45,169 nucleotides of DNA from an uncultured Halomicronema sp. (GTDB lineage: Bacteria; Cyanobacteriota; Cyanobacteriia; Phormidesmidales; Phormidesmidaceae), in contig CALCCA010000200.1 in NCBI GenBank assembly GCA_937899725.1, positions 1 to 45,169 on the forward strand. Reading direction: 5' to 3'. Positions 1 to 45,169 of the stretch are shown here, one piece after another. Each line of letters starts with the position of its first letter. The first letter of the stretch is position 1. Both the position numbers and the translations under genes were made by a program. The notes beneath the pieces are model-generated. The model saw nothing but the letters and a program-made list of their open reading frames with translations, had not been told where the DNA came from and made no database searches.

Positions 1-32
1 GACGAGCCATAAGATGAACCTCTACGATGGCT

Positions 33-374
33 CTAAATGGTAGCCTGATTCGCGCAAAGCTCAACTAGGGAATCAAAAGCGGTGCTTTCTGGCAGCGCCA
101 AAGCATCCAGAACGCCGCTCTGAACCTTGCCAGTACAACAGCTCTCAACCGCACTTGCGGCTAGCTGCACCGAGGCATCCGTAGCCCGGATCGACTGAGC
201 CGATTTTGCCATGCGGCGGGTCCAATATCCAGTACCGCAGGCGACTTCAAGTACTTGGTGCCCGGCAATCAAGCGAGATAGTTCCTGATCTAGCCAAGCG
301 AGATCATTCTGACGCTCGGCCTTGGCGTAGATCGTCTCGTACTCAGAATGACGTTGCTCGTAGTATTCCAACAT
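33..374 (-). pseudogene. Truncated class I SAM-dependent methyltransferase
   Basis: The N-terminal half of a Rossmann-fold methyltransferase is visible. Motif I reads VLEVACGTGYWT (E/DxGxGxG type), with an acidic residue in the next strand (RATDAS). The frame then stops at position 33, after about 110 residues, where family members usually run to 200 or more, so the C-terminal half is missing. The frame can be opened from a GTG at 404, but that codon lies inside the terminator of the upstream gene; the ATG at 374 (MLEYYEQ) is the better start. The truncation could be a real stop, a deletion, or a frameshift near the window edge. Substrate unknown. Methyltransferase fold is likely; pseudogene status is inferred. 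Confidence 0.6.
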
Positions 375-390
375 CTTTGCTAACTGCCAA

Positions 391-419
391 TAAAAAGGGG
401 ACACGACACGCGCGTCCCC
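391..419 (-). terminator. Rho-independent terminator of the sugar-nucleotide pyrophosphorylase gene
   Basis: Read on the minus strand, a 6-bp GC-rich stem (GGGGAC at 419-414 pairing with GTCCCC at 402-397) is followed directly by TTTTTA. It lies about 70 bases after the stop codon at 488 and before the methyltransferase start at 374, so it probably ends the 488-1651 transcript. Confidence 0.7.
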
Positions 420-487
420 TCAGAGATTCAGAGAAAGTGTGGATCGAAAGCCTGCAGTAGAGGCTTTCAGTCGCTCGCAGAACGGCC

Positions 488-1651
488 CTAGAGCTGCTGG
501 CCCATGAGTTCAGCAATTTCATGATGCTCAATCGGCGGTTTAGCCAATTCGGCTTGGCGAATGTCAGTGATCAGCCAGTTCAGTGCTGCCTGCTGCATGT
601 CAATCGAGGCCCCGGTTTTGTCTACACAGTAGCGACCAAACACGAGCTTATCGACTAGGCGCACGCCGGAGCCAATCCGCGAATATTCGAAAATGACGCT
701 GCGATCGACAATGGCGTTGCTGCAGATCAAGCAGTTAGGCCCAATCATCGTGGGGCCAACGATTTTGGCTCCATCCTCAATGTGGGCGCGCGCGCCGATA
801 TACACCGGCCCTTGAATATCCACTTTGTCCCAATTGACCTTGACGTTTAAGCCAGTAAAGATGCCGGGTTTGACCTCTTCGCCAGGGATGTCAACCAGCT
901 TCACTTGACCGGTCATGACATCTTGAATCGCCTGCCAATAGTCTGGCACCTTACCAATATCAACCCACTCGAAGTCCATGCGGATGCCATAGAACGGCGC
1001 CTCTGCCGCCACCAGCTTCGGAAACAAATCGCCCCCAATGTCATACTCCATGCCAGCAGGAATGTAGTTAAAAATCTCGGGCTCGAAAATATAGATGCCC
1101 GTGTTGATATCAGTGCTCAGCGCCTCTTCGACCTTGGGTTTCTCTTGGAAAGATTTGATCCGCCCATCGTCATCGGTGACCACCACGCCATAGCTGGGTA
1201 CCTGCTTCAGGGGCACAGATTTCATCACCACCGTGGCGATCGCGCCTTTGGCTTTGTGTTGACGAACGGCTTCGGTGAGATCAAGGTCGATGAGGGCGTC
1301 ACCACACAGCACGACAAAGGTGTCGTCAAAGAATGGCGAAAATTCTTGAATTTTTTTCATGCCGCCAGCGGACCCGAGGGCATCGCCGACTAGCTGACCA
1401 TCTTCGATGCGGCCTTCAAAGGAATAGGCTAGCTCAACACCAAAGCGCTGACCATCGCGAAAATAGCCCTCAATCTCATTGGCCAGGTGACTCACATTTA
1501 CCATGATCTGGTCAAAGCCATGATGTTTGAGTAAGTCCAGCAAAAACTCCATCACGGGTTTTTGCAGAATGGGGATCATCGGCTTCGGAATGGTGTAGGT
1601 AATCGGCCGAACCCGAGTCCCCTTACCAGCGGCCAGAACCATGGCTTTCAT
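488..1651 (-). CDS. Sugar-nucleotide pyrophosphorylase (mannose-1-phosphate guanylyltransferase-like)
   Basis: This 387-residue cytoplasmic enzyme should transfer a nucleoside monophosphate to a sugar 1-phosphate, supplying activated sugar for polysaccharide or glycan synthesis. The N-terminal nucleotidyltransferase domain (about 1-235) carries the signature AAGKGTRVRP followed by KPMIPI and the metal/sugar site CGDALID. From about 250 onward, hexapeptide-like repeats (IQGPVYIGARAHIEDGAKI, then IGPNCLICSNAIV) predict a left-handed beta-helix. Length and layout fit the GDP-mannose pyrophosphorylase/GlmU-like group. The nucleotide and sugar cannot be fixed from sequence; mannose-1-phosphate guanylyltransferase is the favoured guess, with glucose-1-phosphate transferases as alternatives. 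The ATG at 1651 is preceded by GAGGA at about 8 bases. It appears to be transcribed alone and ends at a terminator. Confidence 0.85.
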   Translation of the reverse strand: MKAMVLAAGKGTRVRPITYTIPKPMIPILQKPVMEFLLDLLKHHGFDQIMVNVSHLANEIEGYFRDGQRFGVELAYSFEGRIEDGQLVGDALGSAGGMKKIQEFSPFFDDTFVVLCGDALIDLDLTEAVRQHKAKGAIATVVMKSVPLKQVPSYGVVVTDDDGRIKSFQEKPKVEEALSTDINTGIYIFEPEIFNYIPAGMEYDIGGDLFPKLVAAEAPFYGIRMDFEWVDIGKVPDYWQAIQDVMTGQVKLVDIPGEEVKPGIFTGLNVKVNWDKVDIQGPVYIGARAHIEDGAKIVGPTMIGPNCLICSNAIVDRSVIFEYSRIGSGVRLVDKLVFGRYCVDKTGASIDMQQAALNWLITDIRQAELAKPPIEHHEIAELMGQQL

Positions 1652-2196
1652 AAGGCATCCTCTTTGAACTTAAAAATACGACTTGGCTTAATTAAAGACA
1701 GCACGCCTGGGGCTTCTTGTCTGTTGATTGGGCTTACACCCCGCTGGCACATCATGGTGACTCGGCAGACATGCAACTGTTAGCCGTTTGATGTCTGAGG
1801 TCAGATTGCGCCAACCGATGAACCTTTAGACAAGCGTATGCTAACAGAGGATACCCAGTGGCGCTGAGAAGTTCACCCTGTCGATAGCGATTAGGTTTAC
1901 CCAAATTTTGAATGACCTTGCCTAGATTTACGGATTCCTGTGGCCCCAGTTTCCGCCCCCTTTAGCGATCGGTCTCAAGTGCTGGAGCAGGCCAATTCTT
2001 AGGGTCCTCAGTGATCGGACTCCCGCTATCGGAACAATGCTGACAAGCCGAGGGGAAGTATTTGTCGTCTGTTTATCAAGTCGCGATTAGATCATGCCGG
2101 CTCGTTCAACAGAGCGGCGTTTAGCCCGATCTCGCTGGGGAGACTGTCATTAACGATCGGTCGAGCAACGCCAGGCCATCGATACTGGGAAATCTT
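1652..2196. other. Intergenic region, 545 bases
   Basis: Separates two minus-strand genes. It should hold the promoter of the pyrophosphorylase gene, but no convincing -35/-10 pair, RNA gene or repeat was recognised. Confidence 0.5.
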
Positions 2197-3255
2197 CTAA
2201 ATCGATTCCGTCAGATAGTCGAGATAGCGCTTGACGCGTTCAAAATCGCCTTGCGCGATGCAGGCCACCTTAAGACTCGATAGGGCTTGGCGCTGTAGCT
2301 GCGGATCTTGCAGTTTCATAGTCGCTTTTAGGCGGTCTTCTCGCGCCTGCAGCGCTTTGCTGACTTCGCCGAGGATGTCGTAATTAATGGCCAGACTTTC
2401 TAGGGTTTGCGCTTCACCCCTAAGGTCTTGTAGACGCCGCACGAGCTGTAGCCGCTCTTGTAGGTAGACAACCGCTCGACTGTAATCGCCGATCGCATAG
2501 CAGGCACTGTGGAGATTGCGGAGGATTTTATTGACCACGGCGATTTCCATGCGATCGCGGCAGAGTCGGAGCAGGCGATCATAGTAAACAATCGTCTTTT
2601 GCGAGTTCCCTAACGCATGGTAGGCGTTGCCCAAGTTTCTCAAGATGTGTTCTAGCGTTGCTGTGTCGTCTTGGGTTTCGGCCAATTCCAAGCTGCGCTC
2701 GTAAAGTACGACGGCCTTTTCAGACTCGCCAGACACGCGATGGATCAGTGCCAGATTGCCCAAAGAGCGCATTTCGGCCTCAACATCTCCCATTTCCTGG
2801 GCGAGGCTTAGACTTTGAGACATGCAGTTCTGAGCTTTTTCTAAATCGCCGAGATGGCGATAGCTGTTGCCCAAACAGCTCAGCGCTTGGTGCAAGAGTG
2901 TCTTATCGGATAGCCGACGGGCCAGCTCCAGCCCCTGGCGGGCATAATCCACCGCCCATAGATAATCCGCCAGGCTGTAGCATAGGTGCGCCATCACCGA
3001 CAGCACCTTGGCTTCAGAGCGCACCTGTGCCAGCGTCTGAAACGCCTGCAGAGCCTTTTGAAAGTCGGCAAAGGCCGCCATCATATTGCCCTGACGCTGT
3101 TGGGCCGCGCCTTGCTTAAGCCACTGACGCGCCTCGGCAGAGAGACACTTGTGCTGCTCTGCAGTGAGCGATTGCCGAATGAGTTCGTCGCGAGATGCAA
3201 CCACAGTTTTTTCTAAAAGTAGTCGTTCGACCACGTTGTTAGGGGTCTGCTGCAT
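2197..3255 (-). CDS. Tetratricopeptide repeat (TPR) protein
   Basis: A 352-residue protein consisting almost entirely of tandem TPR units of 36-40 residues. Typical consensus stretches are SCLGNSYRHLGDLEKAQNC, SLGNLALIHRVSGESEKAV and RNLGNAYHALGNSQKTIVYY; about seven units span residues 50-345. There is no signal peptide, membrane segment or catalytic (CHAT, kinase, HTH) domain, so it is probably a cytoplasmic protein-interaction scaffold. The ATG at 3255 has no clear Shine-Dalgarno sequence. Neighbours give no functional hint: the next minus-strand gene is over 500 bases away and the radical SAM gene is divergent. Function unknown. Confidence 0.85.
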   Translation of the reverse strand: MQQTPNNVVERLLLEKTVVASRDELIRQSLTAEQHKCLSAEARQWLKQGAAQQRQGNMMAAFADFQKALQAFQTLAQVRSEAKVLSVMAHLCYSLADYLWAVDYARQGLELARRLSDKTLLHQALSCLGNSYRHLGDLEKAQNCMSQSLSLAQEMGDVEAEMRSLGNLALIHRVSGESEKAVVLYERSLELAETQDDTATLEHILRNLGNAYHALGNSQKTIVYYDRLLRLCRDRMEIAVVNKILRNLHSACYAIGDYSRAVVYLQERLQLVRRLQDLRGEAQTLESLAINYDILGEVSKALQAREDRLKATMKLQDPQLQRQALSSLKVACIAQGDFERVKRYLDYLTESI

Positions 3256-3697
3256 AAGTTGAGGATTACCTTTTCAGACATGCTCAAGAGAGCCCTGAAG
3301 TATTGATAAAGTGTGAAAAAATGTGAAATTCACCAGCTCTGAAGTCAGTGCGGACGCTGTAAACCCGTTCAGAGACAGATACGTATATACCTTGTCATGT
3401 TAGTTAAAGCACCAATGAAGTGGAACCGTGCATTTGACCAGAGCTAGAAGTTAGCCCTTAGCCGTAAAGTCCGCAGATCAGCCAGACTGAGGCCTGCAGT
3501 TCAGCTGCGTCGCTATTTCATCGCATCAGCGTGGGTGTCTTGATTGACAGCAATTCACCGCGTTGGCCGGTGGGGCAAATACCAGGTCGATGAGCGCACT
3601 CAGTTTGTCCGTGATTCCCGAAGATTGGTCTAGGCTGTAAAGGACTGCGCCTCACGCCAATTTCCCTGAAATCCTGCCAATACGGAGATACTCGTCC
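3256..3697. other. Divergent intergenic region, 442 bases
   Basis: Lies between the divergent TPR and radical SAM genes and must hold both promoters. A direct repeat of the form GTGTGAAA/ATGTGAAA occurs at about 3311-3328 near the TPR start. No further element could be supported. Confidence 0.4.
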
Positions 3698-5335
3698 TTG
3701 ACTGCGCCCTTTCATGCCGAACGATTACTATTCACCCCTGCCACCCCGATCAGCACAGCAACTCCGGTAGTGTTCGCCTTTCCGAATGAGTACAGCGTGG
3801 GCATCACCAGCTTGGGCTATCAGGTCATTTGGGCGATGCTGGCACAGCGTTCTGATCTAGCGGTCTCGCGCTGGTTTACCGATATCCACGAAGCGTTGCC
3901 GAGCCCTATCGAGCTGCTGGGCTTCTCAATGTCTTGGGAACTCGACTACGCCAATATTTTGTCGATGTTGGAATCGTTGGATATCCCGATTGAAGCCGCC
4001 GATCGCGGCAATGAGCATCCGCTAGTGTTTGGCGGCGGCCCCGTGTTGACGGCCAACCCCGAACCATTTGCCGCATTTTTTGACGTGCTGCTATTGGGCG
4101 ATGGCGAGGTAGTGCTGGATGCCTTTATTGATGCCTATCAAACGGTGCGAGATTGCGATCGTGCCACTCAACTCAAACAGCTGGCACAAGTGCCAGGCCT
4201 TTACGTGCCCTCACTTTACGAACCGACCTATGTCAGTGCCACCGGCCCCTTGATCGCAGTCTCGCCCCTTGATGCTGATATTCCTGTCGTGCTCCAAAAG
4301 CAAACCTATCGCGGCAACACCCTATCGGCCTCTTCTGTCGTGACGGCACAGGCAGCTTGGGAAAACATCTATATGGTGGAAGTGGTGCGCAGCTGCCCAG
4401 AGATGTGTCGCTTTTGTCTGGCCAGCTATCTCACCCTGCCGTTTCGCACCGCACCGGTGGCCGGGGGCCTGATCCCCGCAGTGGAAAAAGGTGTGGCCGT
4501 GACGAACCGGCTCGGACTTTTGGGGGCTTCTGTCACGCAGCATCCTGACTTTGACGAACTGTTGGACTATCTCAACCAGTCGCAATTCGATGACGTGCGA
4601 CTGAGCCTGGCCTCGGTGAGAACCAATACAGTCAAGCCCAAGCTCACAGAAACGCTGACACGTCACGGTACCAAGTCGATCACGATCGCGATCGAAAGCG
4701 GCTCCGAGCGAGTGCGCCAAATCGTCAATAAAAAGCTCGAAACCGACGACATTCTGGCCGCTGCCGTGAATGCCAAAGCGGGCGGACTGAGTGCGCTAAA
4801 GCTCTATGGTATGGCGGGCATTCCGGGGGAAATGCCGGCAGATCTCGAGACCACTGCCGAACTGATGCTACAGCTTAAAAAGGCGGCACCGGGGCTCCGT
4901 CTGACGCTGGGCTGCAGTACGTTTGTGCCCAAAGCCCATACGCCGTTTCAGTGGTATGGCGTCAATCGTCAGGCTGAAAAACGGCTGAAGTTATTGCAAA
5001 AGCGCTTGCGTCCCAAGGGCATCGACTTTCGCCCCGAAAGCTATAACTGGTCGATCATTCAAGCATTGATTTCGCGGGGCGATCGCCGCTTGACGCCGCT
5101 GCTGCTGCAGGCACGTGAGTTTGGCGATTCCCTCGGTAGCTACAGGCGCGCGTTTAAAGAACTGAAGGGACAATTGCCGCCGCTAGAGTTTTATGTGCAC
5201 GAAAATTGGGAGCCCAATCAAGTACTGCCTTGGGATCACATTCAAGGGCCGCTGCCCAAAGCCACTTTGCTCAAACACCTGAATAGCGCCACAGAGCACT
5301 TTCCGGACTCGATTAAATTTCCTGTTTCCGTTTAG
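3698..5335 (+). CDS. Radical SAM protein, B12-binding-like N-terminus
   Basis: A 545-residue radical SAM protein. The N-terminal region (about 1-200) resembles the cobalamin-binding-like domain of this group (PNEYSVGITSLGYQVIW, then FGGGPVLTANPEP). The radical SAM core starts with the 4Fe-4S motif CPEMCRFC near residue 235 (CxxxCxxC), followed by the typical strands (LASVRTNTV, then ITIAIESGSERVRQIVNKK). The substrate is unknown. The start is a TTG at 3698 with an acggaga Shine-Dalgarno-like stretch about 10 bases upstream; no ATG lies near the conserved N-terminus, so TTG is the best choice. The gene converges on the PIN-domain gene, 18 bases beyond its stop. Confidence 0.85.
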   Translation: MTAPFHAERLLFTPATPISTATPVVFAFPNEYSVGITSLGYQVIWAMLAQRSDLAVSRWFTDIHEALPSPIELLGFSMSWELDYANILSMLESLDIPIEAADRGNEHPLVFGGGPVLTANPEPFAAFFDVLLLGDGEVVLDAFIDAYQTVRDCDRATQLKQLAQVPGLYVPSLYEPTYVSATGPLIAVSPLDADIPVVLQKQTYRGNTLSASSVVTAQAAWENIYMVEVVRSCPEMCRFCLASYLTLPFRTAPVAGGLIPAVEKGVAVTNRLGLLGASVTQHPDFDELLDYLNQSQFDDVRLSLASVRTNTVKPKLTETLTRHGTKSITIAIESGSERVRQIVNKKLETDDILAAAVNAKAGGLSALKLYGMAGIPGEMPADLETTAELMLQLKKAAPGLRLTLGCSTFVPKAHTPFQWYGVNRQAEKRLKLLQKRLRPKGIDFRPESYNWSIIQALISRGDRRLTPLLLQAREFGDSLGSYRRAFKELKGQLPPLEFYVHENWEPNQVLPWDHIQGPLPKATLLKHLNSATEHFPDSIKFPVSV

Positions 5336-5353
5336 CTATCTATGCAGTTGTGT

Positions 5354-6025
5354 CTATCGTTGGGGCGTTGTCCAATAATCTGGTAGCGCATTCACATCTT
5401 CGAGCAAAAAATCCTGGTACACCCAGACGCGAGCATTGTCATAGAGCTCGCTCAGAATGGGCTTTCGATTGCCAGATTTGTCCCAAGGTTGCAGATCAGT
5501 ATCTAACTCACAAAAGCCCACCCAGGAATAACCGTCCTGTTGACACACTTCAGCCTTAACTAGGATTGCTGCCAATATCGCCAAATCATAGGGTTTGAGA
5601 GAAAGCTCCATGGCCCCGATTAATACTTGCCGCTCTAACATCGATTGCGACAATGGAAAGACGTCAAGATGCGGATTTTGCACCAACGTTTCCAGTCTTG
5701 CGGGCACTTTAGTCAGTTCGTGGGCAACTAAGCCATCAAACTGGTCGAATATACGAAAGGCAACCTGGGTATCCGTATCGGATACCCGGCGTTCATCGCG
5801 AGCCCAGCGGACAAATTTGCGAAAGTCTTCGGAACGAGATCGAGGCGTAAACCGCCGAGGCACTGTTTCACGCGCCTCAGCTAAACAAATTGCCGGCACA
5901 CAGAGCTGAAACTCACCGGTCTGGGCGCGCTGCATCAACTGTTTGGCCTGGGGATTCTGCAGATGGGCAGGGGCAATAATGTCAACTACCCAATTCGTTT
6001 CCACCAGAACTACAGGCGGTTTCAT
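5354..6025 (-). CDS. PIN-domain-like protein, second gene of a coupled pair
   Basis: About 223 residues with PIN-like features: an N-terminal strand with acidic residue (VVLVETNWVVD), a second acidic position in LAEARE, and later acidic residues around KPYDLAILAAIL and ELDTDLQ. PIN domains are metal-dependent ribonucleases, common as VapC-type toxins, but this protein is longer than a typical VapC (about 130 residues) and the assignment rests on motif reading. An ATG at 6043 is possible. The ATG at 6025 is preferred because it overlaps the upstream stop in an ATGA arrangement, implying translational coupling to the 6022-6489 gene. Could be a toxin or an RNA-processing enzyme. Confidence 0.6.
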   Translation of the reverse strand: MKPPVVLVETNWVVDIIAPAHLQNPQAKQLMQRAQTGEFQLCVPAICLAEARETVPRRFTPRSRSEDFRKFVRWARDERRVSDTDTQVAFRIFDQFDGLVAHELTKVPARLETLVQNPHLDVFPLSQSMLERQVLIGAMELSLKPYDLAILAAILVKAEVCQQDGYSWVGFCELDTDLQPWDKSGNRKPILSELYDNARVWVYQDFLLEDVNALPDYWTTPQR

Positions 6026-6489
6026 CCCGCTAATTTTCTCCATCTAGGGCCGCCAGCCCTGATGTCACCAAGCCGCAATAAATTCATGACAGATGCGCTA
6101 AAAAGCTCTTTCAAGTCATCGGGGAGCTGGTCTACGTTAGATGTTAGTTTCGAGTTTTCCAGCCATCCTTGCACTTTTGATTCGAACTCAAGGTGAGGGT
6201 GACCTCGCCATTGTTCGTCAGCTGGGGGTAGCAAAGAATTGGGCAATTTTGCTTCACCAACCATCTTGATGGACTCACCATTGGCCAATTCCAAGGAGTC
6301 ACGGAGAAGCACTAACCGCTCACCAGCTACCACTAACCCCATCGAACAATCAACAGCAGTCATGAGTCGCTTAATGTGAGCGATCGCCTGATTGACGCAG
6401 TGATCAGAGTCGCTGAGGTTGACCTCAACGACCATTAAATACCCGCTATCGGGGTCGGTCACTACAATGTCTGGCTGAATAGTTTGCAT
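6022..6489 (-). CDS. Hypothetical protein, possible PD-(D/E)XK-like fold
   Basis: A 155-residue protein whose N-terminus reads PDIVVTDPDSGYLMVVEVN. An acidic residue followed about 15 residues later by a hydrophobic strand ending in E-V-N resembles the D...(D/E)xK core of restriction-endonuclease-like folds, but the lysine is replaced by asparagine, so catalysis is uncertain. A longer frame opens at 6573 with a Cys/His-rich stretch; the ATG at 6489 (MQTIQPD) starts just before the conserved-looking part and is preferred. Its stop overlaps the start of the PIN-like gene, so the two form one translation unit. It could be an antitoxin-like partner, a nuclease, or an inactive nuclease fold. Confidence 0.5.
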   Translation of the reverse strand: MQTIQPDIVVTDPDSGYLMVVEVNLSDSDHCVNQAIAHIKRLMTAVDCSMGLVVAGERLVLLRDSLELANGESIKMVGEAKLPNSLLPPADEQWRGHPHLEFESKVQGWLENSKLTSNVDQLPDDLKELFSASVMNLLRLGDIRAGGPRWRKLAG

Positions 6490-6630
6490 GGTTTTATCGT
6501 AGCATCGGCAACTGCCAGCCTTTCTGTCTCTATCGTCGGCATCGCAATGGGGATAGCATCTGCCATCCGACATTTAGCGACAAGGCGTTCACCATTGATA
6601 ATGGAGCATGAGTGTTTGAGCGGGTGAGTC

Positions 6631-7332
6631 ATGGCGTTGCCGACGGTGATTATTCCGGGATATCTCGCAGGAGCTGGACCCTACCGAGGGTTAGAGGCCG
6701 ACTTGCAGGGGCGGGGAGTCTGGGCGAAAACGGTGCCGCTGACCCAGGCCAGCTGGTTGCCCACCTTTGGCGGGCGTTCGGTGCAGCCGATTTTGCAGGC
6801 GATCGCCCACACCGTTGAGCAAGCGCTGGAAGTGACGGGTCGCGATCGCGTCAATTTGGTGGGCCATTCGGCGGGCGGCTGGATTGCGCGAATTTATTTG
6901 GGAGACAGGCCCTACGACGTGCATGCCAAAGATCGCGATCGACCCAATGTTTGGTCGGGGCATAAGCGAGTCAACACGCTGCTGACATTGGGCACGCCGC
7001 ATATCAGCCAAGAGCGCTGGACTCGCCTCAACCTGGATTTTGTGAATGACACCTATCCCGGCGCTTATCAATCTCAAGTGAACTATGTCTGCGTAGCGGG
7101 CAAAGCGGTGTTTGGGCAGCGCTGGCGCACCTGGTTTACCTATAACAGCTACAAGCTGACAGCGGGCGCTGGGGCCTGCTGGGGCGACGGTATTACGCCC
7201 ATTACGGCGGCGCACTTAGCAGAAGCGAACAATATCGTGCTGGAGCAGGTCTACCATTCGCCTAAGCCAGGGATTGCCTGGTATGGTTCCCCGACAGTGG
7301 TCGATCAGTGGCTGCCCTATTTGCTGCCGTGA
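6631..7332 (+). CDS. Alpha/beta hydrolase, lipase-like
   Basis: A 233-residue alpha/beta-hydrolase. The oxyanion-loop strand VIIPGYLAGAGPY is followed by the nucleophile elbow GHSAGG (Ser near residue 79) in the context VNLVGHSAGGWIARIYL. The strand TLLTLGTPH follows, as in PGAP1/triacylglycerol-lipase-like proteins, and a late His (VYHSPKP) is a candidate for the catalytic triad. No signal peptide is seen, so it probably acts on membrane lipids or esters from the cytoplasmic side. Substrate unknown. The ATG at 6631 has only a weak ribosome binding site. It is divergent from the PIN/nuclease-like pair. Confidence 0.8.
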   Translation: MALPTVIIPGYLAGAGPYRGLEADLQGRGVWAKTVPLTQASWLPTFGGRSVQPILQAIAHTVEQALEVTGRDRVNLVGHSAGGWIARIYLGDRPYDVHAKDRDRPNVWSGHKRVNTLLTLGTPHISQERWTRLNLDFVNDTYPGAYQSQVNYVCVAGKAVFGQRWRTWFTYNSYKLTAGAGACWGDGITPITAAHLAEANNIVLEQVYHSPKPGIAWYGSPTVVDQWLPYLLP

Positions 7333-7374
7333 AGGTGTTCGATTCAGCCACCGTGACTGCCGTTCACTCAGGTG

Positions 7375-7516
7375 ATACCAGTTCTACGAATTACAGCTAC
7401 ACAGACAAGTCGGCTTTCTCCCTCGGGGAGACGCGATGCGAACGACTCCGCTCAGCCGACGTTCCTTGAGCGGAGTCGAAAGGAAGATCTGTAGCCCAGT
7501 TTCAGAGAATTGGTAT
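7375..7516. repeat. MITE-like palindromic repeat, copy 1 (142 bp)
   Basis: The ends are imperfect inverted repeats (left ATACCAGTTCTACGAATTAC, right end reading inward ATACCAATTCTCTGAAACTG). The interior holds a perfect 12-bp inverted repeat, CGACTCCGCTCA at 7443-7454 and its complement at 7467-7478. Related copies lie at 32553-32718 and 35786-35951. No coding capacity; probably a non-autonomous mobile element. Confidence 0.75.
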
Positions 7517-7536
7517 GAGCCAAGACTCGGAGACAT

Positions 7537-7571
7537 GAAAAAGCGTCTCGGGGCGATCGCCCCGAGACGCT
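7537..7571 (-). terminator. Terminator of glgP with a HIP1-centred perfect palindrome
   Basis: A perfect 30-bp palindrome (7542-7571) has the HIP1 octamer GCGATCGC exactly at its centre. On the minus strand it is followed by TTTTTC and lies 25 bases past the glgP stop, as expected of an intrinsic terminator. Confidence 0.8.
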
Positions 7572-7596
7572 GGCAGAGGGAGTGTGATGACCGGGT

Positions 7597-10125
7597 CTAC
7601 AGGTTCAATCCGGCTTTCGCCTGGTCGTAGTCATCTATCGTGACCGGTAGGGGCTTGACCTTCCAGATGTCTTCGCAGTATTCGCGGATAGAGCGATCGC
7701 TGGAAAACTTACCGGTTCGCGCCGCATTCAAAATCGACATACGAGTCCAGTTATCCTGATCTTGATAGGCCTGGCTGACCCGATCTTGACAGTCGATGTA
7801 GGACTGGTAGTCGGCCAGCAGCAGGAAGGGATCCTGATACATCAGGTTATCCAGCAGCGGCTTGAACAACTCCGTATCGCCGTGAGAGAAGTATCCCGAC
7901 GCGACCAAATCGAGCACCTGCTTCAGAGACTCATTGCTGCTGTAGTAATCGTAGGGGTTGTAGCCTTGGGCTTTGAGGTTCGCGACTTCCTCTGTTTTGA
8001 GACCAAAGAGGAAGAAGTTTTCGGCCCCCACCTCTTCGCGAATCTCGACGTTGGCTCCATCGAGCGTGCCAATGGTCAGTGCCCCATTCATCGAGAATTT
8101 CATGTTGCCGGTGCCGGAAGCCTCTTTGCCCGCTGTCGAAATCTGCTCAGACAGCTCGGCCGCCGGATATACGCGCTGGCCAAAGGTGACGTTGTAGTCA
8201 GGCAAAAAGACCACCTTGAGGCGATCTCGCACATCGGGATCATTGTTGACCACGCTGCCCACTGAAGTGATGAACTTAATCATCAGCTTCGCCATCACGT
8301 AGCCGGGGGCCGCCTTGCCGCCGAAAATAAAGGTGCGCGGCGTGATGTCGATGTTGGGATTCGCCTTGATGCGGTTATAAAGGGTGATGATATGCAGGAC
8401 ATTCAAGTGCTGCCGCTTGTACTCATGAATCCGCTTGACCTGCACATCAAACATTGATTCTGGATTCACCACGATGCCCGTCGCCTGGCGAATGTGAGTG
8501 CCTAGATCACGCTTGATGGAAAGCTTGATCTGCCGCCATTCATGACGGCAGCCGCCATCATCAGCAAACGTTTCTAGGCCCCGCAGGTCGTCCAGATGTT
8601 TGATCCAGTTATTGCCAATTTTGCTCGAGATTAAATTGGCGAGGCGCGGATTGCTCTGCACCATCCAGCGGCGGGGGGTGACGCCGTTCGTTTTGTTATT
8701 GAACTTCTCTGGTGAGAGCAAGTAGAAATCCTTCAGGATGGTAGACTTCACCAGCTCCGTGTGCAGCGCGGCGACCCCGTTGATCGAATAGCTGCCGACA
8801 CAGGCCAAGTTAGCCATGCGCACCGAGCGACTGCCGCTTTCGTCAATCAGCGAGAGGCTGGCGAGATGGTCTTCATTGCCCATAAACCGCAGCCGCACCT
8901 GGTCGAGGAAATGACGGTTGATTTCGTAAACAATTTCCAAATGGCGCGGCAGAATGCGGCCAAACAGATCGACCGACCACTTTTCTAGGGCCTCGGGCAG
9001 CAGCGTGTGGTTCGTAAAGGCAAAGGTTTGGCGAGTAATCTCCCAGGCCGGGTCCCAAGCCATATGATGCTCATCGACGAGCAATCGCATTAGCTCAGCC
9101 ACCCCGACAGCGGGATGAGTGTCATTGAGCTGCACCGCAAACTTTTCGTGGAACGTGTCTAACCGGCGACCGCTGCGCAGGTGAATGCGAATCATGTCTT
9201 GCAGCGCGCAGGAAACGAAGAAGAACTGCTGCATCAGGCGCAACTCTTTGCCCTGTACCTGCTCATCATTGGGGTAGAGTACCTTGCTGATGTTTTCTGA
9301 CACGATTTTTTGGTCGACCGCGCCGTAGTAGTCACCCACGTTAAAAGTCTGAAAATCAAAGGATTCTGGCGCTTCCGACTTCCACAACCGCAGCGTATTC
9401 ACCGTGTTGACCTGATAGCCCGAAATTGGCGTGTCGTAGGGAATGCCTTTAACGATTTGGTCGGGCACCCAGCGGACGCGATATTGGCCCTGGTTGTCGG
9501 TATAGGCTTCGGTGTGACCGCCAAACTTAACGGTGACCGCCATCGACGGGCGGGCAATTTCCCAGGGGTTGCCAAACTGCAGCCACTTGTCGGTGATTTC
9601 GACCTGCCAGCCATCGCGAATCTGCTGGTCAAAAATACCAAATTCGTAGCGGATGCCGTACCCGATCGCCGGGATTTCTAAACTGGAGAGAGAATCCATA
9701 TAGCAGGCGGCTAAGCGGCCCAAGCCGCCGTTGCCTAAGCCGGGTTCTTCTTCCTGGGCGACGAGCTCGTCAAAGTCTAGGCCCGACTCCTCAATGGCTT
9801 GACGCACCTCACTCTGCACGCCCAAGTTGATCAGATTGTTCTCTAGGTGTGGCCCCAGCAAAAATTCCGCCGACAGATAGGAAACGATACGCGTCTCGGG
9901 CTGCAGGTAGTTGCGTCGGGAGTAGAGCCACCGTGGCATCAGTCGATCGCGTACCACAAAGGCGAGCGCGAGATAAAAATCATTTTTAGAGGCCAGTTCG
10001 GGCAGCTTGCCTTGAATGAAATATAGGTGGTCCGCAAAGGCGCGCCGCAGCGTTTCGACACTGAGGCCGGTGCGATCGTCTTCAATCGTAATCGGGCAAT
10101 TCACCAGGGAATCAGCAGTAACCAT
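7597..10125 (-). CDS. glgP: Glycogen phosphorylase
   Basis: An 842-residue protein, full length for the GT35 family. It cleaves alpha-1,4 linkages of glycogen with phosphate, releasing glucose 1-phosphate. The pyridoxal-phosphate attachment region EASGTGNMKFSMNGALTIG is intact (Lys in NMKF), followed by TLDGANVEI. Upstream hallmarks include EEEPGLGNGGLGRLAACYMD, QLNDTHPA and the substrate-site stretch KTNGVTPRRW. The ATG at 10125 follows a GAGGA site at about 10 bases. It lies 103 bases downstream of pgi on the same strand, so cotranscription is plausible, and it ends at a strong terminator. The pairing fits nighttime or fermentative mobilisation of glycogen. Confidence 0.97.
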   Translation of the reverse strand: MVTADSLVNCPITIEDDRTGLSVETLRRAFADHLYFIQGKLPELASKNDFYLALAFVVRDRLMPRWLYSRRNYLQPETRIVSYLSAEFLLGPHLENNLINLGVQSEVRQAIEESGLDFDELVAQEEEPGLGNGGLGRLAACYMDSLSSLEIPAIGYGIRYEFGIFDQQIRDGWQVEITDKWLQFGNPWEIARPSMAVTVKFGGHTEAYTDNQGQYRVRWVPDQIVKGIPYDTPISGYQVNTVNTLRLWKSEAPESFDFQTFNVGDYYGAVDQKIVSENISKVLYPNDEQVQGKELRLMQQFFFVSCALQDMIRIHLRSGRRLDTFHEKFAVQLNDTHPAVGVAELMRLLVDEHHMAWDPAWEITRQTFAFTNHTLLPEALEKWSVDLFGRILPRHLEIVYEINRHFLDQVRLRFMGNEDHLASLSLIDESGSRSVRMANLACVGSYSINGVAALHTELVKSTILKDFYLLSPEKFNNKTNGVTPRRWMVQSNPRLANLISSKIGNNWIKHLDDLRGLETFADDGGCRHEWRQIKLSIKRDLGTHIRQATGIVVNPESMFDVQVKRIHEYKRQHLNVLHIITLYNRIKANPNIDITPRTFIFGGKAAPGYVMAKLMIKFITSVGSVVNNDPDVRDRLKVVFLPDYNVTFGQRVYPAAELSEQISTAGKEASGTGNMKFSMNGALTIGTLDGANVEIREEVGAENFFLFGLKTEEVANLKAQGYNPYDYYSSNESLKQVLDLVASGYFSHGDTELFKPLLDNLMYQDPFLLLADYQSYIDCQDRVSQAYQDQDNWTRMSILNAARTGKFSSDRSIREYCEDIWKVKPLPVTIDDYDQAKAGLNL

Positions 10126-10228
10126 AGAGCAAATCCTCGTCTTGTGAGCAACATCTGGCAGAGGGCGGTGCCTTCAGTTTTGATTGAATTGTGAGATCCA
10201 AGGGCAAAACTTAAGACTCCTGTAATTC

Positions 10229-11812
10229 TTAGCGGGTAGAAATCATCAGACTAGAAGGGCGGCGATAATCGCCCTGCAGGGTAATGCCGCGATCGTTGGC
10301 CGCCAGGTGGCGCAAAATTTTGTACACCGTTTCAATTTGATCGGCTGCCTCCGCCTTGGCGGCCACCGTCGATAAGGGCAGGGGCTCGGTCACGGTTTTT
10401 ACCACCGCCAGCACCCGCCGCTGCAGATCGATGACGGTGGCCGCCGCCTTTTTGCCCGCCTCGACCCCGGGCTGATGGTAAGCGTTGATGTTGACCAGCG
10501 AGGCATACAGCCCCACCGCCCGCTCGTAGAGGGCAATCAACGCCCCGACCGTGCGTGGCGTCACTTCGTTAATCGTCACCGTGATGGATTCTCGCCGGTT
10601 GTCGTACAGGGCCGCGCGGGTGCCCTGTAAAAAGCCGGAGAGAAAGTCACCCGAGGTGGCGTCAGGCTCGACCTCAATCGATTCGCCCTGGCGGTCTTGG
10701 AGCACTTCAATAAAGGTGGCAAAAAAGTTGGGAACCCCTTCTCGCAGCTGCTGTACGTAGGCGTGCTGGTCAGTCGAGCCTTTGTTGCCATAAACGGCGA
10801 TACCCTGGTACACGGGGTTGCCGTCGAGGTCTTTTTCCTTGCCGAGGGATTCCATCACTAGCTGCTGCAGATAGCGCGAAAACAGCAGCAGGCTGTCTTT
10901 ATAGGGCAGCATCACCATGTCTTTTTCGCCCTGGCCATTACCAGCGTAATACCAGGCCAGGGCCAGTAGCGCCGCCGGATTATTTTTCAGCTCTGGCACG
11001 CGAGTCGCCGCGTCCATCTCTTTGGCTCCGGCCAGCATGGCGCGAATATCGATACCCAACAGTGAAGCCGACAGCAGGCCGACGGCTGACATTTCGGAGG
11101 TGCGGCCCCCCACCCAATCAAACATGGGAAATTCCGCCAACCAGCCCTCCATCCGCTCCAGCTCGTCCATTTTGCTGCCGATCATCGTGATGGCCACCGC
11201 ATGGGAGGGAAAATCGAGCCCCAGCTCTTCAAATCGGTGCTTGACTTCCAGCATGCCGTTGCGGGTTTCGGGGGTGCCGCCCGACTTGCTGGTAATGATG
11301 ACCAGCGTGCTCTTGAGGCGATCGCCCAGCTGATCTAACACGTGGTCAATGCCCGCCGGGTCAGTATTGTCTAAAAAGTAGATGTTGAGAGGGGGCGCAA
11401 TCGGCGCTAGGGCCTCTGACACAAACTCCGGGCCGAGGGCCGAGCCGCCAATGCCGACAGAGAGAATATCGGTAAATTTATCGGCCTCTGCCGGTTGAAT
11501 CGTGCCCGCATAGACTTTTTTGACAAATGCTTCAATGTCGTCGAGCACGGTGGTCACTTCTTGGCCTAACCCCTCAGGAGCCAGATCGGGGTCGCGCAGC
11601 CAGTAGTGACCCACCATGCGATTTTCATCAGGGTTAGCGATCCCCCCCTGTTCAAGCGCCGCCATGTCAGTAAAAGCTTGGTCAAACTTCGGCTTGAGGG
11701 TTTCGACAAAGGCCTCGTCAAACCCGATACGGCTGATATCGACGTAAAGCTCAAGGCCCTCGTGGTAATAAAGCCACGCTTCATATTTTTGCCAGAGGTC
11801 AATTGCGTTCAT
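10229..11812 (-). CDS. pgi: Glucose-6-phosphate isomerase
   Basis: A 527-residue cytoplasmic enzyme interconverting glucose 6-phosphate and fructose 6-phosphate. Family features include [14 protein letters not shown], the phosphate-binding loop [13 protein letters not shown], and [14 protein letters not shown]. Catalytic Glu and His lie in the middle and C-terminal part (for example [12 protein letters not shown]). Length fits the cyanobacterial form. The ATG at 11812 gives [13 protein letters not shown]. It is upstream of glgP with a 103-base gap and downstream of xfp with a 511-base gap, all on the minus strand, so it links glycogen breakdown to fructose 6-phosphate, a phosphoketolase substrate. 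Confidence 0.97.
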
Positions 11813-12072
11813 TGCGGCAAACCTGCTTGCATGTCAATTAATCTATCGATCGGATTCAGAAACCTCTTGAGCATAGGGGTAGTCAACCGGTGTCGCCTCT
11901 AATCTTTCAATCACCTTTAGAAAGGCGCAGCGGGTAGCGGGCGATCGTGGCCTCGCTCTGGTCTTACAGCCGACGCGCTTTCACCTCAGCTTTTCGCCTT
12001 GATGGCGCAGTCAGCGACCGTGAGCGGGGTCGGGCGCTTGCTTTTCGGTGTTAGTGAATAGGAAGGATGACT

Positions 12073-12141
12073 TGCCCCCCTAGCCCCCCAATTCTAGGGA
12101 GAACCAATTTTTGAAGTCCCCCGGAATTCGGGGCTAGAGGG
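12073..12141. repeat. Imperfect inverted repeat of the CCCCCTAGCCCCC type
   Basis: Left arm about 12075-12094 (CCCTAGCCCCCCAATTC) and right arm about 12122-12141 (GGAATTCGGGGCTAGAGGG) are nearly complementary. This C-rich element resembles dispersed intergenic repeats common in cyanobacterial genomes. It lies in the xfp-pgi gap (11813-12323), in which no gene is evident. Confidence 0.6.
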
Positions 12142-12323
12142 CTAACCCAAATCTAGGGCTTTGACTAATTCATCCCTTGAGCAAGTTACACCGTGGGCGG
12201 GGATCAACCGATCAGCACTCAGCCGCCGCTGGGACATAGCACTGCTATGCCCCAACCTGTGGAGCAGTCACGGTCAACCACCTTCAGAGAGACAGCGCCT
12301 CCGAGGGCTGAGTCCGGCGCTGA

Positions 12324-14744
12324 TTACGAACAGCTGTCGCTGCCCGAATAGGGCCACTTCCAGTTCGTGATCTCCTCAATGTCGGTGCCCTCTTCAAACG
12401 CGTAGGTCAGACATTTAATAATCTGGTTTTTCATGCGTTCTTTAACATGGGCCGCCGCCGAGCCCAGCTTGGGCACCCGGTCGATCACATCAATGACCAG
12501 GTTGAATCGATCCACCTGGTTGCGAATGGCCAGCTCGAGCGGGGTGTTGATATTGCCCTGCTCTTTATAGCCCCGCACGTGAATCCGCTCTTGGTTCTTA
12601 CGGCGATACACCAGCTTGTGAATCAGCCAGGGATAACCGTGGAAGTTGAACATGATGGGCTTATCGGTCGTAAACAGCGAGTTGAAGTCGCGATCGTTCA
12701 ACCCGTGAGGATGCTCAGTCTCCGACACCAGGGTGAAGAGATCGACCACATTGACAAAGCGCACCTTCAGGTAGGGAAACTCTGCTCGCAGAATTGCCGT
12801 TGCCGCCAGCGACTCCATCGTGGGAATGTCGCCACAGCAGGCCATCACCACGTCGGGAATGTCGGGCTCGGTGCCGCAGTCGTCATTGCTGGCCCAATCC
12901 CAAATGCCAATGCCCTTCGTACAGTGCTGCACCGCCTCATCCATCGTCAGATACTGCAGGTGCTTCTGCTTGTCCGACACGATGACGTTGATATAGTCCA
13001 CGCTGCGGAAGCAGTGATCCGCGACGGACAGCAGGCAGTTGGCATCGGGGGGAAAGTAAACCCGCACCACATCGGGACTTTTGTTGGTCACCAAATCCAC
13101 ATAGCCCGGATCTTGGTGGCTAAAGCCGTTGTGGTCTTGCCGCCAGACCAGCGACGACAGGAGGATATTGAGCGAAGAGACCGAGCGCCGCCAGGGCACA
13201 TGGTTCTTACAAATATCGAGCCACTTGGCATGCTGGTTAAACATCGAATCCACCACGTGGACAAACGCCTCGTAGGTGTGGAACAGACCGTGGCGGCCCG
13301 TCAGCAGATAGCCCTCCAGCCAGCCCTGCAAGGTATGCTCACTCAGCATCTCCATAACGCGGCCATCGCGAGCCAACTCGCTGCCGTCTAAGTCTTCGGG
13401 GTACATGTCGGCCATCCAAACTTTTTTGGTGACTTCATACACTGCGCTCAACCGGTTGGAGGCCGTCTCATCTGGCCCCATGAGGCGGAAGTTGTCGAGG
13501 TTATCGCGCATGATGTCGCGCATCAGATAGCCCAGCACCTTGGTATTTTCAAACTCGACGGTGCCGTGCTCCGGAATCTCGATCGCATAGTCGCGAAAGT
13601 TTGGTAGCTTCAGCTCGCGCCGCACCAGGCCCCCGTTGGCTTTGGGGTTGGCGCTCATGCGGCGATCTCCCACCGGCGACAGCTCCTGCAGTTCTGGCAG
13701 CAGCACGCCATTGTCATCGAAGAATTCTTCCGGACGATAGCTCTTCATCCACTCTTCGAGGCGCCGCAAATGCTCAGGATTGCTGTGCATGCCGCCCATC
13801 GGCACCTGGTGTGCTCGCCAAAAGTCTTCCACTTTATGACCATCGACTTCCTGCGGCCCCGTCCAGCCTTTGGGCGTTCTGAGGACGATCAGCGGCCAGC
13901 GCGGGCGTTCCGCATTGCCGCTGTTGCGACATTCTTGCTGAATGGCGCGAATGTCGTTGACGCACAGCTCCATCGTGGCCGCCATCTTCTGGTGCATCTC
14001 AGCTGGGTCGCGACCCTCAACAAAATAAGGCGTGTAGCCATACCCCCGGAAGAGAAACTCCAGCTCTTCGTGGGAGATGCGGGCCAAAATTGTCGGGTTC
14101 GCGATCTTATAGCCGTTGAGGTTGAGCACCGGCAGTACGGCCCCATCCCGAATCGGATTAATGAACTTGTTTGAGTGCCAAGCCGTCGCCAGTGGCCCGG
14201 TTTCCGATTCGCCGTCACCCACCACACAGGTGACGATCAGGTCAGGATTGTCGAGCACCGCCCCATAGGCGTGGGAAACGCTGTAGCCTAACTCGCCCCC
14301 CTCATGAATCGACCCCGGTGTCTCGGGGGTGACGTGGCTGCCAATGTGACCGGGAAAGGAGAACTGCTTGAAAAACTTCTGCATCCCCAGCTCATCGAAG
14401 GTCTTGTCAGGATAAAACTCCGAGTAGGTGCCTTCGAGATACACCGGCCCCAGCACCCCCGGTGCCCCGTGACCAGGCCCCGCCATGAAGATCATGTCGA
14501 GGTCATACTTTTTGATCAGGCGGTTGCAGTGCAGATAGGTAAAGCTTAGAGCCGGAGACGCGCCCCAGTGCCCCAGCAAGCGGTGCTTGACGTGCTCAGG
14601 CTTGAGGGGTTCCTTCAACAAGGGGTTTTCCCTCAGATAAATCATGCCCACGGCCAAATAGTGGCAGGCCCGCCAATAGGCATCGATTTTTCGCAAGTCT
14701 TCATCTGACAAGGGCTTTGTCTGAGGAAAAGACGCAGTTACCAT
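12324..14744 (-). CDS. xfp: Xylulose-5-phosphate/fructose-6-phosphate phosphoketolase
   Basis: About 806 residues. This thiamine-diphosphate enzyme cleaves xylulose 5-phosphate (and often fructose 6-phosphate) with phosphate to acetyl phosphate plus an aldose phosphate. Family hallmarks are [19 protein letters not shown], the ThDP-binding stretch [31 protein letters not shown]-like sequence ([15 protein letters not shown]), [14 protein letters not shown] and a C-terminal NWKWPY. A frame opens at 14780, but the ATG at 14744 ([10 protein letters not shown]) has GGAG 10 bases upstream and matches family N-termini. Six residues (SGSDSCS-like tail) follow the usual end. The gene precedes pgi and glgP on the same strand. 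No ackA or pta is nearby to use the acetyl phosphate. Confidence 0.96.
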
Positions 14745-15707
14745 GGTGCTAAAGCTCCAAAAAAATAGCTCTGAAAACAAGGCCTCTCTAAGTGGCCAAG
14801 GTCACGTTCATAAGGTAGACCCTAAACGGATGTATTTAAATTTTGGTTATGGAAGCTACATTTGACCGACAATGTCGGCAATTCATTAATTTTCAGTGAT
14901 TAGAACTTAATTCCAAACCCACAATTTAAACGCTTCAAAAGTTAATAATCACTTAACTATCTGGCACCAAAAGCGAACATTTCTATTCCAATCATTGCTC
15001 ACAGCCTATGCTGGCCTGACGATGCCCTGAGTTCTAGCCCCTCACTCGCTCCTCTCAGAAAACTCAGGTCAGGGACAACCCTCCATTGCTTATGGGGTTT
15101 TTCACTGCAACTCATTTACGAAAATCTATATCCAAGATCAACCTTTCTATTAATCACATATTTTGCAGAATTCCATCTGCTTAGCTTGAATTTAGGTGAA
15201 GGATAATCTCATGCAGACGTTAGGTTGGCCCTAGGAAACAATCAAGGCGGGCATGAAATTTCATCTATCTGCTGAACATGACTTCTCAACATCTGGCAAA
15301 TGTGTTTAAAGCGTTCGACAATAAGTCATCGTCGGCGTATTTCTGTGGTTTGTACCCCCAAATTTTGCACCATCAGTATTCAACTTGCCCTTTGCCCCTC
15401 ACCCTCAGCGCAAGTTGAATGGTAATAGGAGCAATATCGCTGGGCTTGAGTTTTAGAAGAAATTCTCGGGCTCTCACGGCGATCGCACCCCCACCTATCG
15501 TTGCGAGCATCGGTTCCCTGATATGGCAAACGGCAGTTTGATGAGGTTATCCCCGATGGCTGAAATCACCACCGGGTGAGGTTGTTGACTCCGACTTCCG
15601 ACTTCTGCTAGGGGAGCGATACTCTAACCTGCCAGGCTGGCTCTGCTTGTCGGCGATCGCCGCCACGTAGCCATGGCCGCAGTCACCTGAGACGACTTAC
15701 TGACCCG
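14745..15707. other. Non-coding stretch, about 960 bases
   Basis: The part near 14745-14960 is AT-rich and should hold the xfp promoter. A perfect 11-bp inverted repeat (ATTCAACTTGC at 15378-15388, complement at 15410-15420, 21-base loop) is the clearest structure. No convincing ORF, tRNA or transposase was seen. Confidence 0.5.
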
Positions 15708-17255
15708 TCAGTTTTTTTGATAAATCTCTCGAGTCCCCTGCTTGGCCACCAACGTGTATTGCTCCTGGAGATGATGGGCAAATACGCTCCAGACGGCCTC
15801 CTCGTTGCGTAAATACCAGGGAATGCCGCTCTTCTTGACAATAAAATTAGGTTTCAAGGCCAAAATTTTATTCATTTCGGATTGCGGCGTCGGGGCCACA
15901 TCTGACGAGCAAAAAGGCAACAGAGAAGCTCTCACCACATTCGACGGATGGGTGCTGCAAGGCGTGATGGGTGGCTCATTGATCAGCCAGTAGACCAAGT
16001 GATCAGTCATCATATAGACCGATTCATCCGATCGCTTCTTATCCATCAGGTAGGTCGCGGTTCGATAGGACAGGTTGGACTGCAGCAGCCCATAGGGCGA
16101 GTCCATCTTGCTGAACAGGTGCCCATAATCTGAAATCACAGACGACGTCAACGAGAAAAACAGCACCGCAGTCGTGGCCACTGCCCCCAACCTTGGCAGT
16201 CTCAATCTTTGACTGGCCGACTTAAAAGTCGTCAACATGATCACCCAGAGACTGCTCAAAAACGGTACCAACTGAATCAGGTAGTGATTTTGCAGCGATC
16301 CGCCTCGCAAAATTGAGAGCGCGATCGCTGCAAGAAAGAGCAGCGTGACGACGCAGACGTGATCGGGCGCTGACAACGGTGACTTTGATACCCGCACCAG
16401 TAGGTAAATCATGCCCACCAGCGGAATCAGCCATCCCCAAGCATGGGCCAGAGTCAACCAAGACAGGCTCCAATCTGGGACTTGAATATTCACGACTTGA
16501 GCGCTGGCATAACTGACGGGGGCTAAAATTACGGCCCGCCACCACACGTCGATCTTGTCTGCCCAGGCATAGGGAATAATGGTGAGCAAAAAGCAGGTGA
16601 CATGTCCTAAAACATAAGCACTCTGCTGATAAAAAATTACTGCCAAAGGCAGCTTTTGTCGCCCAGCAATCAGGAGTAAAAGAAGACCGCAGCTCAAAGA
16701 AACGTATAAGAGATTGAGTCGAATCAGAGAGGCGATCGCCAGCAGCAAACCGATCCCAAAAGTTTTGGCAATCCCCGGTTTGGAATGGGTCGCCACTCCC
16801 CAAAAAGCCACGCTAATCGGTACCAAGGCCACGATTTCACTCATCGTCGCTTGACCTGAGGGGATTTGCCCCACCATGAAAACAGCCAGCAATCCCGCTA
16901 TTAAGCCTGATTTTTTGCCATAGTGTTCTGCCAAAGTGAGGAAAACCGAGAATGCCATCACGGTGACGCACAACGTCCCGGCAAACCTCACGGCAGTGAT
17001 GCTCTTGCCGAACATCACGATAAAAAGGGAATAGCTAAAAAAGGCGATCGGGGGTTTCAGATCCCAGAATTCACCATAGGGAAGATAGCCATTGAGAATA
17101 GACCCTCCCATCACAATGAAGGTACTCTCATCCCAATTAATGACATCTTTGAAATAATACGGAAACCGCAGAAATAAAGCGAAGGCAAAAAGCAAGAGCA
17201 ATACAATTATGCGATCGTAGGAAGCATATTTCTGGCGCAAAGTTCCCGATTTCAC
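15708..17255 (-). CDS. Membrane glycosyltransferase, GT-C fold (PMT/ArnT family 39-like)
   Basis: A 515-residue polytopic membrane protein. The first membrane segment (IIVLLLLFAFALFLRFPYYF) is followed by the acidic loop motif NWDEST, the usual position of the catalytic Asp in dolichyl- or undecaprenyl-phosphate-sugar transferases. About nine to eleven further hydrophobic segments follow up to residue 380, then a soluble C-terminal domain. It should transfer a sugar from a polyprenyl-phosphate donor to a lipid, glycan or protein on the outer face of the inner membrane. Acceptor unknown. The start is GTG at 17255 (MKSGTLRQKY). No partner gene is adjacent; more than 600 bases of non-coding DNA lie on its upstream side. 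Confidence 0.75.
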   Translation of the reverse strand: MKSGTLRQKYASYDRIIVLLLLFAFALFLRFPYYFKDVINWDESTFIVMGGSILNGYLPYGEFWDLKPPIAFFSYSLFIVMFGKSITAVRFAGTLCVTVMAFSVFLTLAEHYGKKSGLIAGLLAVFMVGQIPSGQATMSEIVALVPISVAFWGVATHSKPGIAKTFGIGLLLAIASLIRLNLLYVSLSCGLLLLLIAGRQKLPLAVIFYQQSAYVLGHVTCFLLTIIPYAWADKIDVWWRAVILAPVSYASAQVVNIQVPDWSLSWLTLAHAWGWLIPLVGMIYLLVRVSKSPLSAPDHVCVVTLLFLAAIALSILRGGSLQNHYLIQLVPFLSSLWVIMLTTFKSASQRLRLPRLGAVATTAVLFFSLTSSVISDYGHLFSKMDSPYGLLQSNLSYRTATYLMDKKRSDESVYMMTDHLVYWLINEPPITPCSTHPSNVVRASLLPFCSSDVAPTPQSEMNKILALKPNFIVKKSGIPWYLRNEEAVWSVFAHHLQEQYTLVAKQGTREIYQKN

Positions 17256-17885
17256 AATGCCAGTCTTTTCATCAAAAGCCTCTAGTTTTATCTAACTGTG
17301 TCCTGAGCCCAGTCGCTAGCGCAGCCTGCCCGTAGGACAGTAGGACATCTCACCTTGCTCAGCCAGCGTCAATTTTAGGATGCTTTTAGCCATTCTTGGT
17401 GAGCGGATGGCCCAGTCAATTTTGGCTACGCCGAGGAGCCCTAAGGCAAGGGAGCCAGATTTGTGGTCTGGTTGCAGAGAACTGGGTATGACGCTTGATG
17501 AAGTGCCGAATCAGGCAAACTGTGAGCAGAAAATAACATCTCTTCAGGCCATCGATTGAAGCTTGTTAGCCCCCGGATTGTTACTGCGATGTCGGGCAGA
17601 CAGGACGTTGAAAAACCTGACCGGCCCGGCCACCAAAACCAGATGTCGTGATCAGCTCAGATTGCGCGCGGTTGCGTCCGCTCCGCCACCTCCGGAGCAT
17701 AGGAGGTGCAAATCAACGTGCCCCCGCAAGGGGGCAAGGTCTGCAGTACCGTGAGTAGCCGCTCTAGCGAGGTCAGACTGGCCCCACTCGGAATCTTGTC
17801 CAACCGGCAGATTTGTGCGTGTACTGGAGGCGATCGCAATCAAACCTCGTCTCAACGTAATTTGGCAGTGAGGTGATGACGGGCG
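17256..17885. other. Non-coding stretch with small hairpins and repeat fragments
   Basis: Contains a fragment of the GCGCAGCCTGCCCGTAGGACAG-type repeat near 17321-17342 (also seen near 20947), and a 7-bp hairpin with a GCAA tetraloop (TGCCCCC 17719-17725, GGGGGCA 17730-17736). Several overlapping short frames at 17650-17855 have no recognisable product and may be decayed coding sequence. Confidence 0.45.
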
Positions 17886-18038
17886 TTAAGAGGCCAGATA
17901 TTTTAAGCGATATCGTTTTAATTCGGCATTGAGCTTGGCACAGGCAGTCAAATATTGACAGTCTTCTTTTTCACGAATCCAATCAACCAGGTCTGAATAG
18001 CTGGCCTGTTGGCGGATTAATACGTGCAATTCATCCAT
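17886..18038 (-). CDS. Small hypothetical protein
   Basis: Starting at the ATG at 18038 this gives about 50 residues (MDELHVLIRQQASYSDLVDW...), predicted mostly helical with charged residues and a Lys/Arg-rich end. The same frame stays open to a GTG at 18122 for 78 residues. No family is recognised and the ribosome binding site is weak. It is isolated between non-coding regions, so it could be a chance ORF. Confidence 0.3.
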   Translation of the reverse strand: MDELHVLIRQQASYSDLVDWIREKEDCQYLTACAKLNAELKRYRLKYLAS

Positions 18039-18122
18039 GCTTTTTCTGCCAATTAAAAATTTTAACGAGGGCAATCTTGGTGCCACTAAACGACTTTTAG
18101 AGACGTCGTTCCAGGTCACCAC

Positions 18123-18480
18123 TCTAACCGATTCTGGGCTCTCTGTAGTGACCTGACCATGATTCTGATCAAGCCAGCCCAGGTCAGGAATTCAGGGGCA
18201 GACCTTTAGCACAAGCGCAGTCTCAGCGCGATCGCTGCCATGATTGTTAGAGTTTCCTTACAGGTATAAACATCGGCTAACAATCCCTGTAGTCTTAATG
18301 GTTAAGGGCCAGAGCAGGTCAGGCCTTTTGTCCTATGCAGGGTTCAATTGAAGAGACTTGGCCACTGATGCCAAAATTTGGGCAAGCCTGTGAACGGCTG
18401 CAATACCTTGCCTGAGATTGCTATCCTAGCGACGACTTTCTTTTAAGTCATTTTTTATTAATTTAACTTTTGTTAGCAAG
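18123..18480. other. Intergenic region, 358 bases
   Basis: AT-rich immediately before the HTH gene (18440-18480), consistent with a promoter. No gene, RNA or strong repeat was found. Confidence 0.4.
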
Positions 18481-18897
18481 ATGCCCCCGAGGCTTCAAAT
18501 CACTCCCGAAGATTGCTCGCCCTTGGGGCGGATGCTCCTTAAGTATCTAGATGCTGAAGGACTCAGTATGAACCGTCTGGCTGATCTATCAGGGGTGGCT
18601 CAGCCCCGGCTCAGAGGCGCTTGCCTAAAAGGCACCTGTCCGACGCCAGAAACCCTGAGAAAATTGGCCCGAGTCATGGGTATGCATCATCTAGAGCTGT
18701 ATACCCTGGCCTATGAAGGACGCTTTGAAACGAGTCCGATTGAAGGCGAACCCTATACCCTCAATACGCTCGTACGAGAACTGTTCGAAACTGCCCGAGA
18801 GATGGGACTAACCGCCCCGAAGTCGGCCCCTTCCAAGTCACAACTCTGCAAAGCCTTGATTGAATTAGGGTTCTTTCCCAATCAAGAGCAGGCTTGA
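18481..18897 (+). CDS. XRE-type helix-turn-helix DNA-binding protein
   Basis: A 138-residue protein. Residues 12-75 form a Cro/C1-type HTH: LLKYLDAEGLSMNRLADLSG then VAQPRLRGACLKGTCPTPET and LRKLARVMGMHHLELY, in the usual five-helix order. The C-terminal part (about 80-138) is helical and may mediate dimerisation. It is likely a transcriptional regulator with an unknown target. The ATG at 18481 has no strong Shine-Dalgarno sequence. No toxin, phage or operon partner is adjacent, so its regulon cannot be inferred. Confidence 0.75.
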   Translation: MPPRLQITPEDCSPLGRMLLKYLDAEGLSMNRLADLSGVAQPRLRGACLKGTCPTPETLRKLARVMGMHHLELYTLAYEGRFETSPIEGEPYTLNTLVRELFETAREMGLTAPKSAPSKSQLCKALIELGFFPNQEQA

Positions 18898-19601
18898 CGC
18901 CACGCATCTTGGTGACTTTTCTTAGATGGCTTTTCAGAGAAATGGCTCGTGATGTCGGCGCAGCCCTCGCAATGAGGCCAGTGAGGTGGAGCACGCCGGT
19001 TGAGAGCGGTGGGACAGAGGCCTCTCTCGTTGGGTGTTTTAAGCGATCGTCGGGGGGTGGGCTGACCCAGACTACACGAAATTCATTTTTAGGGGAGCCT
19101 CTTAATTTTCCCTTGATCAACTGCGAGTCAGGAGAATCAGCTCACATGTTTAATCGCACCGCTGACTCTACTGGGAGGAGCACCTGAGGGCACTGCAGTT
19201 GCACTAGACGTGAGCAGAACGCTGACTCTATCGCCGCTGGTGAATCAAATGGGGCTCAAGAAAACCCCATCGCTTTGAGTTCATCCGGCCCATAGCGCGG
19301 ATCTGATAAGATTCGTTGCCACTGACCGGGTGAGGTTCTCAATAAAGCCGACCATTGACGAGTGCGGTGGGCCATTTGCCTCAACTGTTCAGCTGAGCAG
19401 AGTGAAACCCGCCACTACTCCCCTTGACTTCTCAGACGGCTGCGAGTTCTGCGCGCCGGTTAATCATGGTTTCATGAGGATGACGTCTCATTTTTCAGCC
19501 GGCCATGAGATTAACGTTCAAAGCCCGATGCCTAATGAGCATTTGTCTGAATTGAGTGGCTGAATCACCTGCATCTCGATAAACTACGACACTTCTAATT
19601 T
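18898..19601. other. Intergenic region, 704 bases
   Basis: Short open frames exist, but none shows recognisable family sequence or a good ribosome binding site. No RNA gene, inverted repeat of note or mobile element was seen. Confidence 0.4.
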
Positions 19602-20804
19602 ATGTCAGAGTCTCAAAAGATTAGCGCAGCGGTGGCCAAACTCTACGATACCTACCCGTTTCCGCCAGAACCCTTATTAGATGAAGCCCCCCCCGGTTAT
19701 AACTGGCGCTGGAATTGGTTGACCGCCTCTGCTTTTTGTACCGGCCAAAAGCCGGCGAGTACCCAAGCGCGGATTTTGGATGCTGGCTGCGGCACCGGGG
19801 TGGGAACGGAATATTTAGTACACCTCAATCCTGATGCCACCGTGGTCGGTATTGACCTCAGTGCTGGAGCTTTGGCTGTAGCACGAGAACGGTGTCAAAA
19901 GTCGGGGGCGACTGGCGTTGAATTTCATCACCTGAGCCTGTTTGATGTTGATCAGTTGCCGGGCGAGTTTGACCTGATTAATTGTGTGGGCGTTTTACAC
20001 CATACGCCCGATCCTCAAAGGGGCATTCAGGCCCTGGCGCAAAAGCTGGCCCCCGGCGGCTTGCTGCACGTGTTTGTGTATGGCGAACTAGGTCGCTGGG
20101 AAATCAAGCTCATGCAGGAGGCGATCGCGCTTTTGCAGGGCGATCGCCGGGGTGACTATCCCGATGGGGTGGCGGTGGGCCGACAGATCTTTGCGGCCTT
20201 GCCAGAAAACAATCGACTGCGGCAGCGAGAAAAAGAGCGCTGGTCTTGGGAAAACCAGCGCGATGAATGCTTTGCCGACATGTACGTGCATCCCCAAGAA
20301 ATTGACTACAACATCAATACCGTTTTTGAGCTGATTGACGCCTCAGGGCTAGAATTTGTCGGCTTCTCGAATCCTCAGGTGTGGGACTTAGAGCGGTTGG
20401 TGGGCACTGCCCCAGACTTGCTGGAACGGGCGCAAGGGCTGAGCGATCGCCAACGCTATCGGCTCATTGAACTGCTAGATCCTTCAGCCATCACCCACTA
20501 TGAGTTTTTCCTCGCTCGTCCGCCGCTGAGCCGACAAACCTGGGCCGATGACAATGCTCTACTCAACGCCATTCCCGAACCTAGTCCCTGTTTAGAAAAT
20601 TGGCAAGACAGCCCCCAATTCTTTAATCAGGATTATCAGCTAATCAAGCTGGAACAGTCGCCGTGGCAGTTTTTAGTCGCCTGTGGCCAAACTGCCGGCA
20701 GCCAGACCGTTGGTGAGCTGCTAGAGACCGTAGAAAGTACGTTGGAGGATGTGCGATCGCTGCAGCGGCAAAACCTCGTCTTGCTCAGCCCTGGGCAGGC
20801 TTAA
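19602..20804 (+). CDS. Class I SAM-dependent methyltransferase with C-terminal extension
   Basis: A 400-residue protein. The methyltransferase core (about 50-185) shows motif I LDAGCGTGVGTEYL, the acidic residue of motif II (VVGIDLSAGALAVAR), and motif IV/post-I FDLINCVGVLHHTPDP. The N-terminus carries a YDTYPFPPEPL stretch seen in several cyanobacterial methyltransferases. The additional 200 C-terminal residues have no recognised domain but include a possible substrate or cap region (DYNINTVFELIDASGLEFVG). Substrate unknown; no biosynthetic partner lies alongside. The ATG at 19602 is the first start after stop codons in that frame. Confidence 0.8.
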   Translation: MSESQKISAAVAKLYDTYPFPPEPLLDEAPPGYNWRWNWLTASAFCTGQKPASTQARILDAGCGTGVGTEYLVHLNPDATVVGIDLSAGALAVARERCQKSGATGVEFHHLSLFDVDQLPGEFDLINCVGVLHHTPDPQRGIQALAQKLAPGGLLHVFVYGELGRWEIKLMQEAIALLQGDRRGDYPDGVAVGRQIFAALPENNRLRQREKERWSWENQRDECFADMYVHPQEIDYNINTVFELIDASGLEFVGFSNPQVWDLERLVGTAPDLLERAQGLSDRQRYRLIELLDPSAITHYEFFLARPPLSRQTWADDNALLNAIPEPSPCLENWQDSPQFFNQDYQLIKLEQSPWQFLVACGQTAGSQTVGELLETVESTLEDVRSLQRQNLVLLSPGQA

Positions 20805-20935
20805 CCCACTAGTCATCCTCCACGACTGGGCATTCCATCGGGTTGCTGCCGAGTTTCGCCAGCGTGCGGATGACGCTTAGAGAATCGCGCTTAGCTAACA
20901 TACTGATAAATCCGGTTTGTTCCGCAGGAGACGCG

Positions 20936-21060
20936 CCGCAGGGGCGCAGCCTGCCCGCAGGGCAGACGACTCCGTTCAACTTCCGTATCCCGAGAGCTGA
21001 GCGGAGTCGTTCGCGCTAGCGTCTCCGTAAGGAGAAAACTCGTCTCGCAGGGACTTTATT
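20936..21060. repeat. Palindromic repeat related to the MITE-like family
   Basis: Shares the inner ACGACTCCG...TGAGCGGAGTCGT inverted repeat and the GCGTCTCC/GGAGACGC blocks with the three main copies, but has different outer ends. It also contains a GCGCAGCCTGCCCGCAGGGC block. It lies just downstream of cpcF and may affect the end of that transcript. Confidence 0.6.
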
Positions 21061-21074
21061 TGCAAACGTATCCC

Positions 21075-21890
21075 TTAAGGCTCCTGAAGGGTGCCGACAC
21101 TCAATAGCTCTCGATAGTGCTGTGGATCCCCTGCGGATAGTACAGTTCTTTCTTTTAGCTTGCGATTGTATAAGCGGGCCAAGATCTGCTCCCAATCGGT
21201 GGAGGTGAGCGATGACTGCTCTACCTGCCGAGAAGCTTCCGCTTGCGGAATCGCTTCTTTGAGATACTGCTGAGCTTGCCAGACGCGCGCCTTGACGGAC
21301 ACACTGGCTTCCTCATGGGTCATGCCCGCGAGCTGCTGCTGGATCTGTGATCGCCGCAGGCCACTCCCTGCTTGGGTCGCTAGAGCCAACGCTTCTAGTC
21401 CCACCACAGCGGCATACCGCACGATCCATTCTTCGTCTTGCTGCGCCACAAACAGCAGCGCTTCTAAGGCTTCCGTTTGGGCAATTTCTAACAGTTGGGG
21501 GGGGAACTGCGGCCACTGCATATTGCCCAACCCCCGTGCCGCCGCCCGCCGGACACTCATCGAGATATCGGCTGTGGCAGCGCCCAAGAGAGTGAGTAAG
21601 CCCCGGGGGTCACCAATGCTTGCCAAGGCTCGAATCGCCCAAGCGCGCGCCGTGTAATTGTTGAGATCAAGCTGTTCTAACAGCGGTGAGACGGCAGGGG
21701 TGCCGAGCGTCACTAACCCATTGACAGCGGCCACAGCGGCGCCAGGGTTGTTATAACTCAAGGCTTCTATCAAGTGCGGAATTGACTCAACCAGACCCGC
21801 GTCTGCCAAGTCCTGAACTGCATCGGAAAGCGAAGTGGCAGAATCTGCCTTTTCGATCGCGTCAAGGAAAGGAGCAAGCACGTCAGACAT
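21075..21890 (-). CDS. cpcF: Phycocyanobilin lyase subunit beta
   Basis: About 271 residues made of HEAT-like repeats, for example YNNPGAAVAAVNGLVTLGTP, NNYTARAWAIRALASIGDP and MSVRRAAARGLGNMQWP. The YNNPGAAVAAV repeat near the N-terminus is characteristic of CpcF. With CpcE it forms the heterodimeric lyase that attaches phycocyanobilin to Cys84 of CpcA. A TTG at 21923 opens the frame, but the ATG at 21890 (MSDVLAPFLDAIEKADSA) matches CpcF N-termini. It is the last gene of cpcBA-EF, about 230 bases after cpcE, so it may depend on read-through past intercistronic structures. Confidence 0.88.
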   Translation of the reverse strand: MSDVLAPFLDAIEKADSATSLSDAVQDLADAGLVESIPHLIEALSYNNPGAAVAAVNGLVTLGTPAVSPLLEQLDLNNYTARAWAIRALASIGDPRGLLTLLGAATADISMSVRRAAARGLGNMQWPQFPPQLLEIAQTEALEALLFVAQQDEEWIVRYAAVVGLEALALATQAGSGLRRSQIQQQLAGMTHEEASVSVKARVWQAQQYLKEAIPQAEASRQVEQSSLTSTDWEQILARLYNRKLKERTVLSAGDPQHYRELLSVGTLQEP

Positions 21891-22122
21891 TAGGATTAGG
21901 ATGCTAGATTCTGGAGCAAGCAAGAGAGCATTTCAAGCCCAGCTTTGACTGTTAACATTCTCGCGCGATTCGTTGCATTGCTTCACTCATCAAGCATTTG
22001 TCACAAAAAAATTAACAACCAACCGCCCTCTACGGCCTTTCACCCTGGCGGGAATTGATTGTCCGAGTCGGGAATTGACCGCCAAAAATTTTCCGAGGGG
22101 CGGCGACCGGGTCGCGATGAGC

Positions 22123-22950
22123 CTACAGTAAAGCATCCATCAGCGCCATCACTCGTTTGGCCCCGGCTGACAAATCTGGCCCTGGGGTTCCAGCCAACTC
22201 TCGCTCCAACAATCCTTTGAGGGCAATGAGTTTGAGGCTGTTTTCGGCGAGGGTTTCGGCAATGGCCTCAGCGGCCGGCAGATAACCGATCGCCCCCAAA
22301 TCGGCCAAGACCGTCCGGCGGAGCTGCAAATCCTGATTGGAGAGGGCTGCGATCAGCTGATCTCCATACTGCCGAGCGACTTCTGGCTCAGGCGTTAGCT
22401 GGTACAAGGCGCGAGCCGTCGCGTACTGCACGCGAGGCACGGCATGATCGAGAAACGGTTGAATATCGGGAATTGCGTCAACGGCAGCCAAGGTCCCCAG
22501 GGCCTCAATCAGCGCGTCAAAGGGTTGCTCTAGCTGCGGAGGTTCGAGCGCGGGTAAGGTCCCGGCAATCTCACCGCGCAACAAGCCCAACAGTTGAGGA
22601 ATCGCCGCCGGGTCGCCCAAACTTTCCAGCGCTTTAGCGGCCGCTTCTCGCACATAGAAATCGGTGCAGGACAAGACCTGAATGAGGGGGGCTACGGCTT
22701 GCCGATCAGCCAATTTTCCTAAAGCTCTGGCCGCATTCCGACGGAGTGGATAGCCTCCCGCCTCAGTGCGATCATCTTCATCCAACAGGGCGGCAATCAA
22801 AACTTGAATGGCTGAGTCCGTATTGACGCGAAATCGCCCCAACCACCATGCCGCATAGACCCGCAATCCCAGGTCTTCACCTTGGAGATTGGCGATCGCG
22901 GTTTCAATCGTTAACTGACCCTCATCCCGGATATCCGGCAGATCACTCAT
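22123..22950 (-). CDS. cpcE: Phycocyanobilin lyase subunit alpha
   Basis: About 275 residues of HEAT-like repeats (LRVYAAWWLGRFRV, PLRRNAARALGKLADRQAV, FYVREAAAKALESLGDPAA). The YAAWWLGRF stretch is typical of CpcE. Partner of CpcF in chromophorylating phycocyanin alpha. A frame opens at the ATG at 22986, but that codon lies inside the large intercistronic hairpin; the ATG at 22950 (MSDLPDIRDEGQLT) has GGGAGG at 9 bases and is preferred. Close relatives (PecE and other E/F-type lyases) cannot be wholly excluded, but the cpcBA context makes CpcE most likely. Confidence 0.9.
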   Translation of the reverse strand: MSDLPDIRDEGQLTIETAIANLQGEDLGLRVYAAWWLGRFRVNTDSAIQVLIAALLDEDDRTEAGGYPLRRNAARALGKLADRQAVAPLIQVLSCTDFYVREAAAKALESLGDPAAIPQLLGLLRGEIAGTLPALEPPQLEQPFDALIEALGTLAAVDAIPDIQPFLDHAVPRVQYATARALYQLTPEPEVARQYGDQLIAALSNQDLQLRRTVLADLGAIGYLPAAEAIAETLAENSLKLIALKGLLERELAGTPGPDLSAGAKRVMALMDALL

Positions 22951-22980
22951 CGAGAAGCCCTCCCAGTCATCGTCCCCTGT

Positions 22981-23033
22981 ATCCATCAGCCTATCAGCCT
23001 GACCGGTCTGGTCAGGCTGATAGGCTGATGGAT
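22981..23033 (-). promoter_or_regulatory. 24-bp perfect hairpin between cpcA and cpcE
   Basis: Arms 22981-23004 and 23010-23033 are perfect reverse complements around a 5-base loop. The structure lies 109 bases after cpcA and 31 bases before the preferred cpcE ATG. No T-run follows, so it is not a classical terminator. It could block 3'-exonucleases to stabilise cpcBA mRNA, mark a processing site, or attenuate cpcEF expression. Confidence 0.85.
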
Positions 23034-23142
23034 AGACAAAACAAATCCCTGAGACATAAACAACGCCTAACCGCAGTCAGTGGCTGTATATCTCTCAGGG
23101 ACAGAGGCTGCTTAATCAAGCACTAAAAATTGAGCAGGCGAA

Positions 23143-23631
23143 CTAGCTCAGTGCGTTGATGGCATAGTCGAGGTAAGAGTTGGCCTCAACTGCCGGATCA
23201 CCACTCAAACCGTGGTTAGCTTTGATGTGCTTGAGGGCTTCGATGTACCAGCTAGGAGACAACTCAAAGGTCGAGTTGATTTCAGCAATACCGGCAATCA
23301 AGTACTCATCCATGGGGCCAGTGCCGCCGACAACGCAGCAGTAGGTGACCATGCGGAGGTAGTAACCGATGTCACGCACACACTTGTCTTTACCACGCTG
23401 GTCAGCCGCGTAGTTAGGACCCTGCATTTGGGTGGTGTAAGGGAACTTGTTGTACACCGCTTGAGCCGCACCAGAAGCCAAGCTAGACGCTTTCTCAGTC
23501 AGCGCTTTAGCAGCAGCTAAGCTCGCATCTGCCTGGCGAAAACGACCAAAGGCAGACTGAATCTCAGTGGAACTTAGGTAGCGGCCCTGCGAATCAGCAG
23601 CAGCGACAGCTTCGGTCAAAGGGGTTTTCAT
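23143..23631 (-). CDS. cpcA: Phycocyanin alpha subunit
   Basis: 162 residues, the standard CpcA length. The N-terminus [20 protein letters not shown] and the core [20 protein letters not shown] are diagnostic of C-phycocyanin alpha. The bilin-binding Cys84 is present in [19 protein letters not shown]. The protein pairs with CpcB to form the hexameric phycobilisome rods that absorb around 620 nm. An earlier TTG would add two residues; the ATG at 23631 matches the family and has GGAG about 11 bases upstream. It is the second gene of the operon, 86 bases after cpcB. Confidence 0.98.
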
Positions 23632-23651
23632 AGTCAAAATCTCCAGATAGA

Positions 23652-23688
23652 AGTGGACTCAGAGGGAGGCAGGCAATGCCTAACCACT
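23652..23688 (-). promoter_or_regulatory. Intercistronic hairpin between cpcB and cpcA
   Basis: AGTGG (23652-23656) pairs with CCACT (23684-23688), and AGGC (23671-23674) with GCCT (23678-23681), giving a small branched structure upstream of the cpcA ribosome binding site. A role in mRNA processing or stability is inferred from its location only. Confidence 0.4.
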
Positions 23689-23717
23689 CCGAGAAGAGGG
23701 ACGAAGTAGCTAAGGAA

Positions 23718-24236
23718 CTAAGCAACCGCAGCAGCAGCTGTATCGAAGTAGGAGCCGATTTCAGAAACCAAGCTGGAGCAATCACCTTGGGTAATACCCG
23801 CAGAATCGTTGACGATTCCGATCGCAGCCGCTTTCATCTTCTCTACACCAACTGCCACAGAAGTGCCGGGAGTGCCTAGAGCGACATAAGTTTCCCGCAA
23901 GCCATTCAGGCAGCGATCATTCAAGACACTGGCATCACCAGAGAAAACCGCGTAGGTGATGTAGCGCAAGATGATGTCCATATCGCGCAAACAAGCAGCC
24001 ATGCGGCGGCTGGTGTAAGCGTTACCACCCGGAGCAATCAACTGAGGTTGCTCAGCAAACAACTCACGTGCAGCACTAGCCACAATCGCCGAAGAGTTGC
24101 TAGTGATGCGATTCACAGAATCCATCCGCTTGTTGCCATCGGCAACCATCGCACTTAAAGCATCAATTTGATCAGTGCTGAGGTATGCACCTCGAGCGTC
24201 AGCCTGGGAGACCACTTTTGCAAAAGCGTCAAACAT
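23718..24236 (-). CDS. cpcB: Phycocyanin beta subunit
   Basis: 172 residues, the standard CpcB length, starting [20 protein letters not shown]. Both chromophore cysteines are present: Cys82 in [20 protein letters not shown] and Cys153 in [15 protein letters not shown]. The Asn72 region ([10 protein letters not shown]) fits the methylated asparagine site. It forms alpha-beta monomers with CpcA in phycobilisome rods. The ATG at 24236 follows an AAGGAG site 9 bases upstream. It is the first gene of cpcBA-EF, downstream of a long AT-rich leader. No rod-linker gene (cpcC, cpcD, cpcH, cpcI) occurs in the window. Confidence 0.98.
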
Positions 24237-25218
24237 TAACTCAATCTCCTTAGAGTTTGTAGAAGGATTTTAAGGTGTGACTAATCATCCACACTCGGAA
24301 TGTCCTCGGACTACGAGACAAGCCATCATCAGCGGGCTGCAGCCCTAAAGACACCGACGAGACTTTTTCTAACACTCCTGAGAATCGGAAGCTTAGAAAC
24401 GTTTACCTTTCTTAAACAAAGAAGTTGGATCTGGGAGACAAAGCCCCAGCCAGAAATACATCCGGCACCCAACCTCTTGAACTTTCCTGTTTATACTATG
24501 CCGTTGAATCGATTTGCTATTACGAATTGTCAACTAATCAGCCCTGCCCCGAAGTCCTCTGCTGAAAAGGGTTTGGGCGATCGCTCAAAAATGCTGCCTG
24601 ACATCAAAATGCAACAAAAGATGAAGAAGTGCGGCGTTTGATGGATCGACAGTAGAGTTTCCTGGGCGATCTGCCCCCCTGCGAAGTTTTCTGAGAGCCG
24701 GTCGGATGGCGGCTGAGTTTCTAATAAATAACCAGAATTTTGGGCGTCGCTGTGCAGATGGCACCCTGCAGGGTTCATTGTTGGGCGTGGGGTGATCGCA
24801 TCATGCTCCGTTGCTTGAAAGTCGCCTCGCGATCGTGGTCAGGATTAAGCAGGGCTGCCCTGACCGCAATTGTCTTTTCTAGAGACAGGGATTGGGGCAT
24901 CGCGCCCTTTGACTGGTAGATGTCGTTCTGATCGCTCGGGACTATCGAACCGCGCGAACATGAACGAGAAGTGGCAGTTGGCAATCATCCGATAGCCAAT
25001 TTTTACCTTCACTCTCCTACTTCTGACTAGTTGGGGAGGAGGGTTCGCTTGCGCGGCGTCACCCATGCATTCAGAGAGCGTCTCCAGCTCAGAACGCTAG
25101 CAAAATCCAGCAAAATCGGCCTAACTAACGGCTTGAGCTCAGCACGTGAGGTCGCCCTCGTTATTTTGTGAAGAAATGTAAACTACAATAAAGGTAGCTG
25201 CATTCTGGTTATCGCTGC
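24237..25218 (-). promoter_or_regulatory. Upstream region and leader of the cpc operon
   Basis: A 980-base divergent gap between cpcB and the HEAT-repeat gene, which must hold both promoters. On the minus strand an AGTATAA-like box (24497-24491) and a TTGACA (24533-24528) lie upstream of cpcB, though their spacing (about 29 bases) is too wide for one sigma-70 promoter, so these are hints only. Cyanobacterial cpc transcripts often have leaders of 200 bases or more, which fits. No gene is evident here. Confidence 0.4.
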
Positions 25219-25872
25219 GTGGAACTACATCAAATTGAATCTTTTTTGGCCAGCGCCGATCCCCAGGATCGGTTGAAGGCGCTGGTGGAGCTGCGGAAAC
25301 ACGAGCCTCAGGACGTGGTGCCGCTGCTGACTGAGCATCTACATGACAAAGAGTTTGTGGTGCGCTCATTTGTAGCCATGGGCTTGGGCTACAAGCAAAC
25401 CGAGGCGGGATTTGCCGCCCTATTGAATCTGATTGAGCATGACCGCGATCCTAATGTCGTGGCCGAAGCTGCTAATTCGCTCGAAAAGTATGGCGATCGC
25501 GCCATCCCTCATCTAACGAAATTATTCGAGCACAATTCTCACTGGCTTGTGCGGCAAAGCATTTTTGCTGCTTTAGAAGAAGTGACGCCAGAAATTAGGT
25601 TACAGCTCTGTCGCTGGGGCTGGCAGGGCACTGATATCGTCGTGCAGCACAACGCGATCGCCAACTTGGGTCGGCTTCAAGACACTCCCCAAGCCACCGA
25701 GGCCTTAGCGCTCATTCTTGAGGCTGCTGTCGCTGATGCCCCGATGCTGCGAGCACAAGCCGCAAGAGTGCTTCCTGGCTTTGACGGGCCAGCCGCCCAA
25801 GCGGCATTAGCAGAACTGCGGCAAGACGATAACCTGCAGGTGGTGGGAGCCACCCTCGAAAGCCTCCTGTAA
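25219..25872 (+). CDS. HEAT-repeat protein, phycobilisome-related (NblB/lyase-like)
   Basis: 217 residues with five to six HEAT-like repeats (KEFVVRSFVAMGLGYKQTEAG, then DPNVVAEAANSLEKYGDRAI and SHWLVRQSIFAALEEV). It belongs to the same broad superfamily as CpcE and CpcF, and size and sequence resemble cyanobacterial NblB-like proteins, which bind phycobiliproteins during bleaching. The start is GTG at 25219 (MELHQIESFL); no ATG lies near this N-terminus. It is divergent from cpcBA across a shared upstream region, supporting a role in phycobilisome turnover or chromophore handling. A general scaffold role is the alternative. It ends at a strong hairpin. Confidence 0.75.
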   Translation: MELHQIESFLASADPQDRLKALVELRKHEPQDVVPLLTEHLHDKEFVVRSFVAMGLGYKQTEAGFAALLNLIEHDRDPNVVAEAANSLEKYGDRAIPHLTKLFEHNSHWLVRQSIFAALEEVTPEIRLQLCRWGWQGTDIVVQHNAIANLGRLQDTPQATEALALILEAAVADAPMLRAQAARVLPGFDGPAAQAALAELRQDDNLQVVGATLESLL

Positions 25873-25873
25873 T

Positions 25874-25913
25874 CGCTCAGTTAGCAGTCGCTCTCATGAC
25901 TGCTAACTGAGCG
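25874..25913 (+). terminator. Strong hairpin terminator after the HEAT-repeat gene
   Basis: A perfect 16-bp stem (25874-25889 with 25898-25913, 8-base loop) begins 2 bases after the stop codon. The T-run is weak (GGTTTC), so termination efficiency is uncertain. It may also insulate the convergent DUF433 locus. Confidence 0.7.
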
Positions 25914-25935
25914 GTTTCAACATGGGGGTAATGTT

Positions 25936-26245
25936 CTAGACCAGTGGAGGCATGCTGTCAGCTTGCCCGCCCCCGTTCGTAGTGATTAACAGTCCGATGA
26001 CCGTCTCAGGCCTCAAAACCGACTTGGGAAAAAAGTCAGTCAGTAGCCGTCTACCCGCCTCTTCTAGCAAGCTAACTACCGTCTCTCGCTTGACGGTTGG
26101 AAAGCCATCTAGAAAATCATCAACTGACTCACCAGCTTTGAGATACTCAAAAAACGTCGCGATCGGCACCCGAGTGCCAGCAAAGACAGGGGGTGCCACT
26201 CATGATCTCGGGTGAAGTGCTAATGATCAACTGGTCTTGCCACAT
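25936..26245 (-). pseudogene. DUF433 antitoxin-like gene with a 1-base frameshift
   Basis: The body of a DUF433 protein is clear: VFAGTRVPIATFFEYLKAGE then SVDDFLDGFPTVKRETVVSL. The expected N-terminus exists in another frame: from the ATG at 26245 it reads MWQDQLIISTSPEIMSGTP. Removing one C from the five-C run (G5 at 26189-26193 on the plus strand) joins the two as SGTPVFAGTRVP. The gene is therefore disrupted by a +1 slip, or contains a sequencing error. The C-terminus after EEAGRRLL runs on about 35 atypical residues. DUF433 proteins are usually paired with a DUF5615 PIN-like toxin; none is visible downstream. Confidence 0.75.
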
Positions 26246-26645
26246 TCCTCGTTGTCTGTGAGAAACCTAGCTTTATTCTATCCAGACTCCTTCAAGGGTT
26301 TTACCAAGAACGAGAGCGGCTCAATGCAGATTTATCACAGCTTTCAAACTTTGGTGCAGTTGCCGATCTAACCAAGACATTGCTGCTTATAACAAAGAGA
26401 GTTTGAGGGGCGATCGCGCTCTAAACACCTTGATAATCTCAGGCGCACGATTGCTCTATCTCCCGGTGTCGAGTGGGTGCTATACAGCCAATGTCCTTCT
26501 CATCGCGTGAGCCATGGGCACAACGTAAGGTGTGCTCGCTGCTCAGTTCGCGATTTCTGTCAATCGCCTAATGAAACCACCCTGACGAGGGCTCTGGCCA
26601 CAGGACTCTATAATGCCAAGGCAGTTGCGACTCGGATGTTTGGCC
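26246..26645. other. Intergenic region, 400 bases
   Basis: No gene, RNA or repeat could be supported. A plus-strand open frame (26477-26740) has no family resemblance and overlaps the small minus-strand gene. Confidence 0.4.
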
Positions 26646-26882
26646 TTATGAGGTCTCGTGATCGCCCGTCACGACAAATTGCAAAAACGCCAGCGTTTCT
26701 TCCCCCGGTAACCGAAACTGTTGGCCATCGTATTCGATGATGTAAGCACCAGTCACTTCACCACAGGCATTGCAGGTGAGGGTTGAGGTCTTGAGGGCGG
26801 CGATACTGAGTTGACGCACTTGAGCCGCGAGCCAGGCTTCGTAGCCGGGTACAACCTTGAGGTCAAACTTCGTCAAATCCAT
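26646..26882 (-). CDS. Small hypothetical protein with CxxC motif
   Basis: 78 residues starting MDLTKFDLKVVPGYEAWLAA. A CNACGEV stretch near residue 40 supplies two cysteines that could bind metal or form a disulfide, followed by a strand-rich part (AYIIEYDGQQFRLP). The frame opens at 26906, but the ATG at 26882 has GGAG 5 bases upstream and is preferred. Compositional bias and the ribosome binding site suggest a real gene. It lies about 300 bases downstream of menD on the same strand, separated by two hairpins. Function unknown. Confidence 0.55.
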   Translation of the reverse strand: MDLTKFDLKVVPGYEAWLAAQVRQLSIAALKTSTLTCNACGEVTGAYIIEYDGQQFRLPGEETLAFLQFVVTGDHETS

Positions 26883-26998
26883 CGGGTCTCCTATTCGTGG
26901 GCACAAGGGATAGTAGGGGCGCGTGGTTCTCGATAATCCTGTAAATTGCTGACCAAACGCATGGTGGCGGTATCGGTGGCATTTAGGGGCACCTGCCT

Positions 26999-27062
26999 TG
27001 GCTATTGATCACCATTTCATCTCGCGATCAATAGCCATTGCCAGAATCATAAGGCTCTGGCA
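26999..27062. repeat. Two adjacent perfect hairpins downstream of menD
   Basis: The first has 12-bp arms (26999-27010 and 27026-27037, 15-base loop); the second has 7-bp arms (TGCCAGA 27039-27045, TCTGGCA 27056-27062). No T-run follows on either strand. They may process or partly terminate the menD transcript, or be a dispersed repeat. Confidence 0.6.
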
Positions 27063-27185
27063 GTGGTCAAAGGGATAAACGGTTTGCCGCACCCTCAACA
27101 ATATAGGGGGAGCAAGGCAATATTCGAGTGATTTCACGAGATGCGGAGCAGCAAGAGCAAGGCTGAAAATCAGCCACCGTTGAGT

Positions 27186-28949
27186 TTAAAGCTCGAAGTC
27201 ACCGATCGCGGTCAGCAATGAGGTGCGAAATTGAGCATCGAACTTGCGATCGCACCGCAGCTCTAGCAGCCGGATGCCCTGTTCTGGCAGGGTTGCCAAC
27301 TGTTCCTGCAAACATCGCCAGGAGGCAACCCGAACGTATTCAACGTTATGGGCCGCGGCCAGCGCCGCAAAATCCACCTGTTGCGGCATGGCAAAAAAGG
27401 CTTCGAACGGTGGCTCAAACGCGGCGATCGGTAGCGTCTCAAAAATGCCGCCCCCTTGATTGTTGATCAGCAAAATCGTCAGGTGAAAGTCTCGCTGGCT
27501 CGCATTGAGCAAGCCATTGCTATCGTGCAAAAGCGCTAAATCGCCTGTCAGCAAGACTGCCCGACCAAAATTCTGGGCTACCCCCATCGCGGTCGAAAGC
27601 GTCCCATCAATGCCGTTAGCTCCACGACTAAAATAGGGCCGCAGCCCCGTATCATTCAGCGGTAGAAACCATTCAATGTCGCGTACGGGCATGCTATTCG
27701 CAATCACCAACGGCGTCCCAGGGGGCAATAGCCGTGGTAGTTGCCAGCTCAGCTTGCCTTCAAACAACTCGGGTAAAGGGGCAAGCTGAGCGGCTAATCG
27801 CTGCCGGGCGATCACATCGCGCTCTAGCCAGGTTTGGCTATAGGAGGAAATCGCCCTGAGTGACTCTGATGGGACGGTGGCTAAGGCCGCAACCAGCGTC
27901 GCCAGCGACCAAGGCACCGCGATCGCCCGGCCATGCAGCGGATCCTTGTTGCGATCGCGGGCCTCTACGATCCACCGCAGCGGATCAGTTTGCTGCAGCC
28001 ACTGGCGCAGTACTTTGCTAGTGGGCAAGGTACCGAGTTGCAGCACCTGCTGTGCCGCCAAGGCCTGAGCATGATAGTCATGACGGAGCAGCAGGTCATA
28101 GCTGGTAATCAAATGAGGATTAAGGCTGGCATGGTTTCTTAAAGGCGATAGGCCATCGGCCAATACTGGCCACCCCAAAAGCTGCGATAGGGTGGCGATC
28201 GCCTGGCAATAAGCCGGAGGATCTGGGGGTTGAGCAGGCCCGGCAATGATTAAACCCCGCTCAGTTTGGCCGAGTGTTGATCGCGCGATCGGCTCCAGTT
28301 CACTCCCCTGCTGTGCCCACGATGCGGTTGCTGACAGCAGCTCTAAATGGTCAAAAAATCGGTTATCAATGATCCCCGCCAGTTCTGCTGCGGCCCCCGC
28401 CGGCACGGGAGCCAGCGGGTCGCGAAAAGGCAAATTGAGATGAACGGGACCTGGCACCGGCCAACCACAGCTGCGCCAGGCATGAGCCGTGATCTGACGC
28501 AAATAGCAGAGCTGCCCAACCGTGGCCTCGGGCAGGGCCACCTCTAGATAGCGGCGCACATAGCGGCCAAACAGCTTTTGCTGGTCAATGGTTTGCCCGG
28601 AAGCACAATCGCGCAGTTCGGGGGGGCGATCGGCAGTTAACACGATCAGCGGGATTTCGTTCTCATAGGCTTCGATCAAAGCCGGAAAATAGTTCGCCCC
28701 GGCGGTGCCTGAGGTGCAAACCAAGACCGTCGGCTGACCACTGGCTTTCGCGACCCCAAGGGCAAAAAAGCTGGCCGATCGCTCATCCAAAATCGGCAGG
28801 GCTCGCAGTTGAGGATGGCTGGCAAAGGCCACGGTTAAGGGGGTTGAGCGTGACCCGGGTGAAATTACCGCCGTTTTCAAACCCAGCCGCGCCAGCGTCT
28901 CCACTAAAACGGAGGCCCACAGCGTATTCGTGTTTCTAAAATCCAGCAT
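27186..28949 (-). CDS. menD: 2-succinyl-5-enolpyruvyl-6-hydroxy-3-cyclohexene-1-carboxylate synthase
   Basis: 587 residues, full length for MenD. This thiamine-diphosphate enzyme adds decarboxylated 2-oxoglutarate to isochorismate, the committed early step of menaquinone/phylloquinone synthesis; in cyanobacteria the product serves photosystem I. Family features are TAVISPGSRSTPLTVAF, ILDERSASFFALGVAKASG, VCTSGTAGANYFPALIEAY and LTADRPPELRDCASGQTIDQ. The C-terminal ThDP site includes GANGIDGTLSTAMG, LLTGDLALLHDSNGLL and ILLINNQGGGIFE. The ATG at 28949 gives MLDFRNTNTLWA. No other men gene is in the window. It lies about 167 bases downstream of the lipoprotein gene on the same strand. Confidence 0.96.
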   Translation of the reverse strand: MLDFRNTNTLWASVLVETLARLGLKTAVISPGSRSTPLTVAFASHPQLRALPILDERSASFFALGVAKASGQPTVLVCTSGTAGANYFPALIEAYENEIPLIVLTADRPPELRDCASGQTIDQQKLFGRYVRRYLEVALPEATVGQLCYLRQITAHAWRSCGWPVPGPVHLNLPFRDPLAPVPAGAAAELAGIIDNRFFDHLELLSATASWAQQGSELEPIARSTLGQTERGLIIAGPAQPPDPPAYCQAIATLSQLLGWPVLADGLSPLRNHASLNPHLITSYDLLLRHDYHAQALAAQQVLQLGTLPTSKVLRQWLQQTDPLRWIVEARDRNKDPLHGRAIAVPWSLATLVAALATVPSESLRAISSYSQTWLERDVIARQRLAAQLAPLPELFEGKLSWQLPRLLPPGTPLVIANSMPVRDIEWFLPLNDTGLRPYFSRGANGIDGTLSTAMGVAQNFGRAVLLTGDLALLHDSNGLLNASQRDFHLTILLINNQGGGIFETLPIAAFEPPFEAFFAMPQQVDFAALAAAHNVEYVRVASWRCLQEQLATLPEQGIRLLELRCDRKFDAQFRTSLLTAIGDFEL

Positions 28950-29116
28950 TCATCGAGGGGATCGGGGCTCTCTCAATGTGCCAGATTTCGCGCAGTCTAT
29001 GGACCTTCTCACGCTTCCAGGCAGGAAACAGCGTTGAGGCCCCGTCTGCGTCGATGGCAATGCTTGCTGATGGCTTGGTCAGCCTGGCTGAGCCACCGAC
29101 CCACAGCAACTCTCGC

Positions 29117-29908
29117 TTAGTCGTCGGTCAGGGTGATCAAATCAGCCACCAACACGGGCAATTCGCGGTACTCGACTTCTAACTGCTCTATCAAGTTCAG
29201 ATCCCAGGTCAGCTCGTACTCTTCTTCTAGCTCTGCAATAACGTAGGGACGCAAAATACCTGACACGGCTACTTTGGCATCGTCAGTGGGCAAGGGCAGG
29301 GCCGCGTCGCCCGTCTGAATCACGATGACGCCTTTGCCCTCAAATAGGTCAGGATCTTTCAAAATAAAGGTGTTTTCCGCTTCCACCGGCTCGACCTCAC
29401 CGTAGACAGTGACGTCTTGGTTGTAAAACGTTTCGGCCTTTGCTGTCAGGCTGGCGGGCTCGGGAGCTAGCGTAATGCGCTCAGCGTAGACTGCAGACTC
29501 GCCAGCATAAGCTGCCAGCTCAGCCGGATCAATGCCATCAATGGTGGTGGGATCTAAAGGCAAAATCGTGCCGACGGCCCACATGGGCGTTCCCGCCTCC
29601 GCTGGGACGGCAAAAGCGCGATCGCTGGAGTTAACCACCAGCACGCTGCCGAGTTCTTCGTTACCGGTCTCTTCTAACAAAAATACGGTGCCTCCCACAT
29701 GAGACTCGAACTGACCGTATAAGGCGATCGCTTCGCCGTTGATAGTATCGGCTTCATCAGACTCTAGCGTTGCCGAAACGTCCTCTTGTTCACCGACATC
29801 CTCAACATTTGTTGGCGTCGGATTGGCACAAGAGACTAAGGTCGGCAGTGCTAATGCCCCAATGAGAACCGTGCCCCAAAATGCTTGCCGTTGCAAATAA
29901 ATAGCCAT
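29117..29908 (-). CDS. Predicted lipoprotein with OB-like domains
   Basis: 263 residues. The N-terminal signal (FWGTVLIGALALPTLVSC) ends in a lipobox LVSC with Cys near residue 27, predicting a lipid-anchored envelope protein. Residues 28-55 are acidic and likely a linker. Two strand-rich modules follow (ALYGQFESHVGGTVFLLEE, then VTVYGEVEPVEAENTFILKD), each resembling an OB-fold-like barrel. Strongly acidic overall. Function unknown; it is not like a binding protein of an ABC system. The ATG at 29908 is used. It is upstream of menD, but a functional link is not evident. Confidence 0.7.
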   Translation of the reverse strand: MAIYLQRQAFWGTVLIGALALPTLVSCANPTPTNVEDVGEQEDVSATLESDEADTINGEAIALYGQFESHVGGTVFLLEETGNEELGSVLVVNSSDRAFAVPAEAGTPMWAVGTILPLDPTTIDGIDPAELAAYAGESAVYAERITLAPEPASLTAKAETFYNQDVTVYGEVEPVEAENTFILKDPDLFEGKGVIVIQTGDAALPLPTDDAKVAVSGILRPYVIAELEEEYELTWDLNLIEQLEVEYRELPVLVADLITLTDD

Positions 29909-30888
29909 TAAAAATCACCTGAATAAATAACCAACTGTTCGCGTCACTGGCTGATTTCCATCACACGCTGGACTGAGCAGTTACAAATGTGTTTGGTAAC
30001 AGCAAGACGCGTTACTCTCTTTACTCTCTAAAAAGTAAAACGCCTTAAAACCTGAGACTCTTGGACTTCAGCTCCTTCCTGCTATATTCACTTTTATTAT
30101 GAAAATTCTAGGTACTTTTTTAGAGGCAGACATCTATCTAAGGCTCAGCTTCTTGATGTCTTAGGAATCTATCGTTTGAGTGATAGAGCAGCGTTCACTT
30201 TACGCAGTCTTGAGACATTGCATTGAAAAAGAGTTGCCTGACAAGTAATGGAAAAAGTCCTAAATTTTCCTGCGGACACCGACAGTTTCGCTGCTCACGT
30301 AATGTCTGCAGAGACTGCTGTGTACAAAGCTTGAGTGTAGGAAAACCATCCGTACATTCAGGCAAAGCCAGAAATCGACATTGAATCGACATTGATACGT
30401 TGGGTGATCAGACCGTTGATCACTCGGGTGGGGCTAACAACTACGCCATTAAGCCCGGCATGTCTATCGCCGAACCCAGGGTTGGCGATAGCGTCGATAA
30501 TAGAAAAAGCAGACTGGTGCTGAAGCCCATCATTAAGGCTTGTTCTGGAATGTAAAAAAATGTGAGGAAGCTGGCCGTCGCCGTCGCGGCAGGAGCGTTT
30601 ACTGGTGTTTCAAGACTCTCTCTGTGAGAGTCTTACAGCCGTTTCAGAGAAAGTCCAATGGAAGCTAAGAATAAAAAACACAGGCTACAATGAGGTGTTT
30701 TTCTGGCCAGGGTTTGAGGCATTCTGAACATAGAAGGGGCATCGCGACCGGCGATCGCCCTGACGACATCAGTGGCTCCAACACCTTTAGTTCAGACTGA
30801 TCGTTGCGTCCAACCATCAGTAGCCGCTCAGCAGGGCTGAAAGCTTTCGTTCCCACCGTCATAGATGCAGATTAGAGAAGGGTCTCTC
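29909..30888. other. Non-coding stretch, 980 bases, with two hairpins
   Basis: Two hairpins stand out: CTATCGCC (30464-30471) with GGCGATAG (30484-30491) around a self-complementary core, and a perfect 9-bp stem at 30612-30620/30626-30634 with a 5-base loop. No tRNA, gas-vesicle gene or conserved protein was seen. Short minus-strand frames look like chance ORFs. Confidence 0.45.
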
Positions 30889-31083
30889 ATGATTAAGATT
30901 CGCACCATGAAACATATCGCTAGCAGCAAAACCGCTGATAGTTTCCGAGCTTGCCGTGCGATTAATCGGGCTCATCGGGGGGTGATGCTTGAGCAGGGAC
31001 GCATGGTGTTGGGATATGCCAAGGTGCTGACCCACGATGAACATCGCAAGTGGCGCAACGGCATGTGGCAAGTGTGTAAGTAG
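30889..31083 (+). CDS. Small basic hypothetical protein
   Basis: 64 residues starting MIKIRTMKHIASSKTADSFR, strongly basic, ending WRNGMWQVCK. An upstream ATG at 30865 would add eight residues; the ATG at 30889 has GAGAAGGG about 7 bases upstream and is preferred. No family recognised. It is on the same strand and 83 bases before gvpK, so it may share its transcript, but size and charge fit a small regulator or nucleic-acid-binding protein as well as a chance association. Confidence 0.5.
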   Translation: MIKIRTMKHIASSKTADSFRACRAINRAHRGVMLEQGRMVLGYAKVLTHDEHRKWRNGMWQVCK

Positions 31084-31166
31084 TGTAATTTTGATTGGCA
31101 GACACTTTATCAGGGCGGTCTCGGTGAGTTGGCGGCGAGGCGTCAGCAAAGCGCTAAGCTGAAGCC

Positions 31167-31637
31167 ATGACATCACCGGATAATCCGCCTTTAGAAAGTG
31201 AGTTGGCACTGGCTCGACCCAGTAATGCTGATGCGGGCCTAGCCCCCCTGTTGCTGACTGTGACTGAGCTGATTCGTCAACTGATGGAAGCTCAGATCAT
31301 TCGACGTATGGAATCAGGTGACTTGGGCGACGATGATTTAGACCGCGCCTCCGATAGCCTGCGCCGTCTCGAGGTGGAAATCGTCCGCCTGTGCGAGATA
31401 TTTGAGGTTGACCCGGCTGATTTGAATATCGATCTCGGTGAGCTGGGTACACTGCTGCCGCGCAACGGGGGTTATTATCCGGGCGAGCACTCAGAATCGC
31501 CATCACTTTTAGAGTTGCTCGATCGCCTGCTTGATACGGGTGTCGTTGTCGAAGGCGATGTCGATTTGGGCTTGGCTCGCCTCAACCTGATTCACGCCAA
31601 ATTGCGCTTGGTGCTGACCTCTAAACCCGTGAACTGA
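31167..31637 (+). CDS. gvpK: Gas vesicle protein GvpK with C-terminal GvpA/J-like segment
   Basis: 156 residues. Residues 24-110 match GvpK: APLLLTVTELIRQLMEAQII then RRMESGDLGDDDLDRA and RLCEIFEVDPADLNIDLGEL. The C-terminal 45 residues (SLLELLDRLLDTGVVVEGDV, then LNLIHAKLRLVLTS) resemble the amphipathic core of GvpA/J/M shell-type proteins. This two-part layout may be usual for cyanobacterial GvpK rather than a new fusion. GvpK is an accessory factor required for gas vesicle assembly in several organisms. The ATG at 31167 is used. gvpF/L follows 43 bases later in the order (K, F) seen in cyanobacterial gvp operons, but gvpA, C, N, J and G are absent from the window. Confidence 0.9.
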   Translation: MTSPDNPPLESELALARPSNADAGLAPLLLTVTELIRQLMEAQIIRRMESGDLGDDDLDRASDSLRRLEVEIVRLCEIFEVDPADLNIDLGELGTLLPRNGGYYPGEHSESPSLLELLDRLLDTGVVVEGDVDLGLARLNLIHAKLRLVLTSKPVN

Positions 31638-31680
31638 GATAAGCTGGCAACGCATTCAATCATTTTTTTGCTGGCGAGCT

Positions 31681-32424
31681 ATGCCTCAATTTTTCTACCT
31701 TTATGGAATTTTTCCGGCACCAGGGCCTCAAGATTTAGACGTCAAGGGGCTCGATAACCAGCCGGTAGCCACCCACCTCATCGACAATTTTGCCTTTCTA
31801 TATTCAGAGGCCCAGCAAGAGCGCTATTTAGCCAGCCGCAAAAATCTTTTAGGCCACGAGCGCGTCTTAGAAGCGGCGATGCAGGCTGGCGATCGCACCC
31901 TACTGCCGCTCCAGTTTGGCCTGGTGATTGAAACTTGGGAACGCGTCACGCAAGAGCTGATCACGCCTCGGGGCAATGGCCTCAAGCAGCTTTTTGCTCG
32001 CCTCGATGGGCATCGAGAAGTCAGCGTCAAAGTGCTCTGGCAAGCGGATGTCGAACTCAATCAGCTGATGGCTGAAAACGCCGACCTCCGTCACCAGCGA
32101 GATCAGTTAGAAGGTAAGCAGCTCAGCATGGATCAGGTAGTTAGCATTGGCCAATCGATCGAGCAGGCGGTCAATGCCCGGAAGGACGACATTGTGAATG
32201 CCTTTCGCAATACGCTGAATGCCTTAGCAGTCGAAATGGTCGAAAACGACCCGATGACGGATGCCATGATCTATAACGCCGCCTACTTGATCCCCTGGGA
32301 GGGTGAAGCGGCTTTTAGCGCTGCAATTGAAGCTTTAGACGCACAGTTCGAAGACCGACTCCGCATTCGCTACAACAATTTCACCGCGCCGTTTAACTTC
32401 GCGCAGCTTGATCAGTTGGAGTGA
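31681..32424 (+). CDS. gvpF/gvpL: Gas vesicle protein GvpF/GvpL family
   Basis: 247 residues. The N-terminus FFYLYGIFP begins the ferredoxin-like fold of GvpF/L. LGHERVLEAAMQAGDRTLLP and LQFGLVIETWE match the family's HxxVLEAxM...LLPxRFG pattern, with R replaced by Q in LPLQFG. A central helical, charged stretch (DLRHQRDQLEGKQLS, QSIEQAVNARKDDIV) and the C-terminal YLIPWEGEAAFSAAIEAL complete the fold. GvpF/L proteins are minor components that interact with the shell protein during vesicle initiation. The ATG at 31681 is 43 bases after gvpK. F versus L cannot be decided. Confidence 0.9.
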   Translation: MPQFFYLYGIFPAPGPQDLDVKGLDNQPVATHLIDNFAFLYSEAQQERYLASRKNLLGHERVLEAAMQAGDRTLLPLQFGLVIETWERVTQELITPRGNGLKQLFARLDGHREVSVKVLWQADVELNQLMAENADLRHQRDQLEGKQLSMDQVVSIGQSIEQAVNARKDDIVNAFRNTLNALAVEMVENDPMTDAMIYNAAYLIPWEGEAAFSAAIEALDAQFEDRLRIRYNNFTAPFNFAQLDQLE

Positions 32425-32552
32425 GACGCACATTAGGGCAGGAATTGATGCTCTGGCCCGCGCCCGAGGCCTCGGCTGTCCGCGTCCCTGAGGTTTCCGA
32501 CGTGGCGGAGTAAGTGGGGGCAGGGGCGATCACCAAGCGAGGGGATCGGCTT

Positions 32553-32718
32553 ATAACAGTTCTACGAATTACAGCTCTACAGACAAGTCGGCTTGCTTCC
32601 AGTCGGAGACCCTGCGGGTTGGCCTGGCCTGCCCGTCGGGCTGACGCCGCCGCTCAGCTGACCTTCCTTAAGCAGAGTCGAAAGGAAGAGCTGTAGCCCA
32701 GTTGCAGAGAATTGGTAT
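32553..32718. repeat. MITE-like palindromic repeat, copy 2 (166 bp)
   Basis: Left end ATAACAGTTCTACGAATTAC and right end reading inward ATACCAATTCTCTGCAACTG match copy 1. The interior is divergent, carrying a CCTGCCCGTCGGGC block in place of part of the copy 1 core and lacking a perfect inner palindrome. It lies in the gap 32425-32980, in which no gene is evident. Confidence 0.7.
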
Positions 32719-32945
32719 TTAGAGGCGTTAATGGGCGGGCATCGTTGCCGTCGACAGACGGAGTTTTTGAATACTCTGCGGTAAAGGTCAAACCCGACGC
32801 AGAGGGGAACGTTGCTGTAGATGAGTTCCACCCCTCTAGAAGGTTCTGACGACCCCGGCGGCGGCAATACCAGAAAAAAAACTGTACCTGTCCGGATACG
32901 GTTGAAAATGCCGAGAAAGTTGGAATGGTAGATGCACCCTGATAG

Positions 32946-32979
32946 AAATCCCTGGCGAATCAGCCAGGGATTTTTTTTG
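32946..32979. terminator. Bidirectional intrinsic terminator
   Basis: A perfect 10-bp stem (ATCCCTGGC-type arms at 32947-32956 and 32963-32972, 6-base loop) is followed by T8 on the plus strand and TTTC on the minus strand. It begins 2-11 bases after the stop of the 32981-33334 gene, so it probably ends that gene, and it can also stop plus-strand transcription from the gvp side. Confidence 0.8.
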
Positions 32980-32980
32980 T

Positions 32981-33334
32981 CTATTCGGTCTTCTCACTGG
33001 CGTCCGAGACGTCCTCAGCTGGGGGCTCTGTCGTTTCAGCCGCAGCTGCTTCAGGCGTCGCTGCTTCTGCCGGAGCCGCTTCCTCTTCGGTCGCGACGAC
33101 TTCGGGCTCGGGCTCAGGGGCTTCGACTTTAGGCTGAGGTCGGGGCCCACGCATCAAAGCCGGTGAAACCGCCGGGGCTTTTTCTTCACGATCGCGGCGT
33201 CCCTTACCTCGGCCACCTTTGCGACCTTTATCATTGCGGTCACGGCGCTCGCCACTGGGCGCCTCGCGCTCGCTGCTGCCTTCCTGCGCTTTGCGGGCAG
33301 CAAGTTCCGCTTTCTTGATAGGACGTTCAACCAT
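32981..33334 (-). CDS. Conserved cyanobacterial low-complexity protein
   Basis: 117 residues with a split composition: residues 1-55 are strongly basic (RRDRNDKGRKGGRGKGRRDR), a central SPALMRGPRPQPK motif follows, and residues 70-117 are acidic and alanine/proline-rich. The MVER-IKK start and the SPALMRGP motif recall small cyanobacterial proteins of unknown function (recollection, not searched). Likely intrinsically disordered; the basic half could bind nucleic acid. The ATG at 33334 is used. A terminator lies right after the stop. Confidence 0.65.
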   Translation of the reverse strand: MVERPIKKAELAARKAQEGSSEREAPSGERRDRNDKGRKGGRGKGRRDREEKAPAVSPALMRGPRPQPKVEAPEPEPEVVATEEEAAPAEAATPEAAAAETTEPPAEDVSDASEKTE

Positions 33335-33954
33335 GACTCAAGATTTCTTAACAACCTATCGATACTACCTCGAAAGCTGCGATTTCCTTGCGAGCCTCTC
33401 ACCAACCGTAACGTGGGCAATCGCGATCGCTAAACCCCCAATCTAAAGCAAAATTTATCACTGTGTTAGGGGCTCAAGGCTTGGGCTACCGCTGCTGCCA
33501 GCGATATGATGGCCCAGTTGAGCACATCACGATTAGCCCTGCAATCAGTCAATGCCATCAACTAACAGACGCGATCGCCCAACGCCAAATCGCCCGCCAT
33601 CAAATTTTGCTAACTGACGAATTCAACCATTTGCATACCTGTCATAAGGAGTTGTGATACCTCATCGGGGAATAGTTGCGTTAGAACGGATAGCAGTGGC
33701 AATTATCTAACGGTCTAAAACGATACAGAGCGTTAGAGATACCAACGCTAAGTTTAAGCACGCTTAGCGTTGGTATCCTCTATTGCCAGCGGGGCATCAT
33801 TCTGTATCTTCAGACAGCTTTAGCCGCACGCTTACGCTGTCCTATGCGTAAATCTCAAACAGGTTACTTTGCACATAAGTGGCGCTGAAATCATGAAGAC
33901 AATCTAAAGGTTTTGTATTTAGAGTATAATTCTTGGAAGTAAAGGAGAGTTGCC
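33335..33954. other. Intergenic region, 620 bases, with a weak ORF
   Basis: A 64-residue plus-strand frame from a GTG at 33463 to 33657 has no recognisable family and no good ribosome binding site; it may be decayed coding sequence. The long inverted repeat at 33738-33777 and the AT-rich promoter-like zone at 33895-33940 before DUF1815 are the other contents. Confidence 0.4.
33738..33777. repeat. 15-bp perfect inverted repeat
   Basis: GATACCAACGCTAAG (33738-33752) and its exact complement (33763-33777) flank a 10-base loop. The outer GATACC/GGTATC ends recall the tips of the MITE-like family. It lies about 180 bases upstream of DUF1815. Confidence 0.7.
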
Positions 33955-34296
33955 ATGTTCGTCCGATTGGCAGAACAGCACAGAAGCTTTGTGCAAGATC
34001 TAGTAATGAACCTGCAGGCTTTAGCCACGGTGCTGGAAAACCGCGGTTACCTGGCTTCCTGCTATACCTGCGGCGGGCAGATGAACAGCGCCTCCTTCAT
34101 GGTGAGTCTGGGCGACAACCACCTCATTCGCTTCTTGGTCTCTGACTACGGCATCACCTGGACTGAGATGCGCGATGATCGCGAGCTGATGAAATTAGAA
34201 GGCGCAGAAGCTATTAGTCAGCTGCAGGAACTGGCTGACTTGGTCAAGTTTGGCATTAAACCTTCTGGCCATACGCCAGCTGTGGTCTCGCACTAA
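33955..34296 (+). CDS. DUF1815 family protein
   Basis: 113 residues, matching the cyanobacterial DUF1815 family: MFVRLAEQHRSFVQDLVMNL, then ATVLENRGYLASCYTCGGQM and LIRFLVSDYGITWTEMRD. It is probably cytoplasmic with no known activity. Two cysteines in SCYTCGG may form a metal or redox site (inference). The ATG at 33955 follows AAGGAGAG at 6 bases, one of the best ribosome binding sites in the window, which suggests good expression. Transcribed alone. Confidence 0.9.
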   Translation: MFVRLAEQHRSFVQDLVMNLQALATVLENRGYLASCYTCGGQMNSASFMVSLGDNHLIRFLVSDYGITWTEMRDDRELMKLEGAEAISQLQELADLVKFGIKPSGHTPAVVSH

Positions 34297-34626
34297 TTCT
34301 TGGCGGCAACCACACTGCAAGTGTCAGTTGTCCGTGACGTGAACTGCTCGAATGATTCCGCTCCACTGTCGGTGTTCAGTTTAGCGCTGTCTTCCGAAGG
34401 TTCTGATTCGGTTGTGTGTGAATTTTTTGTGGTCTCAACGCTAACTAGCGCGAGGGCGCTGATCGCGATGTCTGATGGTTCGGTCTGCGATCGCTCTTCC
34501 TGGCGATCGGCTGAGTCTTCAGCGTGCCGCTCCAGTGCCGGTCAAAGCCTGGTCGAATCTCCCGGCTCTGAAGCAAGGCGACCAATCGGGCTCCTTGGCG
34601 TTGCTAAACTGACCCTGAGCGTCTGA

Positions 34627-34651
34627 ATCCCACCGGGTGGGGATACTTTTT
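34627..34651 (+). terminator. Possible terminator, GC stem with T5
   Basis: CCCACC and GGTGGG arms with a very tight loop (34629-34641) are followed by GATACTTTTTG. It lies about 330 bases past DUF1815, in the gap 34297-34732. That gap has a 108-residue frame from a TTG with no recognised family. Confidence 0.35.
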
Positions 34652-34732
34652 GCCGTCAACGTGTTGTAGATGATAGAGCTGCGAGTGCGATATCCGGTTC
34701 AATAGCGGTAACCTTTTTGGCCCTGATGAAAG

Positions 34733-35170
34733 ATGGAACAGTGCCCTTTTTGCGACATCGTTAAGGGTGTCGGCCCCGTCAGCACGGTGTATGAAGATGA
34801 CAATACGATGTGCTTCATCCCGCTGCAGCCCATCTATCCGGGTGCTTGCATCGTGATTCCCAAGCCGCACATTGATCACTTTACGGATGTGCCAGATGAC
34901 TTGGCGGCCCAAGTAATGGTGACCGCTCAGCGCGTGGGCCGCAAGATTCGCGAGGTGTATCAGCCACTCAAGGTCGGCATGGTCGTGCATGGATTTGGCG
35001 TACATCACGCTCACCTTAATTTGGTGCCGCAATACGATCCCCTCGATATTACCTACAAGCATCTGGCCTATATCGAAAACGGTGAAATCCAGTTTGGGCT
35101 CAAGCCCTTACCGACGCCGACTCGCGATGAACTAGACGCGATGGCCCGATCGCTGCGACTCGATGACTAG
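34733..35170 (+). CDS. HIT-family nucleotide hydrolase/transferase-like protein
   Basis: 145 residues. Residues 3-10 hold a zinc-site-like start (QCPFCDIV), followed by FIPLQPIYPGACIVIPKPHI, and the histidine triad region VVHGFGVHHAHLNLVP near residue 85, which includes the catalytic His series. HIT proteins hydrolyse nucleotide phosphoramidates or dinucleotide polyphosphates; the exact substrate is unknown. Length fits the family (110-150). The ATG at 34733 gives MEQCPFCDIVKG. It is convergent with gntK, 100 bases away. Confidence 0.88.
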   Translation: MEQCPFCDIVKGVGPVSTVYEDDNTMCFIPLQPIYPGACIVIPKPHIDHFTDVPDDLAAQVMVTAQRVGRKIREVYQPLKVGMVVHGFGVHHAHLNLVPQYDPLDITYKHLAYIENGEIQFGLKPLPTPTRDELDAMARSLRLDD

Positions 35171-35270
35171 CGATCGCTACCAACGCAAAAACGCTAAATT
35201 GCAGTTCCGTCCGTGAGATGCGAGCTAGTGAGATGGGGGCTGAGGAGCCAACTTTTTTGACCGCATCACG

Positions 35271-35768
35271 TTACACCGCGAGCTGCTGGCGAATTTGAGC
35301 AACAATCTGTGCGGTCGTGTCTGTGGCGGTCAGGTTAATCGTGATCGCCTGGGTCGGTTCTTCTAACGTAGCCAGTTGACTATCCAGCAGAGATGCCTGC
35401 ATGAAGTGGCCTTGCCGCCGTGTCAGGCGCGATCGCAACACAGCGGGACTTGCCTTGAGATAAACAAACTGCAGAGTGCTGGGGGGCTGGGTGCTGTACA
35501 GCCCCTCGCGATAGCGCTGCTTGAGAGCGGAACAGGTGATCACGGCGGCTTGTTTGGCCTGCTGTAGCTGACTAATTTGCTGCCCAATCGCCTGCAGCCA
35601 CGGCCCTCGATCAGCGTCGGTGAGGGGAATGCCCTGACGCATTTTCTCGACGTTGGCGATCGGATGCAAGTCATCGCCCTCAACAAAGCACCACCCCAGC
35701 ACCTGAGCCAGCTGCTGACCGATGGTGCTCTTACCTGAGCCTGAGACCCCCATTAAAATCACAATCAT
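35271..35768 (-). CDS. gntK: Gluconokinase
   Basis: 165 residues. The P-loop MGVSGSGKST starts at residue 6, followed by FVEGDDLHPIANVEKMRQG and PLTDADRGPWL, both diagnostic of the thermoresistant-type gluconate kinase. ITCSALKQRYREGL follows. It phosphorylates gluconate to 6-phosphogluconate, feeding the pentose phosphate (and possibly Entner-Doudoroff) route. Length fits the family. The ATG at 35768 lies only 17 bases from a MITE-like repeat, so its promoter may be within or beyond that repeat. No gluconate permease or regulator is nearby. Confidence 0.93.
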   Translation of the reverse strand: MIVILMGVSGSGKSTIGQQLAQVLGWCFVEGDDLHPIANVEKMRQGIPLTDADRGPWLQAIGQQISQLQQAKQAAVITCSALKQRYREGLYSTQPPSTLQFVYLKASPAVLRSRLTRRQGHFMQASLLDSQLATLEEPTQAITINLTATDTTAQIVAQIRQQLAV

Positions 35769-35785
35769 GTCAGTGCCAATGAGTT

Positions 35786-35951
35786 ATCCCAATTCTCTGA
35801 AATTGGACTACCGATCTTCCTTATTCCCTACGGGAAGGCTACGCCAACGACTCCGCTCAAGGAACGTCGGCTGAGCGGCGTCGTTCGCATCGCGTCTCCC
35901 CGAGGGAGAAAGCCGACTTGTCTGTGTAGCTGTAATGTGTAGAACTGGTAT
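35786..35951. repeat. MITE-like palindromic repeat, copy 3 (166 bp), inverted
   Basis: The opposite orientation to copy 1: it starts ATCCCAATTCTCTGAAATTG and ends with a right arm ending GAACTGGTAT. The interior keeps the AACGACTCCGCTCAAGGAAC block and the GCGTCTCCCCGAGGGAGAAA block. It lies in the 5' flank of gntK. Confidence 0.75.
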
Positions 35952-36022
35952 TAGACAATACCCATTTTCAATGATCAGGCTCCCAGCTAGCTTGGCAACA
36001 CTGATGCGCCGAGGGGCAGGAG

Positions 36023-36065
36023 AAGCCTCATGTACGTCTACAGCCATGAGGCTTAGGACGTAGAC
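36023..36065. repeat. 10-bp inverted repeat with possible pseudoknot
   Basis: AAGCCTCATG (36023-36032) and its complement (36045-36054) form a 12-base-loop hairpin. The loop sequence GTCTAC (36036-36041) is complementary to GTAGAC just downstream (36060-36065), allowing a pseudoknot. It overlaps the stop codon of a small minus-strand ORF. Confidence 0.5.
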
Positions 36066-36202
36066 TGGCGGGAAGGGTTTGATAGTACCTGAATGCCATG
36101 GTGCAGCCCCGTAATCTTAATTGACATGAAAAGGACATCAATGCCATCGAACTTGATGGGATGAAGCAGTGTGAGGCCAGCCTCGTCTTTCAGCTCAGCC
36201 AT
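36053..36202 (-). CDS. Possible 49-residue small protein
   Basis: A short frame (MAELKDEAGLTLLHPIKFDG..., ending NPSRQSTS) that stays open a further ten codons upstream of the ATG at 36202. The composition looks protein-like (hydrophobic strand IDVLFMSIKI, charged start). The ribosome binding site is weak and no family is recognised. The stop codon lies in the hairpin at 36023-36054, as if the hairpin ended the transcript. Could be a degraded gene fragment. Confidence 0.3.
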   Translation of the reverse strand: MAELKDEAGLTLLHPIKFDGIDVLFMSIKITGLHHGIQVLSNPSRQSTS

Positions 36203-36576
36203 AACACTGTCGTCATGGTGAACCTCGCGCCGATAGTCAACTCAGCCTTGTGAGGCGGCAATCCCTTCTGGGGAAGGGTACCCAAGGCGGGGTGGGTATC
36301 GCTCCTCGCGCTGAGAGTGGTTCAACCCACCCCATTAGCTCCTCCCCAGCAGGGAAAGAAACGGAGTTTGGCTTAACCCGCACTGGCGTTCAAGTGGGCA
36401 GCGTCCTCACTTGAACGGCTACAGCCATCACTCGTAAGCGCTGGAGTGCCGGGGCTGCGGGCATAAGGACAAGATTATCCGCGCGATTTGGCAATGCCGC
36501 TGCAAATCCCGAAAACATCGCGATACTTACCGGCTCTTCACCCTGTCCCTGGCACCCTTTAACCTCCACGCTCCCA
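36203..36576. other. Intergenic region with hairpins and a zinc-ribbon-like remnant
   Basis: Inverted repeats: GGGGTGGGT (36289-36297) with ACCCACCCC (36325-36333), and CGTTCAAGTG (36387-36396) with its complement (36408-36417). A plus-strand frame at about 36440-36584 encodes ECRGCGHKDKI then IWQCRCKSRKHRDTYR, a CxxC...CxC pattern, without a start codon and with a stop just upstream. It looks like a remnant, possibly of a mobile element. Confidence 0.4.
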
Positions 36577-39489
36577 TCAGGTGACCAAATTTGGCAAAAA
36601 GCGCGCCGTTTTCATAAAGGCTTCGGCCTCGGCGGCCGATAGGGGCGGGGCAATCAGATAGCCCTGAATGGCCCCACAGCCCAAGTTGTTTAGCCACTGC
36701 TGCTGCGATCGCGTTTCGACGCCCTCAGCCACTACGGTCATCTCAAACGCATTGGCGATTTGAATAATCGCTGCCACCAAACTGGCATCACTGGCCTGCT
36801 CCAGACTGTCAACAAACGACTTATCGATTTTGAGCGTATTAATCGGAAACTGCTTGAGATAGCTCAGAGAGGAATAGCCGGTGCCAAAGTCATCTAAACT
36901 GATTTCGATTTGGCGGTCTTGCAGTTTGGAAAGGGTGGATAACACGGCTTCGACATTTTTGAGTAAGACGCTTTCGGTAACTTCGAGCTTAAGATTGTGA
37001 GCCGCCAACTGAGTCTGCACCAAGGTCTGATCTAACTTTTCAAAAAACTGCGCGTCTTGAAACAGCCGGGACGCGATGTTGACGCTCATTTTGAGGGATT
37101 TGGCGGCGGCCATGGTGGTACACCAGGTCTGCATCTGACTACAGGCTTCTTGCAAAACCCATTCGCTGAGGGGAATGATCAGGCCCGTTTCTTCCGCTAA
37201 GGGGATAAAGTCATTGGGCGCAATCACCGGGCCGGTGGGCGGACACCACCGCACGAGCGCCTCAAACCCCATGAGCTGTTGGGCGGGCAGATTGATGATG
37301 GGTTGATAGTGCAGCTTAAATTCTTGATGCACCAGCGCTTGCCGGAGATTTGTTTCGAGTTCTAAGAGTTTGACAGCACTCTGATGCATGGCCGGGTCAA
37401 AGACAGCGTAGCCTGATTGGCCTTGCGCTTTGGCACGATACATTGCGTTGTCAGCATCGCGCAAAATATCTTGGCCGCGGGCATAGCCCAAATTGCTCAG
37501 GGCAATGCCAATGCTAGCAGTGGTAAAGACGGTGTGCCCCATGACGGTCATGGGGCGTTTGAGATCCTGTTGAATGCGCTCAACCACCTGAATCACTTCT
37601 TTGGGGCTCGCAATCTGCTCCAGTAAAATCACAAACTCATCGCCGCCGAGACGCGCGACGGTATCCAGACTTCTAACATGACCGGCTAGCAGTTGAGCCA
37701 CCTGCTTGAGTAGCTGATCGCCGACGACATGTCCCAAGCTGTCATTCACCACTTTGAAGCGGTTTAGGTCAATAAATAAGATGGCAAATAGATGATCAGG
37801 CTGCCGTTTCAGCCGTTGAATCGCATGATCTAGCCGCTCGACGAGCAAGGTGCGATTAGGCAATCCGGTCAGCGTGTCGTGTAGGGCTCGATAGCGTAGT
37901 TTTTCTTCCGCAATTTTGCGATCGGTGATATCGGCAAAGGTCACGACGATTTGCTGGAGCTGCCCCGACGCGGCAAATGTGGGGAAGGCGTTAATGAGTA
38001 CCCAGGTCGAATCTGGCGACTGGGCTGACTGAATCCCGAGCACAAAGTTATACAGCGGTTGGTGATTGGCCAGTACCTGGTTGACGGGGTATTGTTCGAG
38101 GGCTAGGGGGGCACCAAACTCATCCACCATCGGCCGGCGAAAGTCTGCGGATTTGAGGCCCAGCAGCTCCTGGGCTGGGGTCTCTAATAGTTGGCAAGCG
38201 GCTGGGTTACACATCACAATGGCGCTCTGGCGATCGTGCACTACGACCCCAGCATGCAGGTGATCGACGAGGGAGCGATAATTGGTTTCGCTATCGTGTA
38301 ATTGCTTGAGGGTCTGTTCGAGCGATTGGGTTCTTTCTTGCAGGGAATGATTGGTACTGGCTAAGGCCTGGGTGCGCTCGAGGACCCGCTGTTCGAGCGT
38401 GGTTAGCGTCTGACGTAATTGAGTCACCATGTGGTTAAAGGTGTCAGCTACGACGGCAAACTCATTATTGCCGGGGAGATGTAGCGAGCAGTTGAGATCA
38501 CCACGACCAATTTGTTCGGCCGCCCGATGCAGGGCAGTAATTGGCACCAGCAGGCGCTGCCCCAGCCAGAGAATCGCCCAAACGGTGAGCGCTAGCGCGA
38601 TTAATGCCGTGGCCAACAGCGCCGCGCGGCTCTGATTAGCCGCTTGGGCTAACTCTGATCGAGCGGCCTCAGTGCGTGTGCGACTGGTGTCGCCAATAGT
38701 TTGAATAATGGCGTCAATTTCTTGGTTGATGCTGTCAGCCACGATGGTGTTAACCTGCACCTGCTGCTCTAACAGCAAAACGGCATTGAGGTTAGCCAGA
38801 TAGTCTTGCGTTAGCGCTTGCGCACTACTCTGATCGAAGGCGAGGTCGGTGGTTTCTAACAGATAGGTGAGGCGATCTAAATTAGCCCGCACTTCGGTGA
38901 GGTATTGCTGATTTTGGGTATTGAAGTAGGCCTGCTCATTCGCTGCAATCATCCAGAGGGTGAGCTGAATTTGGGTGTTTTCGTCGCCCGCCACCGTTTG
39001 CTCGATCGCCTTCATCAGAGGCTGTATGCCGTTATATAAAGGCGTCTCATCGGCGGCGGCCTGAATGCGGGTGGTCGTGGCTTGCAAAGCCGCCTCATAG
39101 TTGAGAAATAAGGACTCTAATAGTTCTAGCTCTTGGGAAAGTTCCGAATTCGGCTGTTCAATTTGCTGCAGATCGGCGAGATTTTGGTAGGCGGCGGCGA
39201 GGTGAGCTTGATTAGCCGGTACAAACTCATCCGTCGAGTTGGGCATAGTTTTCCAATGGTGCAGGTAGTTCTCTTCGGCCTGTCGAGCGCGCAGAAAGTT
39301 ACTTTGCAGCTCGAGGCTGAGTTCTCGAACCCGCGCCGACTGCTGCAGAATGGCGCGACTACTGTCGCTGAGATGCTCTAAGCTGCGGTAGCCGATCGCA
39401 GTGCTGACAAAGCCCAGCAACAAAATTGTGCCAAAGCCCAGCCTGATTTGACCTCTAATGGTGGCGGGTAGCTGTAGCCAGGGGTGCAT
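36577..39489 (-). CDS. Membrane sensor with HAMP, PAS, GGDEF and EAL domains
   Basis: 970 residues. Membrane segments near 18-38 and 291-312 bracket a helical periplasmic sensor of about 250 residues. Next come HAMP (about 312-365), a coiled coil (365-405), PAS (about 408-530), GGDEF (about 535-700) and EAL (about 710-960). The cyclase signature is intact (ARLGGDEFVIL). The phosphodiesterase motifs are also intact: FEALVRW, NIASR, EVTESVLL, DDFGTGYSSLSYL, KIDKSFV, VVAEGVET. It can therefore make and/or degrade cyclic di-GMP. Its ATG overlaps the stop of the solute-binding-protein gene (TAATG), so both are translated together and probably form a sensing unit. Confidence 0.93.
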   Translation of the reverse strand: MHPWLQLPATIRGQIRLGFGTILLLGFVSTAIGYRSLEHLSDSSRAILQQSARVRELSLELQSNFLRARQAEENYLHHWKTMPNSTDEFVPANQAHLAAAYQNLADLQQIEQPNSELSQELELLESLFLNYEAALQATTTRIQAAADETPLYNGIQPLMKAIEQTVAGDENTQIQLTLWMIAANEQAYFNTQNQQYLTEVRANLDRLTYLLETTDLAFDQSSAQALTQDYLANLNAVLLLEQQVQVNTIVADSINQEIDAIIQTIGDTSRTRTEAARSELAQAANQSRAALLATALIALALTVWAILWLGQRLLVPITALHRAAEQIGRGDLNCSLHLPGNNEFAVVADTFNHMVTQLRQTLTTLEQRVLERTQALASTNHSLQERTQSLEQTLKQLHDSETNYRSLVDHLHAGVVVHDRQSAIVMCNPAACQLLETPAQELLGLKSADFRRPMVDEFGAPLALEQYPVNQVLANHQPLYNFVLGIQSAQSPDSTWVLINAFPTFAASGQLQQIVVTFADITDRKIAEEKLRYRALHDTLTGLPNRTLLVERLDHAIQRLKRQPDHLFAILFIDLNRFKVVNDSLGHVVGDQLLKQVAQLLAGHVRSLDTVARLGGDEFVILLEQIASPKEVIQVVERIQQDLKRPMTVMGHTVFTTASIGIALSNLGYARGQDILRDADNAMYRAKAQGQSGYAVFDPAMHQSAVKLLELETNLRQALVHQEFKLHYQPIINLPAQQLMGFEALVRWCPPTGPVIAPNDFIPLAEETGLIIPLSEWVLQEACSQMQTWCTTMAAAKSLKMSVNIASRLFQDAQFFEKLDQTLVQTQLAAHNLKLEVTESVLLKNVEAVLSTLSKLQDRQIEISLDDFGTGYSSLSYLKQFPINTLKIDKSFVDSLEQASDASLVAAIIQIANAFEMTVVAEGVETRSQQQWLNNLGCGAIQGYLIAPPLSAAEAEAFMKTARFLPNLVT

Positions 39490-40922
39490 TATGCGGCTTC
39501 CTGCATGATTTGGATGACGTGATGCTGGAGCTCAGCCGCCGCGACCGGGGCGGCAGTCCCATCGTAAATCGGCTGAATCGCGGTGGCGATTGCGATCGCG
39601 ACCTGAGGCCATTGGGGATGCAGCACGACGGTGGGGCGAGAGGTTTGCATGGCGGTTTGCACTGCGAGTGCATAGTCAATATTCATCGCCTCGGTATAGG
39701 CCGATGGGGTGAGCCAAGACGAAAATCGCGGCGCACCGCCAGTGGTCATAGCGATTTGCGGCTCCATTTTGGGGCTGATGGCCCATTGTATAAATAACCA
39801 GGCCGCGTCGCGTCGCGGCGACTGTTGGGCCATGCCTAACCCCCATAACCAGTGCCCCGTCCAACTGGCTGCCTGCGATCGCGGCAACACCGTATACCCT
39901 ACCTGACCCGCGATCGCACTGGTTTCATAACTAGGGCCAAAGAGACTGGCATCAATATAAAACGCGGCTTGGCCAGATTGGAACAGCTGAGTCGCCTGGG
40001 GCCAATCAATTTCTTTAACGTGGGGCGGGCCTGCCTGCATCAACTGAGCATAGGCCGCTAAGCCTGCGACCACGCGCGCATCGGTAAATCGCGGTTGCTG
40101 CCAGTCGCCGTCAAACCACAAGTTATGGGGTAACGGCGTGGGCTCTGGCCCCCAACAGTTCAACAGCAAGCCCGTGACCGTATCAATGATGGCGTCTGAC
40201 CGGACTCCCCGCATCACCGCCCCAAAAAAGTCGCCGTTCCCAATCTGATTGATTGTCTGCGCTGCCTCGATCAGTTCTGTCATGGTGCGGGGCACTTGAC
40301 CGTCAAGGTACCGATTAACCAGTTGTTTGTTGTAGAACAAGATATAGGCTTCAAACGTGGCTGGCATCCCAAACAATTGCTGTGCTGGCTGCGCGGGGGG
40401 ATACATAGCTGCGAAGCGAAAGCCTTCGGGAAAATCAATCAGATTGTAGCTAGATTCGGTGAACTGACGGTTGTTAATCAAAGGTGTCAACGGCTGCAGT
40501 AAATTGTCTTGCCACAGGCGATAGGCGGTTGAGTCCATCGGCAAAAAAAACACGTCTGCGGGGACGGGGCTCTGCCGCAGCATGGTTTCCATAAAGTCAA
40601 AATAGCCGGGCTCTGGCACCATCTCTAGCTTGACGCGAATGCCAGTAAGCGCCTCAAAATCGGCAAGATAGGGTTTGACCCCCGCCGTCCACGGATGATC
40701 ATTCAGCAATACTGACACCTCTTGCCCGCGCCAGCGCTGCCATTGAAATTCAGGGCTTAAGTCAACAACATTTTGTGTGAGGGCGTCATGCTCGCGGGGG
40801 GGACGGCAGGCGGCCAAAAGTGTAGAGAGGGTGGCCAACTGCACGAAATGACGGCGAGAATAGTGAGTCAATAACTTGGTTGGGTGATGGACACGGCCCC
40901 CCATAGAGTGGGCTAATTCCAC
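39489..40922 (-). CDS. TAT-type solute-binding lipoprotein
   Basis: 477 residues (471 from the ATG at 40904, an alternative to the GTG at 40922). The N-terminus holds SRRHFVQLATLSTLLAAC, a twin-arginine-like motif joined to a lipobox LAAC. The rest resembles family 1 extracellular solute-binding proteins: VSVLLNDHPWTAGVKPYLAD then FEALTGIRVKLEMVPEPGY, and a C-terminal WLFIQWAISPKMEPQIAMTT. It should be anchored to the outer side of the cytoplasmic membrane and bind a sugar-like or other organic ligand. No ABC permease or ATPase is adjacent; instead the GGDEF-EAL gene is coupled through TAATG, suggesting the ligand is sensed rather than imported. Confidence 0.82.
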   Translation of the reverse strand: MELAHSMGGRVHHPTKLLTHYSRRHFVQLATLSTLLAACRPPREHDALTQNVVDLSPEFQWQRWRGQEVSVLLNDHPWTAGVKPYLADFEALTGIRVKLEMVPEPGYFDFMETMLRQSPVPADVFFLPMDSTAYRLWQDNLLQPLTPLINNRQFTESSYNLIDFPEGFRFAAMYPPAQPAQQLFGMPATFEAYILFYNKQLVNRYLDGQVPRTMTELIEAAQTINQIGNGDFFGAVMRGVRSDAIIDTVTGLLLNCWGPEPTPLPHNLWFDGDWQQPRFTDARVVAGLAAYAQLMQAGPPHVKEIDWPQATQLFQSGQAAFYIDASLFGPSYETSAIAGQVGYTVLPRSQAASWTGHWLWGLGMAQQSPRRDAAWLFIQWAISPKMEPQIAMTTGGAPRFSSWLTPSAYTEAMNIDYALAVQTAMQTSRPTVVLHPQWPQVAIAIATAIQPIYDGTAAPVAAAELQHHVIQIMQEAA

Positions 40923-41174
40923 GCTGCCGCAGGGGGATGCGATTTTCTAAGAATGCCCCAGACTGCGTCGATTAGCGAGTTGTCAGCCATATCATATTAT
41001 TTTGATGGCCTGAGTCGAGGCAGAGTCGAGCCCCCTGGCTGGGTCAGTTGGGCTAGTTTTTGCCCCCGCTGACCGATGCCTGAAACGTCGGCAGAGTAAC
41101 CATTCCGAATTCTGCCTTCCGAATTCACGCTGCTCTCGATACCCTAAAGTCATCCCCGCCACCTTATACCTTGT

Positions 41175-44100
41175 ATGCCGTCGAAACCGCGCAGTTTTCT
41201 AGCCAGCCCTGAGGGAGTACAGCAGTTGCAGGCTGCTAAAGCCAAGCGCCAGTTGAGCTTTGCCGCCATTGCTAAGCAGGCCGGGGTGAGCGCGGATACT
41301 GTAAGCCGATTTTTTCATCCAGATTGGGGTAAGCCTGTGAGTATTGACAGTGTGGAGGCTATTACTGGGGCATTGGAATTAGAGGCTAATCCGATCGTGC
41401 AACCCCTCAACACTGAAGCCGATGAAGCTTATGCGGAAGCCAAACAACGCATTGCCAAAGCGAAGAAAAAAAGAGCATCGGGTCTGGACCTGAGTTGCAT
41501 GGGAATAAAGTCAATCCCACCAGAACTAGAAGAACTTTCTCAGCTGATATGGCTCAATCTTGACCGAAATCAACTGACTGATGCACCTATAGAGGTAAGT
41601 AAACTTACTTGTCTGACGGTGCTAGATCTTTCTCAAAATCAGTTGACGTCAGTACCCAAAGAGCTATGCCAGCTGCAAAATCTCACAACGCTTTACCTCT
41701 TCCAAAATCAGTTGACGTCAGTACCCAAAGAGCTATGCCAGCTGCAAAATCTGACAAAGCTTTACCTTTACCAAAATCAACTGACGACGGTGCCGAAAGA
41801 ATTGGGCCAACTGCAAAATCTGACAAAGCTTTACCTCCACCGAAATCAACTGACGATAGTGCCGAAAGAATTGGGCCGACTGCAAAACCTGAGAGAGCTT
41901 GACCTCTCTGAAAATCAACTGACGATGGTGCCGAAAGAACTGGGCCAACTACAAGAACTAACGGTGCTTTACCTCGACGAAAATCAACTGACGCAGGTTC
42001 CGAAAGAACTGGGTCAACTCCAAAAACTAACTCGGCTCTATCTTCATCAAAACCAACTGACAGCGGTGTCGAAGGAACTGGGCAAACTGCAAAAACTTTC
42101 AAAGCTTGCTCTCTCTCACAATCAACTGATTCAAGTACCGAAAGAACTGGGTCAGCTGTTCAACCTAAAAACGCTTTACCTCGGCAGAAATCAACTGATG
42201 CAAGTGCCTAAAGAACTGGGTCAGCTGTCCAACCTGAAAACACTTGCTCTCGACGAAAATCAACTAACCGAGATGCCAAAAGAACTGAGACAACTGAAAA
42301 ACCTGACAGAGCTTTACCTACATAAAAATGATCGCTTGGGCTTTTCTAGTGAAATCTTGGGGCCGATTTGGCCGCTGGTTGATAAAGGAGCAATCCCAGG
42401 CAATCCGCAGGACATTCTCAACTACTACTTTCGTAATCTGTCAGATCACACACCGCTGAACGAAGCCAAACTCATTCTCGTCGGCTTCGGAGCCGTCGGT
42501 AAAACCTCCCTTGTCAATCGTCTCATTCACAAAAAGTTCGATCGCGACTCCAAAAAGACTGAGGGCATCCAGATTACCCAGTGGCCTGTCACCCTCAACG
42601 GCAACGAAAACATTACCCTGCACGTCTGGGATTTTGGTGGGCAGGAGATCATGCACTCCACCCATCAGTTTTTTCTCACCGAGCGCAGCCTCTACCTGCT
42701 GGTGCTCAACGGTCGACAGGGGCACGAAGACGAAGACGCTGAATACTGGCTAGAGCTGATCGAGAGCTTTGGCGGCGACTCCCCTGTCATCGTGGCGCTG
42801 AACAAAATTACCGAGCACCCCTTCGACGTCAATCGCGGTGCCCTCCAACAAAAATTCCCCAACATTCGCACCTTCATCTCCACCGACTGCGCTGCTGAGA
42901 TCGGTCTCGACGAGCTTCAAGCCAAGATCAAGCAGGAAACCGATCACCTAGAGTTCCTGCGCACCCCCTTTCCCGCTAGCTGGCTCACTATCAAAAACAA
43001 GCTGGCCGGTATGCAGAAAAACTACATCTCCTACGAGACGTATCGCGACCTCTGCCAACAAGACGGTGAAGCCGACACCGGCGCTCAAGATTCCCTCGCT
43101 AACTGCCTACACAGCCTCGGCATCGCCCTCAACTACAAAGACGACCCGCGTCTGCGTGACACCCACGTACTCAATCCCCACTGGGTCACCAACGGCATCT
43201 ACACCCTGCTCAACGCCTCCGAACTGGCTGCCACCCAGGGCGAAATGGCGGCGGACTGTCTGGATCGCACTCTTGACCTACAGCGCTATCCCCGCGAGCG
43301 CCACGGCTTTTTGCTAGAGCTGATGCGCAAGTTTGAGCTGTGTTTCCGCTTTGCCGACGACGACAGCCGCTTCCTCATTCCCGACCTGCTCGACAAACAG
43401 CAGCCCGCCCCCGCCGCCGAGTTCGACCTGGCGGAGTGCCTCAACTTTCGCTACGAGTATCCCGTGCTGCCCGAGGGGTTGCTGCCCCGCTTCATCGTCC
43501 GCACCCACGTGCTCAGCAAGCACCAACTGCGCTGGCGCACGGGCGTCATCCTCCACTTTGAGGGCAACCGCGCTCTGGTCAAGGCCGATCGCGCCGACAA
43601 ATGCGTCACTATCAGCGTCGATGGCCCGGTCAACAGCCGTCGCCGCCTGCTCGCCATCATCCGCTCCGACTTTGAGCGCATCCACAGCAGCTTCAAGTTC
43701 ACGCCCCAAGAGCTAGTGCCCGTACCTGCCCACCCTGACGTGATGCTGCCCTACCCAGACCTAATCGTGATGGAGCAAGCTGGGTTAAAAGAACAACCTC
43801 AAGTGATCAACGGCCAGATCGTTCACCTCAACGTCCGCGATCTGCTCAACGGCGTCGACCTAGAAGGCAGTCGTCGCCCCGACACCGACCTCAAGCGCCG
43901 CCTCGACACGCTGCACCTGTTTATCAGCTACTCTCACAAAGACAACGTCCTGCGCGAAGAACTGGAAACTCACCTGAAAATCCTACAGCGGCAGGGGTTG
44001 ATTCAAACCTGGAGTGATCGCGGCATTCTCCCTGGCGATGAGTGGGAAACTGACATTGACGCCAACCTTAACCGGGCCGACATCATCTTGTTTCTCATCA

Positions 44101-44357
44101 GCGCCGATTTTATCGCGTCCAAGTACTGCTATGAAATCGAGATGCCCCAGGCCATGGCGCGCCACGAAAATGGTGACGCTATGGTTATCCCCATCATTCT
44201 GCGGCCCTGCGACTGGCGCAATACCCCTTTCAATAAATTGGGCTGGCTACCCCAAAACGGCGAGCCCGTAACTCAGTGGCCAGATCGCGATGCCGCCTGG
44301 CTCAATGTCGAAACGGGAATTAAGGACGCGATCGCGGCCATGAAAGCCCGCGACTGA
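41175..44357 (+). CDS. HTH-LRR-Roc-COR-TIR multidomain protein (ROCO family)
   Basis: 1060 residues. Residues 10-75 form an HTH-like domain (FAAIAKQAGVSADTVSRFFH). LRRs span about 105-390, twelve full units of 23 residues. The Roc GTPase (about 430-585) has a P-loop GFGAVGKTS and switch WDFGGQE, but NKIT replaces the NKxD motif. COR spans about 590-870. A TIR domain (about 912-1058) starts LHLFISYSHKDN and has the candidate catalytic Glu in SKYCYEIEMP. ROCO proteins are GTP-regulated dimers; TIR domains often hydrolyse NAD or signal. The combination implies a ligand-sensing, GTP-switched effector, perhaps defensive (inference). The ATG at 41175 is used. It stands alone between hairpin-rich gaps. 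Confidence 0.93.
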   Translation: MPSKPRSFLASPEGVQQLQAAKAKRQLSFAAIAKQAGVSADTVSRFFHPDWGKPVSIDSVEAITGALELEANPIVQPLNTEADEAYAEAKQRIAKAKKKRASGLDLSCMGIKSIPPELEELSQLIWLNLDRNQLTDAPIEVSKLTCLTVLDLSQNQLTSVPKELCQLQNLTTLYLFQNQLTSVPKELCQLQNLTKLYLYQNQLTTVPKELGQLQNLTKLYLHRNQLTIVPKELGRLQNLRELDLSENQLTMVPKELGQLQELTVLYLDENQLTQVPKELGQLQKLTRLYLHQNQLTAVSKELGKLQKLSKLALSHNQLIQVPKELGQLFNLKTLYLGRNQLMQVPKELGQLSNLKTLALDENQLTEMPKELRQLKNLTELYLHKNDRLGFSSEILGPIWPLVDKGAIPGNPQDILNYYFRNLSDHTPLNEAKLILVGFGAVGKTSLVNRLIHKKFDRDSKKTEGIQITQWPVTLNGNENITLHVWDFGGQEIMHSTHQFFLTERSLYLLVLNGRQGHEDEDAEYWLELIESFGGDSPVIVALNKITEHPFDVNRGALQQKFPNIRTFISTDCAAEIGLDELQAKIKQETDHLEFLRTPFPASWLTIKNKLAGMQKNYISYETYRDLCQQDGEADTGAQDSLANCLHSLGIALNYKDDPRLRDTHVLNPHWVTNGIYTLLNASELAATQGEMAADCLDRTLDLQRYPRERHGFLLELMRKFELCFRFADDDSRFLIPDLLDKQQPAPAAEFDLAECLNFRYEYPVLPEGLLPRFIVRTHVLSKHQLRWRTGVILHFEGNRALVKADRADKCVTISVDGPVNSRRRLLAIIRSDFERIHSSFKFTPQELVPVPAHPDVMLPYPDLIVMEQAGLKEQPQVINGQIVHLNVRDLLNGVDLEGSRRPDTDLKRRLDTLHLFISYSHKDNVLREELETHLKILQRQGLIQTWSDRGILPGDEWETDIDANLNRADIILFLISADFIASKYCYEIEMPQAMARHENGDAMVIPIILRPCDWRNTPFNKLGWLPQNGEPVTQWPDRDAAWLNVETGIKDAIAAMKARD
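41490..42330 (+). repeat. Tandem 69-bp DNA repeats encoding the LRRs
   Basis: The LRR segment is a DNA-level tandem repeat of 69 bases (23 codons). The units at about 41634-41702 and 41703-41771 are nearly identical over most of their length (for example CAGTTGACGTCAGTACCCAA in both), pointing to a recent duplication; later units diverge. The shadow frames in this segment are repetitive for the same reason. Confidence 0.85.
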
Positions 44358-44442
44358 GTCATTTGAGCGTTCTCAATCGCGCTGCCATCGGCGGAGCTGC
44401 GACGGGGCACTTCAAAAGACGCCGGTCTCTAGTAGAGTGCTG

Positions 44443-44531
44443 ACCTCACCTAACCTCTCCTTATCAAGGAGAGGCACCGGAGCATCCTTAAACCTCTCCT
44501 TGATAAGGAAATGTGCCGCAGGCGGTGAGGT
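44443..44531. repeat. Nested inverted repeat before rlmH
   Basis: Outer arms ACCTCACC (44443-44450) and GGTGAGGT (44524-44531). Inside lies CCTCTCCTT (44454-44462) with AAGGAGAGG (44466-44474), and a second CTCTCCTTGATAAGGA copy. Resembles the CCTCACC...CTCTCC intergenic repeats of cyanobacteria. It may form a structured leader or end the ROCO transcript. Confidence 0.65.
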
Positions 44532-44590
44532 TTCCCTATCCAAGCGGAGTCTAGTATCCTTGCCAAGCATGACTTTAAGTGAGCTGAGCC

Positions 44591-45025
44591 ATGGCCAGTT
44601 TTCCCAAAATCAAACTCATCGCCATTGGCAAAGTCAAAAAAGGCTGGATTCGCGAAGGCATTGAGGTCTACCACAAGCGCCTGCCCGAGCTCGACCTGGT
44701 AGAACTCAAAGACTCAACGCCAGAAAAAGAGGGCGCTCAGATTTTGTCGATGATTAAGCCGAGCGATCGCCTGCTGGCCCTCACCGAAGAGGGCAAAACC
44801 TGGTCATCGCTCGCGTTTGCCGACTTTGTCAGTCAGGCGGACTCGCACAATTTAGTGTTTGCGATCGGCAGTGCTGCCGGACTCAGCCCCGCCATTAAAC
44901 AGTCGGCAACTCAGTGTTTAAGTCTTTCGCCGATGACCTTTCCCCACGAAGTCGCCCGGCTGTTGCTGCTAGAGCAGCTGTATCGCACCAAGAGCATTCT
45001 GCAGGGCAGTCAATATCACAAGTAA
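44591..45025 (+). CDS. rlmH: 23S rRNA pseudouridine-1915 N3-methyltransferase
   Basis: 144 residues of the SPOUT-class RlmH family, which methylates N3 of pseudouridine 1915 in 23S rRNA of the assembled ribosome. Family features are KIKLIAIGKVKKGWIREGIE, the glycine-rich SAM loop FAIGSAAGLS (usually IGGAxG), and the C-terminal MTFPHEVARLLLLEQLYR, near-diagnostic of RlmH. The loop glycine is replaced by Ser (IGSAAG), a conservative change. Length is slightly short of the 155 residues typical in E. coli. The ATG at 44591 is used. Housekeeping gene; its neighbourhood gives no special context. Confidence 0.95.
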   Translation: MASFPKIKLIAIGKVKKGWIREGIEVYHKRLPELDLVELKDSTPEKEGAQILSMIKPSDRLLALTEEGKTWSSLAFADFVSQADSHNLVFAIGSAAGLSPAIKQSATQCLSLSPMTFPHEVARLLLLEQLYRTKSILQGSQYHK

Positions 45026-45059
45026 GGGCCGCGCTGAAACGATATCCCCACAATAGACA

Positions 45060-45169
45060 GTCGGGGGTTTGGAAAGAAAAAAACCACCAATAAGGAGGGA
45101 AATTTAGGAGAGAGGAAAAAAAACAAGAAGAGAAAACAGATGATAAGAAGAGGGGAAACACCACCCGCC
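45060..45169. other. Purine-rich low-complexity tail, likely contig end
   Basis: The last 110 bases are unlike the rest of the window: A and G dominate (gggtttggaaagaaaaaaac, then repeated aagaag/ggaaa blocks). No gene or terminator fits. It may be low-quality sequence at the end of an assembled contig. Confidence 0.45.

Follow-up and report, generated by a model that had tools for sequence, protein, structure and literature searches.

The solute-binding lipoprotein (SBP) encoded in the window, the 45,169-nucleotide stretch of DNA from an uncultured Halomicronema sp. analysed here, appears to be a transporter-type sugar-binding protein that serves as the dedicated co-receptor of a membrane enzyme of cyclic di-GMP (c-di-GMP) turnover, in a manner resembling the NspS-MbaA system; the probability of this reading is estimated at about 0.78. 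An earlier note on this DNA had proposed that the binding protein acts as the ligand receptor for the periplasmic domain of the enzyme, and this proposal is supported by the strict pairing of the two genes, the TorS-like predicted fold of the periplasmic domain and the precedent of NspS-MbaA, with the contact between the two proteins presumed. The window makes up contig C200 of a genome of 7.0 Mb; Table 1 lists the features of the gene pair within it.

Table 1. Features of the SBP/c-di-GMP enzyme gene pair, with positions in the window
Feature	Positions	Strand	Basis
Membrane GGDEF-EAL enzyme: transmembrane helix (TM), periplasmic sensor, TM, HAMP, PAS, GGDEF with RxxD I-site, EAL	36577-39489	minus	Pfam, hydrophobic segments, motifs
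Periplasmic sensor domain of the enzyme (residues ~38-286), predicted all-helical	38632-39378	minus	Structural model and fold comparison
TAATG stop/start overlap, possible translational-coupling junction	39487-39491	minus	TAA stop and ATG start share one base
Solute-binding lipoprotein (SBP), sugar class, Tat-type signal and lipobox	39489-40922	minus	Pfam SBP_bac_1/SBP_bac_8

The gene pair and its conservation in one family

The SBP gene starts with a GTG codon and encodes a protein of 477 amino acids that scores above the Pfam cut-offs for both SBP_bac_1 (95 bits) and SBP_bac_8 (73 bits). Its N-terminal region (SRRHFVQ...LLAAC) contains a twin-arginine motif and a lipobox, recognized by eye, and residues R23, R24, F26 and C39 are invariant in all six aligned cyanobacterial sequences, the SBP of the window among them. 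The best-scoring PDB chains are named as sugar, trehalose/maltose and sorbitol binding proteins; by these matches and the Pfam families, the SBP falls outside the PotD-like polyamine class, an assignment made from Pfam and PDB chain names. An AlphaFold2 model of the SBP built from 8 sequences had a pLDDT of 44 and was discarded. The role proposed for this protein is that of a ligand-binding co-receptor of the GGDEF-EAL enzyme.

The enzyme consists of 970 amino acids, with HAMP, PAS, GGDEF and EAL domains that all score above the Pfam cut-offs and two hydrophobic segments (~15-33 and ~289-307) separated by ~250 residues. Among the 24 checked positions of the GGDEF, RxxD and EAL motifs, the roles of which we take to be those generally ascribed to them, 22 are invariant in all 13 intact enzymes (the two interrupted genes among the 15 were left out of this check); the variable positions are a change of EAL to ESL in one enzyme and of Y to F in three. 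To judge from its motifs, the enzyme combines a putative diguanylate cyclase with a putative EAL phosphodiesterase. The two interruptions are seen in the respective assemblies: in genome G003 (locus L041), the frame is split within the GGDEF domain, and in genome G031 (locus L035), roughly residues 190-454 are missing and a stop is present. The SBP frame remains open in both genomes.

The coordinates and the TAATG junction, where the SBP and enzyme genes share one base, were recovered as the earlier note gave them. The absence of an ABC permease or ATPase nearby likewise holds, with none among the 24 neighbouring proteins scanned with Pfam (4 + 10 + 10), a scan that omitted overlapping open reading frames of at least 150 amino acids on the other strand or in other frames, most shorter frames and positions 44591-45025. 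Phycobilisome genes are present among the genes of the window according to Pfam and, together with its relatives, mark the genome as cyanobacterial. Scans for promoters and terminators returned about as many sites as were found in shuffled sequences.

Conservation of the pair had been set beforehand as a test of the proposal, and the pair passes it: the enzyme gene lies directly downstream of the SBP gene in 15 of 15 genomes (the two interrupted copies included), and presence and absence of the two genes are identical over 60 genomes. At E 1e-60, the SBP profile detects these 15 in the order, represented by 63 genomes; at E 1e-40, it detects the same 15 among the 388 genomes of the class, for which scoring was confined to the top first-look candidates per genome. 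The 15 come from three genera of a single family, so that counts over them are not independent. The SBP loci of two Leptolyngbya, Phormidium tenue, Tildeniella torsiva and Nodosilinea add no cases beyond the 15. A profile of the sensor domain, comprising the periplasmic domain and both membrane helices, finds the same 15 of 60 genomes at E 1e-8, in each case adjoining the SBP gene (the match is partial in G031), and nothing in any of the 45 genomes that lack the SBP, including three congeners of the pair-bearing genomes, in which both genes are missing.

The two genes overlap in 14 of the 15 genomes, ten times by ATGA, three times by TAATG or TGATG and once by ten bases; in the exception, L041, they are 2-5 bp apart, depending on the start codon. 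The stop codon at the junction varies among the genomes (TAA, TGA or TAG), yet the overlap persists, which argues that the junction reflects more than chance. The surroundings also vary: within ~6 kb on each side, or less at contig ends, no gene family besides the pair is common to all 15 genomes, and the next most common neighbours, a downstream response regulator and a sensor kinase, are each found in 5 of them. That the two genes are neighbours merely by chance or shared drift is extremely improbable. The restriction of the pair to one cyanobacterial family does imply that common descent explains part of its conservation, but the flanking genes change while the pair stays, the overlap outlasts the exchange of stop codons, and the congeners without the pair lack both of its members; chance adjacency is contradicted by these data and was rejected. 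The pairing of the two genes is genuine, conserved and specific.

The trees of the SBP and the enzyme, built from the 13 intact pairs of the 15 (L035 and L041 were omitted), agree in their main splits, with a patristic correlation of 0.96. This agreement is not taken as evidence of contact because species descent alone could yield the same result. A Fisher p for the co-occurrence of SBP and sensor is likewise given no weight, the genomes being related.

The periplasmic sensor domain

The AlphaFold2 model of the sensor domain (pLDDT 76, pTM 0.61) is all-helical, with predicted helices at 7-81, 89-110, 115-146, 151-163, 169-191, 195-213 and 220-309. In Foldseek searches with this model, McpS, PilJ and the TorS-TorT complex are matched with probability 1.00 and E-values of 0.009-0.06, except for one TorS-TorT chain (E 0.19, probability 0.99); no match reaches E 0.001, and the hits of lower probability include unrelated ciliary proteins (E 0.011). 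In VIA-align comparisons, where helical bundles with a Z below ~13 may be of little significance and unmatched helical models typically attain a best Z of 14, the model aligns with McpS at Z 15.8 (217 residues, 3.1 A), with TorS from the TorS-TorT complex at Z 14.0 (216 residues, 2.8 A), with isolated TorS chains at Z 12.3-12.6, with PcaY at Z 16.1 (138 residues) and with PilJ at Z 13.0 (217 residues, 5.0 A), and LytSN from the XylFII-LytSN complex has the top score, Z 16.6, but over only 122 residues (1.7 A). Designed helical bundles reach Z 14.0 against the model, level with TorS. Because helical bundles score high so easily, weight is placed here on full-length coverage by known sensors and not on the scores; over the full length, the predicted fold is closest to those of McpS and TorS.

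A helical two-bundle fold over ~250 residues, of the HBM/TorS type, is seen in the predicted structure only. Pfam searches with three sensor sequences gave no family above cut-off and no HBM match at E up to 10; 4HB_MCP_1 appeared below cut-off (E 0.018-0.03), in two relatives only. Against PDB sequences, the sensor profile picked up just uteroglobin chains, none of them better than E 0.1.

The domain is proposed to be the docking site of the SBP. The predicted fold suits a sensor read by an SBP but, taken alone, does not separate this mode from direct ligand binding: the structures of McpS and PcaY contain bound small ligands and score level with sensors that are read by SBPs. The enzyme could sense alone, through a small ligand in the helical domain as in McpS or through its PAS domain, the SBP being an accessory or a separately acting protein. 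The presence of these ligand-binding domains among the closest folds, and of the PAS domain itself, is compatible with such an arrangement. A self-sufficient sensor, however, would need neither a constant SBP partner nor a conserved gene overlap, and at E 1e-8 the sensor never occurs without the SBP in the 60 genomes, so that autonomous sensing is a very unlikely explanation. At E 0.001 and across all 388 genomes from the class, the sensor profile gave a single additional match, weak and partial (E 1.4e-5, residues 9-114), in genome G358, which belongs to another family and is outside the 15 SBP-bearing genomes. The sensor profile matched nothing among plasmids at E 0.001.

Origin of the binding protein and candidate transporters

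Among the matches listed, the closest relatives of the SBP outside cyanobacteria are those from Shinella and Ensifer (46-47% identity), followed by Aminobacter (42%) and Microbacterium (41-42%). In Shinella, Ensifer and Aminobacter, according to the annotation, the SBP gene is followed by genes for two permeases and an ATPase and adjoins genes for SIS-domain, ROK, GntR and GMC ('choline dehydrogenase') proteins. In Microbacterium, the surroundings were inspected for locus L015 (for L016, the scan covered the SBP alone): two permeases and a GMC gene were identified by Pfam and SIS, ROK and DeoR-type regulator genes by eye, and an ATPase was not seen. The search of plasmids matched 156 records, of which three contexts were inspected, so that other surroundings, including pairs with c-di-GMP enzymes, may occur among the rest. 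No gene for a c-di-GMP enzyme was seen in the four contexts of these relatives that were inspected.

An alignment of the 15 cyanobacterial SBPs with five of these relatives has 91 invariant positions, many of them aromatic or charged, which suggests that the pocket and the ligand class may have been kept between the cyanobacteria and the relatives. The SIS, ROK and GMC genes in the operons of the relatives point to a sugar, perhaps an aminated or oxidised one, as the likely ligand.

The lineage to which the SBP belongs offers a yardstick for a cognate transporter: Microbacterium and Shinella have first permeases that are 49% identical to each other, and the same value holds for their SBPs. The search, which used this first of the lineage's two permeases, found no close relative in the window's genome; the identities are 26-32% (best on contig C89, 29-31%, followed by C35, 26-31%) and in ten pair-bearing genomes amount to 37% at most. 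Altogether, the window's genome contains 45 matches to BPD_transp_1 and 10 to SBP_bac_1, 9 of the latter above cut-off.

The most probable alternative is that the SBP works for an ABC transporter whose genes lie at another locus and that it shares no more than expression with the enzyme, c-di-GMP turnover being matched to uptake without contact. The SBP is, after all, homologous to transporter SBPs, and contig C35 carries two permeases and an ATPase (by eye) with no adjoining SBP, and a MalF-like permease is encoded on C89 with an SBP_bac_1 match ~6 kb away. The C35 permease is found in 40 of the 60 genomes; 12 of these are among the 15 that carry the pair and 28 among the 45 that do not (Fisher p 0.34); the three pair-bearing genomes with no match are assemblies of 260-550 contigs. 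The C89 permease is present in 57 of the 60 genomes and is independent of the SBP, both permeases are distant from that of the lineage, and contigs C115 and C8 carry further SBP_bac_1 genes, also with no adjoining permease, that could serve C35 instead. Neither permease follows the distribution of the SBP, and the enzyme follows it exactly. Service to a remote transporter is therefore unlikely, if less so than autonomous sensing by the enzyme. The orphan transporter that the earlier note had named as a possible user of this binding protein exists insofar as the C35 set lacks an SBP of its own, but it is neither co-inherited with the SBP nor close in sequence to the lineage's permease.

The SBP appears, then, to be a member of an ABC-transporter lineage that is not tied to transport in the pair-bearing cyanobacteria and has probably lost its transport role. 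Signalling by NspS, too, is reportedly independent of transport, in the words of a paper title.

Relation to known systems and the proposed mechanism

The cited part of PMC9602780 counts the activation of c-di-GMP enzymes by SBPs among the branches of a general mechanism and states that few SBP-stimulated signalling systems have been characterised so far. The closest parallel to the cyanobacterial pair is NspS-MbaA of Vibrio cholerae and Sinorhizobium meliloti, where an SBP gene likewise lies directly upstream of, and overlaps, a gene for a membrane HAMP-GGDEF-EAL protein, by 3 bp in S. meliloti and 16 bp in V. cholerae according to the cited parts of PMC9993111 and PMC8079147. This gene order is found in all 15 SBP-bearing genomes. 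The periplasmic domains are also similar in length, residues 24-256 being given for S. meliloti MbaA (PMC9993111, in the part cited) compared to ~250 residues here. In other respects, the systems differ: NspS is homologous to PotD and senses polyamines, whereas the SBP described here belongs to the sugar class SBP_bac_1/8; MbaA has an SGDEF motif and no RxxD in the cited part of PMC9993111, whereas the present enzyme has a PAS domain, a canonical GGDEF motif and RxxD; and the hosts are proteobacteria in one case and cyanobacteria in the other.

Two further systems resemble the pair in that a helical sensor reads an SBP. In XylFII-LytS, for which the structural score is highest over a limited alignment, XylFII is a xylose SBP and LytS a histidine kinase, unlike the c-di-GMP enzyme of this pair. 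In TorT-TorS, the periplasmic SBP is read by a helical sensor that the predicted domain matches over most of its length; TorS, however, is a histidine kinase responding to trimethylamine N-oxide (TMAO) according to the PDB titles, and the output here would be c-di-GMP. The sugar SBPs of ABC transporters in Shinella, Ensifer, Aminobacter and Microbacterium, the fourth point of comparison, share the sequence and the invariant positions with the cyanobacterial SBP but are encoded next to permeases of their own and, in the contexts inspected, away from any c-di-GMP enzyme. Among the matches listed in a search of open-licence PMC papers, no paper on a cyanobacterial SBP/c-di-GMP enzyme pair was found. 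What is new with respect to the NspS-MbaA logic is the sugar-class SBP of a transporter lineage, the TorS/McpS-like predicted sensor, the PAS domain and the cyanobacterial host.

Under the co-receptor reading, the SBP would be exported by its Tat-type lipoprotein signal, would bind a sugar or a sugar derivative in the periplasm and, depending on the ligand, would dock onto the enzyme's helical sensor domain in the periplasm, a presumed contact. The resulting change would pass via the second membrane helix to the HAMP and PAS domains and on to GGDEF and EAL, where it would tip c-di-GMP turnover towards synthesis or towards breakdown. NspS with bound norspermidine reportedly docks on MbaA and favours synthesis (cited parts of PMC9993111 and PMC8079147); by analogy, docking here would probably favour c-di-GMP synthesis as well. 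A dependence of sensing on a binding protein is also described for STM1987, through which arginine is sensed with the aid of ArtI (PMC8846402, in the part cited).

A broader scenario, which we consider rather doubtful, is that an entire lineage of sugar SBPs has been converted in one cyanobacterial family to transport-free co-receptors of c-di-GMP signalling with the ancestral pocket kept. The SBP might then read an amino or oxidised sugar that is not imported through it, possibly fragments of the matrix polysaccharide of the cell itself or of a neighbour, and so set the biofilm or motility state.

The main c-di-GMP example of SBP-mediated sensing encountered in this work is that of polyamines through NspS-MbaA. 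A sugar-class version with kinship to known ABC-transporter SBPs would, if true, illustrate the conversion of transport proteins to use in signalling. Control by c-di-GMP in cyanobacteria has been studied mainly in connection with light. The cited part of PMC8846402 is in line with this focus. If the co-receptor reading is true, c-di-GMP control in cyanobacteria would gain a chemical input, one that could be tested by screening a single purified protein.

Genes around the pair in the window

The gene upstream of the SBP gene in the window encodes a ROCO-type GTPase with a TIR domain. Downstream of the GGDEF-EAL enzyme gene, at a distance of 0.8 kb and on the same strand, there is a small kinase gene whose product, judged by eye, looks like a gluconate kinase. 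Neither the LRR-Roc-COR-TIR gene nor the kinase gene is among the listed neighbour families that recur between pair loci of the 15 genomes. Elsewhere in the window, a single ORF has Pfam matches to GvpK over residues 17-97 and to the Gas_vesicle family over residues 113-151; two gas vesicle proteins thus appear to be fused in its product. A GvpL/GvpF gene comes next.

Features in the window, in pair loci of relatives (L012, L014, L035, L041, L042) and in a stretch of contig C35 of the same genome as the window (L052)
Feature	Location	Strand	Remarks
GvpK/Gas_vesicle ORF	window 31167-31637	+	Pfam
Small kinase gene	window 35271-35768	-	AAA_33/SKI matches
LRR-Roc-COR-TIR gene	window 41175-44357	+	Pfam; divergent, upstream of SBP gene
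Permease, permease, ATPase set	L052 3873-6864		ATPase recognised by eye
Enzyme gene interruption	L041 9335-9368		frame split
Enzyme gene interruption	L035 7985-8005		internal loss and stop
Response regulator, then sensor kinase gene	L012 8410-9501 and 9528-12233	+	4 further genomes likewise
Second GGDEF-EAL gene	L042 1524-3629	+	few kb upstream of pair, one genome
Glycoside hydrolase gene, MGH1-like/GH63 type	L014 4998-7724	+	Pfam on L014 copy

Transporter set and interrupted enzyme genes

No SBP gene was seen adjoining the transporter set on contig C35 (L052), the first permease of which is found in 40 of the 60 genomes of the order-level set. The enzyme gene is interrupted in two of the 15 assemblies with the pair (L041 and L035), and the SBP gene is open in both; the interruptions may reflect either genuine gene decay or errors of assembly.

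Neighbours of the pair in relatives

The comparison of neighbour families identified genes for a response regulator and for a sensor kinase after the pair in five of the 15 genomes; in L012, the former contains an Hpt domain and the latter several PAS domains (Pfam). The product of the second GGDEF-EAL gene in L042 shows 38.8% identity to the window enzyme over residues 397-961 of the latter. In four of the 15 genomes, including that with L014, the glycoside hydrolase gene is located upstream of the SBP gene, which might hint at an oligosaccharide as the SBP ligand.
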